Source: Psychrobacter arenosus
GTDB taxonomy: Bacteria > Pseudomonadota > Gammaproteobacteria > Pseudomonadales > Moraxellaceae
Direction: 5' to 3'
Assembly: GCF_904848165.1 (NCBI RefSeq)
Contig: NZ_LR884459.1
Coordinates: 930,001 to 994,000 of the forward strand
DNA length: 64,000 nt
Part shown: positions 1 to 64,000 of the stretch, in pieces
Layout: each line of letters begins with the position of its first letter
Numbering within the stretch: the stretch's first letter is position 1
Notes under the pieces: generated by a model
The model's input: only the letters and a program-made list of their open reading frames with translations
What the model was told of the DNA's origin: nothing
The model's database searches: none
Made by a program: the position numbers and the translations under genes

Positions 1-691
1 CCATACAAGCGAGCAGCAAACCGCCCACTATCCACGGCAGCGCTTGCGGTAGTGACAATCTAAACAGCACTTGCAGCCGACTCAGCCCCAGCATCTGACC
101 GGCTTCAATAGCGCGGCGACCTTGTGATAAAAAAGCCTGCCGGGTTAGCAAATAAACGTACGGGTAAAAAGCCAAGGATAAAATAATCCCCGCGCCCCAA
201 ACGTTACGAATTGAGGGAATACCTGTTGCCACCCCAAAGGCCCGTAACGTGGTCTGTAAAGGCCCACTATAATCGATGATACCGGCACTCACGAAGGCCA
301 ATACATACGCTGGCATCGCTAACGGCAGCATCAAAGCCCAAGCAAAAAAGCGCTGCCCAGGAAAGCGATACATACTCGTCAACCAGGCCAATGCTGTTCC
401 TAACCCGCCAGCAATCACAATCACCATGGTTAATAAAACCGCTGTGTTTTTTAGCACCTCCGGCAGCACATATTCGCGCATATGTGGCCAAATATCCGCC
501 AGCGGCTGCAACCATGACAGTAAAACGATTACGATAGGAATGAGCATAAATACCGCAATCAATGTGAGCACTGATTTAGCGATAAAAGCATGGCCCGCCT
601 TATGCTTATTAGTAGCAGCATGTTTAGAAGGCACGAGCTTAGAAGACCTAAGCTTAGAGGATAATGACTTAGAAGTTAGTAGTTTCGACAT
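1..691 (-). CDS. fbpB: Iron(III) ABC transporter permease FbpB-like, 3' part missing (runs off window start)
   Basis: This is an inner-membrane permease of the ferric-iron (FbpABC/FutABC type) importer. I translated it from ATG at 691 down to base 2, giving 230 codons with no stop, so the C-terminal half lies outside the window. After a hydrophilic N-terminus of about 35 residues rich in K and S come several hydrophobic segments. Near the window edge sits a binding-protein-dependent permease EAA loop (EAGQMLGLSR, then LPQA), which docks with the ATPase. An AAGG ribosome site lies about 7 nt before the ATG. FbpB-type permeases usually carry two such permease domains, so about half should be missing. 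It lies downstream of fbpA on the same strand with a gap of about 300 bp. The iron substrate is inferred from the neighbouring binding protein and its Fur-like site. Confidence 0.88.
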   Translation of the reverse strand, partial: MSKLLTSKSLSSKLRSSKLVPSKHAATNKHKAGHAFIAKSVLTLIAVFMLIPIVIVLLSWLQPLADIWPHMREYVLPEVLKNTAVLLTMVIVIAGGLGTALAWLTSMYRFPGQRFFAWALMLPLAMPAYVLAFVSAGIIDYSGPLQTTLRAFGVATGIPSIRNVWGAGIILSLAFYPYVYLLTRQAFLSQGRRAIEAGQMLGLSRLQVLFRLSLPQALPWIVGGLLLACM

Positions 692-989
692 GGCTACCTT
701 GTTGTAGCGACATAAATTAGGGCAGGGACAACTGTGAGCAGCGTAATTCTACAGCATTTAAATCGACGTTTTAAGATAAATAATGCAAAACCAATGCCAT
801 AGCTAGGTAACTTGCTTCAAAGCTAGCCCCCGAACTTAAGCTTTCATAAACAAAAGCGCCCCACGACAATATCTGGCTACTGAAATTGCTTTCAGCATAG
901 ATAGTATCGCAGGGCTAGAGCGATCCACCTTTCTTTAAGAAGGCAGAGCGCTGAATTTATCAAACCTGACTTTATCAAAAAAAGACCGC
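692..989. other. fbpA-fbpB intergenic spacer, about 300 bp, no gene seen
   Basis: No convincing open frame is present on either strand. The gap is long for an ABC transporter operon. I see no clear terminator with a T-tract, so read-through from fbpA to fbpB is possible but not shown. Confidence 0.5.
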
Positions 990-2105
990 TTATTTATAAC
1001 CCGCTTTGTCCATCAACTGGATAGCATCGGTCTGTAGCTCGCCAAACTTCTGCACATTGATATCATCGGCTTTAAATTCGCCCCATGAGCGCAGTAAGTC
1101 TGACTCGTCGATACCTTCTTTCACCGGGAATTCTTTATCAGCACTAGCGTATAGGCCCTGCGCTTTGTCAGATGACAACCATTCCATCAGCTTTAATGCG
1201 CCATCTGGATTGTCTGAATTTGCGACCACACCTGCGCCAGAAACGTTAACATGCGCGCCTGTAGTGCCTTGGTTAGCCCAGAATAATTTAACAGGGAAAT
1301 CTGGTTTTTCGTCTAATAAACGGCCGTAGTAATAGCTGTTGGCAATCCCGACTTCACACTGACCTGAAGCGATAGCTTCTAGCATTTTCGTGTCATCGCT
1401 AAAGACATCAGTCGCTAGGTTTGCTACCCAACCACGCACGATTTCTTCGGTTTTTTCAGCGCCCAAGTGCTCAATCATACTAGCCACTAAAGATTGGTTA
1501 TAAACCTTCTTCGAGGTACGCAGACATAATTTACCTTTCCATTTCGGATCAGCTAAATCAGCGTAAGTAGAGAGGTCGCTAGCTTGAACTTTGCTTGGGT
1601 CATAGAATATCGTACGAGCGCGTAAAGATAGCCCCGTCCATAGACCTGCGGGATCACGATATTTCGCAGGAACGTTGCTCTCTAAAACTTCTGAAGCTAC
1701 AGGTTGTAATAAGCCTTTTTGTGCCGCTTGCCATAAGTTGCCCGCATCTACGGTCAAGAGCATATCTGCTGGCGTATTTGCGCCTTCTGCTTCAAGACGC
1801 GCCATCAATGGGCCCGTACTATCCGTCACCAAATCTACTTTAATCCCCGTTTCACTAGTGAACTGATCCAACAAAGGCTTGATAAGCTGCTCATTACGCG
1901 AAGAATAAATCGTTACCGTTTCACCTTCTGTAGCCGCTGCTGCCGCTTCGCCTTCCGTTACTGTTGGGGTCTCAGTAGCGACCTCTTCGCTCGTGGTTTC
2001 TTCTGCTGGTGGCGTCTTATTACAGCCAGCTAAGCCCAACATAGCAACCAACACGGCTGCAGACAAACTAACTTTGCGAGATAGTAAAGGTGTGACGGAC
2101 GACAT
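990..2105 (-). CDS. fbpA: Iron(III) ABC transporter substrate-binding lipoprotein FbpA/FutA family
   Basis: This is the periplasmic ferric-iron binding protein that delivers Fe(III) to the FbpB permease. I chose ATG at 2105 over an in-frame TTG ten codons upstream (2135), because GGAG sits 8 nt before the ATG and the resulting protein begins with a clean lipoprotein signal: a basic start, a hydrophobic core, then lipobox LAGC with the acylated Cys at residue 28. A linker rich in E, T and A follows, then the solute-binding fold (VTIYSSRNEQLIKPLL, DMLLTVDAGNLW). ANSYYYGRL in the second half matches the iron-coordinating tyrosine pair of FbpA proteins. At 371 residues the length is normal once the lipoprotein linker is allowed for. 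A Fur-box-like palindrome lies about 145 bp upstream. Confidence 0.92.
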   Translation of the reverse strand: MSSVTPLLSRKVSLSAAVLVAMLGLAGCNKTPPAEETTSEEVATETPTVTEGEAAAAATEGETVTIYSSRNEQLIKPLLDQFTSETGIKVDLVTDSTGPLMARLEAEGANTPADMLLTVDAGNLWQAAQKGLLQPVASEVLESNVPAKYRDPAGLWTGLSLRARTIFYDPSKVQASDLSTYADLADPKWKGKLCLRTSKKVYNQSLVASMIEHLGAEKTEEIVRGWVANLATDVFSDDTKMLEAIASGQCEVGIANSYYYGRLLDEKPDFPVKLFWANQGTTGAHVNVSGAGVVANSDNPDGALKLMEWLSSDKAQGLYASADKEFPVKEGIDESDLLRSWGEFKADDINVQKFGELQTDAIQLMDKAGYK

Positions 2106-2249
2106 AATACGCTCCAAAAGGCTTGAGTAACTCAATTTTTAGCCCATTAATGATTCTGATTGCCCCTCCTAAAGCATAATAAGCAATGGGAGTCTTTTAT
2201 AATCAGGTATTAAGTAGGACTAACTAATATTTACAAAGCGTATCTTAAT

Positions 2250-2268
2250 ATGAATGATAGTAATTATC
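2250..2268. promoter_or_regulatory. Putative Fur box upstream of fbpA
   Basis: The 19 bp ATGAATGATAGTAATTATC match the consensus GATAATGATAATCATTATC at 14 of 19 positions by direct comparison. The site lies in the AT-rich region upstream of an iron-uptake gene, which fits iron-dependent repression by Fur. It is about 145 bp from the fbpA start, so a promoter near it would imply a long 5' leader. Confidence 0.6.
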
Positions 2269-2490
2269 AATAACTTTATTTAACAGGCGCGTACCCCATT
2301 AGAGATATTTTTTATAAATATTCTAACCTTATAATTTTATAGGTATTTGTTAGTTTAAATTAAATAACCGTCAGCTATTATTAGCGAAAATTACTATAGA
2401 ACTATTACAGAGTAATAGAAAAATAACCAGCTTGGTTACCCTGTAATATTTGAGGAGAGACTTAAAGTGTTAGCCTGATGCTGAGCCAAA

Positions 2491-3315
2491 CTAATGAATC
2501 AACCATTGCCCAATTAGAGCATTGACAGCAGCTTCCGTACGCAGGATACGAGCGCCTATGGTCACTGGTTGGCAGCCTTGGCGTTGTAATAGGTCGATTT
2601 CGTAATCGATCCAACCGCCTTCAGCGCCTATACAAAGCAGTTTAGGTAATGCCGCAGAATTTGGTTTAGAAGTTGGCTTAGATAGTGATTCGGCTTGCTG
2701 CCTAGCTATAAATTCACTAAAGCTTATAGCGGCATAGGGATGAGCGACCACCCCTATTTCTCCGGCTAACAATCCAGGCAACTCATCTTCTACAAACGGC
2801 TTAAAGCGTTTATTTAAAGTAATTCGAGGGGCCACGGTATCGCAGGCTTGTTGCAGCCCTTCTTGCATAAAATCCTCTAGACGTGCCAGCATCGGGCTTT
2901 GCCAATAGCTTTTTTGCGTCCGATAACTGTTGAGTAAGATAATATGCTGAACCCCTAGGGCGGTCATATCCATAATTAACCGGCGTAAAACCTTAGGTCG
3001 GGGCAAAGCTAAAATTACTGTTAGCGCTAATTTAGCGGGTGGGGGCTCATTTAAAACCACCTTTTCTAAGACAATTTCTCGCGCCGCGATACTTTGGATG
3101 ATGCCCGTGCCCAGATTACCGGCTTTTTGGCCAATTTTTAGCGTGTCGCCAACCTTTGCGCCCAATACTGTTTTAATATGAGCTATCTGCTGCGGATCGC
3201 TAATGACAGCCGAGTCAAATTGCGCGGCTAAGCCGTCCTGCTCTCTTGGTGGCAACGCAGCGCCATCCTCTAATAGCGGACTAAAAGCCGCAGCAGGTAA
3301 TAGCAGACAATTCAT
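2491..3315 (-). CDS. rsmE: 16S rRNA (uracil-1498-N3)-methyltransferase RsmE
   Basis: This is a SPOUT-class methyltransferase that makes m3U1498 in 16S rRNA using SAM. The N-terminal PUA-like part shows the family pattern (AHIKTVLGAKVGD). The C-terminal knotted domain carries GAEGGW and then GARILRTEAAVNALI, the hallmark SAM-binding motifs of the family. At 274 residues it is slightly longer than usual (about 245), mostly through an S/K/P-rich insert before the last motif. The start lies only 4 nt after the waaA stop, so the two genes are probably co-transcribed. Confidence 0.95.
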   Translation of the reverse strand: MNCLLLPAAAFSPLLEDGAALPPREQDGLAAQFDSAVISDPQQIAHIKTVLGAKVGDTLKIGQKAGNLGTGIIQSIAAREIVLEKVVLNEPPPAKLALTVILALPRPKVLRRLIMDMTALGVQHIILLNSYRTQKSYWQSPMLARLEDFMQEGLQQACDTVAPRITLNKRFKPFVEDELPGLLAGEIGVVAHPYAAISFSEFIARQQAESLSKPTSKPNSAALPKLLCIGAEGGWIDYEIDLLQRQGCQPVTIGARILRTEAAVNALIGQWLIH

Positions 3316-3319
3316 AAAG

Positions 3320-5026
3320 CTATGAGCTCCATACTGCAGTAGCAGCTACTGTGCGCTGACTAATAACCGTTTCAATCATAGCCAACTGTCGATCGAGCAC
3401 ACTTTGATGCGCCTCTACCGACTCGTAGCCCAATTGTCCAGCTTCCTCTGCGGCCGCCAAGTCGCTTAACCAAAATTGCAGTTGGTCTAATAATGCCGCC
3501 ACAGTAGCTGCTGGTTTTTTTGCTAAAGGCAACTGATATAGCGCGCCTTTAGCCACCAAGGTATCCACGACTTGCTGACATGATTGGGTAAAAGGTCCCA
3601 TAATCACAGGCGTTTTGACACTGAGCGGCTCAATAGGGTTATGACCACCAATATCCACCAGCGAACCACCGACTAACGCCACATCTGCTACTGCGTACCA
3701 GTGCATTAATTCGCCCATAGTATCCGCCAGATAGACTTGGGTATCGGCTGTAATAGCCTGCTCTAAACTGCGTCTGGCCATAGTCAGCCCTGCGCGCTCG
3801 ATTAAAGTGGCTACTTCGTCAAACCGCTCAGGATGTCTGGGCACGATAATTAATAGCGTCTCGTTAAGTGCCTCAGTTTGCAGTAATTGTTGTTGAACCT
3901 GTAGGGCTATGCTTTCTTCTCCAGCATGCGTACTGGCGGCTATCCAACGGGGCCGCTGAGAGAAGTCGACTGGCTGCGCCCCTTTATACTTATCGTTATC
4001 CGCCTGATTATCAACTTCCTTGGTAACCACTGAAGGCAACGGCTGCCCGGCATTCACGACCCACTTTAGCGAGCCTGCCACCCGAATTTTACCACTCGCG
4101 GCGCCCAACTGCCGGAAACGCTTGGCAGAGTCAGCATCTTGGGCAATGATTAAACTCAAATTTTGCATCATGCTGGTCGTCACTGTCGCCATCTTTTGAT
4201 AGCTGGCAAAGGACGAAGCAGACAAGCGCGCATTCACCACAATAGCGGGAATTTGCGCCTCAGCGAGTTTCGCCAACGTAATCGCCCATAATTCTGTCTC
4301 TACGAACATAGCCGCTACAGGTTGCACATGCTCTAAAAAAGTCGCAATCACTGGCGCACTGTCCACCGGCACGTAACTGTGACTGACCACGCCCGCCGCT
4401 ATTTGTTCAGCGAAGCGCGATTCGCCACGGGCAAAGCCAGTCTGCGTAGTATTGGTCAACCAAATGCCATACCCTGCCGCTATTAACTTATCGAGTAACG
4501 GCGCCACTGTGTTGGTTTCGCCCAAAGACACCGCATGGCACCAAATCACGCTGCGTCCACTGGGCAGTGATTTGTTGATCGATTTGTTTATCAAAGGCTT
4601 ATCAGGTAATGCCTTATTAACATTAAAAGGTCTCGGCGGATAATTTTTCCCAAAGCGATTGGCGACTTCATCGCTATAATTAGTATTTTGCCGCGAACGC
4701 TTCCAAACAGAGAGACGATACAAAGGTTTTAACAGCGCAATAGCAGCGCGGTAATATAGCGGTGGCGCTACAGCAGCAACTTTAGCCGTCTTATCGGCAG
4801 TCACAGGTTCGAAGTCTAAACTAGGGTCGGCAATAATAACGCGAGGTTTTTCAGGTTTATTAGTACGCTGTGGCTGGCTTTCGCTCAACACAATCTTGGA
4901 GGTTTGCGCCGTGGCAGCATCACGTATAGGCGCTGTATCCACGTCAGCTACCGAGTGCGAGGAAGCTTGTGGCATGGTAGTGGTATGGTCTTTGATAGCA
5001 TTGGACTCTGACGGAGGGGTGGACAT
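3320..5026 (-). CDS. waaA: 3-deoxy-D-manno-octulosonic acid (Kdo) transferase WaaA with long N-terminal extension
   Basis: This enzyme adds Kdo to lipid A at the cytoplasmic face of the inner membrane. The glycosyltransferase core starts near residue 90 with YYRAAIALLKPLYRLSVWKR, followed by the family motif WCHAVSLGE and later VETELW. The donor-site block (AASTHAGEE, VPRHPERF, ALVGGSL, GGHNPIEPL) marks GT30. The protein has 568 residues where the family usually has about 420-430. The excess is mostly a hydrophilic, T/S/P-rich N-terminal tail of about 90 residues; it has no predicted fold that I recognise and may instead reflect a start further downstream. Located immediately before rsmE. Confidence 0.93.
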   Translation of the reverse strand: MSTPPSESNAIKDHTTTMPQASSHSVADVDTAPIRDAATAQTSKIVLSESQPQRTNKPEKPRVIIADPSLDFEPVTADKTAKVAAVAPPLYYRAAIALLKPLYRLSVWKRSRQNTNYSDEVANRFGKNYPPRPFNVNKALPDKPLINKSINKSLPSGRSVIWCHAVSLGETNTVAPLLDKLIAAGYGIWLTNTTQTGFARGESRFAEQIAAGVVSHSYVPVDSAPVIATFLEHVQPVAAMFVETELWAITLAKLAEAQIPAIVVNARLSASSFASYQKMATVTTSMMQNLSLIIAQDADSAKRFRQLGAASGKIRVAGSLKWVVNAGQPLPSVVTKEVDNQADNDKYKGAQPVDFSQRPRWIAASTHAGEESIALQVQQQLLQTEALNETLLIIVPRHPERFDEVATLIERAGLTMARRSLEQAITADTQVYLADTMGELMHWYAVADVALVGGSLVDIGGHNPIEPLSVKTPVIMGPFTQSCQQVVDTLVAKGALYQLPLAKKPAATVAALLDQLQFWLSDLAAAEEAGQLGYESVEAHQSVLDRQLAMIETVISQRTVAATAVWSS

Positions 5027-5265
5027 AATAAAACCTAAAAACTAAAAACTAAGCTATAACAGCATGGATATGGAATGACGCAGGACTTGGTAGCTAATAC
5101 AGCCTAGCAAAAATGCAGGATTTTAACGTAATTTTCCTTAAAAAAATATCTCATTATTTCCCTAGTCGCGAAACAATTTTTAATTGATTATCATGGCTAG
5201 CCTGCTTATAAATAGCGATTAAACGGTAGGATAGTTTTCATTAGCAACTGTGTTATTGATAGCGG

Positions 5266-5610
5266 TTAACTGACCTCACAAACCTGCTCTACCACCAATA
5301 ATTCGGGATATTGGTTCACGTTCTGTTGGTCATTGGCCACGATATAGCCGTTTACACATAAGCGAAAGGATTGCATGACCACGCCCGTTTTTTTATTTAC
5401 TGCCTTATCCAGTATGGCGTTTTTATCGATCAACCAGTAAGTATCATCGTCCGTTTTAAAAGTTTGTGCACGATCAGTCTGCACATAGATACCTTGCAGA
5501 CGGGTCACCACCTGTTTGCCCACTGACGGATTGGCAAGATGATTGGCATAAGACAGCGGACTAAAAGTGGTAATCAACACTATTAATGATAAAGATAAAC
5601 AAGAGTGCAT
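5266..5610 (-). CDS. Small secreted hypothetical protein
   Basis: I do not recognise the family. I prefer ATG at 5610 over the TTG at 5673, because from 5610 the protein starts with a textbook signal peptide (MHSCLSLSLIVLITTF, then SPLSYA before the likely cleavage site). The ribosome site is weak. The mature part of about 90 residues is hydrophilic, with two cysteines near the C-terminus (RLCVNG and VEQVCEVS) that could form a disulfide. It stands alone between the waaA operon and the Sel1-repeat gene. A periplasmic location is inferred. Confidence 0.65.
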   Translation of the reverse strand: MHSCLSLSLIVLITTFSPLSYANHLANPSVGKQVVTRLQGIYVQTDRAQTFKTDDDTYWLIDKNAILDKAVNKKTGVVMQSFRLCVNGYIVANDQQNVNQYPELLVVEQVCEVS

Positions 5611-5747
5611 AAGAGGCCTAGGGAGACTGAACGCTGAAGAACGCAGTCGGTGAATATGGGAGCAAATCAACAAGCGGTATTAGATACTAACTAGATATAA
5701 CTGCAAGGTTTATTTATACACTCTACGCATAAAGTACTGGCTAGGCA

Positions 5748-7403
5748 CTACACCATAATGACCAATAACAAGGCTAAAACCATAATGCCCACAAACAAGA
5801 GTAGATAGCGCTTATTAGCCACCTGCTCCTGCTTTTGTACATTGGTCAAGGCCTCGACTTGTTGCCACTGCTCCACAAGTTGCTGAGCCTCAAGATGACC
5901 ATTTTTCGCCGCTTGCTCTAACCAGTGCTTGCCCAATGTTAAATCTTGAGTAAGACCCAAACCTTGATAATAGAGTTTACTTAATAGTCGCTGTGCCCGC
6001 GCATCATCACGACTGGCCGCTTTTTGTACCCAACTCGCCCCTTCTGCCAAATCCTTCTCTGTGCCCTCACCCAACATTTTTTGCATTGCTAGTCGTAGCA
6101 TAGCCGCGGTATGGCCTTGCTCAGCAGAGGCGCTCAGTAAGGCTACTGCTTCTTCTCGCAGCTCCGTATGACTGGCAGATAATTTGACTTCACTTCGTGG
6201 CTTTTTTTGTGCCACGACAAACCCTTCAAAAATATCAAGGATTTTGACCGCTTTTTGGTAGTCATCCACCCCCGCACTCTGCAGTCTATCTAAAACACTT
6301 AAATCTTTGAGTAAGTCAGTATGTAATGCCGTTAAAGGATCAGCCGCTAGTATAGGAGCCTTATAGTCGCTAGGTCGCACTGCTGCTAATGCGGTTAAAG
6401 AGCCAGTTGTAGACATAGGCTCTGCCGAGGTGTTGACGGTATTAGATGGGCTAGTAGGCGAAACTATAGCGGGAATAGGATTAGTATCAAGCTGGGAGCG
6501 AGAATCCGGGTCGGGGCTAATATGAACCGTCGAGTCGGCATAAGCAGTAGCTGGCTGCTCTTGTGAACTTATAGCCGATTTAGGCAAAGCCGTTGCCGTT
6601 GCCTTAGGATTAACAGCCGTCGCTATAGTTGGGTCAGTAAGTGAAGCGTTGTTGGCCTCTGCTGTCGGAGTATCTGTTATCGGACTAGTGCCCGTTATCG
6701 ATAACGTTTCATTTTGCTGACTCAGGCTCTTATTTCTAGCAATGGCTTGCGCTATTTCCATCGCTGCCGTTTCCTTCGCCAAATCGCGGCTGGTGTCTGT
6801 TGCCGACTCCGTTGTGGCGGGTGAGCGTTTGCGTACGGCTTGAAATAAACTGCTGTCTACAGGCTCACCGGTGATCGAGGTAAAGGGCCGGTCCAGGCTG
6901 GCAAAAACTCTAGCGCCAACGACTTCTAAAGGAAAAAATACTGAAGTTATCTCAATAATAGTATCGAACAGCGCTGTCTGTTGATCCTCTTGATTATATT
7001 GACAAGCCAACTGCTGATAAAAACCCCCATTCACTACTGACTGCGGCGCTAAATTCGGTGTAACGGCGTCAATAATTTCACTAATTTCAGGCACGGTTAG
7101 CCAGTGCACCGTTTGCTGCCATTGATCTGCTAACACCTGACCGGCATAACGCCCCACAAATAATAAAAAACGCCGTCCACTTGGCTGTAGTAAAAACGCC
7201 GCTTCAGTGACCTTTTTCTCAAGCAATTCATGGCGAACTTGTGATAACAGCAAATCCAAGCGTTTTAGACTCGCCATAGAGCGGTCTAATTGGCACTCTT
7301 GCAATCTTTGCGTATAAGCCATCACCGTCTGATCATCGGAAGTGCTAGCTTGATTAGACGCTACAGAGTCTGTCAGCGGACGAGCGTTATTATTAACAGG
7401 CAT
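5748..7403 (-). CDS. Sel1-repeat protein with C-terminal membrane anchor
   Basis: The function is unknown. Three parts can be seen in this 551-residue protein. The N-terminal 190 residues are folded-looking. A low-complexity T/S/A/P-rich linker spans roughly residues 190-345. The C-terminal part carries tandem Sel1-like repeats (HTAAMLRLAMQKMLGEG, ARAQRLLSKLYYQGLGL, HLEAQQLVEQW) and ends in one hydrophobic helix (YLLLFVGIMVLALLLVIMV). Sel1 repeats usually mediate protein-protein contacts. A terminal anchor without a signal peptide suggests a tail-anchored inner-membrane protein with a cytoplasmic scaffold region. Confidence 0.75.
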   Translation of the reverse strand: MPVNNNARPLTDSVASNQASTSDDQTVMAYTQRLQECQLDRSMASLKRLDLLLSQVRHELLEKKVTEAAFLLQPSGRRFLLFVGRYAGQVLADQWQQTVHWLTVPEISEIIDAVTPNLAPQSVVNGGFYQQLACQYNQEDQQTALFDTIIEITSVFFPLEVVGARVFASLDRPFTSITGEPVDSSLFQAVRKRSPATTESATDTSRDLAKETAAMEIAQAIARNKSLSQQNETLSITGTSPITDTPTAEANNASLTDPTIATAVNPKATATALPKSAISSQEQPATAYADSTVHISPDPDSRSQLDTNPIPAIVSPTSPSNTVNTSAEPMSTTGSLTALAAVRPSDYKAPILAADPLTALHTDLLKDLSVLDRLQSAGVDDYQKAVKILDIFEGFVVAQKKPRSEVKLSASHTELREEAVALLSASAEQGHTAAMLRLAMQKMLGEGTEKDLAEGASWVQKAASRDDARAQRLLSKLYYQGLGLTQDLTLGKHWLEQAAKNGHLEAQQLVEQWQQVEALTNVQKQEQVANKRYLLLFVGIMVLALLLVIMV

Positions 7404-7556
7404 AAATACTTATCTTCTATGCAAATAAGGGCTATCAATATAGCCATAATATTCAAGGCGTTGAGCGTGGACATTATAAAGGCTAAACCACAAATTAAAC
7501 CCCTATAATTTCATAGTCTCGCTATTTTTTATCATCATGATAATAAAGAACTAAAA

Positions 7557-9170
7557 TCACAATAAAGGACTAAAAAGCCGCATACCGTTATCAAATAAGT
7601 GCTGCACCCCATGACGTTGGCGCCATTGTTCTAAGGTTAAAAGCTCACAATGCTGCAAATAAGACTGCTGACAGCGTGCAACTTGAGCAACCATCGCTGG
7701 TGAGTAAATCGCTAGGCTCACTTCCATATTTAAATAAAAGCTGCGCATATCGATGTTTACCGTGCCAAATAAGCAATAGTCATCATCTATCACCACGGTT
7801 TTGGCATGCAGTAAGCCGCCACGGAACAGGGCAATGGTTACGCCCGCCTCTAGCAGCTCGGTATAATAAGCTTGCGAAGCGTGCTGCACCATAAAAGAAT
7901 CCACTTTTTTAGGGATAATTAGGGTGACCTTTACCCCACGTTTTGCCGCTGTGGTCAGAGCCCCGAGTAAAGCTTCGTCGGGCACAAAATAGGGTGTGGT
8001 AATTTGAATACAGCGATTAGCCCGATGGATCACAGACACCAAAGTGTTATAAATAACATGGGCGGTCACCTGCGGCGCTGACGGGATAAGCTGCGCTACC
8101 ACCGGTTCAACCTCAGGCATCGTTACCGTGCTGGTCGCCCCGTGCAATACGGTCATCGTCCCATTGGCTACCAGAGAGTCAATATAGCGCCCTACTGAAT
8201 CATTAATATCATTAATCCTAGGACTACGCTGGTAGAGCTTCCGGGTATAAGTATTGATATGACCGTCCAAAGCCAGCAAATTAGTATTGCTCTCTGAGCC
8301 GATATCAGTGACCACCACCTTCGCCATTGCGGTCACTACGCTAAGCGGCTGGCGACTTTTAATACGCACCATCAAATCAATCCACTGACCGACGTTTTTA
8401 TCTTGTTTAAAATGCGCCGGATCAACCAGATTAAAGCTGCCCGTATAGCCAATATCCTCATCTATTACGATAATTTTACGGTGATTGCGCAGATCAGTAC
8501 GAGTAAACAGTGTTTTAAACAACCCCACAGGCAATGATTGATGCACTATCACACCGGCAGCCTCTAAAGCGCGATGATGCTCTGAGCCAAAAAAGTTAAA
8601 ACTGCCCACACTATCCGCTAATAAGTGACACTCTACCCCTCTTTGCGCTGCTGCTGCCAATGCGGTTAAGACTTCTTTAACCTGACCTTCCGGATAAACA
8701 ATATAGAACTCCATTAATATCATGCGCTCGGCACGACTGATGTCCTTAATGAGTCTAAAGAATAACTCATCTGCTTCAGTCAACAGTTGCATCTTATGCT
8801 GAGCAAACACCCCAAATCCGGTCAGTGAAGTACCCATCTGACTGACACCGCGGTACGGCTCATTTAACAGCTCATGACCCTGATCAAACACTATGCGCTC
8901 ACGCTGCGCCATATCATTGAGCAGGGCTCGCGCTTGCTGGGTACGTTTTAAATAGCGCTTGCCCACCATCGGCTCACCAATGAGTAAATAGGCAATAAAC
9001 CCAATAACTGGCAAAGCATATAATATGGCTAACCAAGCAATGGCTACCCCGATATTGCGCTGTACTGAAACGATTCGCAAAGTGAGCAGCACAATGGCAA
9101 TGATATGCGCTATCAAGCTTAGCTGCGCCACCTCAGCCCATGACCAAGCCGTAAACATCTGCTCAGGCAC
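7557..9170 (-). CDS. cls: Cardiolipin synthase (phospholipase D superfamily)
   Basis: This enzyme condenses two phosphatidylglycerols to cardiolipin and glycerol at the inner membrane. Two hydrophobic N-terminal helices (about residues 17-65) are followed by two HKD motifs: HRKIIVID near residue 230, continuing to GYTGSFNL, and HAKTVVID near residue 455, continuing to FGTVNIDMRS. The length of 537 residues is a little above ClsA (about 486). The start shown is GTG at 9170; an ATG four codons in (9158) is also possible. A second PLD-type cardiolipin synthase lies at 40.8 kb. Confidence 0.93.
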   Translation of the reverse strand: MPEQMFTAWSWAEVAQLSLIAHIIAIVLLTLRIVSVQRNIGVAIAWLAILYALPVIGFIAYLLIGEPMVGKRYLKRTQQARALLNDMAQRERIVFDQGHELLNEPYRGVSQMGTSLTGFGVFAQHKMQLLTEADELFFRLIKDISRAERMILMEFYIVYPEGQVKEVLTALAAAAQRGVECHLLADSVGSFNFFGSEHHRALEAAGVIVHQSLPVGLFKTLFTRTDLRNHRKIIVIDEDIGYTGSFNLVDPAHFKQDKNVGQWIDLMVRIKSRQPLSVVTAMAKVVVTDIGSESNTNLLALDGHINTYTRKLYQRSPRINDINDSVGRYIDSLVANGTMTVLHGATSTVTMPEVEPVVAQLIPSAPQVTAHVIYNTLVSVIHRANRCIQITTPYFVPDEALLGALTTAAKRGVKVTLIIPKKVDSFMVQHASQAYYTELLEAGVTIALFRGGLLHAKTVVIDDDYCLFGTVNIDMRSFYLNMEVSLAIYSPAMVAQVARCQQSYLQHCELLTLEQWRQRHGVQHLFDNGMRLFSPLL

Positions 9171-9388
9171 CCAAATATTTATGACCCTCTCCTTAATACT
9201 TGCTGTTTGCTCTAATTATTTATTCTATCCTCTTATCATAGCGACTTGATAACCGCTGTCTATTTGTGAATCGTTATCGAGACTGACTTTCGCCTAGGTT
9301 TACGTTGCGAGGCTATGGCTAACCAAAGTTATACCCTAGCCCCTAATGGATAAATTTGCAGTAAAATTAAAATTATTGAAAATAAGAT

Positions 9389-9416
9389 TTGACAGGCAAA
9401 GTTAAATGTATATAAT
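9389..9416 (+). promoter_or_regulatory. Strong sigma-70 promoter of the tRNA-Val/tRNA-Asp operon
   Basis: A perfect -35 TTGACA (9389-9394) and a perfect -10 TATAAT (9411-9416) are separated by 16 bp. This is the only near-perfect pair ahead of the tRNA genes, and stable RNA operons typically use such promoters. The predicted transcript would start about 250 nt before tRNA-Val. Confidence 0.85.
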
Positions 9417-9423
9417 ACACATC

Positions 9424-9674
9424 CACAGCGACGGACCTTATTGATAAATTATCAGAAGGTGATGTTGTTAGAAAATCTGAGTTGGATGTGACAGTTACTT
9501 CTTGGAGGATCGAAAAGCAGAACATCTAGGTGTTAGGCTTTTAGAAATCCTATTTAAAGGATTTCTCTTGCAGTAGAAGTTATACCTCATTGTAGGTATT
9601 GAGCTGCTAGAATTTGCGAATAAGCAAATTCTCTTGCGCTCGGACGAAGCAGTGCTTCGTTGGCTCCTCGCTCA
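9424..9674 (+). other. Long leader of the tRNA operon with three perfect hairpins
   Basis: Between the promoter and tRNA-Val lie about 250 nt without a plausible gene. Three perfect inverted repeats can be read: 9543-9566 (AGAAATCCT/AGGATTTCT, 6-nt loop), 9609-9632 (AGAATTTGC/GCAAATTCT, 6-nt loop) and 9644-9660 (ACGAAGC/GCTTCGT, 3-nt loop). None has a following T-run, so they are not intrinsic terminators. They may be RNA processing sites or the remains of a small repeat element. Confidence 0.6.
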
Positions 9675-9750
9675 GGGTGATTAGCTCAGTTGGTAGAGCG
9701 TCTGCCTTACACGCAGAATGTCGGCGGTTCGAATCCGTCATCACCCACCA
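9675..9750 (+). tRNA. tRNA-Val (anticodon TAC)
   Basis: A complete cloverleaf of 76 nt can be read: acceptor GGGTGAT paired with ATCACCC, D-arm around AGCTCAGTTGGTAGAGC, anticodon loop CTTACAC with TAC, and T-arm GGTTCGAATCC. The 3' CCA is encoded. It reads Val codons such as GTA. Confidence 0.97.
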
Positions 9751-9791
9751 CTACTTTAGTAAGGTAGTAAAACATACTAAACACGACCTAA

Positions 9792-9868
9792 GCAGCGGTA
9801 GTTCAGTTGGTTAGAATACCGGCCTGTCACGCCGGGGGTCGCGGGTTCGAGTCCCGTCCGCTGCGCCA
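9792..9868 (+). tRNA. tRNA-Asp (anticodon GTC)
   Basis: A complete cloverleaf of 77 nt can be read: acceptor GCAGCGG paired with CCGCTGC, anticodon loop containing GTC, T-arm GGGTTCGAGTCCC, encoded CCA. It lies 41 nt after tRNA-Val and is presumably on the same transcript, which ends at the terminator about 50 nt downstream. Confidence 0.97.
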
Positions 9869-9910
9869 TCTTCTGTAGTAAAAGCAGAAAACAAATTCGG
9901 ATGTTAAATC

Positions 9911-9963
9911 TGAGCAAGTTTCGCCCCATGTATTAGTTTACTTGGGGTTTTTTTGTGTCTGTA
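9911..9963 (+). repeat. 53-bp repeat copy 1, containing the tRNA operon terminator
   Basis: The copy contains the conserved lead-in AGCAAGTTTCGCC, then a hairpin (CCCCA...TGGGG with further pairs inside) and a run of seven T. It is identical to copy 2 at 10905-10956 except for one T fewer there. A diverged third copy lies at 14156-14200. It acts plausibly as the intrinsic terminator for tRNA-Val/tRNA-Asp. Confidence 0.85.
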
Positions 9964-10196
9964 GTATTTATTAAACTCTTGATTTATAAAGGTTTAATTT
10001 TATAAGGTTATTATAGCTCTACAGGTATCCTACTCTCTCTTATCTCATTCGATATGAATCTATTAGCAGATAAACTATTATAAGAAAATCGGTGACCAAT
10101 GGCTTAGTGAGCAAACGGTGACCATTCCGTGACCAAGGTTGTTAAAAGTTGGTTGTGGCAACCCATTTAGATATCCCTAAAAGAGAGTAACACGTT

Positions 10197-10769
10197 ATGA
10201 ACGATATCATGTTTACGCAACAACAAGCCCAACTGGACACCCTATCTAAGGGAGCGACAATCGAGCAAGTTTTGGAGTTTTTTGATTCCCTTGAGTCTGT
10301 GCCTATCGCTAGCATGATAGGAAGTTGGCGCGGTAGCGGCATAAAGACCGGTCACCCCTTAGACGGTATGCTTGAAAGCTTCAATTGGTACGGAAAGCGA
10401 TTTCGTAGTACTGAAGAGGTTGATCCTCTAGTATTTACTAAAAAAGATGGTACGCTCTTCGCTATCAATCCAGCGATGCTACCTATTGGAATGGTTAATA
10501 ATCCTCCTGGCATCGCCAGCACCAGCGCCGCGAGCCTACTCTTCAAGATGGGCAGTACTGTGCTCCAAACTAAGGAACCGGCAGCCCGACTAAGGATGAC
10601 AGAGTATCGTGGTGTGCTCTCAGCGACGATGATTTACGATCGCCTACCAATCAACGACGTCTTCCGCATGGTCACCCCTGACGTGGTGATTGGCGCCATG
10701 GATATTCGCGGTAACGATCAACCTTTCATGTTTATCCTGAAAAGAGACCTAAACACACCCGTCAATTAA
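10197..10769 (+). CDS. GXWXG / DUF4334 family protein
   Basis: This is a 190-residue cytoplasmic protein without a signal peptide. The N-terminal motif GSWRG (residues 42-46) followed by a YGKRF block is the GXWXG signature, and the C-terminal half (GVLSATMIYDRLPINDVFR, then VIGAMDIRG) fits DUF4334. The biochemical function of the family is not established. The gene sits alone between two nearly identical terminator repeats behind tRNA-Asp, which suggests it was inserted or duplicated there as a unit. A GAGAG ribosome site lies about 10-15 nt before the ATG, somewhat far. Confidence 0.8.
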   Translation: MNDIMFTQQQAQLDTLSKGATIEQVLEFFDSLESVPIASMIGSWRGSGIKTGHPLDGMLESFNWYGKRFRSTEEVDPLVFTKKDGTLFAINPAMLPIGMVNNPPGIASTSAASLLFKMGSTVLQTKEPAARLRMTEYRGVLSATMIYDRLPINDVFRMVTPDVVIGAMDIRGNDQPFMFILKRDLNTPVN

Positions 10770-11192
10770 GGCGTCATATATTAATGTGACTGCGAATTGT
10801 AATCCTCAGCGCAGCGGCTGTAATCGGCGGTGGGCTTTTTTATCAAGTACGAAGAACGCCCATCGAAAGCACTTTTTATACCTTCCTTGATAGCTCTTTT
10901 GTTATGAGCAAGTTTCGCCCCATGTATTAGTTTACTTGGGGTTTTTTGTGTCTGTAAGCAAACCTCAGCTGCTAAAGATACTGGGACTAAGACTAACGCT
11001 GACCAATAACCTTATCGCTACTGGCTCATAAGCCACGGTCACAAGCCAGATCAAGATTTTATATCGTCAGCATTTCTCCTTTGTTGTAAATAGCAAATAG
11101 CGCCAAATCTTGACGCAATCTTAACGCTCTCATCGCTACTTTGGCAGCTCTACCCACAGACAATCTGTTGGTGACTTATCAAGGAGCAGGCC
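10770..11192. other. Intergenic region holding repeat copy 2; otherwise no gene seen
   Basis: Apart from the repeat at 10905-10956 and a G/C-rich stretch with a short T-run near 10810-10842 that may be a further terminator, I see nothing supportable. AAGGAG just before 11193 is the ribosome site of the next gene. Confidence 0.5.
10905..10956 (+). repeat. Repeat copy 2 (terminator-containing direct repeat)
   Basis: It matches copy 1 (9911-9963) over its whole length except one T in the T-run, and so forms a direct repeat about 1 kb apart around the DUF4334 gene. It probably also works as that gene's terminator. Confidence 0.85.
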
Positions 11193-12026
11193 ATGACGGT
11201 GCCCATCAACTACCACGATCGTAGTAGCAACAATAATAGCGACTATAACCCTAAGCCCATACCTCCTGCGCACAACACCCTGCGGGCCGCTCTTTCCAAG
11301 GTGCCTGAAGTCACGTTATTATTTTGGCTAATCAAGGTGGCTGCTACGACTTTAGGAGAGACTGCCGGTGATGCGCTCTCTATGTCCCTAAATTTAGGCT
11401 ATCTGGTCAGCACCGGCATATTTGCTGTGATATTCGCGCTAGCGGTGGCGGCGCAAATCAAAGCCCGTGGTTTCAATAAATGGCTGTATTGGGGCACGAT
11501 CATTGCCACCACCACTCTTGGCACCACCATTGCTGACTTTGTTACCCGCTCTATGGGCATCGGCTATGCAGGCGGCTCTGCCTTATTGGTGGCTTTGCTA
11601 GGATTGTGCTTGTTTGTCTGGCATAAAAGCATGGGCAGCATCGCTGTAGACAGTATTGTCAGTCCACGCGCTGAGGTCTTTTATTGGACCACCATCATGT
11701 TTTCGCAGACGCTGGGTACTGCGCTTGGCGACTGGGTCGCTGACACCAAAGGCATGGGGTACACCACCAGCGCTATTATCTTTGGTAGCTTATTGGTTCT
11801 AATCGCCGTGGCGCACTTTACTACCAAGATTTCTAAAACCCTCTTATTTTGGAGCGCCTTTGTGCTCACACGGCCTTTGGGGGCTGTATTGGGAGACTTT
11901 TTGGACAAACCTCTAGACCACGGTGGTTTGGATCTAAGCTGCTTTGGGGCATCGGCTGCGCTATTGGCTTTTATCGTGATTTTTCTGTTGGTCTTTAAGC
12001 AAAGAGCCAGTGCTAAAGCGCATTGA
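11193..12026 (+). CDS. COG4705/DUF347 multi-pass membrane protein with four internal repeats
   Basis: This is a 277-residue inner-membrane protein with about eight hydrophobic segments. Four internal copies of a pattern can be read: TLGETAGDALS..LGYL, TLGTTIADFVT..IGYA, TLGTALGDWVA..MGYT and PLGAVLGDFLD..HGGL. Each copy places Gly and Asp in a helix, as expected of the DUF347 repeat. The family is described as an uncharacterised membrane-anchored protein; transport of a small solute or ion is only a guess from the architecture. A good AAGGAG site precedes the ATG. It appears monocistronic. Confidence 0.85.
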   Translation: MTVPINYHDRSSNNNSDYNPKPIPPAHNTLRAALSKVPEVTLLFWLIKVAATTLGETAGDALSMSLNLGYLVSTGIFAVIFALAVAAQIKARGFNKWLYWGTIIATTTLGTTIADFVTRSMGIGYAGGSALLVALLGLCLFVWHKSMGSIAVDSIVSPRAEVFYWTTIMFSQTLGTALGDWVADTKGMGYTTSAIIFGSLLVLIAVAHFTTKISKTLLFWSAFVLTRPLGAVLGDFLDKPLDHGGLDLSCFGASAALLAFIVIFLLVFKQRASAKAH

Positions 12027-12258
12027 TTGCTCGTGGTAAAAACAGGGCTGCCAGTTACTTAACCTTGCACAATGACACTTTTGGTTGCCCTATCTTAACG
12101 CTTTCTTAATGTGCCCTGCCCTATGCTGAGTTATGCCGACCCGTCAGTCTTAATGCTCTGTCACCAAATTCAAAATAAGGCATTAAATGCAGTCTGGTTG
12201 AATGAAAGTTAGCAGTCCTCTTATCATAATGACTTCACTATTATTAAAAGGTACGACT

Positions 12259-12693
12259 ATGAAAACTCTATTATTAACGACTCTCGCCGCCTGCACATTA
12301 GCCTTTACCGGTTGTACTACGCTGAAAAATGTAGCGGGTAATGATACTACTGGTACTCATGAAGTCCACTCTGCACAAAGTCGCACGGCCCCTGTAGCCA
12401 GTGAAAATGGGGTATTGGTCGACTCTGCCAACCACATGACCCTTTATACCTTTGATAAAGATGAAATGAACAAGTCAAATTGTGGCGCGGTATGTCTAGT
12501 CGCTTGGCCGGCTTTCTTAGCGCCGCAAGCGTCAAATACCAAAGGTCAGTTTTCCACTATCCAACGTGAAGATGGTAAGTATCAGTGGGCCATGAACGGC
12601 AAGCCTCTATATTTCTATGCCAACGATACCAAGCCTGGTGACAAAAAAGGTGATGGCAAATTTGGCACTTGGGATGTTATTAAAACCAAATAA
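12259..12693 (+). CDS. Small lipoprotein with COG4315-type secreted repeats
   Basis: I chose ATG at 12259 over 12202, because AAAAGG lies about 8 nt before it and the protein then starts with a lipoprotein signal (MKTLLLTTLAACTLAFTGC, Cys at residue 19). The mature part shows the paired pattern of the secreted-repeat family: NGVLVDSANHMTLYTFDKD and then CGAVCLVAWPAF, followed by KYQWAMNGKPLYFYAND and GDGKFGTWDVIK. The function of these repeats is unknown. An outer-membrane location is likely. A clear terminator follows. Confidence 0.85.
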   Translation: MKTLLLTTLAACTLAFTGCTTLKNVAGNDTTGTHEVHSAQSRTAPVASENGVLVDSANHMTLYTFDKDEMNKSNCGAVCLVAWPAFLAPQASNTKGQFSTIQREDGKYQWAMNGKPLYFYANDTKPGDKKGDGKFGTWDVIKTK

Positions 12694-12716
12694 TCGCTAA
12701 CGAATTTAAGATTACC

Positions 12717-12748
12717 AAACCCTAAGTACTTTTCGCTTGGGGTTTTTT
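12717..12748 (+). terminator. Intrinsic terminator after the COG4315-like lipoprotein gene
   Basis: A 10-bp stem AAACCCTAAG/CTTGGGGTTT with one G-T pair and a 9-nt loop is followed by a T-run. Confidence 0.8.
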
Positions 12749-12884
12749 ATGGGTCATAGTTTTAAAAGCAAACTCTCATAAATACAACACTGAGAATAAA
12801 AAAAACACAATAGCCATAGGATGACGGTGAATTGACGGTGGTAAGCTAATAGTCACTACAAATAGTTCATTATAAGGAAGTTTT

Positions 12885-13286
12885 ATGCCTTCACTATCAT
12901 CCGTGAATAAAATCAGTATGAGTCTAGGGCTAGCGACAGTTTGTTTATTGGGCAGCGCGCAGGCTATGGCTGCTGACTCGTGTAGTAACCCGCAAACCCA
13001 AGCTGATATGAATCAGTGTGCTAGCCAAGATTACAAGAATGAAGACACTCGCTTAAATCAAACCTATAAAACTCTACGAGGTCATCTGACGACCAAAGAA
13101 AAGTCCCAATTAAAAACAGTGCAGCTGGCTTGGATTAGTTATAGAGATAAGTCCTGTGAATTTACTACTAGAAACTCGGTAGGTGGCAGTATCCATAGCT
13201 TAGAGAAAAACTCTTGTTTGAGCCAGATGACTGCAGTACGACGGGGTGAATTAGAGCAGGAGATTGAATTGCTTAAGTCGCGCTAG
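12885..13286 (+). CDS. LprI/DUF1311-domain periplasmic protein
   Basis: This is a 133-residue exported protein. An N-terminal signal peptide (hydrophobic around residues 12-28, ending AQAMA) precedes a mature part with the DUF1311/LprI pattern: two Cys in CSNPQTQADMNQC, then LNQTYKTLRGHLT, then VQLAWISYRDKSCEF and a fourth Cys in NSCLSQM. The family includes the mycobacterial lysozyme inhibitor LprI, but lysozyme inhibition here is only an analogy. AAGGAAG sits before the ATG. Confidence 0.82.
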   Translation: MPSLSSVNKISMSLGLATVCLLGSAQAMAADSCSNPQTQADMNQCASQDYKNEDTRLNQTYKTLRGHLTTKEKSQLKTVQLAWISYRDKSCEFTTRNSVGGSIHSLEKNSCLSQMTAVRRGELEQEIELLKSR

Positions 13287-13454
13287 GGTTAAATTATCGC
13301 GTTCTCTATATAGGGGCGTATGGCCTTTCAGGTAAAGTAAGTCCGCGAAATCCAACGATATCATTCACTGTTTTAAATACAATAATAAGCTGTAGTTACT
13401 ATAAAATAAGAAGCAAACAAGCCCCTCTAAAATGACGCATAAAAAGGACTGACC

Positions 13455-14084
13455 ATGTGCTCAAACTTTGAACCCGCTACCCTTGATCAAATCGAAGTAA
13501 TAATAGAGTCGCAATATGCGTTGAATCTTGACGGCCCTTTAGCTGACTATAAACCCCACGTCTATCCCAAAGACTACTGCCCTATTATTATCCCTACAGA
13601 AGACGGCATGACCGTGGTCGCTGGTCAGTTTGGCTTAAGTCCGAAATGGGCCGATAAGCCCGTAGACTACTCGACCTACAACGCTCGTTTGGAAGGCATT
13701 GAAAATAAGAAAACCTTTGAGCCGCCGTTTACGCACAATCAATTTTGCCTGGTGCCCATGCAAGCGTTCTTTGAGCCCTACTATATCAACGGTAAGAATC
13801 ATTGGCAGCGCATCTATCAAAAAGATGCTGAGGCCTTTACCATTGCTGGAATGTTTGAGTTTAACCCACACTTTGATGAACCCATCCATACCTTTACTTT
13901 GCTGACGCACAATGCTGATGATGAAGCGTTTATGAGCCAATTTCATCAGCCCAAAAAAGAAAAGCGCTCTATAGCTTTAGTTGAAGCGGATAAAAGAGCG
14001 CAGTATTTGGAAGCGAGTCATAATGAAATTATAGACTTGATGAGTAAGGTTGAGGGGGATCGGTTTGCTTTTGGGGAGGGATAG
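13455..14084 (+). CDS. SRAP-domain protein (YedK/HMCES family), abasic-site shield
   Basis: SRAP proteins crosslink through a catalytic Cys2 to abasic sites in single-stranded DNA and protect them during replication. The 209-residue protein keeps the residues known for E. coli YedK: Cys2 (MCSNF), Asn76 in YNARLE, Glu107 in AFFEPYY and His164 in QFHQP. The usual HPRMP motif is altered to FHQPKKEKR, so this is a diverged member. I saw no LexA-type operator before it. It is the last plus-strand gene before the Avs4-like gene and is followed by the third, diverged copy of the terminator repeat. Confidence 0.9.
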   Translation: MCSNFEPATLDQIEVIIESQYALNLDGPLADYKPHVYPKDYCPIIIPTEDGMTVVAGQFGLSPKWADKPVDYSTYNARLEGIENKKTFEPPFTHNQFCLVPMQAFFEPYYINGKNHWQRIYQKDAEAFTIAGMFEFNPHFDEPIHTFTLLTHNADDEAFMSQFHQPKKEKRSIALVEADKRAQYLEASHNEIIDLMSKVEGDRFAFGEG

Positions 14085-14155
14085 TAACCGTCTATAGAAG
14101 TTACTTTGTAGGTTAAATAAAGCTAACGTCGCCTAACTTCTCAAATATTAATATT

Positions 14156-14200
14156 AAGCAAGTTTCGCCTCAAGCATTCTATTGTTTAGGGCTTTTTCTC
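14156..14200 (+). repeat. Diverged third copy of the AGCAAGTTTCGCC terminator repeat
   Basis: It shares AGCAAGTTTCGCC exactly with the copies at 9911 and 10905, followed by a different hairpin (GCCTCAA...TTTAGGGC) and a T-rich tail. It lies just after the SRAP gene and plausibly terminates it; only the lead-in and overall layout are conserved. Confidence 0.65.
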
Positions 14201-14248
14201 TCAACTCTTTGTAATTAAAAGTCGAGAGTAAATGGCTATCATAACTCC

Positions 14249-17200
14249 TCATAGAATACTCTCTCTCAATAAATAACCATGAACTGAGCCCCTTTCAACC
14301 ATAAAATCTAAAATAGCAATTACTTTAGTTTTTAATCTAACATCTTGCTTAATTCTTTGACGATTCAAGAATATGTATTGTCGCAGATAATTCTCTAAAT
14401 TGAACAAAGTGTCAGATTCAACGTTTCCAAGTTTTAAATTATGATTATTTGAAGCAATGGTATTAATCCAATCAATACCTGGATTATGGAATTTGCTAGC
14501 TACTGAATTTAAGACCCTAGCAATCGAGTACAATACTGATGGATGATTACCTAAATCTTTAGATATATCGTTATACAGCCATAAATCTTCCTTTGTTAGA
14601 CTTTGCCATTCCTTTTGTTTTTCTCCCCACCACCTCCAAGCAAGTAAGTAGTTAACAATCAAACTTTCGAAGCCATCGTGATATCTACCTTGGTTGTATA
14701 GCTCGATAATTTTAGGGTAAAGCAACTTCCAAATGTACCAAAAAACTTTAGGTTGATAGAATTCATTCTCTGACCAAATGAATCGCTCAATAAATTGTTC
14801 TGATTCATCATTCCGTTTTAAATTGTTTATAAATGGTTCTAATAACCTTTTAACTTCATCTTCGCTATTTCTATGTAGTGATATCGCACTAATTTTTTTA
14901 AATATGCTTAGTCTTAAATTGTAGAGATTATTAATATCAGTATTCTCACGTCTATTCTTGAGAAGTGTTTCTGCAATATTAGGTAGAGTCAAATTCAAAA
15001 CAGTCAAGTGATCTTTATCTTCAGTGTCATTTGGTATTAACTGATAAACAGTTTCCAAGTCATCAACATTTAAATTATCTAGTTGATTACTATTAAATTT
15101 TAGCCTATCAAGTTGATCGTCTATCCCTTTAGATTTGCACAACTCTAAAAACTCTTCAAATATTTCTGACTTTAGAATCCTATGGTTATATTTTTGACTT
15201 TCATTACTTTGTAGCGCTTCGATAGCATTATTATATAACGGCTTAAACTGTATAAAGCCATTAACAATTTGCTCAGCAACTTGTGGACTACTATTCCATA
15301 AGCCTTTTTGATGAATCGCTTCAACGGCATAGTCGCATACTCTTTTATACATTCCTATAGAACGCTTATCAAACAGTATAAATATCAGTAACAAAGCTAA
15401 TTTTTCTATGTTGTGTGGATATTCCTCAATCAGTTTGGGTAAAGCGTGTGTACAAGCTTCTAAACCATCACCGATTTGGTATTCATAATTATCTGAGAAC
15501 AATCTTTCAATGCTATCTTCAATAATTTTTTTACATAAATCTTTGTCAGAATTTGGAAGCAGGTGACTATATTTAATAATTAGCTTTGAACAACTATAGT
15601 AAGCAATATTACGATTGAGCTGTATAAAAGTTGCATCTGATGTGTTTTCAAGTTTATTTAATAAATTCTTAGTATCATTTAAAGCTAGTAAATGATTGTT
15701 CTTATACTTTTTACTGCCCTCATATTCTTTATCATTAATAAATTTCGCCCACAAGTCCAATGGAATATATTCAAATCTTTCGTTATATTCTACTTGTGCT
15801 GTTTCACTAATCCTTTTTTGTTTTTCTGTCAATTTTGGTGTAAAAGCAACTTTGGTTTGTTCTTCCTCTTCGATTACCTCAGGTACTAAATTACGTCTAT
15901 CCATTCTTGCTAATAATATACCTGTAGTTTGATCTTCATCACTCAACTCAGATTTATGTTGATCGATAATCTCAAGAATATTTTCAACAAAATCTGAGTT
16001 TTGCTCTTTTGAAAAGTTTTTTACGCCATGAAATTGATAGTGCAGACATAAGTGCTCTAAACTTAGACTTCTGTGCTCGTCTTCACAAGTTTTGAGACGC
16101 TCATTTCTATATAAGATATTCTCTAAGTCAGGGTTAAAGCCATAGCCCATACCGTATAATGACTTCGCTTCAAATTCAGTTCTACTACGAGCTGAGTCAT
16201 AGTGAAATAACTCAATCGACTTAAAAAGAACTAGTGCAACATCACAAAATTTATTATGGTGAGCTAAAACAACACTACATACTACCGAAGTCACTGACGT
16301 TGAAGTAGAATTTTTTAAAATCTTTAAAAGTAATGTCTGGACAATTTTACTATCGAGCTGTTCAGCAAGAATCAATAAAAATTTTTCTAATGCCATATGT
16401 ATAGATTGAAGTAGTTCTGGAGTTAACGGGCTACCAAAACCTCTATACATTGTCCACAATGCAAAGCTATTATATTGTGTTACTTCATTGTCCTGAATAT
16501 ATATTTTAACTTCGTTAACGTCCTTTTTACCTGTATCTGAACGAGCGTAGTTTGCAACTGCAAAATTAGTGAAATTGATAATAAAATCGATAGCTTCTAA
16601 AAAGCTCTTTGTTTGCAATATAAAATGCATTGGGGTTTGATGTGCACTTGCAGGATAGTACTTGAATTCATACTCTCTCAAGCCATAATCTGTCTCTGAA
16701 TTCATGTTAAAACTTAATGAACGGTAAGGATCTTTATTTTTCTTTTCAATCCAAAATATTCTACAAAGCTCAATAATTGAGTTTGGTAATAGCTGAATTA
16801 ACGGGATAGCTAAATAGCATTTATTTAGAATTGTTACACAGAATTCTTGATACGGATCATTATGCTCGACCCAAACATGCTTAGTGACCTTATCAAAGAT
16901 TTCCCTTATTTCATCTTCTATTTCACGGCATGACGCAAAAACAACTTTATAAATATTATTATTTTCGTTTCGAGAGTATATATGTTCTTCTTGCTCTGTC
17001 TTCTTTAAAATGCTCACTGCAAGTAAACCAGAAAGCCTTGTCGTTACTCCTTTATCGTTACTTTGACACCAATCCAATAAGATTGGTAAAACTCTACTTC
17101 TATTACTTTCAAAAAAATCAAGCTGATGCTTATTGATAAAATCAATAGTCGCTTGCCAACCTCTGCCTTTGGGTCTAGTATTCTGTAGCACAGACACAAC

Positions 17201-18940
17201 ATCTTTACAGGCAACCTGTAGTAAAAATATAATACGTTTTAAAATAGAAAAGTCATTTTCTATTAGCTCATTTTCGTATATTTTGAAAAACTCAAATGAG
17301 TACTCTGACAGTAACACTGAAACCAATAGCTCATCCTTCCAAAACTGGCTAATGTCACTGACAAAGACATTATTAATAAAATTTTTGATAATAGCATCTT
17401 CTTCTATCAATTTTTGAGATAGCCAAAGTCTAAAAGCTCTTCTAATTGCTAGCGAATTACCTAGCTCTCTAAAAAAATCCTCAGCATTTATATGGTTCTG
17501 ATAAGCCTTGTTTATGATATGGTTTAATGCCCACTCTTCATATATATCATGAGTAATGAAATATCCGTCATGTTGTTCATCATAGCCTATGATGTCATCT
17601 ATCTTTAGTTGGTATAGAGCATCTTGAGGAAGGTTATCACCAGTAATATAAAAACGGTTAGTGTCAGCTCGCTGCTTTGCAATTTTCTCTAAACATCGAC
17701 CTCTCTTGATGTGAATATTATCCTTTTTAATAAGGCTGTTTTGAATTTTCTTTTTCCAAAGTAAGCCTATAAAACTAGCAAAATCACTTATAGCTTCTTC
17801 ACTTTGATAGTAGGCAACATACTCATTAAGGTAGAATAAATTTCTTAGTCTATCCTTAAAGATGGCATCGTTAGGTAGAACGATTCCAAACTTATTAGAT
17901 ATTTCAATCACCTTCTCGCCTGATAATAACTCAACTTCTAAAATCTTACATTGTAGCTGGTAGCTTTCATTTATATGAAAATTTAAGTCGTCTAAATACG
18001 AGGTTCGTGTAGTGAAAACTATAGTCCAGCCATGTGTTGTGAGACTGTTAACTAGATCGTGTAAAACGTTTTGATTGCTTAAGTCTGCTAACTTTTCTGC
18101 AGAATCAATTATAAATAATTTAGTAGTTTCATTTTCGTAGGTACTGAAGAAGTCAGCAGATGAAAAATTATGTTCAAAGCGAAATAAATCACTAACATGA
18201 TTAACGTTTAACTCTGTAGCTTTGAATATGCATATAGGTATATCAAAGGAATATTGCTGATAAAACTCTTTAAGAATAGCCGTTTTACCACTACCACCTT
18301 CACCAGATAAGATAATATGCTCATCTCTCAGTGTAAGATCCTTAATTTCCGAAATATAGCTTTGTCGCTCGATCTTTATCTGTTGCTGGTTTGCGCTAAT
18401 TTCGGTACGAATGGCGTTCAGTATGCTAGTATTATGGCCAAAAACACTGTCGCGCAATTTATCTAAAGTTGGGTCTAAGCTAAAAAATAGATCGTGAATG
18501 TACTTATGCTTTGGTAAAGCTAGTTGAAGTTCAAAATGACTAGGTACACGCCATTCAAGTGAGACACCAAGCTTTTTACAAGCTTCATCTATTTCGACTT
18601 CATAGCTAGCTTTCTTTCTGTCTTTTAAAGAACTTTCAGATAGCTCTTGATTGATGTAAAAATAAACAACGTCTATTTCAGGGTTCTTACTTTTGGCTTT
18701 TGTAATAGCCTCAATAATTTCTTTTTTTCTATCACTGATAGATACTTCGTAGTATTTAGCTGAGAAACCATAAACCGCGCCATCTTTCTCAAGTGGCTCA
18801 GTTTCGATCCCTGTTTGGTTTTTATATCTGAATAATCCAACATGATTGTCAAATTCTGAGCAAAACAACAAATAAGCCATCTGCTCGAACGCCCATTGCT
18901 CCTTATTTTCATTTTTAACGGCAAATTTATTCCAGTTCAT
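14249..18940 (-). CDS. Avs4-like STAND NTPase with N-terminal nuclease-like domain (putative antiphage defence)
   Basis: This is a 1563-residue protein. Residues 1-150 look like a PD-(D/E)xK/Mrr-type nuclease: a helix with E17QWAFEQ, then GIETEP (E46, E48), then GFSAKYY (K62), where SAK stands in for the usual (E/Q)xK. A STAND NTPase core follows, with Walker A GEGGSGKT (213-220), Walker B LFIIDSAE (275-282) and a sensor stretch IVFTTRTS (about 307-314). The remaining roughly 1100 residues are helical and probably form a repeat sensor array. Architecture and length match Avs4 (AVAST type IV, about 1590 residues), which senses a phage protein and then degrades DNA; assignment to that exact type is inference. 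AAGGA precedes the ATG. The gene is visibly richer in AT than its neighbours, as expected of acquired DNA. Confidence 0.72.
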   Translation of the reverse strand: MNWNKFAVKNENKEQWAFEQMAYLLFCSEFDNHVGLFRYKNQTGIETEPLEKDGAVYGFSAKYYEVSISDRKKEIIEAITKAKSKNPEIDVVYFYINQELSESSLKDRKKASYEVEIDEACKKLGVSLEWRVPSHFELQLALPKHKYIHDLFFSLDPTLDKLRDSVFGHNTSILNAIRTEISANQQQIKIERQSYISEIKDLTLRDEHIILSGEGGSGKTAILKEFYQQYSFDIPICIFKATELNVNHVSDLFRFEHNFSSADFFSTYENETTKLFIIDSAEKLADLSNQNVLHDLVNSLTTHGWTIVFTTRTSYLDDLNFHINESYQLQCKILEVELLSGEKVIEISNKFGIVLPNDAIFKDRLRNLFYLNEYVAYYQSEEAISDFASFIGLLWKKKIQNSLIKKDNIHIKRGRCLEKIAKQRADTNRFYITGDNLPQDALYQLKIDDIIGYDEQHDGYFITHDIYEEWALNHIINKAYQNHINAEDFFRELGNSLAIRRAFRLWLSQKLIEEDAIIKNFINNVFVSDISQFWKDELLVSVLLSEYSFEFFKIYENELIENDFSILKRIIFLLQVACKDVVSVLQNTRPKGRGWQATIDFINKHQLDFFESNRSRVLPILLDWCQSNDKGVTTRLSGLLAVSILKKTEQEEHIYSRNENNNIYKVVFASCREIEDEIREIFDKVTKHVWVEHNDPYQEFCVTILNKCYLAIPLIQLLPNSIIELCRIFWIEKKNKDPYRSLSFNMNSETDYGLREYEFKYYPASAHQTPMHFILQTKSFLEAIDFIINFTNFAVANYARSDTGKKDVNEVKIYIQDNEVTQYNSFALWTMYRGFGSPLTPELLQSIHMALEKFLLILAEQLDSKIVQTLLLKILKNSTSTSVTSVVCSVVLAHHNKFCDVALVLFKSIELFHYDSARSRTEFEAKSLYGMGYGFNPDLENILYRNERLKTCEDEHRSLSLEHLCLHYQFHGVKNFSKEQNSDFVENILEIIDQHKSELSDEDQTTGILLARMDRRNLVPEVIEEEEQTKVAFTPKLTEKQKRISETAQVEYNERFEYIPLDLWAKFINDKEYEGSKKYKNNHLLALNDTKNLLNKLENTSDATFIQLNRNIAYYSCSKLIIKYSHLLPNSDKDLCKKIIEDSIERLFSDNYEYQIGDGLEACTHALPKLIEEYPHNIEKLALLLIFILFDKRSIGMYKRVCDYAVEAIHQKGLWNSSPQVAEQIVNGFIQFKPLYNNAIEALQSNESQKYNHRILKSEIFEEFLELCKSKGIDDQLDRLKFNSNQLDNLNVDDLETVYQLIPNDTEDKDHLTVLNLTLPNIAETLLKNRRENTDINNLYNLRLSIFKKISAISLHRNSEDEVKRLLEPFINNLKRNDESEQFIERFIWSENEFYQPKVFWYIWKLLYPKIIELYNQGRYHDGFESLIVNYLLAWRWWGEKQKEWQSLTKEDLWLYNDISKDLGNHPSVLYSIARVLNSVASKFHNPGIDWINTIASNNHNLKLGNVESDTLFNLENYLRQYIFLNRQRIKQDVRLKTKVIAILDFMVERGSVHGYLLRESIL

Positions 18941-18990
18941 TATAATCCTTGTAATTTTGCTCTTAATGAAGCTTCTTGTACTTTCAGTTT
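18940..18990 (-). pseudogene. C-terminal relic of a gene formerly coupled to the Avs4-like gene
   Basis: On the minus strand, 16 codons (KLKVQEASLRAKLQGL) end in TAA that overlaps the ATG of the big gene as TAATG. The frame is closed by a stop just upstream, so no complete gene remains. Stop-start overlap of this kind is typical of translationally coupled operon partners. It may also be chance. Confidence 0.35.
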
Positions 18991-19286
18991 TTAAAATTAA
19001 ATATTATTCACAGTCGACTTACACACATTCAATGACCGTAATACTTCCAACATTATATAGTCTGAGCTTAAGCTGTATCATTTTGTCTCCGTAATTATAA
19101 ACTATAAATTCAGGCTGAAATCTATCAACAGCTTATCCAATATATACACCTGCTGCATTTGAAACATAGACTAATGAATATACTTTTAAATGTTGTGTTC
19201 TTCTTTCATCTCTGTAAATATTTTCTTAAGCCTATTAGCTAGTTTTTCACCTTCAAGCGGATATGCTATTGTGCAATTACCTTGTC
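18991..19286. other. Intergenic region between the Avs4-like gene and the rhodanese gene
   Basis: AT-rich, with stops in all frames. The only thing I can support is the short minus-strand remnant listed at 19186-19296. No integrase, direct repeat or tRNA fragment was found here. Confidence 0.45.
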
Positions 19287-19296
19287 CTACCCAAAA
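19186..19296 (-). pseudogene. Short C-terminal coding remnant, family unknown
   Basis: A minus-strand frame reads FWVGQGNCTIAYPLEGEKLA and then NRLKKIFTEMKEEHNI before TAA at 19186-19188. It is closed upstream by TGA and has no start codon. The residue composition looks protein-like, with a charged amphipathic helix at the end. It overlaps the original 3' end of the rhodanese gene in another frame. It may be the tail of a lost accessory gene. Confidence 0.3.
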
Positions 19297-19340
19297 TCAA
19301 TCCCATCATTAGGCTGAACCGTCGGTTTGCCGGCTTCCAA

Positions 19341-19667
19341 CTAAGCCTCATAACCTCCTGCAATAGAGCGTACTTGCTCATAGCCCATTTTCTCAAGTGA
19401 ATCGGTCGCTAATGCCGCACGCCCACTAGTTTTACAATACAAAATTATCTGACTGTTGGCATCAATATTAGGCAGATCACCAATCTTAAATTCTAATACG
19501 CCGCGAGGGATTGATATCGCTTCCTTTAGATGCCCTGCTGCATACTCTTCAGGCTCGCGAATATCAATCACGATATCGGCTTTTGGGCACAGTTTCTCAG
19601 CTTCATTGACATCAATTTCAGTAATGTTGGCTTTAGCATCTGCGACAAGTTGTTGGGCAGTTTTCAT
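19341..19667 (-). CDS. Rhodanese-domain protein, cut short by an in-frame amber codon
   Basis: This is a single-domain rhodanese that moves sulfane sulfur through an active-site Cys78 in the loop CKTSGRAA; DIREPEEYAAGHL is also typical. ATG at 19667 has GAGG about 7 nt upstream. The frame ends with GGYEA and TAG (19341-19343) where family members usually have Trp (TGG). Reading on in the same frame gives LEAGKPTVQPNDGIDFG and a second stop at 19287-19289. The ancestral protein was therefore probably 126 residues and is now 108. The active-site loop is intact, so activity may remain. It is divergent from a DUF2892 gene, a common partner of rhodaneses. Confidence 0.85.
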   Translation of the reverse strand: MKTAQQLVADAKANITEIDVNEAEKLCPKADIVIDIREPEEYAAGHLKEAISIPRGVLEFKIGDLPNIDANSQIILYCKTSGRAALATDSLEKMGYEQVRSIAGGYEA

Positions 19668-19967
19668 AATACGACCTCTTTAATAAAAGTTAGATTACGG
19701 CAAATTGATATATCCCGATTGCCTTATAAATCAATCATTAGCAAGTTGCTGCTAGTCCTTGTTAGCTTAGCAGCTCTCTGAAAACTCAGTGTTAGCAAAC
19801 CGTATAACCTCCCACCTCATCGCCCAACCAGAACTTCCTATAAAACAGATGCTTGACTTACACACCTTTATAATATATATTTTTATATTATATAATTTAA
19901 TATATTATTAATTTTTAGGGTGGTATCGCTTATCTACCCTACTCCTTGGTCAAATTAAGGAGTTGTT
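19668..19967. promoter_or_regulatory. Shared, very AT-rich control region between rhodanese and DUF2892 genes
   Basis: It separates two divergent sulfur-related genes. The part from about 19865 to 19915 is almost pure A/T and holds short palindromes such as TAATATATTA. Regulation by a sulfide-responsive repressor of the BigR/YgaV kind would fit the gene pair but is not shown by an exact operator. Confidence 0.4.
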
Positions 19968-20153
19968 ATGAAAGTTAATATGGGCAGTACCGATAGAATA
20001 TTACGGGTGATCGCAGGTATCGTTATTTTAGCCGTGGGCGTTTACTTCGGCAGTTGGTGGGGCGCTGTAGGGCTTATCCCTTTATTCACAGGTTTATTCA
20101 GATTTTGTCCGTTATACACCATGTTGGGTATGAATAGTTGTCCTATGAAGTAG
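19968..20153 (+). CDS. DUF2892 (YgaP-like transmembrane) small inner-membrane protein
   Basis: This is a 61-residue protein with two hydrophobic helices (IAGIVILAVGVYFGSWWG and VGLIPLFTGLF) and a C-terminal FCPLYTMLG...CPMK with two cysteines, the DUF2892 pattern. This module is often fused to or encoded beside a rhodanese, as in YgaP. AAGGAG lies close before the ATG. Probably works with the divergent rhodanese in sulfur handling at the membrane. Confidence 0.88.
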   Translation: MKVNMGSTDRILRVIAGIVILAVGVYFGSWWGAVGLIPLFTGLFRFCPLYTMLGMNSCPMK

Positions 20154-20252
20154 GCAACTATTACATTAACAACTATTGCATCAAGTTGAGTCAGTCTAGC
20201 CAGCAGTAATATTTATAATTTCTTCATTCATAAAGTAATTTAGGAGCCACCC

Positions 20253-20597
20253 ATGAGCAAGTCATTTAATGACATCACCAAACACGTTTCCAAGAATATG
20301 GCCAAGCTGCGTCGCGATATTCCTGAGACCAGCAAGGCCTTTACCGGTCTAGCGCTAGCGGCCAGTGATGATGGGGTGTTGGATAAAAAGACCAAAGAGT
20401 TAATCGCCTTAGCTTTAGCCGTTGGCTCACGTTGTGATGCTTGTATTGGCTTTCATACCAAAGCGCTGTTGGCGCTAGGCGCTACTCGGGAAGAAGTCGC
20501 TGAAACCTTAGGCGTTTGTATTTATATGGGCGGTGGCCCGAGCATGATGTATGCCGCAGAAGCGATTGCCGCATTTGATGAGTTTTCTGCAGCATAG
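20253..20597 (+). CDS. Carboxymuconolactone decarboxylase/AhpD-like protein
   Basis: This is a 114-residue all-helical protein with CDACIGFH (Cys61, Cys64, His68), the redox-active CxxC...H motif of the AhpD-like family, followed by KALLALGATREEVAE. Members act as disulfide reductases or peroxidases; the exact substrate is unknown. It begins 99 bp after the DUF2892 gene on the same strand and may be co-transcribed. A bidirectional terminator follows. Confidence 0.88.
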   Translation: MSKSFNDITKHVSKNMAKLRRDIPETSKAFTGLALAASDDGVLDKKTKELIALALAVGSRCDACIGFHTKALLALGATREEVAETLGVCIYMGGGPSMMYAAEAIAAFDEFSAA

Positions 20598-20656
20598 ATA
20601 AAGCGTCTATACTCACTACTGAAAATTCACCACTCACTACTTAAAATTTGACCATT

Positions 20657-20690
20657 AAAAAAGGCGTAAGATGATTCTTACGCCTTTTTC
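20657..20690. terminator. Bidirectional intrinsic terminator between the AhpD-like gene and ppc
   Basis: A perfect stem, AAAAAGGCGTAAGA paired with TCTTACGCCTTTTT around a 4-nt loop, is flanked by A and T runs. It can serve both converging genes. Confidence 0.9.
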
Positions 20691-20745
20691 TTTATGATGA
20701 CTTTAAGCAAAGTAGCGATTAACAAGAACTAGCATGTAGCAAAAG

Positions 20746-23577
20746 CTAACCCGTATTACGCAGCCCTTGCGCCACCCCATTAATAGTTAATTGGGTCAAC
20801 TGCAGCAGTCTAGCATCGTCGATATCTTCTTTAAGCATATCCGTACCATCGCCACGACGTTGCTTCAATAACGCCAATTGTAGCCAGTTTAGCGCATTGA
20901 GATACGGCAATCTTAATGCTAATGACCGAGCTAGCGAGCGGTTGCTGGTCAGTAAAGTCTCTTGTCCGGTTAATAGCAGCAAGGCTCTCTGACTACGCTC
21001 ATACTCTTCTAGAATTAACGCAAAAATCTCTTCCGCATTGTCTTTATCCTTGGCCAATTCGACATAACTCTTGGCAATATCTATATCAGTCTTAGCCATC
21101 ACCTGTTCCATATTGGATAGCATCGATTCGACGAAGGCGCTATTTTTGGCATGGTCTTGTAGTACTGCCAGCATGTTTTCATCTTCTGCTAATAACTGCT
21201 CTACTGCCGTACCAAAGCCATACCAGGCAGGCAACATCAAACGGTTTTGCATCCAAGAGAATACCCAAGGGATGGCGCGTAAGTCCTGAATCTTCGCCAA
21301 AGTCTTACGACTGGCGGGACGCGAGCCAATATTTAAGCTAGCAATCTCAGTGATTGGGCTCGCCTGCATGAAGTAATCTATAAAGTACGGGTGAGTAATT
21401 AGCTCACGATAATGGTTAAACGCGGTCGTCGATAGCTCATCGAGCAGCTCAGGGTCTGGCGTCATCGTAGCATCAGGCAACAATGTCGCCTTTAAAGTAG
21501 CAGAGACTAATGCTTCGAGGTTGCGCTCAGCATTGCCTGCATCGGCATACTTGGCTGTGATGACCTCGCCCTGTTCAGTGATACGAATCTGCCCCGCTAC
21601 CGATTTGGCAGGTTGCGCCAAGATAGCTTCGAATGACGGTCCACCACCACGGCCAACACTACCGCCGCGACCATGGAATAAGCGCAGACGCACATTATAT
21701 TTGGCAAATACTTCGACCAGTCTTTGCTCAGACTGATAGAGCGCCCATTGGCTAGTGATATAACCGCCGTCTTTATTAGAGTCTGAATAGCCGAGCATGA
21801 TTTCTTGCAGATTATCACGGCTGTTGAGTAAGTCGCGGTACCAAGGATTCGCAAACAGCGCCTCCATGACTTCGATACAGCCTTCTAGCGCACCGATTGT
21901 TTCAAATAAAGGTACGATATTTAAGCGGCTAAGCGGACGACCGGCTTTGATAGTTAGTAGCCCGGTTTCCTTCATTAGCAACGCCAGAGCAAGCATATCG
22001 CTCATGGTCTCACAGTTGGAGATGATGCTCTGTTGAATGGCTTGCTCGCCAAAGCGCGCTTTGATATCCGCCGCCGCAGCAAAGATCGCTAGCTCATGCT
22101 CAGTTTGCTCGTCATAGTCGATATATGAGCTAAATAGTGGCCGCGGGGTCGCCAGCTCACGCAGCAATACGCGTTGACGGGCAGTCTCAGATAAAGACAG
22201 ATAGTCTTCTAAATCCGCATGTTTAAACAAGTCATGGACACAATCAGCATGACGCGCCGCATGTTGGCGCAAATCAATCGGCATCAAATAAAAGCCAAAT
22301 AGACTGACACTACGGATTAAATCCGCCAATCTACCTTCGGCAAGTTTGGTGCTGCCATTGTCAATTAAAGACTGCTGAATTACCGTTAAATCGTCTAGGA
22401 ATTCTTCGGCATTACTATATGGCGCAGCGCTACCAAACCGGCAACCATAATCCAAACCAAAACCATGACTCGTCGCGACCACCCGCGCAGAGATTAACGC
22501 TATCGCACGGCGGTATGGCTCTTCGCTACGGGAGATTTCGGTGTCGGGCGATTGCTCAGCCATCGCTAGTACTTCGGCATTCACGTGCACGCGACGAATA
22601 GACAGCGGCAGTGCTTCGTATAACTTACTTAGCTCATCGCGGTAGAAGTAAAATACTGCGGCAGCTTGGCGTTTAAACACATCGCGTAAGGTCTGGGCTG
22701 AGACAAAAGGGTTGCCATCTCTATCACCGCCAATCCAGTTGCCAATGTGAATGATATTGGGCAAGTTCGCGTCTGGATAGCTGTGTCCCAAAGTCTTTGA
22801 TAACTTACGATATAACGCAGGTAGCGCTTGAAAAAAGCTCAGGTCAAAATAGCCCACCCCGTTTTCAATTTCATCATCAACGGTAATCTTAAAATGACGG
22901 GTTTCATTGGTCTGCCATAACGCTAGCAAGACCGTCTCGATGTCTTCTTCGAGTAGCGCTTGCTGATAACCCGATGAATGCGAATGCTGCGACAAGACCT
23001 CGCGAATACGGCGATGAAAGTTCAGGATACTCTGACGCTGGACTTCAGTAGGATGCGCCGTTAGTACCGCTGCGACACTAGTAGACTCAAGCTGCTCGGT
23101 AAGCTGCTCACCACTTACCCCTTGCTCTTGAATTTGCGCTAATACACTCTCAAAGCTCGAACGTGATGGTACCGCATCATGCTCATGGGCACGACGGCGG
23201 CGCTCATGGTGACGGTCTTCCGCGATGTTAAACATCTGCGCAAATAGACTGCAGGCACGAATTAAGTTTTCAGTTTGGATATCATCTAAAGTCGGTAAGA
23301 TTTGCTCGATGGTCTGCTTAGGATTTTCGCCGGCCAGCAAATCATTAATCGTCTGGGTAACCGCTGCCGAGGTCTGTGACTTAATCACGCGAATGAGCGC
23401 ATCACTTAACAGCTTAGTCTCTGCCAATAGCGGCAAGTCCTTTTCATTGCCCAATAGCGCATCGCGAGCGATAGGGTCAAACACTGTGATAGGTGTATCC
23501 TCAGCGCTAGTGGCTAAGGCATCTTGCTGCTGCAGTGCAGGGTGATTCTGGGGACTGATGTTATCTTGTGAACTCAT
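20746..23577 (-). CDS. ppc: Phosphoenolpyruvate carboxylase
   Basis: This enzyme carboxylates PEP to oxaloacetate and so refills the TCA cycle. At 943 residues it is near the usual 880-940. The catalytic-histidine motif [12 protein letters not shown] lies near residue 173, and the PEP/bicarbonate loop [13 protein letters not shown] lies in the middle third, with [11 protein letters not shown] just before it. The C-terminus ends [10 protein letters not shown], the conserved RNTG that closes the active site. AGGATAG precedes the ATG. Monocistronic. Confidence 0.98.
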
Positions 23578-24123
23578 TGGCTATCCTATAAGTTATAAAA
23601 TGGGGTGGCTAAGAGGGTGAAACCGTTAAATAAAACTGTTATATAAAATCGTGCAAAATAAGGTCATAGCAAAATAAGGGTATGGCAATCCAACCTCATA
23701 ATAAAAGGCTCGCTGATTTTTCTAGCCGCTGGCAGCGGTTACGGTCACTATAATCTCGCTCATAAATTGCCTTATGCGGTCTTTGTTCAAGCCTACTATA
23801 TGATCTATAAAATTTATCATAAAAGCGGGTTCTAAATGGCTATTAATCACGCTTGTTACTAATAATTTAGCTATTTACGCCCTGCATCACGAGGATTCAT
23901 ACTAGCAAAGAATAGCAGACAACGGTAATTTCAGTGAATGATTGTACTTAATTAACTGATTGACCCCTATTCTACATAGAATAATAGGGTATTAAATAAA
24001 GGGATACGCCACTTCAGATAGCCTTTGTAGCGTCCTATCCTTATTAAAATCAAGGCTCACAACACAATTTTTTAAATATAGACCTGCTAACAATAGCCGT
24101 TTATAAAGTACTTTTCCATAGAC
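23578..24123. other. Intergenic region upstream of ppc, no gene seen
   Basis: About 550 bp, AT-rich, without a plausible coding frame or a repeat I could recognise. It should hold the ppc promoter, but I see no box clear enough to name. Confidence 0.45.
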
Positions 24124-24151
24124 AAAAAAACCGACTCATAAAGAGCCGGTT
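24124..24151 (-). terminator. Intrinsic terminator of the MoxR-VWA operon
   Basis: On the minus strand a CCGGCTC/GAGTCGG stem (one G-T pair) is followed by seven T. It lies about 20 bp after the VWA gene stop. Confidence 0.8.
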
Positions 24152-24172
24152 AATTTATAAAGTGTTGGTTGC

Positions 24173-25405
24173 TTATCTCGCCAGATAACCGGTCATATCT
24201 TCGACCCCGTGTAGGGTCATCGGGTACATATGACCTTCAAACAGCTTTTTAATCTCGCCAATAGTATGGGTATAATCCCAATGGTCGGGGTTTTCTGGGT
24301 TTAACCAAGCGACCTTATCGAAGTGCTCGATTACGCGTTTTAGCCACACCACCCCTGGCTCATCGTTCATATACTCGACACTACCACCGACTGAAAACAG
24401 CTCGTAAGGGGACATCGAAGCATCGCCCACGAAGATAACGCGGTACTCACGTCCGTATTTATTGAGCAGCTCAAAGGTGGGGGTACGGTCGCTATGACGG
24501 CGGCTATTATCCTTCCAAACATAATCGTAGAGACAATTATGAAAGTAGAAAAAATCTAGCGTCTTAAATTCATTTTTAGCAGCCGAAAACAGTTTTTCTA
24601 AGGCTTCCACATGCACATCCATACTGCCGCCAATATCGAACAGCATCAACACTTTCACGCGATTGCGGCGCTCAGGCTGCATATGAATATCTAGGATACC
24701 TTTTTTAGCCGTACGTTTGATGGTCTCATTGATATTGAGCTCATCGGCACTACCCGTCCGCGCAAACTGACGTAGGTTACGCAGCGCCATCTGAATCTGC
24801 CGCGTCCCTAAGATAGCATCGTCATCGAGGTTGCGATATTTGCGCTGCTCCCAGACTTTGACCGCACTGCGTTTGCGCGACTCACCGCCTACCCGCACGC
24901 CTTCAGGGTGATCACCACCTGAACCAAACGGCGAGGTGCCTCCCGTACCGACCCATTTATTACCACCTTGGTGACGGGCTTTTTGCTCTTTAAGGCGCTC
25001 TTCTAGCGCCTTCATCAGCTCCTCTAGCGAGCCGTATTTCTTCAGTAATCGGCGCTGCTCTTCAGTGAGGTTTTTAGGGTCGAGCTTCATATCGAGCCAC
25101 TCTTGCGGAATATGAGTGAGCTTGTCCATTAACGCATCGATATCAACGCTGTCTACACCTTCAAAGTAGTCCGCCATCGCGCGGTCAAACTTATCAAAAT
25201 GACGCTCATCTTTGACCATACACAGGCGAATCAGCCGATACATATCCTCCCGATTAGCAAAGGTACGTTTGTCCAAATCATCGGGAAACTCAGGGTGCGG
25301 CTGCATCATCAACCCCTTATCGAGCGCCGCATTTAAGTCAAGCAACTCGCGGGTGGTGACGGGCACGCCGTACGTTCGCAGGGTATAAAACAGTTTAATA
25401 AACAT
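24173..25405 (-). CDS. VWA-domain protein, CoxE-like
   Basis: This is a 410-residue cytoplasmic protein. The N-terminal part (FYTLRTYGVPVTTRELLDLN) is the CoxE-type start. The von Willebrand factor A domain begins near residue 250, where MLFDIGGSMD provides the MIDAS metal site (DxGxS). Such proteins pair with MoxR ATPases as chaperone-like systems that mature metalloenzymes or membrane complexes. The MoxR gene lies 84 bp upstream on the same strand. The client here is unknown; neither carbon monoxide dehydrogenase nor methanol dehydrogenase genes are in the window. Confidence 0.88.
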   Translation of the reverse strand: MFIKLFYTLRTYGVPVTTRELLDLNAALDKGLMMQPHPEFPDDLDKRTFANREDMYRLIRLCMVKDERHFDKFDRAMADYFEGVDSVDIDALMDKLTHIPQEWLDMKLDPKNLTEEQRRLLKKYGSLEELMKALEERLKEQKARHQGGNKWVGTGGTSPFGSGGDHPEGVRVGGESRKRSAVKVWEQRKYRNLDDDAILGTRQIQMALRNLRQFARTGSADELNINETIKRTAKKGILDIHMQPERRNRVKVLMLFDIGGSMDVHVEALEKLFSAAKNEFKTLDFFYFHNCLYDYVWKDNSRRHSDRTPTFELLNKYGREYRVIFVGDASMSPYELFSVGGSVEYMNDEPGVVWLKRVIEHFDKVAWLNPENPDHWDYTHTIGEIKKLFEGHMYPMTLHGVEDMTGYLAR

Positions 25406-25489
25406 GATGAGGGCTCAATTGTCGCTCGATTTAAATGGGCTACTGCGCTGCCGAGTTAGGCTCGCTAACTGGGCAGGTCAATGGACTTA

Positions 25490-26341
25490 TTAACGACGCA
25501 TCATATTCGCAAAACGCTGCAGCAAATTGACATCGGCTTCATTTTTTAGCAGGGCGCCGTATAAAGGTGGGATTGATTTCTCACCGCGTAAGTTTTCTTC
25601 CAACTCAGCTTGCGCCATATCGTCTGCCAATAGCAGCGTCAACCAATCCACCAACTCTGAAGTAGACGGTGGCTTTTTTAGACCTTGGATATTGCGCAAT
25701 TTGTAGAAGATATCGAGCGCATCATTCACTAATTTTTCTTGGATATTAGGGAAATGCACATCGACGATTTGACGCATAGTCTGTTCATTTGGGAAATCGA
25801 TATAATGGAAGAAACAACGACGTAAGAACGCATCGGGCAGTTCTTTTTCATTGTTCGAAGTGATAATGACTACAGGGCGCTGCTCAGCCGTCACCGTTTG
25901 ACCGGTCTCGTAAACGTAAAAAGACATCTTATCCAACTCGTGCAATAAGTCATTGGGGAATTCGATATCGGCTTTATCGACTTCATCAATCAATAACACA
26001 CTGCGCTGCTCGCTAGTGAAAGCTTCCCACAGTTTGCCCGGCTTGATGTAGTTATTAATATCATAGACTTTATCTTCACCCAATTGCGAATCACGTAAAC
26101 GTGACACGGCGTCATATTCATAGAGACCCTGTTCAGCTTTGGTCGTCGACTTAATATGCCAAGTAATCAGCGGCATGCCTAAACTGTTTGCTACTTCTTC
26201 TGCCAACAAGGTCTTACCGGTCCCAGGCTCGCCTTTAATGAGCAGCGGTTTTTGTAAGGTCATCGCGGCATTTACCGCCAGCTGTAAGTCTTCGGTAGCG
26301 ATATAGGATTCAGTACCGGTAAAAGAAGTCGGTGTTGTCAT
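25490..26341 (-). CDS. MoxR-family AAA+ ATPase
   Basis: I chose ATG at 26341 (283 residues) because the homologous part starts directly there (SFTGTESYIATEDLQLAVNA); the frame stays open to 26428, but the extra 29 residues look untranslated. Walker A GEPGTGKT and Walker B VLLIDEVDKAD are intact, then ITSNNEKELPDAFLRRCFF gives sensor 1 and the arginine finger region. MoxR proteins remodel client proteins together with a VWA partner, here the next gene. Operon with the CoxE-like gene. Confidence 0.92.
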   Translation of the reverse strand: MTTPTSFTGTESYIATEDLQLAVNAAMTLQKPLLIKGEPGTGKTLLAEEVANSLGMPLITWHIKSTTKAEQGLYEYDAVSRLRDSQLGEDKVYDINNYIKPGKLWEAFTSEQRSVLLIDEVDKADIEFPNDLLHELDKMSFYVYETGQTVTAEQRPVVIITSNNEKELPDAFLRRCFFHYIDFPNEQTMRQIVDVHFPNIQEKLVNDALDIFYKLRNIQGLKKPPSTSELVDWLTLLLADDMAQAELEENLRGEKSIPPLYGALLKNEADVNLLQRFANMMRR

Positions 26342-26781
26342 AGCATGTCTCTTAATATGATAGGTCTTAATATAAGGGCTTAGGGTAATGGCTTTTAATC
26401 TAAGGGTTCGCAAAGTGTTTTTTGGCAAAGTGTTTTTGGCAAAATCGGTTAATGAAAATCAGCTGTCTCAAAGCGAGCTAAGTTGTCATAGATGAGCTTT
26501 AAATTGGGTATATAGCTAGGCTTGTGACATATAGGATTGTGAAATACAGGATCGTCAAACTGCGTCTTAAAACAGCCCTACTAAACACTATAAATATCAG
26601 CTCGATACTTAGATAAGATAGCGGGCAAAACGACAAAATTTAAACTTGCTCTAATAGTACCGAAGTTGCCCCCTAAAAGAAAACCCATAAACTGTATAAA
26701 TTTATGGGTTAATAAGGTTTAGCAAAATATTGGGAATGTATAGACAAGATACGGCCTTAACTCAACATTGAATATAAGCCG
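26342..26781. other. Intergenic region, no gene; hairpin with short T-run near 26680-26715
   Basis: Between the MoxR gene and the small membrane-protein gene I see only AT-rich DNA. AACCCATAAACTGTATAAAT and then TTATGGGTT forms a hairpin (AACCCATAA/TTATGGGTT, 26684-26711) that could end transcripts. Confidence 0.5.
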
Positions 26782-27339
26782 CTATTTCTTCTTCTCTTTA
26801 ACTAAATTAACTTCAGTGGTTTCATCAATATCTGCCAACGGATTAATATAGTCCGCGCCTGCCAATTGCATATTAGCCGCGGCATCTTGCTCTGCCCGTA
26901 AGCGCGATTTCGCCATACCGCGCTCGATAGCCCCGCGCAATAATTGCCAAATAAAACCTAAGAACAACCCAGCCGCCATGACGACTAAGATAGGCAACGC
27001 ATTCGTAATCGCGCCCGCAATATCTTTCATCATTACCGCATAAACCACGCTAATACTAGCAGGAGCAATGACACCAGGCTCATTTAAAGCGCTGCCCGGT
27101 GCAAATAATACGGCAAATAAAATTACCCAAGTGATACCACCCAAGGGTTTAGGCAACATCCGCGCGACGAGCAGCCATAGTAGCAGCACGATCACACTAC
27201 CGCCCACATAGGCATACATAGGCAGGTCAGCAGGCGGCACATCCGCGACCAGATGACTCCACCAGACCACAATATTGCCTAACATATCGCTGATGGCATC
27301 TAGCGGTAAACTTTGTAACAGTGATTTAAGCCAATCCAT
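26782..27339 (-). CDS. Hypothetical inner-membrane protein
   Basis: I do not recognise the family. ATG at 27339 is preferred to a TTG at 27417. The 185-residue protein has an amphipathic N-terminus (MDWLKSLLQSLPLDAI), then three or four hydrophobic segments (VIVLLLWLLVARM; ITWVILFAVLF; AVMMKDIAGAI; LPILVVMAAGLFLGFIW), and a charged cytoplasmic tail rich in E, D and K. It stands alone upstream of the MoxR operon and may be transcribed separately. The ribosome site is weak. Confidence 0.65.
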   Translation of the reverse strand: MDWLKSLLQSLPLDAISDMLGNIVVWWSHLVADVPPADLPMYAYVGGSVIVLLLWLLVARMLPKPLGGITWVILFAVLFAPGSALNEPGVIAPASISVVYAVMMKDIAGAITNALPILVVMAAGLFLGFIWQLLRGAIERGMAKSRLRAEQDAAANMQLAGADYINPLADIDETTEVNLVKEKKK

Positions 27340-27516
27340 GAGTACTCTGACAGTCAGATAATAAAAGTTTAAATAATAATAAATTTCGCCAATAGAACGC
27401 CTTAGCGGCACTGGCAATTAAGTAGCGCTAGTTTATCACGCTTGTCTTTATATGCGTAGTTATCTATAAATAGTGACCGGTCAATCGAGGCAATTTGCCC
27501 TTGGTCAGACAAAACT

Positions 27517-27837
27517 TTAATCGTAACGTTTGTCTTGTAAGTCTTTGGCACGATTTTCTGCCTGTCTTAATAAAATATCTTTTGGCGGCGTTTGTACGTA
27601 GTAGCCCTGCTCGCTCAATTTCGCTAGCACGTCTTCTTTATTGACCCGCGCCAGCTTTTCGGTAGCGTCTAAATCCAAATGCATGACAAATTTTCCCTGG
27701 CCTAAACTTGCGCGCAGCTCTTTAGGTAAGACGCCTAACCAATCGGTTAAGGTTTCAATATCGTCAGGATAATTTGGACGGGCGATATAGACATACATCT
27801 CATCATGCTTGGGGAATTTATAAATATCACAATGCAT
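27517..27837 (-). CDS. YcgL-domain protein
   Basis: This is a 106-residue protein with the YcgL pattern throughout: CDIYKFPKHDEMYVYIARP, then LPKELRASLGQGKFVMHLDL, and GYYVQTPP near the end. The fold is known from the family but the function is not. In many gammaproteobacteria ycgL sits next to rnd; here rnd is about 8 kb away, so that link is broken. Monocistronic by position. Confidence 0.9.
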   Translation of the reverse strand: MHCDIYKFPKHDEMYVYIARPNYPDDIETLTDWLGVLPKELRASLGQGKFVMHLDLDATEKLARVNKEDVLAKLSEQGYYVQTPPKDILLRQAENRAKDLQDKRYD

Positions 27838-28174
27838 AGTAAACCTTTCAGGATAAATTTAGGAAATCGATAATGGGCGCTAACCGCTGACTATCTTGAG
27901 CAACCGTGTTTAAAAAACATCTTTAAATAGCACAGTTAACACCGTTTATGGCGGCTAGCTTATCATGTTTGACGCCTTCACTAATTAGCAAAAACGTTAT
28001 GAGTAGCGCATTTTTTTGCCGCATTATTCTAAGCTTTTGGCGCCTTTATTTTACCACGCCTTGATTTTATAGCGATGACGACTATAGGCTCAGTCTTACA
28101 ACTGCGATAAAAGGTAGCAAAAAACAAATGGTTGGTTTTTGTGCTTGTAAAACACCTCGTTACCTTTCATAATA
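27838..28174. other. Upstream region of the glycine riboswitch, no gene seen
   Basis: This AT-rich spacer should contain the promoters for the ycgL gene (minus) and the gcv leader (plus). No box is clear enough to name. Confidence 0.4.
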
Positions 28175-28177
28175 AAA

Positions 28178-28530
28178 GCGTTTCTCAGGAGAGCGTGGCT
28201 CATAGTTAAAACCCTGCTGCTTATTTATAAACGCTGCTAGCTAACGGCTGGTAGATAAATAAGGTTATATCAGCATGGGTACTACTGCGACGGCCACCAC
28301 CGAAGGCGCATTCACCCTGCCAATCGCTCAGGTAACCGGACTGAGAGACTCATCAACCGCTATAAATTGGTCTGTGCTAGTGCTTATAGCTAGCGCCACT
28401 ATAATATAGTGATGAAAATTCTGGAGAGCGGTGAGCACAACCCTCACCCACCGAAGGGGCAAAGGTAGTAAGAGTATTGTATTAATACGCTTATTATTGA
28501 AAATCTCAGGTCACAGGACAGATAGGGCAA
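28178..28530 (+). promoter_or_regulatory. Tandem glycine riboswitch upstream of gcvT
   Basis: Two glycine aptamers follow each other. Aptamer 1 (about 28181-28348) has P1 TCTCAG/CTGAGA, the core GGAGAGCG, CACCGAAGGCGCA and CTCAGGTAACCGGAC. Aptamer 2 (about 28416-28530) repeats GGAGAGCG, CACCGAAGGGGCAAAGG and CTCAGGTCACAGGACAG. These are the conserved core blocks of the family. Aptamer 1 has an enlarged arm with its own hairpin (CTTATTTAT...ATAAATAAG). Together with the terminator that follows, glycine binding should turn on the glycine cleavage genes. Confidence 0.95.
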
Positions 28531-28610
28531 ACAAACTATTGCGACTGCTGTGCACTGCCGCCAAATTTTGGCCGCTGCACCAGCGTAGTGACTTTGTTTG
28601 CTCTTTTTTT
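28525..28610 (+). terminator. Riboswitch expression platform: long intrinsic terminator
   Basis: GGGCAAACAAA (28525-28535) pairs with TTTGTTTGCTC (28593-28603, one G-T pair), followed by seven T (28604-28610). The 57 nt between are themselves self-complementary in part (GCAGTGCACTGC-like and GGCC...). The 5' arm begins in the end of aptamer 2, so ligand binding can compete with terminator formation. Confidence 0.85.
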
Positions 28611-28849
28611 ATGCCTGTTAGTTTTTCTAAGCTGGTTAATTAAGGCTGACAGGCAGATAGCGTTTATTTAGCTTAGCGAGCTTAGGTTGATAAGCCACTA
28701 AGTTGATAAGCCATTAAGCTATAGCAAGTGCTCCATTTTAACAACAACCTGTACTAGCTATCCTGTATTAGCTATATAGCAACTGAATTTACAATACCTG
28801 AATTTCACCCTTCTACTTTTCCCCTGTTGACTGATTAAGGACTGCCCTC

Positions 28850-30001
28850 ATGACTACGCCACAACGCACGCCATTTTACCAATCTCACCTAGATGCCGAT
28901 GGCAAGTTAGTCGACTTCTCTGGTTGGGAACTGCCAATTAATTACGGCTCACAGATTGAAGAGCATGAAGCTGTGCGTACCGATGCTGGGATGTTTGATG
29001 TGTCTCATATGGTCGTCACTGATGTAGTGGGCGCTGAGGCGAAAGTTTGGCTACAAAAATTATTGGCTAATGATGTCGCAAAACTTAAGACCGTAGGCAA
29101 AGCTATTTATTCTGGAATGTTAAATGCAGAAGGCGGCATCATCGATGACTTAATCGTCTATCGTATGAATGATACAGATACTGAATACCGCATCGTCTCT
29201 AACGCAGCTACTCGTGACAAAGACTTAGCACAGTTTGAAAAAGTCGCCGCTGACTTTGAAGTTAAATTAACTGAGCGTCCTGAATTGGCTATGCTAGCCG
29301 TGCAAGGCCCGAATGCTATCGAAAAGTTAAAAGCCGCTAAGCCTACCTGGTCAGCCGTACTAGACGAGCTTAAGCCTTTCGTTGGGGCGGATTTAAATGA
29401 TATCGAAGGGCCAGATTGGTTTGTGGCGAAGACTGGCTATACCGGCGAAGATGGCGTTGAAGTCATTTTACATGGTGATCATGCGGCTGACTTTTATGCT
29501 TTATTATTATCTCATGACATCAAGCCTGCAGGCTTAGGCGCGCGTGATACCTTACGTATGGAAGCGGGCATGAACCTCTATGGCCATGATATGGATGAGA
29601 CCGTGAGCCCTTACGAGTGCGGTATGGCGTGGACGCTAGCATTAAAAGACGAACGTGACTTTATCGGTCGCGAGGCGCTAGTAGCCAAACGCAAACAGGC
29701 TAAAGCTGACGGCACTGCTATGAAACAAGTAGGCCTATTGCTAGAGTCACGCGGGGTACTACGTGAAGGTATGGAAGTGGTCATCAATGATGCTGAGGGC
29801 GCTGACAGTGGGCTACGCGGTACTATTACTAGCGGTACTTTCTCCCCTACTTTAAAGCAGTCTATTGCTATTGCTCGTGTTCCTGCTAGCGTAGCGGACG
29901 ATGCAGTGGTGCAAGTGGACTTACGCGGTAAAGGTAAATTTGTTGATTTGCGCGTGATTAAACTGCCTTTCGTGCGCAATGGTCAAAAGCAGTTTGACTA
30001 A
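28850..30001 (+). CDS. gcvT: Glycine cleavage system T protein (aminomethyltransferase)
   Basis: It transfers the methylene group from H-protein-bound aminomethyl to tetrahydrofolate and releases ammonia. At 383 residues it has normal length. The N-terminal block [23 protein letters not shown] and FDVSHM are standard GcvT motifs (in parts: [18 protein letters not shown]), and [15 protein letters not shown] belongs to the folate site. AAGGA precedes the ATG. It lies about 240 nt after the riboswitch terminator and heads the gcvT-gcvH group. Confidence 0.97.
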
Positions 30002-30173
30002 GCTGTGCGCTAATTAAAAGTTATATTTACTAAAGCTTTTTGGTTTATTTTGCTATATTTAGCCGGTTAGATTGACTAAGCGGCTAACGATTACTTACTA
30101 ATGGTTAGTTTTATCCTTTCGGTATATCGACCGTTATTTTTTATTCCTTTTTTAACCCTTATAGGAGAGACCC

Positions 30174-30554
30174 ATGAGCACTATCCCAACTGAATTAAAG
30201 TATATGAGCAGCCACGAATGGTTACGTTTAGAAGACGACGGTACCATCACTGTGGGCATCACTGAGCATGCGCAAGACCTATTGGGCGACATCGTCTATG
30301 TAGAGCTTCCAGAAGTCGGTGATACGGTCGTTGCTGAAGATGAGATCGCTGTTGTTGAATCAGTAAAAGCTGCCTCTGATATTTATGCACCATTAAACGG
30401 CGAAATCATTGCTATCAATGAAGATTTAGAAGATGCTCCTGAAACTATCAACGCTGACCCATACGGCGATGGTTGGTTCTTCAGAATCCGTCCGGACAGC
30501 ATGGATGATTTCGAAGCGCAAATGTCAGCTGAAGAATACCAAAACCAACTTTAA
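30174..30554 (+). CDS. gcvH: Glycine cleavage system H protein
   Basis: This is the lipoyl carrier protein that shuttles the aminomethyl group between P, T and L proteins. It has 126 residues with the lipoylated lysine at K65 in [24 protein letters not shown] precedes the ATG. The 172-bp gap to gcvT is short enough for co-transcription. A 9-bp hairpin (ACACAGATA/TATCTGTGT, 30620-30652) lies downstream without a T-run. Confidence 0.97.
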
Positions 30555-30861
30555 GCTACGGCTTATGGCCAGCAACCTTGCTAGAGGTTAGTTCGCTGGT
30601 GGTTAATAAAGAATTTTTAACACAGATATGGGCAGAAGGTCGGTATCTGTGTGCTTGATTTAACGCTACTATTTATTGATTGTTTACCGCCCTACTTGCT
30701 TATTAATTGCCCTTATTAAGGCTGTTAACTCAGGTCTTCGGGGCTTTAAATCAATATTTAAAGTAGTTCGTTTTGGCAGTCACGACTTTGCTAAACCCTA
30801 TGCTAGCGCTCCGCTAGTCAGTTTATCAAGTCTGCCACCCTTACTCGTTCTGGAGTCTTTA

Positions 30862-31629
30862 ATGCGTCAATCTGAACCTGCTAACGTCTCAAATAATACT
30901 ATCTCTACCCCTACTAATGCGCCGCAGCTACAAGCTTTTACGGAAGTAGTAGAGTCACGCCGTTCAGTTCGCAGATTCACAGACACCCCTATTCCAGATG
31001 ACGTCCTGCGCGATTGCCTGCGTCTGGCTATGTTGGCACCGAATGCCAGCAACCTGCAGCCGTGGGAATTTTACGTCATTGATTCAGAAAACAAACGTGC
31101 CCGTGCTAATAAGATTTGTATGAATCAAAACGCGGCTAAGACCGCCAATCGTCTGATCGCTGTTGTTGCTCGCACTGACACTTGGCACGATAGCGCTAAG
31201 CAAGTCTTGCGTGAGTTTCCTATTCAGCCTTTGCCTAAAAAAGTCAAAGACTACTACGCCAAAGTAGTGCCGCTAGAGTTTGCTCGCGGTCCTGTCAATG
31301 TCGTTTCGGCTGCAAAATGGGGCTTAACCCAAGCCGTTCGACAAGTTAAAGGTCCGATTAAATCGCCTTACTATACCTTTGATGATGTCAAAAACTGGGC
31401 AACCAATAATACTTCTCTAGCTGCCGAAAACTTAATGCTTGCCCTACGCGCGCATGGTTTTGACAGCTGCCCTATGGCGGGCTTTGACGAGCCGGCTATG
31501 AAAGTCCTATTAGGCTTAGGCGATGATCACCATGTGGTAATGATGATTGGTGCCGGTGAGCGTGCGGACAATGGCATCTATCATGAGCAGTTCCGCTTTG
31601 ATTATGACCAATTTGTTAAACACGTTTAA
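30862..31629 (+). CDS. Nitroreductase-family protein inside the gcv locus
   Basis: This is an FMN-dependent oxidoreductase of the nitroreductase superfamily, 255 residues. I chose ATG at 30862 because GGAG lies 8 nt upstream and the fold starts soon after; the frame is open to 30676, but that extension is not protein-like. The motif RRSVRRFTDTPIPDDVL followed by APNASNLQPWEFYV is the FMN-binding start of the family, and GFDSCPMAGFD with GAGERADNG follows. The substrate cannot be inferred. It stands between gcvH and gcvP, an unusual place. Confidence 0.88.
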   Translation: MRQSEPANVSNNTISTPTNAPQLQAFTEVVESRRSVRRFTDTPIPDDVLRDCLRLAMLAPNASNLQPWEFYVIDSENKRARANKICMNQNAAKTANRLIAVVARTDTWHDSAKQVLREFPIQPLPKKVKDYYAKVVPLEFARGPVNVVSAAKWGLTQAVRQVKGPIKSPYYTFDDVKNWATNNTSLAAENLMLALRAHGFDSCPMAGFDEPAMKVLLGLGDDHHVVMMIGAGERADNGIYHEQFRFDYDQFVKHV

Positions 31630-31881
31630 CGCTTATTAATCGCTAATGCCTTAATTGATAAACTATTAGCACTCTATTACTGCCCTTTTAATTCGCTATT
31701 TATGTCCTTACTGCCAACCAACCTGCTTTGTTAATAAAGTGGGTTGCAACGTTTATGTCTGTTTATGGTGGCGCTAATTTCATTGCTATGGCAATGGATG
31801 TTATCGCTATCCGCAACAGGCGCTTATGGTAACTCTAAACTCAGTTCCTCTTAACCCTGACCGTGTGATTTAAGGATTAAC

Positions 31882-34761
31882 ATGACCTCTACTGCTACCT
31901 TTGCCAGCTTATTTAACGAAGCTGAATTTATTTATCGTCATCTAGGCTCAGACGCTAGCGAGCAAGCAGAATTGCTAAAAGCTATCGGCTATGATGATAT
32001 GGACAGCTTTATCGATGATACGGTGCCCGCTCCTGTCCGTATGAATAAAGACTTAGACCTGCCTGCAGCGATGAGCGAGCACGCTGCCCTAGCGAAATTA
32101 CGCGCGATGGCAGACGATATCACTGTGAATAAGAGCTATATCGGTCAAGGCTACTCGCCCGTCCGTATGCCCGCTGTGATTCAACGTAACGTACTAGAAA
32201 ATCCAGGCTGGTACACGGCTTATACGCCTTACCAAGCTGAGATTGCGCAAGGTCGCCTTGAAGCCCTATTAAACTTCCAACAGGTTTGTATTGACCTAAC
32301 TGGTTTGGAGTTGGCTGGTGCCTCATTGCTAGATGAAGCGACGGCTGCGGCTGAAGGTATGGCGATGGCCAAACGCGTCAGCAAGAGTAAATCAAACCAA
32401 TTCTTCGTTGATGACCGTGTCTATCCACAAACCCTAGACGTTATCAAAACCCGCGCCCAATACTTTGGTTGGGAAGTGGTGGTTGGTGATTTCGAAACTG
32501 CCAAAGCTGGTGATTTTTTCGGCGCATTATTCCAGTACGTTGGCCGTGAAGGCGATGTGGTAGATTTGACCGACGTCATCAGCGCAGTGAAAGAAAAGAA
32601 AACTTATGCCTTAGTAGCTAGCGATATTTTAAGCTTAGTCTTGCTGAAATCGCCTGCTGATATGGGCGCGGACGTGGCTTTAGGCAGCACACAGCGTTTT
32701 GGTATCCCTATGGGCTTCGGTGGTCCACACGCCGCTTACTTTGCCTTTAGCGATAAAGCCAAACGTTCAGCGCCTGGTCGTATCATCGGCGTATCAAAAG
32801 ACGCGCAGGGTAATATGGCGTTGCGTATGGCGCTACAGACTCGTGAGCAACATATTCGCCGCGAAAAAGCCAACTCTAACATCTGTACCTCGCAGGTCTT
32901 GCTCGCCAACCTAGCCGGTATGTATGCCGTTTATCATGGCCCAGAAGGTCTAAAGCGTATTGCCACGCGTATCCATGCTATGGCTACCGCTTTCGCTGAC
33001 GTTATCAGTGCAGACGATGGCAAATTATCAGTTGTACATTCACAATTCTTCGACTCAGTCGTTGTCGATTGTGGTGATGCCAAACTGGCCACGCAAATCT
33101 TTGAAAATGCAGAAAACATTGGCTATAACCTCTGGCAAATCAGCGACACGAAACTGTTAGTCGCCTTTAGTGAAACCAGTGACAATGCTGACTTTGAAGT
33201 ATTAACGCAACTGTTCGTTAATAAAGCCCATAGCTTACCAGCGGACGCTCGTATTGCCCTAGATGATGCGCATATGCGTAAAGATGAGATACTCACGCAC
33301 CCTGTGTTTAACTCGCACCATACCGAGCACGAAATGCTACGCTATTTGAAGTCTTTAGAAGATAAAGACTTGGCGATGAACCGCAGCATGATCTCTCTTG
33401 GCAGCTGTACTATGAAGCTGAACGCTACTAGCGAGATGTTGCCTATCACTTGGAACGAGTTTGCCAACGTGCATCCTTTTGCGCCACGTGAGCAAGTCGG
33501 CGGTTATATCGCGATGATCGACAGCTTACAAGAGCAGTTAAAAGCCATCACTGGCTTTGACGATATCTCTATGCAGCCTAACTCAGGGGCATCTGGTGAA
33601 TACGCGGGTCTATTAGCGATTCGTCGTTACCACGAGTCACTCGGTCAGCCAGACCGTGACGTCTGCTTAATCCCTAAATCTGCTCACGGCACCAACCCAG
33701 CTACGGCACAGATGATGGGCATGGAAGTTGTGGTTGTAAATACTGACGAAAACGGTAATGTCGATTTAGACGATCTAAAAGCTAAGTGTGAAGCCAATAG
33801 CGATAAGCTCGGCGCGTTGATGGTGACTTATCCATCTACTCATGGCGTTTTTGAAGCCGGTATCCGTGATATCTGTAACCTTATCCATGAACACGGTGGT
33901 CAGGTCTATATGGACGGCGCTAACATGAACGCTCAGGTTGGCATTATGCAGCCTGCGGAAGTTGGTGCGGATGTACTGCACATGAACTTGCATAAAACCT
34001 TCTGTATCCCACACGGCGGCGGCGGTCCTGGTATGGGCCCTATCGGTATGAAGTCGCACTTAGCGCCTTTCAAAGCCAACCACTCTATCAGCCCTGTGCA
34101 TAATGCACCGAAAGACTTGTCTGCGGTATCTGCGGCGCCTTATGGTTCAGCGAGCATCCTACCGATCTCTTGGATGTATGTAGCTATGATGGGCCGTGAT
34201 GGCTTATTGGCAGCGACTAAGCTTGCTCTTTTGAACGCCAACTATGTTGCCAATCAGCTTAAAGACGACTACCCAGTCCTTTACACCGGTAGCAATGGCC
34301 GCGTAGCGCATGAGTGCATCATCGATATTCGTCCGCTTAAAGAAGAGACGGGTATTTCTGAAACAGACATCGCGAAGCGCTTGATGGACTATGGTTTCCA
34401 CTCACCTACCATGAGTTTCCCAGTAGCGGGTACCTTGATGATTGAGCCTACAGAATCTGAATCTAAAGAAGAGTTAGATCGCTTTATCGCCGCGTTAAAA
34501 TCTATCAAAGCGGAAGCGTTAAAAGTGAAAGCAGGGACAGACGGCTGGACCGCGGACAACAACCCATTGGTCAATGCGCCGCATACTGCTTTTGTTATCA
34601 CAGCGGTAGAGTGGAACTATCCGTACAGCCGCGAAACGGCTGCGTTCCCATTAGACTATATCCGCAATAACAAGTTCTGGCCTTCGGTCGGTCGTGTGGA
34701 TGATGTCTATGGCGACAAAAACTTGATATGTAGCTGCCCAGGTATCGAAAACTATATGTAA
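31882..34761 (+). CDS. gcvP: Glycine dehydrogenase (decarboxylating), P protein
   Basis: This is the PLP enzyme that decarboxylates glycine and loads the aminomethyl group onto GcvH. At 959 residues it is the fused single-chain form usual in proteobacteria. The PLP lysine is K705 in [20 protein letters not shown], after [15 protein letters not shown]. The N-terminal half has [16 protein letters not shown] and [15 protein letters not shown]. It lies about 250 bp after the nitroreductase gene with a hairpin (CAACCTGCTTT/AAAGTGGGTTG, 31719-31746) between. Confidence 0.97.
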
Positions 34762-34935
34762 TTGGTTTTACTATTTGAGCGTTTTTACCCCACCCAAACG
34801 CTCCCCTGTGAAGGGAGGGCTTAAAAGCAGAATGGCTTATCTTTATAAATAAGCCCGAAGCTTTTATTTCCTCCCAATCATAGAGGGGCTCATAGGGAAA
34901 AGCTAAGTGAGGTCGATTGCCTAGCTAGAGCCACA

Positions 34936-34975
34936 AAAAAGCCCGTAAATCAAAGTTGATTTGCGGGCTTTTCTT
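34936..34975 (+). terminator. Intrinsic terminator after gcvP
   Basis: AAGCCCGTAAATCAA pairs with TTGATTTGCGGGCTT (one G-T pair) around a 2-nt loop, flanked by A and T runs. A second hairpin without T-run (GAGCGTTT/AAACGCTC, 34776-34803) lies closer to the gene. Confidence 0.9.
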
Positions 34976-35027
34976 TGCTTAACTGCTTTATATTATAAAA
35001 AATAACTCTAACGGGAAGCCTTTTTTA

Positions 35028-35708
35028 ATGACACTGTCGACGCCTGCTAAGACTAGCCGCCCCTTAGTCGTATTAATTCATGGGTTGCATCATCGCGCTT
35101 GGGTCATGCGGCCATTAGCCAAATATCTGCGTGCTGCTGACTTTCACACTTATGAGTTGGGCTATCGCAGCGTCCGTAATCCTATCGCCCAGCATAGCGA
35201 ACAGCTAAACAACTGGCTACTGCTAAATCATAATCCTGACGAGCCTATTCACTTGGTCGGTCACAGTCTAGGCGGCCTAGTGATTCGTGACTTTATTCAG
35301 CGCTATCCAAGTTGGCAAATCGACCGCTGCGTGACTTTAGGCACTCCGCATAGCGGCAGTATTAGCGCGGATTATGTCAAAAAACTGCTCCCTCCTTTCA
35401 TTGGTCACGCTTACCAAGGCGGACTAGATGGTACCGTAGCGCCCTTACCCGATGATATCTGTCTGGGCGTGATTGCCGGCAGCTCACCTTATGGTCTTGG
35501 CCAGTTTTTTTTAAGGCATCACAATCGCCGTAATAACCTGCCTAAAAGTGAGCGTGCTCACGACGGCTCGGTTTATATTTATGAGACCCGCTTAGCCAAT
35601 GCCAATGACCATGTTGTCTTACCGGTTAATCATACCGCTATGTTGGTCAACCCTCAGGTCGCTGAGCAAACGCTATATTTTCTACAGCATGGCCAATTTA
35701 AGCGCTAA
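35028..35708 (+). CDS. Alpha/beta hydrolase, lipase-like
   Basis: This is a 226-residue hydrolase with the oxyanion block VVLIHGLHHRAW near residue 15 and the nucleophile elbow GHSLGG (Ser80). The catalytic His is probably in VNHTAML near the C-terminus. LGTPHSGSISADYV is typical of PGAP1/lipase-type esterases. No signal peptide is evident, so it is probably cytoplasmic. The substrate is unknown. Confidence 0.87.
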   Translation: MTLSTPAKTSRPLVVLIHGLHHRAWVMRPLAKYLRAADFHTYELGYRSVRNPIAQHSEQLNNWLLLNHNPDEPIHLVGHSLGGLVIRDFIQRYPSWQIDRCVTLGTPHSGSISADYVKKLLPPFIGHAYQGGLDGTVAPLPDDICLGVIAGSSPYGLGQFFLRHHNRRNNLPKSERAHDGSVYIYETRLANANDHVVLPVNHTAMLVNPQVAEQTLYFLQHGQFKR

Positions 35709-35784
35709 CCCCTATAGCCTGATATTATACTCTTGGCGACTACCTCACTAGCTAGACCAACCCTTAACTCTACGAGACCGCATT

Positions 35785-36015
35785 ATGTCCCATCCCAATC
35801 ATGGTAGACCTACCCGTAACAAGACCACGCTAAAAGCATCTCCACAAAAAGACACCGCGCCTGAGAGCCCTCTCGGTATCGATAAAAAGACGTTATATCT
35901 AGCCGTTTTTGCCGTAGTGATTGGCCTCACTATTTATGGCTACTATCGGGATCATCAAGCGCCAACGACTACGCCAGCACCAGAAGCTCTCACTCAACCG
36001 CCCGCTGCTGAATAA
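35785..36015 (+). CDS. Small single-pass membrane protein
   Basis: I do not recognise a family. The 76-residue protein has a basic, hydrophilic N-terminus, one hydrophobic helix (LYLAVFAVVIGLTIYGYY) and a T/P/A-rich tail. It follows the hydrolase gene by 76 bp on the same strand. Its last 22 bp overlap the 3' end of rnd on the other strand. Confidence 0.6.
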   Translation: MSHPNHGRPTRNKTTLKASPQKDTAPESPLGIDKKTLYLAVFAVVIGLTIYGYYRDHQAPTTTPAPEALTQPPAAE

Positions 36016-37262
36016 TCGTCATCGTCTACGCCCATACCCGCCTGTAGCGCTTCTTTATGGGTGGCAATTAAGGGGATAACCGTCTGAGTCACCCAAGGAT
36101 AGCGCCAGCCTTTAAGCCCTTCTGGCAGCTCTTCTAGCGGCAAATCGTAGGCAACCACTTCATACAATTGCGACAGCCACTTTTTACGCATTAACACGTT
36201 GGCAGGGACACCGGTTTCCGCTTCATAATCATCAACGATTTTTTGTACGGCTTTAGAGATGGTTTTATCCTTTGAGCGATACGGGGCTAGTATTTTCGGC
36301 GGCTGATCCGCCTCTTTAAGGGCACGCGCCTCATTGATGACCGTTAACAGCTCTGGGCCGTACAAGCGCAACATGCTGCGATGCATCGAGGTCTTATAGG
36401 TCAGATGCTTCATGGTCGAGGGCAATTCTGTGACTACATCGCGTACAGCTTGTTTTTTTAGGATGAAAGTCTTGGGTTGATTGGTCGCGCGGGCTAGCGC
36501 TTCACGCCAAGCGGATACGGCTTGCAACACCGCCAACTGCTCACCAGTATAGCGAAAGTCCACCATAGCCAAATAGGTAGCGTCATCTTCGACATTGGCT
36601 GCGTCATACAACTCTTTGGCATACAGTTGGCAGTCTTCGGTCACCTTATCGACCAAGTCTTTAGCGACCAGTTGCGCCTGCAAAGCATCGTACAGACACA
36701 GCAAATAGCGCACATCATCGATAGCATATTGCTCTTGCTCATCCGTCAGCGGGCGTGCCAACCAATCCGACTGGCTCTCGCCTTTGGTGACCTCGATTGC
36801 CAACTCGTCTTTTAGCGCTTGCTGATAGCCCATCTGCAACTGACTGGTCAGATACGATAATGCAATCTGGGTATCAAACACATTGGTCAGCGCTTCACAC
36901 TCTGAAAGCAAATAAAAGATACCTAAATCTTCGCCACAGGCATGCCAAATCATCAATGGCATCTCTTCTAAAACCACCCAAAACTCACTCAAATCTAGCT
37001 TGGGCGCATCAATCAGATAAATCGCCTCGCCGGTATTGATTTGCACCAATGCCAACTTAGGGTAGTAAGTATCGCGTTTAATAAACTCAGTATCTAAGGC
37101 GATGCGCTCGCGCGTCTCTAAGTCATCCAAACACTGCTCTAAGCTGTCAAAGTCGGTCACCCAATACACCGGTAATTGTTGCGATGCTTGCAGGTCAGCA
37201 AGGATAGCTTGCGGATTAGCGATCTTGGTTGAATCGTGAATACTGGCGATTTTTTCGGTCAT
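35994..37262 (-). CDS. rnd: Ribonuclease D
   Basis: This is a 3'-5' exoribonuclease for tRNA and other stable RNA maturation. The DEDD exonuclease domain shows ALDTEFIKRDTYYPKLALVQI-type motif I (split: LDTEFIKRDTYY), then HACGEDLGIFYLL and YAIDDVRYLLCLYD. An HRDC domain follows (WREALARATNQPKTFILK). ATG at 37262 is preferred to TTG at 37292, although neither has a strong ribosome site. The 422-residue length is above E. coli RNase D (375) through a longer C-terminus. Confidence 0.93.
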   Translation of the reverse strand: MTEKIASIHDSTKIANPQAILADLQASQQLPVYWVTDFDSLEQCLDDLETRERIALDTEFIKRDTYYPKLALVQINTGEAIYLIDAPKLDLSEFWVVLEEMPLMIWHACGEDLGIFYLLSECEALTNVFDTQIALSYLTSQLQMGYQQALKDELAIEVTKGESQSDWLARPLTDEQEQYAIDDVRYLLCLYDALQAQLVAKDLVDKVTEDCQLYAKELYDAANVEDDATYLAMVDFRYTGEQLAVLQAVSAWREALARATNQPKTFILKKQAVRDVVTELPSTMKHLTYKTSMHRSMLRLYGPELLTVINEARALKEADQPPKILAPYRSKDKTISKAVQKIVDDYEAETGVPANVLMRKKWLSQLYEVVAYDLPLEELPEGLKGWRYPWVTQTVIPLIATHKEALQAGMGVDDDDYSAAGG

Positions 37263-37394
37263 TGGAGAGGTCTTAGGTTGAGTTGATAACAAAGGGTTTA
37301 GGGAATGATAAAGCGTTAAATAAATAGCTCAGAACCCCTAAACAACTCTAAAAAACAATAGCGAAGGTTATAGGGCTATTAAATAATAGAGCCA

Positions 37395-37988
37395 TTAAAT
37401 AAAGGAACGGTTCAATAAGGCTTGGGACAACGTCATACTGTCTAAGTACTCTAACTCGCCGCCCATAGGAATCCCTTGGGCAATACGAGTCACTTTACTG
37501 ACATGATTTTTAGCAGCTTCCGAGATAAAGTGCGCAGTGGTCTGCCCCTCTACGGTCGTGCCCGTTGCCAGAATTAACTCGTCGATAGGCTCTTGCTTTA
37601 ACCGCCAAATAAGCTGGTCAATATTCAAATCATCCGCATTGATACCATCGAGTGGGGATAAATGCCCGCCCAAGACGAAATAACGCCCACGGAAACCTGC
37701 CGTCTGCTCGATAGCCATGACGTCCGCTGCGGTCTCTACCACACATAATATCGCATCATCGCGGCGCGGGTCTAAACAAATCGGACAGACGTCATCATCG
37801 CTAAAAGAGTGGCAACGGTGACATTCGATAATATCGTGCATAGCCACATCGAGCGCTTGGGCAAGCGCAATACCTTGCGGGCGTTTTTGAGTTAATAGGT
37901 GCAAGGCCATACGCTGGGCGGTCTTTTGACCCACCCCTGGCAATACTCGCAACTGCTTAACTAGCGTATCAAACTTTTGTGTCAGCAA
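37395..37988 (-). CDS. recR: Recombination protein RecR
   Basis: This is a DNA-binding ring protein of the RecFOR pathway that helps load RecA at gaps. At 197 residues it has normal length. The N-terminal helix-hairpin-helix ([20 protein letters not shown]), the zinc finger ([16 protein letters not shown]) and the Toprim domain ([27 protein letters not shown]) are in order. It lies downstream of ybaB, with a gap of about 480 bp. Confidence 0.97.
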
Positions 37989-38465
37989 TGGACATCCTTT
38001 CTTAATTAATAAATCTCTATAGCGGCATTAGCCATCGCAATGGCGTTCAGTATCAGCATTCAGTATAAGCATTGACCTTAGCATTAACCTTAGTATTGAC
38101 ACTTGGGGCTACCTTATCGCCTATCTCTAACGCTACAAATAGCGGATAAGCCTAGTCTATTTATGACGGCACGACCGACAATATTCAATAGATAAGCGAC
38201 AATAACAGAGCAATAAAATGAAAGTATGAGGCGGCAGCGCTCTCAATAAACCTATTATAAATAAGCTATATTATTCATAAGGATAGATTATGTTTATCCG
38301 TAAATATATCGAAGTTTGTTGATAAAAAAAAGGGCGGTATTGTAGCAAAGACAATCCACCCCGTTACCGGTCTTTATCCCCCACCAAAAATGATGCTAGC
38401 TGCTCATTATCTAGTCATAAGCAACGCTATCAGGATAAGACCCGCACTTTTCTATTGAGCTAGTA
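37989..38465. other. Long ybaB-recR spacer with degenerate short repeats
   Basis: No gene is visible. Around 38042-38100 a loosely repeated unit of CATTCAGTAT, CATTGACCTTAG and CATTAACCTTAGTATTGAC type can be read. ybaB and recR are normally close together, so the gap is unusual. Confidence 0.5.
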
Positions 38466-38798
38466 TTAGCCAAATAGACCTTGCATACCTGGTGGTAAGC
38501 CCATGCCGCTAGTCGCATTTGACATAGTAGCTTCTGATAGCTCGTCTGCTTGACGCACGGCGTCATTGATAGCCGCAGCAATAAGGTCTTCAATCATATC
38601 TGGCTCATCTTCTAGCAGGCTAGGATCGATGCTCAGACGCTTGACCACATGACGACCGGTCATAGTGACTTTAACAAGACCGCTGCCCGCTTCGGCGTGA
38701 ACTTCTTTAGTGGCTAGGTCTTTTTTAGCTTTTTCGACATTGACTTCAACTTGCTTTTGCATGGTTTGTGCTTGTTGCATCAAAGCTTGAATATTCAT
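38466..38798 (-). CDS. ybaB: YbaB/EbfC nucleoid-associated protein
   Basis: This is a 110-residue DNA-binding homodimer protein. The N-terminal coiled part ([20 protein letters not shown]) and the family block [23 protein letters not shown] with [14 protein letters not shown] are clear. The C-terminus is rich in G, M and P, as usual. Position ahead of recR on the same strand supports the call. Confidence 0.95.
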
Positions 38799-38872
38799 GA
38801 TAAATCCTTACAGATTATAGTAATAGTTAGGGATGAAGAACTAATTTCAGTAGCGCTATTATACCTGTATCT

Positions 38873-40156
38873 CTATAGCGTGTCTAAACCGCGCGCCAGA
38901 TCCGCGATGATATCTTCTACATCTTCTAAGCCTACCGACAAACGAATTAAGCCATCCGTCACGCCAGCATCGGCTCTATCTTCTGGTTTTAAGCGAAAAT
39001 GGGTGGTCGTTGAAGGGTGCGTTATCGTCGTCTTCATATCGCCTAAATTGTTAGTAATGGAGACCATTTGCGTGCTATCAATCACATGCCAAGCGGCTTC
39101 TTTTGGCGACTTGCCCTCACCTACGACCTCAAAGCCCATAATCGCGCCGTAGCAGTCTTGGCGATAGTGCTGACGGGTAGCCAACTCATGAGCAGGATGG
39201 TCCTTAAGCCCTGAGAAATGTACGCGGCTAACTTTGGGATGCCCAGCTAAAAATTTAGCGACCTTATTGGCATTTTGGCAATGCGCCTGCATGCGTAAGG
39301 CTAAAGTTTCCAAGCCTTTGGTAAACACCCAAGCGTTAAAAGGACTCATGCTAATACCGCCAGAACGCACCACGGTAAAGGCCTGCTGCATCAGCTCTTC
39401 ATTACCGACCAAAGCGCCGCCCAATACACGACCTTGACCATCGATATATTTAGTCGCCGAATGAATGACAATATCCGCCCCAAAATCTAAAGGCTTTTGA
39501 ATAGCTGGGGTGGCAAAGCAATTGTCTACGATAAACAACGCGCCCTGCTTATGCGCCAACTCACTTAAAAAAGTCATGTCAGCAATTTGCCCTAAAGGAT
39601 TACTCGGGCTTTCACAATAAATCACTTTAGTATTGTCTTGCATCGCCGCCGCCCAAGCGTCGTTATCCGTGCAATCGACGTAGCTGACTTCAACGCCGTA
39701 TTTAACAAAATAGTTGTTAAACAGACCAATAGAAGAGCCAAACAGTTGCTTTGCCGCCAACAGGTGATCGCCAGCTTGCAGATAGGCTAAGCACATGGTC
39801 AGTATCGCGCCCATCCCAGAAGCGGTAGCGACAGCACGCTCACCACCTTCTAAAGCCGCTAAACGTCGCTCAAAAGTTCGCACGCTAGGGTTGGTATGAC
39901 GCGAGTAAACGTTGCCTTTTTTACTGCCATCAAAATGCGCTGCGGCATCGGCTGCCGATTGATAGACATACGAGCTGGTGGTAAAGATAGGTTCTGAGTG
40001 CTCGCCTTCATCGGTACGGTGCTGACCGGCTCTGACGGCTATCGTCTGCATGCCGTAACCTGCCGATAAATCTAGGGCATCATCTTGCCAGTTGCGGTCT
40101 AAGACTGACGCGTTATTACTAGTGGTGCTGGGTGTTACCTTGGAAGATTGGGTCAT
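38873..40156 (-). CDS. metZ: O-succinylhomoserine sulfhydrylase
   Basis: This PLP enzyme makes homocysteine from O-succinylhomoserine and sulfide. At 427 residues it is slightly long because of an S/T-rich N-terminus. The PLP lysine lies in IHSATKYIDGQGRVLGG; the GQGR after it is typical of MetZ rather than MetB. SRHTNPSVRTFERRLAALEGG and the CESPSNPLGQ block fit the family. The gene stands alone with a long upstream region; no riboswitch was recognised there. Confidence 0.93.
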   Translation of the reverse strand: MTQSSKVTPSTTSNNASVLDRNWQDDALDLSAGYGMQTIAVRAGQHRTDEGEHSEPIFTTSSYVYQSAADAAAHFDGSKKGNVYSRHTNPSVRTFERRLAALEGGERAVATASGMGAILTMCLAYLQAGDHLLAAKQLFGSSIGLFNNYFVKYGVEVSYVDCTDNDAWAAAMQDNTKVIYCESPSNPLGQIADMTFLSELAHKQGALFIVDNCFATPAIQKPLDFGADIVIHSATKYIDGQGRVLGGALVGNEELMQQAFTVVRSGGISMSPFNAWVFTKGLETLALRMQAHCQNANKVAKFLAGHPKVSRVHFSGLKDHPAHELATRQHYRQDCYGAIMGFEVVGEGKSPKEAAWHVIDSTQMVSITNNLGDMKTTITHPSTTTHFRLKPEDRADAGVTDGLIRLSVGLEDVEDIIADLARGLDTL

Positions 40157-40826
40157 TACCGTCCCTTAACTGATGACAACGAAGATAGCGTATGAAGATA
40201 AAATGTAGAGATAAAATTATGAGGTGCACTTTAGCAGTTTTTTGTCGTTTACGCTTACTCCATAACGACAATGACACAGTCTATTTTGGCAAAACCTCGC
40301 TATTTTACGGTCTACAAGCGCCTATTCAAGCCCTGCTCGTTACTCTACTATAATGGCTAGCTAGCATCGTAGTGAACCTCTCATTGAATAAGGCGTTAAA
40401 TCGTAGGCTGCACACAGGATTATCTCTGCTAGCGAGCTGATAAACGACTTTCAAGCTGACTTACTTAATAGGCCACTTATTTTTAATCAATAACCAGCAA
40501 TAGCGTGTAAAATAGTCTAAGCTCATTTTCATAAATAGTTATAATTCATCATTATTAAGATAGTATTTTTGCTCTAAATTAAACAAGTTTTAGTATTTGG
40601 TCACTAGTTATAACGGCATAACAAAAATCTTTCTTGGTTAATTTTAGCGGCGCTAAAGTTGAGCTTTTTTTAATTCTAGTGATATTAATAACCCCATTTT
40701 GTCAGCCTCTATGACTGCTCATTTATAGCAGACTCTAGCGGCTGTCAGGCAGTATAAAGCTCGGTTGCTTAGGATTATCAATAAACCGCTGCTGACTACC
40801 ATACTTATGCTACAAGGCTTTTACCC
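40157..40826. other. Divergent intergenic region between metZ and a cls-like gene, no gene seen
   Basis: The 670 bp are AT-rich in the middle (about 40500-40700) and contain no convincing frame, repeat or RNA motif that I can name. They must hold promoters for both divergent genes. Confidence 0.45.
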
Positions 40827-42605
40827 ATGGCACTGTCCCGATTGCGCTCAACGACTCTATTACCTTTGTTGGTAGCCCCGACTCTATTGATTAGTGGCTG
40901 TCAGCATCTGCCTGCGCAGCCGCATTTGCCAGAGAGCCAAGCGTTGACCAAGCGAGTAGAAGCGCTATACAGCCAACCAGAGAGCGAGGTAGCAACAGAG
41001 TCGCAGCCAGATACTTCAGACACTGAGGCGGAGTTGCTAGCGCAAGCAGATGCTGCTGATGAGACCGCTGAGTCCACCAGTAATCCCGTCACCACGACCA
41101 AAGATACCGCAGCCATAGCGGCGGCAAACTCACAGCCTTCGACTATCGCCGAACGTATCCAAAACTATGACTTGGCGGCGTCTATTAGTGAGCAACATAA
41201 AATCCACCCGGAGCTCTCAGGCTATTACCCTATCGTCACCGGTGCCAATGCTTTTGCCTCACGCAGCATCTTGACCGGTATGGCCGAAAAAAATATCGAT
41301 GTGCAGTACTATATTTGGCACAACGATCAGGCGGGACAACTGATGCTCAAAGACCTGTGGGATGCAGCCGAGCGCGGCGTCATGGTACGGTTGCTCTTGG
41401 ATGACTTTAATACGGATGCCAAATTTGATGATCATTTGCGCCGGTTTGCTAGCCACCCGAATATTTCAGTACGTATTATTAACCCACTGCTTTATCGTAA
41501 GTTTCAGTCGCTAAATTTTGTGACCAGTTTGCCGCGTATCAACCGCCGTATGCACAATAAAAGCATGATTTTTGATAAGCAAATTACCATTATTGGCGGG
41601 CGTAATATTGGTAATGAATACCTAAGTAATGACCAAAACAGTCAGTTTGCCGATTTAGACGTGCTGTTGATTGGCCGCGTCGTCGCTGATATTAGCCAAA
41701 GCTTTAGCCATTATTGGAACTCTTCAATGTCTTACGATATTGAAACCTTAGTCAAAGCGGATAAAGACGATACTGATTTTTTACAGTCTTTAGATAAAAT
41801 TAATGGCGATGCCGATAGCGGTCCACGCAGCAGCTTATCCGTGTATAAGGCGGCAATTGAAGATTCGACGATTGACTCAGATTTATTGAATAAGCGCGTG
41901 CCGTTTCGCTGGACCGACATGCAGTTTTTAAGTGACGATGTGGGCAAGCTGAGTAAAACCGCTCCGCCTAACAGCAACTTAGTCCATCAATTGCGTACGT
42001 TACTCGGCACCCCTACGCAGCAGCTGACCATTATCTCTTCCTACTTTGTCCCGACTAAAGACGGCGTGGGTGCGCTGATTCAATTGGCTGAAAAAGGGAT
42101 TAAAATTCGTATTTTGACCAACTCTTTTGATGCTACTGATGTCACGGCGGTCCATTCGGGCTATAGTCAGTGGCGCCCCGCTTTGCTCAATGCTGGGATT
42201 AAAATTTACGAGCTTAAATCTACCGCCAGCGAAGAAAAACGCGAAAATAAACTTTGGCGCGCGCGCAGCCAATCTTCGACCAGCTTGCATGCCAAAACCT
42301 TTGCGGTTGATGACCATCAAGTGTTTATTGGCTCCTACAACGTTGACCCGCGCTCAGCAAATATTAATACTGAAATGGGCGTCATTATTAATGATGATGA
42401 GCTTGCCAAGCAATTGCACGAGGCATTGGACGATGACTTGCTAGATCAAGCCTATGAGGTGACCATCACGCCAGCAGGCCAGTTGCAATGGAAGACCTTA
42501 GAGGGTGGCAAACTGGTCACTTATGATAAAGAACCAGCCGTTGATTTAGCGGATCAAATTTGGCTTACGATTATGTCATGGTTACCTATTGACTGGTTGT
42601 TATAG
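40827..42605 (+). CDS. Phospholipase D-family cardiolipin synthase lipoprotein (ClsC-like)
   Basis: This is a 592-residue lipoprotein. The signal ends LLISGC with Cys at residue 25, followed by an acidic S/T/E/A-rich linker to about residue 100. Two HKD motifs follow: HNKSMIFDKQITIIGGRNIG and HAKTFAVDDHQVFIGSYNVD. DVQYYIWHNDQAG and LLLDDFNTDAKFDDHLR are typical of the ClsC/YmdC branch. It probably acts at the periplasmic side of a membrane. It is the second PLD-type cardiolipin synthase of the window, of a different branch from that at 7.6 kb. Confidence 0.88.
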   Translation: MALSRLRSTTLLPLLVAPTLLISGCQHLPAQPHLPESQALTKRVEALYSQPESEVATESQPDTSDTEAELLAQADAADETAESTSNPVTTTKDTAAIAAANSQPSTIAERIQNYDLAASISEQHKIHPELSGYYPIVTGANAFASRSILTGMAEKNIDVQYYIWHNDQAGQLMLKDLWDAAERGVMVRLLLDDFNTDAKFDDHLRRFASHPNISVRIINPLLYRKFQSLNFVTSLPRINRRMHNKSMIFDKQITIIGGRNIGNEYLSNDQNSQFADLDVLLIGRVVADISQSFSHYWNSSMSYDIETLVKADKDDTDFLQSLDKINGDADSGPRSSLSVYKAAIEDSTIDSDLLNKRVPFRWTDMQFLSDDVGKLSKTAPPNSNLVHQLRTLLGTPTQQLTIISSYFVPTKDGVGALIQLAEKGIKIRILTNSFDATDVTAVHSGYSQWRPALLNAGIKIYELKSTASEEKRENKLWRARSQSSTSLHAKTFAVDDHQVFIGSYNVDPRSANINTEMGVIINDDELAKQLHEALDDDLLDQAYEVTITPAGQLQWKTLEGGKLVTYDKEPAVDLADQIWLTIMSWLPIDWLL

Positions 42606-42715
42606 AATGCGGTTCGTTTGACCAAGCCATGACTTAAAAACGGTAGCAAGCGCTATCGTTGCTCGGGTTTATTATTATTTTTATACTTTATATTGCATAG
42701 TTATAGGTCGTACAG

Positions 42716-44002
42716 ATGCCTTTTAATACCAACCCTCGTACTCTTAGACAATTGGGTATTATTTCTTTTAGTAATTTTGCGGCTTTTTTTGACTTTCTTA
42801 TTTACTTATATCTCGCCGATATCTTAAGCGCAGCTTTTTTTCCGGCTACCGAAGCGACTTTTATTGGTAAACTACAAACTTTAAGTCTGTTTTCAGCCGG
42901 GTATTTATCGCGACCTATTGGCGCCTTATTGCTAGGCCGCTTTGGTGATATTAAAGGGCGTAAAGCCACTTTTTATATTAGCGCCTCTTTTATTGCGTTG
43001 ACCTCGCTGGCCACTGCTTGTCTGCCGACTTACGCACAAGCTGGTATTTTAGCCCCTATCCTATTTTTTACCGCTCGAGTTGCCCAAGGTATGGCGTTTG
43101 GCGCCCACTCTACCTTAGGCTGGGTCTATTTATCAGAGCAAGCCCCGAAATCGCAGATGGCTTTTTATTCCAGCGTATCCTCAGCGAGCTTTATGGTAGG
43201 TATCGTCGCAACCTTAATTATCTTTAAGGTCATTTTTAACACCTATACCGATCAAGCTTTAGTGGAATACGCTTGGCGCATCCCTTTTGTCATCTCGGCT
43301 TGTCTGGCGACTATAGCGGTGTTACTAGGCCGTTATTTGACCGAAACGCCGTTATTCTTAAGCCAAAAAGTCAAACGTTCCTATATTCCACGTTATAAAA
43401 ACTTTAGCTTATCATTCAAGCGTTTTAATGCCATCTTCATTACCGTATTATTAAGTTTCTATATCTCAAGTCTAGTCATTGTCGTGGCGCTCCTCTTACC
43501 GCAGATGATTACGCATAAGTTTAGTATCGACCCGAGCCTATTGGGCTTCTCGAATGGGTTAGCGATTTTATTCTTATCATTAGGGTGTGTCTTTTTTGGC
43601 TTGATGGCAGACAAAGGCCATATTGGTAAAGCGCTTATGATAGGCTCAATAGCAGTTGCCTTACAGTCTTTAGCCTTTTATTATCACTTACAAAACAGCT
43701 CAGGAGACTATATCCTGCTGATGTATACCGTATTGGGCTTTAGCACCGGGGTTATTAGCTTATGTCCTGTCATTATGGTGCAGCTGTTCCCAACTCGTAC
43801 GCGGCTCACTGCCGTGGCACTATCCTACAACTGTACTTATGCCGTGGTGGGGGGCGCCCTGCCTATAGGTTTGATGTATGCGACGGATTACATTAGCTTT
43901 TCCCCGGCACTCTATCTGACTTTCATCGGTATTGTTGGAGTGATTATCGGGATGTATGTCATGCGGGCGCCGCCATTAACGAGCTTAAGCAGTCAGGTAT
44001 AA
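42716..44002 (+). CDS. MFS transporter, metabolite:H+ symporter type
   Basis: This is a 428-residue inner-membrane transporter with about 12 hydrophobic segments. SNFAAFFDFLIYLYLAD at the start, GRFGDIKGRKATF between helices 2 and 3, and ARVAQGMAFGAHSTLGWVYL are features of the metabolite:H+ symporter branch. The substrate is unknown. Expression as a single gene is likely. The 14-bp tandem array starts 10 bp after its stop. Confidence 0.88.
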   Translation: MPFNTNPRTLRQLGIISFSNFAAFFDFLIYLYLADILSAAFFPATEATFIGKLQTLSLFSAGYLSRPIGALLLGRFGDIKGRKATFYISASFIALTSLATACLPTYAQAGILAPILFFTARVAQGMAFGAHSTLGWVYLSEQAPKSQMAFYSSVSSASFMVGIVATLIIFKVIFNTYTDQALVEYAWRIPFVISACLATIAVLLGRYLTETPLFLSQKVKRSYIPRYKNFSLSFKRFNAIFITVLLSFYISSLVIVVALLLPQMITHKFSIDPSLLGFSNGLAILFLSLGCVFFGLMADKGHIGKALMIGSIAVALQSLAFYYHLQNSSGDYILLMYTVLGFSTGVISLCPVIMVQLFPTRTRLTAVALSYNCTYAVVGGALPIGLMYATDYISFSPALYLTFIGIVGVIIGMYVMRAPPLTSLSSQV

Positions 44003-44011
44003 ATTTCTATA

Positions 44012-44133
44012 ATTAGTTCGATATCATTAGTTCGATATCATTAGTTCGATATCATTAGTTCGATATCATTAGTTCGATATCATTAGTTCGATATCATTAG
44101 TTAGATATCATTAGTTAGATATCATTAGTTCGA
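44012..44133. repeat. Tandem array of a 14-bp unit (eight copies plus a partial)
   Basis: The unit is ATTAGTTCGATATC. Copies 1-6 (44012-44095) are exact, copies 7 and 8 (44096-44123) have A for C (ATTAGTTAGATATC), and a 10-bp partial ends at 44133. Each unit holds the palindrome GATATC. The array ends 43 bp before the dusA start. Nothing suggests CRISPR: there are no spacers. Confidence 0.95.
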
Positions 44134-44176
44134 GAATAAGGTCTCAGCTTAGAGGCTGAAGACGAGACCAACTACT

Positions 44177-45184
44177 ATGCCAAATATTATGCAAGATAAA
44201 CGCTTATCGATTGCCCCCATGATCGATTGGACCACGTCCGACTATAGATTTTTTGCGCGGTTGTTTAACCCGCATACTTATCTCTATACGGAAATGATCA
44301 GTACCGGCGCCCTTATTCATGGCAAGACCGACCGTCATTTGCGCTTTGACGCCAGTGAGCACCCGTTAGTACTGCAATTGGGCGGTGCTGATATCGCTGA
44401 GATGACTCATTGTACGGAGTTGGCGCAAACTCGTGGCTTTGCGGAAGTGAATATCAACGTCGGCTGCCCCTCTGACCGGGTACAGCATAATAAAATTGGC
44501 GCTTGCCTCATGGCAGAGCCGGAAACGGTAGCAACTTTGGTCAAGCACATGCAGGCGGCAGTATCCATCCCTGTGACCGTCAAACACCGCATCGGTATCG
44601 ACCATTTTGACAGCTATGAGTTTATGCATAACTTTGTGGAGACGGTAGCGGCGGCTGGGTGTGAGCGCTTTATCGTGCATGCGCGTACGGCATGGCTACA
44701 AGGCTTAAGTCCGAAGCAGAACCGTGAGATTCCACCCCTACGCTATGAAGATGTGTACCGACTCAAGCAAGACTTCCCAAGCTTAGCCATTGAGATTAAT
44801 GGCGGCATTACCACTGTCGCAGAGATTGAAACCCATTTGCAGCATGTTGATGGGGTGATGATTGGCCGCGCTGCTTACCAAAACCCTTATATTATGGCTG
44901 AGGCTATGAGCTTATGGGGGGAGGCTGCCCCGAGCCGTGAAGCTATCCTAGAGCGCTTAATGCCTTATTTACAAGAGCAAGTCGCTAAGGGTGAGCCCCT
45001 GCCTACTATAGCGCGGCATTTCTTAGGGCTATTCCAAGGGTTGCCTGGCGCCCGCAAATGGCGACAAGCCCTCAGCGGTAAGCAGTCTTTGACCATAGCG
45101 GAGATAGAAGATGCAGCGACGCAGACCCTCGCGTTTATTGCCCAACAGGATGCTTATCAAGACAGTTTAGAGGCGCAGAGCTAG
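44177..45184 (+). CDS. dusA: tRNA-dihydrouridine synthase A
   Basis: This FMN enzyme reduces U20 and U20a in tRNA D-loops. At 335 residues it matches the family. SIAPMIDWTTSDYRFFARL, TEMISTGALIHG and INVGCPSDRVQHNKIGACLM carry the active-site Cys (in NVGCPS). VKHRIGID and HARTAWLQGLSPKQNREIPP are DusA-specific. The tandem 14-bp array lies directly upstream, so its promoter or leader may include repeats. Confidence 0.96.
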   Translation: MPNIMQDKRLSIAPMIDWTTSDYRFFARLFNPHTYLYTEMISTGALIHGKTDRHLRFDASEHPLVLQLGGADIAEMTHCTELAQTRGFAEVNINVGCPSDRVQHNKIGACLMAEPETVATLVKHMQAAVSIPVTVKHRIGIDHFDSYEFMHNFVETVAAAGCERFIVHARTAWLQGLSPKQNREIPPLRYEDVYRLKQDFPSLAIEINGGITTVAEIETHLQHVDGVMIGRAAYQNPYIMAEAMSLWGEAAPSREAILERLMPYLQEQVAKGEPLPTIARHFLGLFQGLPGARKWRQALSGKQSLTIAEIEDAATQTLAFIAQQDAYQDSLEAQS

Positions 45185-45237
45185 TCTGTTAAGCTTTATA
45201 GCCATAAGCTAGTTGATAAATAAAAAGCTTTATAGAT

Positions 45238-45281
45238 AAAAAAAATAGCGACCTAGTAGCTTACTAAGTCGCTATTTTTTT
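45238..45281. terminator. Bidirectional intrinsic terminator between dusA and the CPBP gene
   Basis: AATAGCGAC pairs with GTCGCTATT, flanked by A and T runs, with an inner TAGTA/TACTA pairing. It serves dusA and, on the other strand, the CPBP protease gene. Confidence 0.85.
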
Positions 45282-45364
45282 ATAAGCAAAACACTGAATA
45301 ACTGAATAACTGAAATTACTCTAAATGATTGCGGAAAACGGGCTAAACATTTAGAAAGAATGGC

Positions 45365-46132
45365 TTATGCACCCGACCCCATCGTCAGATAAAGCACCAT
45401 TGCTACCCCATTATTCAAGATATGCAGCAGTATCGGCAACCATAAAGAGTTCGATTTCACCCGCACATAGCAAAAAATAAGCGCTAAAACAAAGATGGCG
45501 CTCATCTCAAAGAGCTCATACTGAGTATGGATAGCCGCAAATAAGATACTACTGATAATACTAGCGATAATCACACCACGCTGACGGTCGAATTGCTCAG
45601 CAATGGCGGACCAAATCAAGCCACGAAATACCAATTCTTCATAGAGAGGCGCCACCACTACGATTACTAGCACTAACAGCCACTTGGCATTGGTACTAGC
45701 AAATAGCGGGTCGACGAAATCTAAGGGCGTCCGATCAAGCAGCTGGCTCGCCACTTCATTAACCAAAATAAATAGGGTTAATAAAGACGCTCCCTGTAGC
45801 AGCATACGTCCTGTGATACGGCGAAAGCCTAGATACGCAAACAGTTGCTGGGAGTTGCTAACTTTACGGGCGACCAGCAGATAGGTCAGCAGTGACAATA
45901 AAACAAAGCAAAACAATACCGATAAACTGACGATAGTGCCCTGCTCCCCTCCCTGCGCGAATAACTCGCCAATCGTGAGCTCAGCAGCGTCGGGCAATAC
46001 CATCTTCGCAGCAATATATAAACCTAATAGCTGACTGACAAAAAAGCTAGCAATCATGACAATGACCAGTCCTAAGACTCCTAGACGACTAAATAGCGGT
46101 GTTGGCACAGCTTTACTAGGAGGGACGGTCAT
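45365..46132 (-). CDS. CPBP-family intramembrane metalloprotease (CAAX protease-like)
   Basis: This is a multi-pass membrane protein of 255 residues from ATG 46132 (GTG at 46174 would add 14). The glutamate motif PLYEELVFRGLIW and the histidine motif LFAAIHTQYE are the catalytic motifs of the Abi/CPBP family. Such proteins process proteins or protect against bacteriocins in some bacteria; the target here is unknown. It is 55 bp after the alpha/beta hydrolase gene on the same strand and could be co-transcribed. Confidence 0.87.
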   Translation of the reverse strand: MTVPPSKAVPTPLFSRLGVLGLVIVMIASFFVSQLLGLYIAAKMVLPDAAELTIGELFAQGGEQGTIVSLSVLFCFVLLSLLTYLLVARKVSNSQQLFAYLGFRRITGRMLLQGASLLTLFILVNEVASQLLDRTPLDFVDPLFASTNAKWLLVLVIVVVAPLYEELVFRGLIWSAIAEQFDRQRGVIIASIISSILFAAIHTQYELFEMSAIFVLALIFCYVRVKSNSLWLPILLHILNNGVAMVLYLTMGSGA

Positions 46133-46187
46133 TATTATGGTCTCAAGTTTAAGCGTAATGGGAAATCTTTGCACGCTATCAGTACTG

Positions 46188-47102
46188 TTAATTGGCAGCC
46201 GCTAACAGCTGTTTAATGCGCTTGGCCACAGCTTCAGGCTGCTCCAAAGGGAACATATGACCGCCTGGATAGATTTCATAATCGATACCCAAGCGCTTAT
46301 TAATTTTTTGTGGGAATTTACGCTTAATAAAGATGCCGTCTTCCGCAATAATCAGTTTGACCGGCACTTTGGGCGGCTTATTGGGCGTGAGCCAATACCA
46401 CGAAGGGTTGGTGCGGAAAATAGCTACTTCGTCGTCTTTAGGAATGGTCAAAGTCACCGTACCGTCGTCACAATCTGTCAACCCATGGTCGATGTAGCCC
46501 TGAAAGCAGCGCTCTTCGAAATGCTTAAACATACCTTTATCCCGCAGCTGCTCATAAGCCTCTTCGCGACTGTCCCAAGTATCACGGCGACGCTTAGACA
46601 TATTCGCTGGCGACATTTTATCCATTAAGCGATGGTTCATTTTAGGCAATCTATCGCCCAGCTTAGCCATATGCCAAATAAAACTGTCTTTCCCATAGAC
46701 CCAAGGAGGATCCATCAATACCACGCGAGTGAACAGCTCAGGACGGCGATAAGTAGCCTGTAGCGTACACAGGGCCCCTAACGAATGCCCTAGCCCAATA
46801 ACTTGGCTGACGCCGTGCTTCTTGCAAGCTTGTGTGACGCTATTGATGACTTGCTCGGTTAGCGCTTGCCAATGGTTATCCACTGGATAATCTGGGTTCG
46901 GACCCAATAGCGGTACATATTCAATCGTATAGGTATCTTCTAAGACCGCAAACAGCGGTGCATAAACCGCACTCGGTATCCCATTTGCATGGGCAAAATG
47001 AATCACGGGTTTATTAGTCAGCTTAGAGGCAGCCGGTAATTTTATAGCGGCATTGCGCGCAGTAGTACGTTTTTTAAGAGGATTCAGCATCTTTTCATCC
47101 AT
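46188..47102 (-). CDS. Alpha/beta hydrolase
   Basis: This is a 304-residue hydrolase. The conserved HFAHANGIPSAVYAPLF near residue 35 provides the oxyanion region and GLGHSLGAL the nucleophile Ser. A C-terminal GGHMFPLEQPE gives the catalytic His. It has no signal peptide. Possible substrates are esters or epoxides; nothing narrower can be read. Start choice between ATG at 47102 and 47090 is open. Confidence 0.87.
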   Translation of the reverse strand: MDEKMLNPLKKRTTARNAAIKLPAASKLTNKPVIHFAHANGIPSAVYAPLFAVLEDTYTIEYVPLLGPNPDYPVDNHWQALTEQVINSVTQACKKHGVSQVIGLGHSLGALCTLQATYRRPELFTRVVLMDPPWVYGKDSFIWHMAKLGDRLPKMNHRLMDKMSPANMSKRRRDTWDSREEAYEQLRDKGMFKHFEERCFQGYIDHGLTDCDDGTVTLTIPKDDEVAIFRTNPSWYWLTPNKPPKVPVKLIIAEDGIFIKRKFPQKINKRLGIDYEIYPGGHMFPLEQPEAVAKRIKQLLAAAN

Positions 47103-47544
47103 GAAGTAACAAGTGAAGGGAAATCAGGAAAACAAGTCAGCAATCAAGGTCATGACCGAAATAAAACCATAGATATCATAATAAGAATCAAGGGATAGTG
47201 CTGTGCAAGCAGAACCGCTTAAGCAATCTAAGCCCACAGACCCTTAACCTAATAAAAAGATGACGCCGTCTAGCATCATCTTTTTGGGTAGTTATACTGA
47301 GTTATATAAGGGTTTGCTATCCTAGCAAGGCAACTGGCTCTTAGTAAGAATAAACCACTAGCAAGGATAATAAATAGTCTTAGAATTAGTGACATCAATC
47401 CTAGTAATACCAACGGTATAGACCCAGCTTATCTGTATAAGATAGTACACTAACGGCGGTAAGAAAAGCCGAGGTAGTCAACGTTTTCTAGTTGACAACG
47501 GCAGCCGTCAGCGTACCCGCTACAGCCAATCTCTAGTGCCTAGA
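47103..47544. other. Intergenic region with one clear hairpin terminator, no gene
   Basis: Apart from the terminator at 47254-47285 I see no gene in these 442 bp. Confidence 0.5.
47254..47285 (-). terminator. Intrinsic terminator downstream of the SppA-type gene
   Basis: AAAAAGATGA pairs perfectly with TCATCTTTTT across a 12-nt loop. Flanking A and T runs allow activity in either direction; with both neighbouring genes on the minus strand, it most likely stops transcripts of the peptidase gene before the hydrolase gene. Confidence 0.75.
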
Positions 47545-48624
47545 TTAACGCAGCTCAGCTGTATTTTGCTCATTGGGCAAAACATCTAATTTAATATTAG
47601 AGCCCAAGCCTGCGCCCATTTTAATAGCGAAACGGTCAAACAAGCGCTCAAACGGATCCACTGGAGAATAGTTCACGACATTGTCTAGTTTTAGCGCTTT
47701 TTCTAAAGAATAAACGCTGCCTGTTTTATCCGCTAAACCCAATTGAATCGACTGCTCGCCCGTCCAGAATAGACCTGAAAACAGTTTATTTTGCTCAGGA
47801 TTCTTTAAACGATTGCCACGGCCTTCAGTTACAGCATTGATAAAGTGTTTATGGGTATTGGCTAGGACGTTTTTGACATGCTTTTCTTCATAGTCCGTCA
47901 ACGGTCTAGATAGGCTTAAGATGTCTTTATATTCGCCTGCTGTAATGGTTCTATCTTTTACGCCCACTTTGTCCATAAGCCCTTCGATATCATAGCTCGG
48001 CATAATGACACCGATAGAGCCTACCAAACTTGAAGGGTTGACGTAGATTTCATCCGCTGCTGAAGCGATATAATAGGCTCCTGAAGCCCCAATATCACCG
48101 ATAACCGCATACAATTTCTTATCCGGATGCTCTTTACGCAGCTCCATCATTCGTAGCCAAATTTGGTCTGACTGGACTGGTGAACCGCCCGGTGAGTTGA
48201 TATTTAACGCCACCGCTTTAGCATTTTTATTTTCAAAGGCTTTGGTCAGGGCTTTATTAATGTCATAAGCATTGGCTTTATCATCATTGCTAATCACCCC
48301 TTGCAGATCTACCACCGCCAAATGAGGCTTGCTAGTATCCATCCCTTCCATACCGGTAGGGGCTTTACTGCCACTACAACCGCGACCTAGAGTTAAAAAC
48401 AGCAACAGAATATAGCCAAAAGTTAACAGCTTAAAAAAGATGCTCCAACGACGGGCACGGCGCTGTTCTTCCACACTGGCGAGCAGGGTTTTTTCTAACA
48501 GTAGCCACTCACGACCACTGGGTTGCGCGGGTGCTACCGCACTGGGGCGTTCAGTGGGACGTTCGGGTGGCTGAGGGCTTTGATTATCAGGTTGTTTGTT
48601 TGGATCGGGTGGCCAATTGGGCAT
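47545..48624 (-). CDS. sppA: Signal peptide peptidase SppA-type (S49 family)
   Basis: This is a membrane-anchored serine protease that degrades cleaved signal peptides. Of 359 residues, the first 55 are P/Q/R-rich and cytoplasmic, then one helix (IFFKLLTFGYILLLFLTLG) leads into the periplasmic S49 domain. LNINSPGGSPVQSDQI and VIGDIGASGAYYIASAADEI carry the nucleophile Ser (in ASGAYY), and GSIGVIMPSYDIEGLMDKVG follows. Length matches the short, single-domain SppA form. AGGA precedes the ATG. Confidence 0.93.
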   Translation of the reverse strand: MPNWPPDPNKQPDNQSPQPPERPTERPSAVAPAQPSGREWLLLEKTLLASVEEQRRARRWSIFFKLLTFGYILLLFLTLGRGCSGSKAPTGMEGMDTSKPHLAVVDLQGVISNDDKANAYDINKALTKAFENKNAKAVALNINSPGGSPVQSDQIWLRMMELRKEHPDKKLYAVIGDIGASGAYYIASAADEIYVNPSSLVGSIGVIMPSYDIEGLMDKVGVKDRTITAGEYKDILSLSRPLTDYEEKHVKNVLANTHKHFINAVTEGRGNRLKNPEQNKLFSGLFWTGEQSIQLGLADKTGSVYSLEKALKLDNVVNYSPVDPFERLFDRFAIKMGAGLGSNIKLDVLPNEQNTAELR

Positions 48625-48852
48625 TAGAACTTCCTAAGACAAGACTTAAAAAAAAGATTTGCTAAGTATGGTGCTATTTTCTGCTGGGTTCAATAGGGAT
48701 TTAGGGGCACATTCGTTAAAGGGAGCATTCGTTAAAGAGCCCAATGGTATTATAGGCTTAGCAGTTTGCCCGCTTATAAACCAATGACTAAGCTACGTGG
48801 CTTTTATTGCTCAATGCGTTAATTAGGCTAGTCTTTCTTATCCTAGCCCGCA

Positions 48853-51849
48853 TCACTCTGTATTGTTCGGCAGGTTGGCATTGACTGTAGGTAGGGTTAT
48901 AACCTGCCCCAACTGATTGATACTGGTATTGCTCAATTTTCGGTGCTGCTGCTCTTGTAGTTGTGAGTGGGTGTGGGTCAATAACAGGCTAGTTGAGAAA
49001 GGGTCGCTTTTTATATCTTGGTTTACATCTTGCGGGCATAGTAACTGCCAAAGTGACCAAAGAGACTGGTGGTTAGCCGCGTCTACTAGCAGGTGATGTT
49101 GGGATTTAGAGGACTCTTTATTAATAATAGTGTCTGCAATAGCAGTATCTTTAATAGCAGTGTTTTTAATAGCAGTGTTTTTAATAGCAGGGTCTCTAAT
49201 CACAGCGGCGCTATTAACCGTGGTCGCTATCAGGGTCGGTGTCAGCGGATGAGCGGCGCTAAATTGATAGACCTCAATGGGCTGTGCGCTAGTGACTATA
49301 ACCGCACAGCTAGCGACATTGGCGGCATTAAGCTCAGGCCAGCCGGTAAGCCCCTTAAGACGCAGAGTACTTGTATCTGTTTGCCAAAGTTGTCCGACTT
49401 GGCAAGTCACTGCTGGTGAGAGTGCTCGGTGCTTATTAGCATGGTCAGCTTGGTCGGTATAGTCAGCAGGGTCAGCAACTTCAAGCTCGCCCGCTAACCA
49501 CCATTGACCTACGGGTATTTGCTGCATCAAAGTGGTTGCTACGGTAGCCACTGTAACTGCATTAGGCATTTGAGAATTAGCCGCATTAGTATCAACATCA
49601 GGTTTAGGCGTACTAGACTCAACATCAGAACTAGCGGCTATAGCGGCGGTTTGAACGACAATACCCTGTAAACTTTTGACCCCTAGCGCCCCGAGTTGTT
49701 GCTGTAAACGCTCGCTCACCCTATCTGGCTGTAGCGTCATATAAGCCATTTGCTTATCATTGCGATAATCAGCCAGTAGTAACCAATGGGCTTGCTGCGT
49801 TTCTTCCTTAATTAGCAACACTTGCAGATTGCTTTCCGTGGTGGGCAATAGATAGACTTTGGTTGCAGACGCCCCCTCTTCGGCTTGTGCAGGCAGCATA
49901 GTAACTATCAGTAGCGATAAAGGAGGCAGCGCTAACCAACGCGAAAGCATACCTTTGGGCAATAACCAAGGCAGTAAAATCAAAGTTACAATCAGCAAGG
50001 TGCCGAAATTCACCGGTGTATAGAGCCAAGCATCATTCTGTCTGCTGACGACTTGCCAGCCGACGATAGTAGCCATAGTATTGTGCGTGACCAGCACGAT
50101 AGCCGTCACTAGTTGCCACAGCATCGTAGCTACTGCAGGCGATAACAGATAGCAAACCCCAGCGAGTAAGTTTAGCGGCACGATAATCATGCCATATAGC
50201 CCGATGGCCACTAGGTTAATGATAAGCCCCCATAGCGAGACCTTACCAAACAGCAATAACGTCAACGGTAACAGCGCGATAAACAACCACAACTGCAGTT
50301 TAATAAGTTGCCAACCACGCGCCACCAAGCTTTTTCTTAGGCGCAAAAGTAACGACGTATCAATAGGTCGCGGCAAGGATTCCTCTCTCGCCTGCTCCCC
50401 TTGCTCATACAGCAGCAATAAAGCAACCGCAATAAAGGACAGCCAGTAGCCCACTTGCCACAGTACAAAGGGGTCTGCCCAAGCCATTAATACTGCTAAG
50501 GCCAACAACACCTTTAACGGGCGTACGGGGACTAGACTCAGCCGCACCATTCCGATAGCCACGAGCATCCAAGCGGTTCGCGCTGCTGGGACATCAAACC
50601 CTGTAAAAGCAGCATAAAGAAAGGCGGTCACCACCATAACCAACCACCGCAGTTGCCACCTGGGCAGCCAGACATAAAGGCTTGCGGCTCTCTTCGTCAT
50701 GATGTTGGTGACTAACGTGGATAATATTATCGCCAGAAATAAAACGTGCGTGCCTGATATGGCTAATAGGTGCGAGATGCCTGCCAATTGATATAAGGCT
50801 TTAGTATCTCGAGTAATAAGCGCCCGATCACCAGTCAATAAACTTAACGTGACTGCGCGAGCTTGGCGTTGGGAGTCGCTAAGCTCGGAGCTCTGATGTG
50901 AAAAGTTCTGCTCTAAGAAGTGTTGCCTTAAACGCCACCGTAAGGTGGTCTTGCCAGGAGATAATAGCGGCGCCCCCGAACTCGATCCAGCCTCGCCTGT
51001 TGGAACAATCTTGACTATCTTAGCCGTCGCTGCAATATGTCTGGTGCGCAACCACCGTTGGCTGTCAAAACCACTGGCAGCCACCTTATGTTGTGTTGCC
51101 CTATTGCTTGAGTCTATAGGCCTTAGTACTAATGTCATCCATACTTGCTGGTCGGGCAATAAGGTATTCACGACCGCTAGCGGGTCTTTTTTTTGCGTAC
51201 TGTGCTTACTAGCAGTCCCTGCAGTATAGGCGTAGGCACTGAGCAATACTTTTACTGGTTCGCTAATCGTTAATGGGTCAGCCGCAGTGGGCGCTAAAAA
51301 CTGCCAAGGCGCAGCCATTTGTTGCGCCGCGTTATGACTTAACGGTCTAATATGGGTCAAGGTAGCGACTTGCCGATAGCCCGTATCTAGTGCAGGGTCA
51401 TAAAGACTGTCACTCAGTCCATCAATAGTGACCAATGCCGTAACGCGCATTGACTGGTCTAAACTGCGCTGCTCAGCTGCATAATAGTGGCTTAGCGTTA
51501 TCAACAGGCTAATGATGATTAGCACTATGGCCGAGATATAGCGCAATCCTTGCTTCAATGCCTTCTTTTTTGCTAATGGCTTAGGATTAAGCGTAGCGTT
51601 TGCAGAGGATGCTTGGTTTGTGGGTGTTACTGGGGTTGCTCGAGCCTGCAAGCGCTCTATAAGATAGACTAGCAGCATCCCTAGACCAAATAGTGCCAGT
51701 TGCGTGCCAGCTGTCGCTAGCCAAGGCAGTAAAGAGGTCAGCTCTGCCAGACTAGGCGTTTTATGGGCATGGGTCGCGGACCACTGGGCCATAACGGCCA
51801 ATACGCCCATCATTACCAGAAGAATTGAGCTGCTTACCCACCAAAACAC
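48853..51849 (-). CDS. comEC: DNA internalisation competence protein ComEC/Rec2
   Basis: This is the inner-membrane channel for DNA uptake in natural transformation. Of 998 residues, the N-terminal helices and the OB-like loop come first, then the Competence domain (LLTGDRALITRDTKALYQLAG and ISHLLAISGTHVLFLA), then a membrane core with many helices, and a metallo-beta-lactamase-like C-terminal part that is diverged. GTG start at 51849 with AAGGA 6 nt upstream. The C-terminal region includes a run of five-residue repeats, see the repeat entry. Presence supports, but does not prove, competence in this organism. Confidence 0.93.
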   Translation of the reverse strand: MFWWVSSSILLVMMGVLAVMAQWSATHAHKTPSLAELTSLLPWLATAGTQLALFGLGMLLVYLIERLQARATPVTPTNQASSANATLNPKPLAKKKALKQGLRYISAIVLIIISLLITLSHYYAAEQRSLDQSMRVTALVTIDGLSDSLYDPALDTGYRQVATLTHIRPLSHNAAQQMAAPWQFLAPTAADPLTISEPVKVLLSAYAYTAGTASKHSTQKKDPLAVVNTLLPDQQVWMTLVLRPIDSSNRATQHKVAASGFDSQRWLRTRHIAATAKIVKIVPTGEAGSSSGAPLLSPGKTTLRWRLRQHFLEQNFSHQSSELSDSQRQARAVTLSLLTGDRALITRDTKALYQLAGISHLLAISGTHVLFLAIILSTLVTNIMTKRAASLYVWLPRWQLRWLVMVVTAFLYAAFTGFDVPAARTAWMLVAIGMVRLSLVPVRPLKVLLALAVLMAWADPFVLWQVGYWLSFIAVALLLLYEQGEQAREESLPRPIDTSLLLRLRKSLVARGWQLIKLQLWLFIALLPLTLLLFGKVSLWGLIINLVAIGLYGMIIVPLNLLAGVCYLLSPAVATMLWQLVTAIVLVTHNTMATIVGWQVVSRQNDAWLYTPVNFGTLLIVTLILLPWLLPKGMLSRWLALPPLSLLIVTMLPAQAEEGASATKVYLLPTTESNLQVLLIKEETQQAHWLLLADYRNDKQMAYMTLQPDRVSERLQQQLGALGVKSLQGIVVQTAAIAASSDVESSTPKPDVDTNAANSQMPNAVTVATVATTLMQQIPVGQWWLAGELEVADPADYTDQADHANKHRALSPAVTCQVGQLWQTDTSTLRLKGLTGWPELNAANVASCAVIVTSAQPIEVYQFSAAHPLTPTLIATTVNSAAVIRDPAIKNTAIKNTAIKDTAIADTIINKESSKSQHHLLVDAANHQSLWSLWQLLCPQDVNQDIKSDPFSTSLLLTHTHSQLQEQQHRKLSNTSINQLGQVITLPTVNANLPNNTE
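49136..49195 (-). repeat. In-frame 15-bp tandem repeat inside comEC
   Basis: Four 15-bp units of TTAATAGCAGTGTTT type (plus strand) follow one another, two of them identical; more degenerate units flank them. In comEC they encode repeating AIKNT, AIKNT, AIKDT, AIADT. Unit length is a multiple of three, so copy-number change keeps the frame. Confidence 0.88.
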
Positions 51850-52433
51850 GCGTATCCTTAGCCTGACTCTAGGTAGGTTAAGAGTAACGGTCTTTTCGAT
51901 ATAAAAGCAATCTTATAATTTAATTATTCTTATTTTTTAGTTTAAAATTACTGTTTAATATAAGAGCGGTATTTACTTTTAAATGCTTAATTATTGGGTT
52001 ATTTTATTCGCAGTGATTAAGGCAATTTAGAATAGATGAAAATTAATAATCCCCCTTAATAATTATTAACTTATTAATCTAGATAGAAATTATTACAACT
52101 ACTGGCCATAATACTCAATAAGGGGTCATGACCTAAGCTAAACCATCATGCTATGATGCTCTAGTGACAAATAAGCTAAGTAAATATACCGCTATTTTAT
52201 AAAAGCTCGGTATAATCAAGGGCGTGGAATTAAGGACTTGGAATAATATCACTCGGACTCTATTTGCGGACTATTATTAAAAAGTTACCACCTCACGATA
52301 GTTGCTAAATCTCGCAATAGTCACTAAATGATAGTGCTGTTACAACCTTCTATAAGTACATGCAACGATGCTATCGACTGTAATACCCCAAAGATAATAG
52401 CTACTCAGTAAGCAATACAATTAAGGCAGGCCT
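51850..52433. other. Divergent intergenic region between comEC and the DUF2062 gene, no gene seen
   Basis: An AT-rich stretch of 584 bp. Around 51900-52100 the sequence is nearly all A/T. No frame or repeat stands out. Confidence 0.45.
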
Positions 52434-53051
52434 GTGCCCCAAAAGAAACTCAAATCGTGGCTGCCCACGCCCGAGCAAATCCTTCAAAGCAAAACTCTAA
52501 AGTTATTTGCGCCGCATTTAGCTGACCCACGACTGTGGCATTTTAACCGTCACAGTCTTAACAAAGCGGTTTATATCGGCGTGCTTTGCGCGTTTTTTCC
52601 GCTGCCTGGTCAGATGCCGCTAGCGTTAATTGGGGCGCTCATGTTTCGGGCGAATGTGCCTATGGCGCTGGCTTTGACTTGGATTACCAACCCTTTTACT
52701 ACCCTACCGGTCTTTTACGCGGCTTATTATGTCGGAGCGCTAATACTGGATGCTCCCATGATCAGTTTGCGCATGATAGCGCGCATGATTGCCGATTTTA
52801 GTACTTGGGTTTTCTCCGACGGCGCCAACCCCTTTATTACTTATCAAGGCAGTTTTTCCTTAGCGGCCTTTTGCCTAGGGTTGGTCATCCTAGCTACAAT
52901 CACCAGCATTATCTGCGGCATTGCCTTTAAAATATTATGGCGCTATAAAGTCGTCACTACTTGGCAACAACGCCATGGCTATCGTCCTAAAAATAGTAAA
53001 GCGACCAAATCTACCAAAGCTACGAGAAATACTACTAATCCTGAGCGCTAA
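52434..53051 (+). CDS. DUF2062 membrane protein
   Basis: This is a 205-residue protein with the DUF2062 pattern: LNKAVYIGVLCAFFPLPGQM, then ALTWITNPFTTLPVFYAAYY, then a third hydrophobic segment near the end. The C-terminus is very basic and rich in K and T. The start is GTG at 52434 with AAGGCAGG upstream. The function of the family is unknown. Confidence 0.88.
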   Translation: MPQKKLKSWLPTPEQILQSKTLKLFAPHLADPRLWHFNRHSLNKAVYIGVLCAFFPLPGQMPLALIGALMFRANVPMALALTWITNPFTTLPVFYAAYYVGALILDAPMISLRMIARMIADFSTWVFSDGANPFITYQGSFSLAAFCLGLVILATITSIICGIAFKILWRYKVVTTWQQRHGYRPKNSKATKSTKATRNTTNPER

Positions 53052-53187
53052 TTCCCCCCTAGTACTCTTTTAATACTTCAAATTCTGCCCTGCTCTAAAC
53101 GGCTAGCAACTCGGTTATAACTTGAGTCGTGCGGCTACCTTGTTTGTAAAAGAGATTAAAAACAAGTAAATATCTAGAGCGCGCCAT

Positions 53188-53229
53188 AAAAAAAGCCAGA
53201 CCACAACTTAATGTGCTCTGGCTTTTTTC
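53188..53229. terminator. Bidirectional terminator between the DUF2062 gene and lolD
   Basis: AAAAGCCAGA pairs with TCTGGCTTTT, and CACA with TGTG inside. A and T runs lie on both sides. Confidence 0.85.
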
Positions 53230-53267
53230 TTTATAGGGCTCTGGCTAACAGCAGGGAATAGAATGGT

Positions 53268-53948
53268 TTAGTACTGCTCCCAATGCCCATTACGGATGAG
53301 CAATTGGCGATCGGCCAACGCCGCTAAGTTACGGTCGTGAGTGACCATAAGTAATGCGGTATCGAGCGTCGTCTGCAACTCTGTCAATAACCCAAAGATA
53401 CTCTGGGCGTTATCATAGTCCAAGTTCCCTGTAGGCTCATCGGCCAAAATGACAGAAGGTTTCGTTACTAGTGCGCGGGCTATAGCCACCCGTTGGCGCT
53501 CCCCTCCTGATAGCTCACCAGGACGATGGTCCAAACGGTGGCCTAGACCTACCTTCTCTAACAACTCCATCGCTTGTTGGCGAGCATCGGTCGTGGTCAC
53601 TTTTGGGCGCATAAGCAGCGGCATAGCCACGTTTTCTACTGCGGTAAACTCTGCCAGTAGGTGATGGAACTGGTAAACAAAGCCCAAATGCTCATTACGC
53701 ATCTCACCACGTTGGGTCTCATTCATAGTATTCAGGCACTTACCATGCAACCAAACCTCACCCTCCGTAGGCGTATCAAGACCACCTAAAATATGCAATA
53801 AGGTACTCTTTCCCGAGCCGCTAGTGCCGACGATAGCGATACGCTCGCCTGGGTTGACCGTTAAATCCAAGCCGGTTAATACTTGCGTGCGAATCTTACC
53901 TTCGTCGTAAGTTTTACTAATATTTTTGGCGACCAATATAGGCGACAT
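53268..53948 (-). CDS. lolD: Lipoprotein-releasing ABC ATPase LolD
   Basis: It powers extraction of outer-membrane lipoproteins from the inner membrane and their transfer to LolA. At 226 residues it is normal. Walker [10 protein letters not shown], signature [15 protein letters not shown], Walker [13 protein letters not shown] and the LolD block [20 protein letters not shown] are all present. It lies 139 bp after the lolC-type gene on the same strand. Confidence 0.96.
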
Positions 53949-54087
53949 GTCCCATCCTTAAAATAACTTGCGAACAACTTATAGAGTAATTGACAGCCTA
54001 GCAGGCTGCTCATTTAGCCTACCTGCATTCTGCTAAGCCCCACTCTACTACTGAATATCTATTATCAACGTCTGCTTTTAGCCAACC

Positions 54088-55326
54088 TTATTCATAACGC
54101 AGCGTTTGTGCTGGTTGAATCTTCGCGGCACGGCGAGCAGGATAAATAGTGGCTAAGAAACTCAGCGCAAAAGACGCTAGAGTAATCACCAACACGTCGG
54201 TCACGCGCAATTGTGAAGGCAGATAGTCGACAAAATAAGCATCGAATAAGTGCAGGCCAAAGCTCTGGTTAATAAAGCCAATGATGTCACTGACCGTCAA
54301 GGCGAAGATCACCCCAAGGATGGCGCCTGCTATAGTTCCAATGACCCCTATCAGCACCCCTTGCACCATAAAGATTTGCGTAATTAAGCGCGGCGAAGCC
54401 CCAAAGGTCTTTAAAATGGCAATATCGGCTTTTTTATCGGTGACCAACATCACTAAGCTTGAGACAATGTTAAAGGCGGCGACTAGAATAATTAAAAACA
54501 GCAGCAAACCAACCATGGCTTTTTCCATTTGGATAGCGCCAAACAGCTGCCCGTGTGACTGCGTCCAATCGGTAGGATACAGCACTTTATCAGGGTGCGC
54601 GGCTGCGGCTTTCTGCGCGGCTAACGGCGCGTTAAAGATATCGTTTAAGCGCATACGAATCCCTTGTGCTCCAGTAGGCAGACGCAATAATTTAGCAGCA
54701 TCATCCATAGGAATAAACGCCATCAGCGTATCGACTTCAGGGCTAATACTAAAGACACCGGTCAAGGTAAAGCGCTTAAAGCGAGGAATCACGCCAGCAG
54801 GTGATGGTGAGGCTTCTGGCAATACCAAGGTCACTTTATCGCCCAACTGCAGGTTTAACGACTCCACCATCTTTTCGCCCAACACGATACTAAAATCGCC
54901 CCCTTTGAGCGACTCGATGCTGCCTGCGACCATATGCTCGCCGATAATCGAAACGTTTTTTTCATAGTCCGGCTCGATACCCGTCACCATGATACCGGCC
55001 ACTTGCCCGTTCGAGGTCAACATCCCTTGTAATTGGATAAAGGGAGCCACGCCAGCGACTTCAGGATCTTTTTTAATATCCTCAGCCAAATCTGGCCAAT
55101 CGGTCATGATTTCACTAGAGGAAACTGTAGCTTGCGGCACCATACCTAAAATACGGGTTTTCAGCTCATGATCAAAACCATTCATTACCGATAACACGGT
55201 AATCAATACGGCGACCCCTAGGGTCATGCCAATCATTGAAATTAAAGAAATAAAAGAAATAAAACGGTTACTGCGCTCAGCGCGGGTATAGCGAAGACCT
55301 ATAAATAAGGCAAGCGGACGAAACAT
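54088..55326 (-). CDS. lolC: Lipoprotein-releasing system permease (LolC/LolE family)
   Basis: This is an inner-membrane permease of 412 residues with one N-terminal and three C-terminal helices around a large periplasmic domain, the MacB/FtsX-like layout. GLRYTRAERSNRFISFISLISMIGMTLGV at the start is typical (key part RFISFISLISMIGMTLGVA). The end YPARRAAKIQPAQTLRYE is the family C-terminus. Only one permease gene is next to lolD here; many Moraxellaceae-type bacteria use a single LolF-type permease in place of separate LolC and LolE, so LolF is a good alternative name. Confidence 0.9.
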   Translation of the reverse strand: MFRPLALFIGLRYTRAERSNRFISFISLISMIGMTLGVAVLITVLSVMNGFDHELKTRILGMVPQATVSSSEIMTDWPDLAEDIKKDPEVAGVAPFIQLQGMLTSNGQVAGIMVTGIEPDYEKNVSIIGEHMVAGSIESLKGGDFSIVLGEKMVESLNLQLGDKVTLVLPEASPSPAGVIPRFKRFTLTGVFSISPEVDTLMAFIPMDDAAKLLRLPTGAQGIRMRLNDIFNAPLAAQKAAAAHPDKVLYPTDWTQSHGQLFGAIQMEKAMVGLLLFLIILVAAFNIVSSLVMLVTDKKADIAILKTFGASPRLITQIFMVQGVLIGVIGTIAGAILGVIFALTVSDIIGFINQSFGLHLFDAYFVDYLPSQLRVTDVLVITLASFALSFLATIYPARRAAKIQPAQTLRYE

Positions 55327-55939
55327 AGTGAGACTCTTTATTCAACTGCCGAGGTTATTTAACTAAAAGCGTTATGCAACTGACATTTATTGGACTAACC
55401 GATAAGTTTACTGGACCATTATACGTCTAGTTCATACTCTAGCGGGTCACTATCGGTTAAAGGCAGAGGGCTTATAAAAAATGAAAGCTAGTTTGACATA
55501 AATTACTAAGGTTTTGCCAATATTTGCTATTTTAGTCCGGCTATTTTATAAAAATGGCTTTTTTTGTACTATTTTTACCGCTTAACCTTGCTGCCACTTG
55601 CGTCAGCGCTCAGATATTGTATGCTAGAAGCGCTACTAAATTAATATAATAGTTTAGTTTAAAATGGCGTTGATCATTATGGGGACGGCGTGCTAATCGT
55701 GGTGATAGCAGGGCTATAAACAGTGCACTTTATTAGCTTATAAGCCATAATTTATCTTAATTGCATTATTTAACAGTCTTAAGCATTGAGAGTTGGCCCC
55801 ACCTGCCCCATTAAAAGCTTAGCTTATAAAGATTATAGCGTTAAGTAAACGGCTTCATTTCAGAGGCAATGCTTTTAGTGCTGTCTTTATAACTGTGTTT
55901 TACCAATGCCTTTTTAACTGATTTAGTTTGAGTGTGTTC
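55327..55939. other. Intergenic region upstream of the lolC-type gene, no gene seen
   Basis: About 610 bp, AT-rich. No frame, repeat or RNA motif could be supported. Confidence 0.45.
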
Positions 55940-56920
55940 ATGACCATTAATTATCAATACAAGAATATTCAGTCGCCTGTCAAAATTACTTTGACTGAAG
56001 AACAAACCGCTGGTCATGCTGACCACTGGCATATCCTAACCAATGATATCAGTAATGACGTGCCGCAGTGGCTTCAAGCCATGATTGAGCATGCTGCTAT
56101 CCCCAAAGGGCTTAATGGCTCAGAGGAAGCAGACAGCAGCTTTGCTAACTCGGGCAAAGCCAACAGCTACTTGCTATTATCTGAGAACAATACTTGTCAT
56201 ATCAACCAAGTGTTGGCGATGAGCGCGGGCAAGCCGCAGAATTTTGTGAATGCTTATCCTTGCGTCAATAGCCCGTATGGGTTGTCATGCCGTATTGAGC
56301 GCATTATCGCTAATGACAACAGCCAAGATGCCGTGCTGCGCTTGTGTAGCGAAGATGGCTCTATTATTTATGCTTTTGACCAACTCTATACCACCAACCG
56401 CTATCACTATCGTCAGGGCACCAATTATTTTGTGAATTTTAGCGCTTGGGCTTATGAGATTAGTAAAAGCGATGAATCAGAAGTGATTCTCGTTGAAGAC
56501 CCAGAAGCCATTCGCTACCACCGTGCTTTTAATGACATCGTTGCCAATAATGATGGCCAAGTTCCGGTCAATATGCAGGAGCTCATCAGAGACTGGCAGC
56601 CCGACAGCGATCAGCCACTAGCCCCCGTAGAGATCAACTTGGGCAATATGTGCGCCTATCTGTTTGGTGAGACCTTAGGCCAAGAGGATGAAGCATGGTG
56701 TCAGGGTCAGGTCTTAGGTAAGCAAGAAGCCACCTTTAATGGGCTTGAGCTAACCTTGTTTGATGTGGTGATTTTGCGTGAGCATGAAGCGACTCCCTTT
56801 GTGGTGCGGATGGCGGCTATGAGCAATGACACGACCAAAGCTATTGCTGTCCATGATTATGTGCAGGCCAATATTTGGCTACAAGCCGCTATTCATGGCG
56901 ACAACCAACAAGACGCTTAA
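55940..56920 (+). CDS. Hypothetical cytoplasmic protein
   Basis: I do not recognise a family. ATG at 55940 is preferred to TTG at 55928. The 326-residue protein lacks a signal peptide and membrane segments and is acidic. Visible stretches are HWHILTNDISNDVPQWLQAM, then IYAFDQLYTTNRYHYRQGTNY and LPVEINLG-like text (APVEINLGNMCAYLFGETLG). Two halves with similar beta-rich rhythm could be a duplicated domain, but this is only an impression. A small membrane protein gene follows by 46 bp. Confidence 0.7.
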   Translation: MTINYQYKNIQSPVKITLTEEQTAGHADHWHILTNDISNDVPQWLQAMIEHAAIPKGLNGSEEADSSFANSGKANSYLLLSENNTCHINQVLAMSAGKPQNFVNAYPCVNSPYGLSCRIERIIANDNSQDAVLRLCSEDGSIIYAFDQLYTTNRYHYRQGTNYFVNFSAWAYEISKSDESEVILVEDPEAIRYHRAFNDIVANNDGQVPVNMQELIRDWQPDSDQPLAPVEINLGNMCAYLFGETLGQEDEAWCQGQVLGKQEATFNGLELTLFDVVILREHEATPFVVRMAAMSNDTTKAIAVHDYVQANIWLQAAIHGDNQQDA

Positions 56921-56966
56921 TTTCCTAAGCTAGATATATTTTTTAACTCAGCTCTAAGAGAGCGCT

Positions 56967-57224
56967 ATGAAAGTTGATTATCGTCCCATTCCTAAAGGCA
57001 GTGCCGCGATGTTGCCTTTAATGTTTAAGTCTTTTACGGCAGTGTCTGCACCCGTAAGGTCTGAATTGACGGCTCGTCCCTCAATGACGACGACAGAGAG
57101 TCCTAGGCCGCTACCATTAATAGAGCCGATTTGGTCTGCTACGGCAGGTATAAGACGCTTTATATTGCCTATAGCTTTCTTCTTATCGGGGGTTATCTTA
57201 ATGGGGTTTTTGCTACACAGTTAG
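56967..57224 (+). CDS. Small C-terminally anchored protein
   Basis: I do not recognise a family. The 85-residue protein has a T/S/P-rich N-terminal part and one hydrophobic helix at the very end (FILPIAFFLSGVILMGFLLH). It follows the hypothetical protein gene at 46 bp, so the two are likely an operon. AAGAGAG lies before the ATG. Confidence 0.6.
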   Translation: MKVDYRPIPKGSAAMLPLMFKSFTAVSAPVRSELTARPSMTTTESPRPLPLIEPIWSATAGIRRFILPIAFFLSGVILMGFLLHS

Positions 57225-57430
57225 CACCACTTCATTAAGTTAGGTACTCTTTGGAGAGCAGCGTCAGTCTAAAGACTAAGCCTTATTCTTTAAACTATAG
57301 TTTTAAAGAACGGACAGCTAGTGGTTTGAATAGACTTAATAGCCTGGCTGTTATAATGGGATAAAAACTTAAGTAGCGTTTACCGTCTTACTTTCTATAA
57401 AAAGCTACTGGTTATAAAAAATTGCGCAAT

Positions 57431-57464
57431 AAAAAAGCCCCTTAACGAATTAAGGGGCTTTTTC
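57431..57464. terminator. Bidirectional intrinsic terminator
   Basis: AAAGCCCCTTAA pairs perfectly with TTAAGGGGCTTT around CGAA, with A and T runs. It lies between the small anchored protein gene and the SCP2-like gene, which converge. Confidence 0.92.
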
Positions 57465-57520
57465 GTGGGTATAAATTATCTATGGATAACCTATACCTTT
57501 GCTTTTATACCTGAAAAGGC

Positions 57521-57910
57521 TTAAGCAAATTCAGTCACTGACTTGATTTTGTCAAACAAAGCGGCTTGCTCGCTGCTTGGCTTAGCAGTTTGTAAAGTCA
57601 TTAGCTGTGACATATCGCCTTCAACGCGGATTTTGCCACTCATGAAAGCGCCCATAGCACTGTTCATGTCAAAGTTTTTCATAAGATCTAGCAAAGTTTG
57701 CTTGTCTAATAATAAAGTCGTAGAAGCATCGCTGTTTAAGCCGCGAGTTAATAGACCTTTGGTTAAGTTGGCTTGGATTTCTTCGCCGCCATCATTCACT
57801 TTCAAATTCATAGTCATGTTTTCAAGCGATGGGGGTAAGTTTAGATCGCCAGCTTCCTGTCCTAGCGTCTCTACTTGATTGAACCAATCTTCTGATAAAA
57901 ATACTGCCAT
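57521..57910 (-). CDS. SCP2 sterol-binding-domain protein
   Basis: This is a 129-residue cytoplasmic protein. MTMNLKVNDGGEEIQANLTK, then STTLLLDKQTLLDLMKNF and AFMSGKIRVEGDMSQLMTLQ match the SCP2 lipid-transfer fold (GKIRVEGD is the typical turn). It may bind fatty acyl or other hydrophobic ligands; none can be named. Monocistronic. Confidence 0.88.
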   Translation of the reverse strand: MAVFLSEDWFNQVETLGQEAGDLNLPPSLENMTMNLKVNDGGEEIQANLTKGLLTRGLNSDASTTLLLDKQTLLDLMKNFDMNSAMGAFMSGKIRVEGDMSQLMTLQTAKPSSEQAALFDKIKSVTEFA

Positions 57911-58877
57911 TGTTCTGTCCTTTTTTAGTGGCCTAATAAGATTAGGGATATATTATAACTAAGTTCACTGGATAATATTAAGTACTACCAACAGCTTTAT
58001 ACCATACTTATACGACAGAATCACACGGCAATTTGTAGTCTGCTCAGGCAACCTTTTACTGCCGCTTGATTCTAATATTAGTGTATAGGAGTTCACTGAG
58101 TTTTAATACGTGGTTATTAGCTTACGCCTATTTTAGCTGTAGTAGTAAGGAGCCCAGTGACGACTTGCCCACTGATTTTATCCCTTAATAATGACTGAAT
58201 TATTGCAAATTTATAGGTATATTTTTATTTTACGCTAAGTTACCTTCAGCAAGTTAATGCTATATTTAGTTACTTAACGCTAATCCTTAGTGTTATTATG
58301 GTATTATGCTTTCGTTGAAATTTTACTACTGTGGTATGGCACTAAAAAGGGCGAATTTGTCTTATTAATAGTCACTTACCAAAGTGCTAATCCGTAATTA
58401 ACGCAGCAGTGTTTTGCATAAATATTACCAAAGAGTTTATGCTTTACTGCAGTTGAATAGTGATATTTGATACAGTTTGCGTTACAATACCTTGAACAGA
58501 GTCGGGAGTTTTAACCAAACTTTACGGACGAATGATTTTTGTCAGCTGCCGCTAGCATCTCCAAGGGAATTTTACTTTTTGTTTATCTATCTGCCATTGC
58601 CGATAACTCAGATTTAATGACAGACATATAAGCAGCAATTTCTAATCCCCATTGCCTTATGCCACCGGCAACTCCTCATTATTGCTTTATCCCCTCTTAA
58701 CCAATATGCCGCGTTGTTAGCCGTATTGGTTTTTAGGCGTTGATGGCCCTGTCTTAAACCGTTTGCCTTGATCAAGGCCGGTTAAACACTCGGGGACCAT
58801 ACTAGCTCATAAGACAAATCTCACAGCGTAACTTTGGCTAATTCTGTTGATTATTTAGGCTGTAAAGGAATCATCCC
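57911..58877. other. Long non-coding region upstream of ccoN (967 bp)
   Basis: No plausible gene on either strand. A 14-bp perfect palindrome (GCCTTGATCAAGGC, 58765-58778) lies about 100 bp before ccoN. It shares TTGAT and ATCAA half sites with FNR boxes but lacks the usual 4-bp spacer (the half sites overlap), so a standard FNR site is not supported. TGTAAAGGAATC just before the ATG holds the ribosome site. Confidence 0.5.
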
Positions 58878-60365
58878 ATGAATTTACAAAACACAGCAGT
58901 CGCCCCTGTAGATCGCGAATATGAAATCACAATTGTGAGATTTTTCACAGTGATGGCGGTCGTTTGGGGCATTGTCGGCATGAGCATCGGCGTTTTTATC
59001 GCCTCGCAATTGGCTTGGCCTGCGCTTAACTTTGACATCCCTTGGCTAACCTTTAGCCGCTTACGTCCGCTACACACCAACGCGGTAATTTTCGCCTTTG
59101 GTGGTTCAGCCTTGTTTGCGACTTCCTATTATATTGTGCAGCGCACGTGTAAAACGCGTCTGTTTGCCCCTTATCTGGCTTGGTTTACCTTTTGGGGTTG
59201 GCAAGCGGTTATTATTGGTGCGGTCATTACCTTGCCATTAGGGTTAACCAGCACAAAAGAATATGCTGAGCTTGAGTGGCCAATCGATATCTTGATTGCT
59301 CTAGTTTGGATCTCTTATGCCATCGTGTTCTTTGGTACGCTTATCAAGCGTAAAACCTCACACATTTACGTGGCTAACTGGTTCTTTGCAGCATTCATTA
59401 TCACTATTGCGCTACTGCATATCGTTAACAGCATGGCCATTCCGATTTCTGGCTTTAAGTCCTACTCGCTATTTGGCGGTGCAACGGATGCTATGGTGCA
59501 GTGGTGGTACGGACATAACGCGGTTGGTTTCTATCTAACAGCAGCCTTCTTAGGCATGATGTACTACTTCGTTCCAGTACAGATTGGCCGTCCTATCTAC
59601 TCTTATCGTCTGTCTATCGTGCACTTTTGGGCGCTAATCGCGTCTTATATGTGGGCCGGTGGTCACCATTTGCATTATTCAGCCTTGCCAGACTGGACTC
59701 AGTCTTTGGCCATGGTATTCTCGATTATCCTATTCGCACCTTCTTGGGGCGGTATGATCAACGGGGTACTTACCTTATCAGGCAGCTGGGATAAACTACG
59801 TACTGACCCTATCATTCGTTTCTTGATCGTGGCGCTATCGTTCTATGCGATGTCGACGTTCGAAGGCCCAATGATGTCTATCAAAACGGTTAACGCGCTT
59901 TCGCATAATACCGATTGGACCGTAGGTCACGTACACTCAGGCGCCCTTGGTTGGGTAGGCTTAATCACGATTGGTTCATTATACGTGCTATTACCGCGTA
60001 TCTTTAACAAGCCAAAAATGTACTCTATCAGTCTGATTACTACGCATTTCTGGTTCGCAACAGCGGGTACTATCTTCTATATCGTTTCTATGTGGATTTC
60101 AGGTATTGGCCAGGGCATGATGTGGTTGGCAACCAACCCAGATGGTACGTTGGTTTATAGCTTCGTAGATACCGTAGAATTTTCGCATCTGCCTTATATT
60201 GGTCGTGCTTTTGGTGGTCTGTTATACGTGTCTGGTATGTTCGTTATGGCATACAACACTTATAAAACGATCAAAATGCCAGATGGCAAGCCAGTTGATA
60301 TCGCTGACCCTACCGATCACGATGCGATTGATATTAACAAAGACCCGCAAACTGCTAAGGTATAA
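58878..60365 (+). CDS. ccoN: cbb3-type cytochrome c oxidase subunit I
   Basis: This is the catalytic subunit that reduces oxygen at a heme-copper site and pumps protons. At 495 residues it has about 12 hydrophobic segments. Heme and copper histidines lie in [39 protein letters not shown] and [13 protein letters not shown]. It is the first gene of ccoNOQP. Such oxidases serve low-oxygen respiration. Confidence 0.97.
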
Positions 60366-60374
60366 GGAGCAATC

Positions 60375-61013
60375 ATGGCTGGTACACCGCATGAGATTAT
60401 TGAGAAAAATACAGGTTTGTTGGTCATCTTTATTGTTATTGCCATCAGCTTCGCTACCCTCGTAGAAATCGTTCCATTGATTTATGACTATAAAGGTAAT
60501 GATGAAGGCGGTGTCAACAAGCCACTACCGACGATGCAACCTTGGTCTGCGTTAGAGATGGAAGGCCGTGACATCTACATCCGTGAAGGTTGTCACGTCT
60601 GCCATACGCAAATGATTCGTCCATTGCGTGCTGAAGTGGAGCGTTATGGCCCCTACTCGCGCGCGGCTGAATCTACTTGGGATCACCCGTTCCTTTGGGG
60701 TTCAAAGCGTACCGGGCCTGATTTAGCACGTGTCGGTGAGCGTTATTCTGATGATTGGCAGAAACAGCATCTCATCAACCCACGCTCGCTAGTGCCTGAG
60801 TCAGTCATGCCAGGTTTCCCTTGGTTGGCTAAAAACGAAGTCGATGGTTCAAACATCCAAGCAAAAATGCGTTTATTCCGCGATCGTTTCGGTGTGCCTT
60901 ACACTGAAGAGCAAATTGAAGCTGCGCCAGATGACGTGCTTGGTGCTACTGAGCTTGACGCTTTAGTCGCTTACTTACAGCAACTTGGTACGGCAATGGA
61001 AGGACAACGCTAA
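60375..61013 (+). CDS. ccoO: cbb3-type cytochrome c oxidase subunit II (monoheme)
   Basis: This is a membrane-anchored cytochrome c of 212 residues. One N-terminal helix ([20 protein letters not shown]) is followed by the heme motif CHVCH (Cys73, Cys76, His77) in [14 protein letters not shown]. It lies 9 bp after ccoN with AAGGAG upstream. Its stop TAA overlaps the ccoQ ATG. Confidence 0.97.
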
Positions 61014-61195
61014 TGAGCATGGTTGACTTACAGATATTTGCCACGGTAGCTGCATTTATCGCTTTCGTCAGTATTGCTTGGTGGGCGTATTCACCAAAAA
61101 ACAAAAAACGCTTCGAAGAAGACGCACAACTTGCGCTTGACGATGCTGATATAGCTGCCTTATCTTCAACGCCGCGCAATAAGGATGAAAGATGA
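61013..61195 (+). CDS. ccoQ: cbb3-type oxidase small subunit CcoQ
   Basis: This is a 60-residue protein with one helix (LQIFATVAAFIAFVSIAWWA), then YSPKNKKRFEEDAQLAL, the typical CcoQ pattern. It stabilises the complex. It overlaps ccoO by one base and ccoP by four (ATGA), so all are translationally coupled. Confidence 0.95.
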   Translation: MSMVDLQIFATVAAFIAFVSIAWWAYSPKNKKRFEEDAQLALDDADIAALSSTPRNKDER

Positions 61196-62367
61196 CTTTT
61201 TTTTGGAGTTCTTGGGTAACGATTCTAAGTATCGCCTGTTGGGCCGGTATCCTTGGCGTCTTGTTAATGGTACTCAAATACAAGCCTGAGGTAGAAGAAG
61301 ACGGTACTACAGGTCATAGCTACGATGGCATTACCGAGTATGACAAACCATTGCCTAAATGGTGGTTGGTTATTTTCTTTGGCTCGATTATTTGGGGTAT
61401 CGGTTATTGGATACTGTTCCCTTCTATCTGGCCAAAGTCTTGGGAAGGTATCGCTACAGTAGAAGTCGATGGCGAAACAGTGCCATGGACTTCACACAAC
61501 GAGCTAAACAGCGAGCTTGAGTCCAACAACAATGTCTTTATCGCTAGTTTTGAAAAAGACATTTTAGAGCGTGCAGGCGCTACTGGCGCTATGGCTTCAT
61601 TGACGAAGTTGGATGAGCTACAAACGACTTTACGTCGTAGTGAAAAGCCACCTGCTGACCTACAAAAGGAAATTGATGCGCAAATAGCGGCTCTAGATCC
61701 TTATGTAGCGCAGTTGTCACAAAGCCCAGAAGCGTTAAAAGTAGGTAGCCGTTTATTCCTACAGAACTGTGCGGTATGTCATGGCTCTAACGCCAAAGGT
61801 GCTACCGGCTATCCTAACTTGACCGATAATGATTGGTTATATGGTGGTAAGCCAGTAGATATCTTGACGACACTACATAAAGGTCGTGTTGGCGGTATGC
61901 CCGCTTGGCGTGATCAAATTGGTGAAGATGGCGTAAAAGCGACGGCTGAATATGTCTTGTCTTTATCCTCTAAGCATGGTGATGTGCCTGGTAAAACCCC
62001 GAATGGCGACCTAGATAAAACGCTAGTAGCTCAAGGTGGCGCTATCTTTAAACAAAACTGTGTGATTTGTCACGGTGAAGACGGCAAAGGGATGACTTCG
62101 GTTGGTGCTCCTAACCTAACGGATAATGTCTGGCTGTATGGTGGTGAGCGCGAAGTGGTCCGTGATACTTTACGTCATGGTCGTGCGGGTGTAATGCCTG
62201 AGTGGGAAACTAAGCTAGGTAATGAGCGTATTATGCTACTAGCTTCTTATATCTACTCATTGTCTAACAACAACGTCAATGCTCCTAAAGCTGTCCAAGA
62301 GCCGCGTGATGCTCAGCCTGCTGAGATGAAGTCAGAACAAGCGACTGTCGAAACTGAAAAAAGCTAA
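61192..62367 (+). CDS. ccoP: cbb3-type cytochrome c oxidase subunit III (diheme)
   Basis: This is a membrane-anchored diheme cytochrome c that feeds electrons to CcoN. Two N-terminal helices (WVTILSIACWAGILGVLLMV and WWLVIFFGSIIWGIGYWILF) precede two c-type domains with CAVCH (193-197) and CVICH (290-294). At 391 residues it is longer than the usual 300-320; a charged linker (about residues 85-180) between membrane part and hemes accounts for this. A terminator follows. Confidence 0.96.
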   Translation: MTFFWSSWVTILSIACWAGILGVLLMVLKYKPEVEEDGTTGHSYDGITEYDKPLPKWWLVIFFGSIIWGIGYWILFPSIWPKSWEGIATVEVDGETVPWTSHNELNSELESNNNVFIASFEKDILERAGATGAMASLTKLDELQTTLRRSEKPPADLQKEIDAQIAALDPYVAQLSQSPEALKVGSRLFLQNCAVCHGSNAKGATGYPNLTDNDWLYGGKPVDILTTLHKGRVGGMPAWRDQIGEDGVKATAEYVLSLSSKHGDVPGKTPNGDLDKTLVAQGGAIFKQNCVICHGEDGKGMTSVGAPNLTDNVWLYGGEREVVRDTLRHGRAGVMPEWETKLGNERIMLLASYIYSLSNNNVNAPKAVQEPRDAQPAEMKSEQATVETEKS

Positions 62368-62772
62368 TTGACACTTACTGTGTCCTTCTTTGACCGTTAT
62401 GATCTAAAAAAGGACTGTTCTATACAGTCCTTTTTGCATTTTATAAGGGGTAACTTCGCCCCACCATTGTACTTACTAGTCTGAGACTAGCACTCGCGCG
62501 ACACCCCTTCCCCATTGTACTTTGCCGCGCAATTATTACCTTCATTTAGCATTGATAATACTCTAAAGCATCACCATTATTTAAAGACAATCACTGCATT
62601 ATTAATAAGATGCGGATTATCTTAAGTGAAACACATATAAAACTGCGACCACTAAGATATGCGCAGACGGTTCTGCTTTTAGCAGGGCGACTGTACCTGT
62701 CAAACGATAGCAGCTTTGTAGCCGGTTCACGGTATGCCAGCAGACTTATTCTTTTTATAAAGAGGCAAGTTT
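62368..62772. other. ccoP-ccoG intergenic region with terminator, otherwise no gene
   Basis: Beyond the terminator at 62406-62435 I see no gene. The stretch should hold a separate ccoG promoter. Confidence 0.5.
62406..62435 (+). terminator. Intrinsic terminator of ccoNOQP
   Basis: AAAAAGGACTG pairs with CAGTCCTTTTT around a 7-nt loop, followed by T. Confidence 0.9.
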
Positions 62773-64000
62773 ATGTCAGCACAACAACCCTACAAAATTC
62801 CCGTCCATGAGTTAGATGCCACCAAAAAACGCGTGCATCCGCGCTTTGTCACCGGTAAATATCAAAACATTCGTGTGGTTAGTATGTACTTCTTACTAGC
62901 CCTGTTTTTGATATTGCCGTGGATTAAATACGACGACCGCCAAGCTATTTTGTTTGATTTCGCTCAGCAGCGTTTCTATATTTTTGGTTTAACCTTTTTA
63001 CCGCAAGATTTCTATTTCTTTGCTTTCTTCTTTATTATTTCTGCTTTCACCCTGTTTATGGTAACCGTTTACGCGGGCCGGGTATGGTGTGGTTATGCTT
63101 GTCCCCAGACCATTTGGACCCACATGTACCAATATGTGGAAAAATGGGTAATTGGTGATCGTAATAAGCGCATAAAATTTGATAAAGCCCCAATGAATGC
63201 TGAAAAAATTGCTAAGCGCTCCTTGGTTTACTTTATCTGGTTCATCATGGCGTTGATTACCGCGCTTACTTTCGTCAGCTATGTGGTCGGTACGCAAGAC
63301 TTATACTTTAGCTGGCAGAGCCTAGGCGGCATCCCCTTCCCCACTTGGTCGACCATGACCTGGTCATTTGTCGGTATGTTTACCTTTGCTACTTATGTCA
63401 ACGCCGGCTACATGCGTGAGCATATGTGTACGCATATCTGTCCTTACGGCCGTTTCCAAAGTGTAATGTTTGATAAAGACACTTTGATCGTCTCTTACGA
63501 TTACAACCGTGGTGAGCCGCGTGGTACGCGTAAAAAAGGCACGCATCCAGAAAACCTAGGCGATTGTATTGAATGTACGATGTGTGTGCAGGTCTGCCCT
63601 ACAGGTATTGATATCCGTGATGGTCTGCAGGTCGAATGTATTCAGTGTGCCGCTTGTATCGATGCTTGTAATGATGTGATGGACAAGGTCGGCTACCCTC
63701 GCGGTTTGATTCGCTACACCACAGAGCGCCAGTTGGTTGAAAAAGAAGATACTAAGATTATCAGTCCGCGTATCTTTGCTTACTTACTGTTGCTAACGGC
63801 GTTATTTGGTGTGTTGATTTATACCCTCAATGACCGCGTACCGCTAGAGATTGATATCCGTCGTGACCGCAATGCGCTATCGTCTATCAACGCGCAAGGG
63901 TCTATTGAAAACAGCTATATCGTTAAGATTACCAATAAAACTCAGGATAAGCATACTTATAACATCGCGCTTGAGCCGCAAAAAGGTATGAGCCTGCAGT
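62773..64000 (+). CDS. ccoG: Cytochrome c oxidase accessory protein CcoG, 3' part missing
   Basis: This is a membrane iron-sulfur protein that helps assemble the cbb3 oxidase and handles copper. I read 409 codons from ATG 62773 without a stop; the gene runs past the window end. Visible features: helix YFLLALFLILPWI, RVWCGYACPQTIWTHMY, CTHICPYGRFQ, then two 4Fe-4S motifs, CIECTMCVQVCP and CIQCAACIDAC, and a further helix (LLLTALFGVLIYTL). AGGCAAG is before the ATG. The family is about 470-480 residues, so perhaps 60-70 are missing. Confidence 0.95.
   Translation, partial: MSAQQPYKIPVHELDATKKRVHPRFVTGKYQNIRVVSMYFLLALFLILPWIKYDDRQAILFDFAQQRFYIFGLTFLPQDFYFFAFFFIISAFTLFMVTVYAGRVWCGYACPQTIWTHMYQYVEKWVIGDRNKRIKFDKAPMNAEKIAKRSLVYFIWFIMALITALTFVSYVVGTQDLYFSWQSLGGIPFPTWSTMTWSFVGMFTFATYVNAGYMREHMCTHICPYGRFQSVMFDKDTLIVSYDYNRGEPRGTRKKGTHPENLGDCIECTMCVQVCPTGIDIRDGLQVECIQCAACIDACNDVMDKVGYPRGLIRYTTERQLVEKEDTKIISPRIFAYLLLLTALFGVLIYTLNDRVPLEIDIRRDRNALSSINAQGSIENSYIVKITNKTQDKHTYNIALEPQKGMSLQ

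Follow-up and report, generated by a model that had tools for sequence, protein, structure and literature searches.

A complete, horizontally acquired Avs4 of Psychrobacter arenosus with a variant nuclease half-motif and a mosaic sensor half

The window, by which we mean the whole stretch of 64,000 nucleotides from Psychrobacter arenosus that was analysed in this work, contains a single large gene on the minus strand that encodes an Avs4 protein. The open reading frame starts with ATG behind an AAGGA sequence and continues over 1563 amino acids to its stop codon without interruption. Chance is excluded as an explanation for a frame of this size, since mononucleotide shuffling of its sequence, repeated 300 times, yielded open stretches of no more than 184 codons. 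The gene has a GC content of 0.325 (GC3 0.276) as compared with 0.453 in the rest of the window. A sequence-only reading had described a single, AT-rich gene of 1563 codons and had assigned E46, E48, S60-A61-K62, Walker A (213-220, with K219) and Walker B (with D279 and E282); all of these lie where it had placed them. In the following, same-genus genomes are labelled G0xx, G000 being the window's own genome, while P and L denote proteins and loci of relatives. The features of the locus are:

9792..9868, plus strand: tRNA-Asp; in G049 and G016 the avs4 islands are bounded by copies of its 3' end
9911..9953, plus strand: terminator-like repeat after tRNA-Asp, copy 1
10905..10947, plus strand: terminator-like repeat, copy 2 (100%)
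14155..14197, plus strand: terminator-like repeat, copy 3 (74%), marking the 3' edge of the avs4 cassette
14249..18940, minus strand: avs4, intact, 1563 amino acids (open reading frame, Avs4 profile models, alignment with 8dgf)
14252..17143, minus strand: C-terminal helical (TPR-type) sensor, about residues 600-1563, left border approximate (alignment with portal-bound 8dgf)
14591..16843, minus strand: residues 700-1450 of the sensor, mosaic between alleles (identity, dN/dS, pS, trees)
17501..18358, minus strand: STAND NTPase core, about residues 195-480 (alignment with 8dgf; Pfam NACHT and nSTAND3 below cut-off)
18095..18118, minus strand: Walker B LFIIDSAE, residues 275-282 (D279, S280 and E282 in 193/193 sequences)
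18281..18304, minus strand: Walker A GEGGSGKT, residues 213-220 (G218, K219 and T220 in 193/193 sequences)
18482..18940, minus strand: N-terminal PD-(D/E)xK (Mrr-like) nuclease domain, residues 1-153
18755..18763, minus strand: S60-A61-K62, in place of the usual (E/Q)xK half-motif (alignments, tree)
18803..18805, minus strand: E46, conserved carboxylate (193/193 aligned sequences)
19007..19287, minus strand: degraded remnant of the 3' part of a SAVED-HNH effector gene of CBASS (tblastn with the intact G016 protein)

Assignment of the protein to the Avs4 family is near certain. The NCBIfam equivalog model for Avs4 (NF041815) matches residues 2-1563 with 2007.1 bits at a cut-off of 1500, and the PADLOC Avs4 model, for which no cut-off is stated, yields 1537.9 bits over residues 1-1563. 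Among solved structures, one gave a significant full-length match (872 bits, residues 2-1563). This is 8dgf, Avs4 from E. coli, deposited in complex with the portal of phage PhiV-1. Pfam by itself is little informative, with NACHT and nSTAND3 matching under their gathering scores. The structure model of the N-terminus shows a PD-(D/E)xK nuclease fold, the STAND NTPase carries both Walker motifs, and alignment with 8dgf up to residue 1563 predicts a long C-terminal sensor of the TPR type. The nuclease-like N-terminus and the Avs4-like STAND NTPase of the earlier reading are thereby corroborated, and neither of the outcomes it had named as fatal, an N-terminus unlike PD-(D/E)xK nucleases or an NTPase closest to a non-defence STAND family, occurred. 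What it had called a candidate antiphage system is better assigned to an antiphage family already established by experiment, of which it is a new and mostly ordinary member. Within the genus such genes are uncommon: matches above the Avs4 family cut-off were present in 4 of 105 genomes including that of the window, and matches of any kind in 15 of 105. A search confined to plasmids returned 39 records matching the window protein, 32 of them from Escherichia.

The surroundings of avs4 are those of an accessory region. A tRNA-Val/tRNA-Asp pair is located at 9675-9868, and the 4.4 kb between tRNA-Asp and avs4 hold several unrelated genes. The statement that the gene stands alone behind tRNA-Asp holds for the tRNA at 9792-9868, 4.4 kb away, but not for the isolation of the gene, because a SAVED-HNH remnant lies on its 5' side on the same strand: the intact protein from G016 matches 19007-19287 by tblastn with an E value of 1e-29, in two frames and with internal stops. 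The three copies of the terminator-like repeat bracket accessory segments of the window; the genome contains five copies (up to 3 mismatches), at or bordering two tRNA-Asp loci.

Full-length avs4 is present in three relatives from the same genus; in two of them it resides in islands integrated at tRNA-Asp, in one case directly behind CBASS genes. In G016 two tRNA-Asp ends delimit the island (1215928 to 1270981). Here CBASS-type genes for a cyclase, an E1-E2-like protein and a JAB protein are followed by an uninterrupted SAVED-HNH gene (543 amino acids) and then by avs4, which begins 64 bases behind the SAVED-HNH gene on the same strand. The E1-E2-like frame of this operon (429 amino acids; L140 14634-16324) covers its model only up to about three quarters of the length, counted from the start, and overlaps the next frame, which has 151 amino acids; on account of the partial match the G016 operon may be damaged. 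In G049, tRNA-Asp and a 48-bp copy of its 3' end enclose 31.4 kb of DNA that contain avs4 and also encode a tyrosine integrase, DarT, DarG and an AAA-type protein with weak restriction-enzyme matches. The defence genes beside avs4 are thus CBASS in G016 and DarT and DarG in G049. Four large genes of the G049 island (L150 10800-15216 and 16974-19949) had no PADLOC match at E 0.001 and are possible defence or island genes of a new kind.

The cassette has 81% identity to G016 over 14154-19287 and 96% to G049 from 14163 on, despite only 70% identity of the cls proteins and 38% of the best ppc proteins of both genomes to those of the window, which indicates that it moved between lineages. The ppc protein of the window (20746-23577) is 79-88% identical to those of four same-genus genomes and 36-39% to those of 88 others, a split that points to two dissimilar ppc lineages in the genus. 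For the tRNA-Asp end in the window no partner was detected in the genome (31-base pattern, at most 2 mismatches) except two at the other tRNA-Asp locus, so that either the island has eroded or the cassette alone was recombined in. In Psychrobacter sp. Ps6, homology barely exceeds the gene itself (window 14255-18954), from which it follows that avs4 also travels alone. We conclude that avs4 of P. arenosus is a complete, horizontally acquired Avs4. It is under purifying selection: the window protein and its G049 counterpart are 97% identical, with a dN/dS of 0.26.

Further observations concern the distribution of related genes. The second tRNA-Val/tRNA-Asp locus of the own genome (G000 C1:1008712-1032820; L146, L148, L149) bears a 24-kb island on whose flanks the 3' end of tRNA-Asp is repeated. 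The island contains DdmE-like, DdmD-like (partial match) and PDC-M26-like genes, an AAA-type gene that matches restriction enzymes weakly and, as judged by eye, further genes resembling type I restriction-modification. The Avs4-like nuclease domain (about residues 1-235) occurs on another body in G065 (L141 4875-8609), G024, G038, G056 and G076; the G065 protein (1244 amino acids), the one of these five that was scanned with PADLOC, has a body like that of PD-Lambda-4_A. Frames of about 1780 amino acids in G055 (C1:512996-516172) and G085 (C21:2337-5495) match the Avs4 NTPase and part of the sensor weakly, in two stretches, and perhaps represent another Avs type.

The nuclease domain of the window protein departs from the usual form of the family in one position of the catalytic half-motif. 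Among 217 full-length sequences the motif reads QAK in 97, QSK in 91, SAK in 25, EAK in two, and QVK and QCK in one each; hence Q or E stands two residues ahead of the lysine in 192 of 217, a feature that is usual rather than defining and that is replaced by S60 in the window protein. As the set was drawn from the best 120 of 945 and the best 120 of 1083 proteins, the proportion of 25/217 describes close relatives and not the whole family, and one SAK sequence is counted twice because L011 and L084 represent a single gene. E46 and K62 are retained in all 193 sequences of a second alignment, from which 20 BLAST rows (17 loci) with a span short of residues 1-3 to >1400, four stretches of the window's own gene and P proteins of at most 1400 amino acids were excluded; in the set of 217, E46 is present in at least 98% and K62 in 217/217. 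The loci aligned were those of the best 80 of 134 relatives (79 loci), and structure alignment A1 comprises the window together with 70 of these 79.

The 25 SAK proteins constitute one clade (support 1.0 under two rootings) within which pairwise identity falls to 48%; members from Wielerella bovis and Neisseria montereyensis carry the name Avs4 at NCBI. R71 and C121 accompany the motif in 25/25 each. Position 77 is acidic in all 25 (E77 in 24) and mostly D in the others, being acidic in 81% of the 192 proteins of the Q/E type; an acid at position 65 occurs in 96% of the SAK proteins as opposed to 20% of the others. In the structure model R71 and E77 are predicted on helix 68-85, the next element after strand 55-62 that bears S60 and K62. 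Values of dN/dS for residues 1-150 are the lowest of four protein parts for the pairs window-G016 (0.086), window-Ps6 (0.068) and G016-Ps6 (0.077), but not for the closest pair, window-G049 (0.193 vs 0.168 for residues 1100-1563). On balance this pattern argues for retained function. Because all 25 sequences of one clade share SAK and dN/dS of residues 1-150 is low in three of four pairs, the motif looks like a variant site rather than a loss, and not like decay. Cfr10I itself presumably has a serine at the motif. An active S-x-K site appears plausible by analogy, since restriction enzymes of the Cfr10I and NgoMIV type are described as using PD-XXK-E, an arrangement in which the acid has been relocated (PMC551604). 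On the other hand, the acidic position 77 in 81% of the Q/E-type proteins counts against such a relocation.

The sensor half is mosaic between alleles. P0006 and the window protein are 97-98% identical in residues 1-450 and 47% identical in residues 1250-1450. P0001 and L082, which are 99-100% alike by segment, share 95-98% identity with the window protein throughout, and in the last 63 residues the latter is 90-98% identical to three other same-genus alleles. For the pair window-G016, pS amounts to 0.17-0.39 in residues 1-700 and to 0.59-0.75 in residues 700-900 and 1200-1500. With 1000 permutations per pair, the observed variance of pS was never reached in three pairs, whereas 15 permutations reached it for window-G049. 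Such unevenness argues for recombination and not for relaxed selection alone. In the pair window-Ps6, pS is also high in residues 1-200 (0.59 and 0.48), so that the sensor is not the only part concerned; judging from these values the nuclease end may have been exchanged between some alleles, too. Trees of residues 1-650 and 700-1450, calculated from 15 sequences and with many weak inner branches (support 20-57), reject each other (AU p 2.4e-5 and 1.6e-5). The former separates the window protein, P0001 and P0006 from the other 12 with a support of 99; in the latter P0006 groups with P0009 and L083 with a support of 100. By homology with the TPR domain of E. coli Avs4, which is reported as its recognition region (PMC12847820), the mosaic part falls within the recognition region, and the alignments suggest an exchange of recognition segments between alleles. 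Among the best-ranked literature matches no title addressed recombination of Avs4 sensors, which is no proof of absence, and the matches listed for Psychrobacter together with AVAST were unrelated titles alone.

For E. coli Avs4 it is reported that the TPR sensor binds the phage portal, apparently before assembly, and that the nuclease cuts phage as well as host DNA (PMC12931631; PMC12724215; PMC12847820). Oligomerization of the NTPase with ATP is stated there for Avs2, and we carry it over to Avs4 by analogy. It is very probable that the window protein is an Avs4 with the same general mode of action, that is a PD-(D/E)xK effector, a STAND NTPase switch and a TPR-type sensor that together cut DNA in response to a phage protein. 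By analogy, the sensor would bind portal protein made during infection, the NTPase would oligomerize with ATP, and the clustered nuclease domains would cut DNA, halt phage production and probably kill the cell. Portal binding, oligomerization, nuclease activity despite S60 and protection are all expected from the E. coli system, in which portal recognition is known (PMC12724215; PMC12847820); that portal is the trigger of this particular allele is less sure than membership or general mode.

Several other explanations deserve consideration. The most serious, albeit unlikely, is that the receptor works in the manner of Avs4 but responds to a different protein of a phage or mobile element, its sensor having been exchanged. 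The low identity of P0006 in sensor segments (down to 47%) behind first 450 residues that are 97-98% identical would agree with this, as would the unrelated protein JADA that is reported as the trigger of Avs5 (PMC12931631), but the match to portal-bound 8dgf spans the whole sensor and the last 63 residues are 90-98% identical among four same-genus alleles. Less probable still is that S60 weakens or abolishes the nuclease of a true Avs4, any protection then stemming from another step, for example sequestration of portal. The replacement of the Q or E found in 192/217 relatives is indeed a fixed difference at a catalytic half-motif. It is, however, accompanied by retention of E46 and K62, persists down to 48% pairwise identity, coincides with the lowest dN/dS in residues 1-150 for three of four pairs (0.07-0.09; 0.19 vs 0.17 in the exception, window-G049) and has a parallel in the PD-XXK-E enzymes Cfr10I and NgoMIV (PMC551604).

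We give even less weight to the idea of a silent relic, an intact avs4 stranded when the CBASS operon as its possible transcription driver was lost. It draws on the position of avs4 in G016, 64 bases behind a SAVED-HNH gene on the same strand whose counterpart in the window is decayed. This is opposed by 1563 codons free of stops and frameshifts, by the 97% protein identity and dN/dS of 0.26 relative to the G049 copy and by Ps6, where little beyond avs4 itself is shared and the gene can accordingly stand alone; promoter-like sites upstream of avs4 also argue against it, but their number is at chance level (32 vs 24.7, sd 5.1). That a non-defence STAND regulator merely resembles Avs4 is exceedingly improbable: weak, general NTPase matches are what Pfam alone yields, but full-length Avs4 models match, that of NCBI far over its cut-off, the similarity to 8dgf contradicts the idea as well, and the gene lies in a low-GC accessory stretch with an island context in relatives.

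With portal-triggered DNA cutting by a genuine Avs4 as the preferred reading, a wider proposal can be put forward, tentatively and with somewhat more doubt than conviction. The effector-switch and sensor halves may evolve separately, in that homologous recombination, probably within tRNA-Asp defence islands, would swap sensor segments behind a nearly constant nuclease-NTPase part, akin to a bacterial NLR with exchangeable recognition; the nuclease would have moved to an S-x-K site that borrows E77 or E65, with R71 and C121 coupled to it. If natural sensor mosaics such as P0006 and the window protein differ in the phage detected, recognition segments would become mappable via natural swaps. The SAK allele raises the question whether an S-x-K effector of the PD-(D/E)xK type still cuts DNA. 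Beyond ordinary membership, the surplus of this locus, a conserved active-site variant and sensor mosaicism, is modest. It adds a chromosomal Psychrobacter Avs4 to a family whose solved member comes from E. coli. The primary Avs papers are reportedly Gao 2020 and Gao 2022.

E. coli Avs4 (8dgf) has the same three-part layout and nearly the same length as the window protein (1587 vs 1563 residues), is alignable over residues 2-1563 and shares the Walker motifs as well as E and K of the nuclease. Its half-motif reads QSK instead of SAK, E. coli plasmid copies are about 33% identical to the window protein, and E. coli Avs4 WP_000240574.1 is encoded on plasmid NZ_CP024852.1, whereas avs4 of the window is chromosomal. 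Closer are the SAK-clade proteins of Psychrobacter sp. Ps6, Wielerella bovis and Neisseria montereyensis (79, 55 and 52% identity over the full length), which have SAK, R71 and C121 in common with the window protein; in this clade sensor segments differ strongly even among close alleles. PD-Lambda-4, whose PD-Lambda-4_A component resembles the body fused to an Avs4-like nuclease domain in G065, has an NTPase and a sensor from a family other than that of Avs4. AspBHI, MspJI, FokI, Nt.BspD6I and AF1548, which we take to share the PD-(D/E)xK fold, exhibit 7-12% identity to the N-terminus of the window protein in structural alignments; unlike in these enzymes, the nuclease domain of the window Avs4 is the effector of a receptor.
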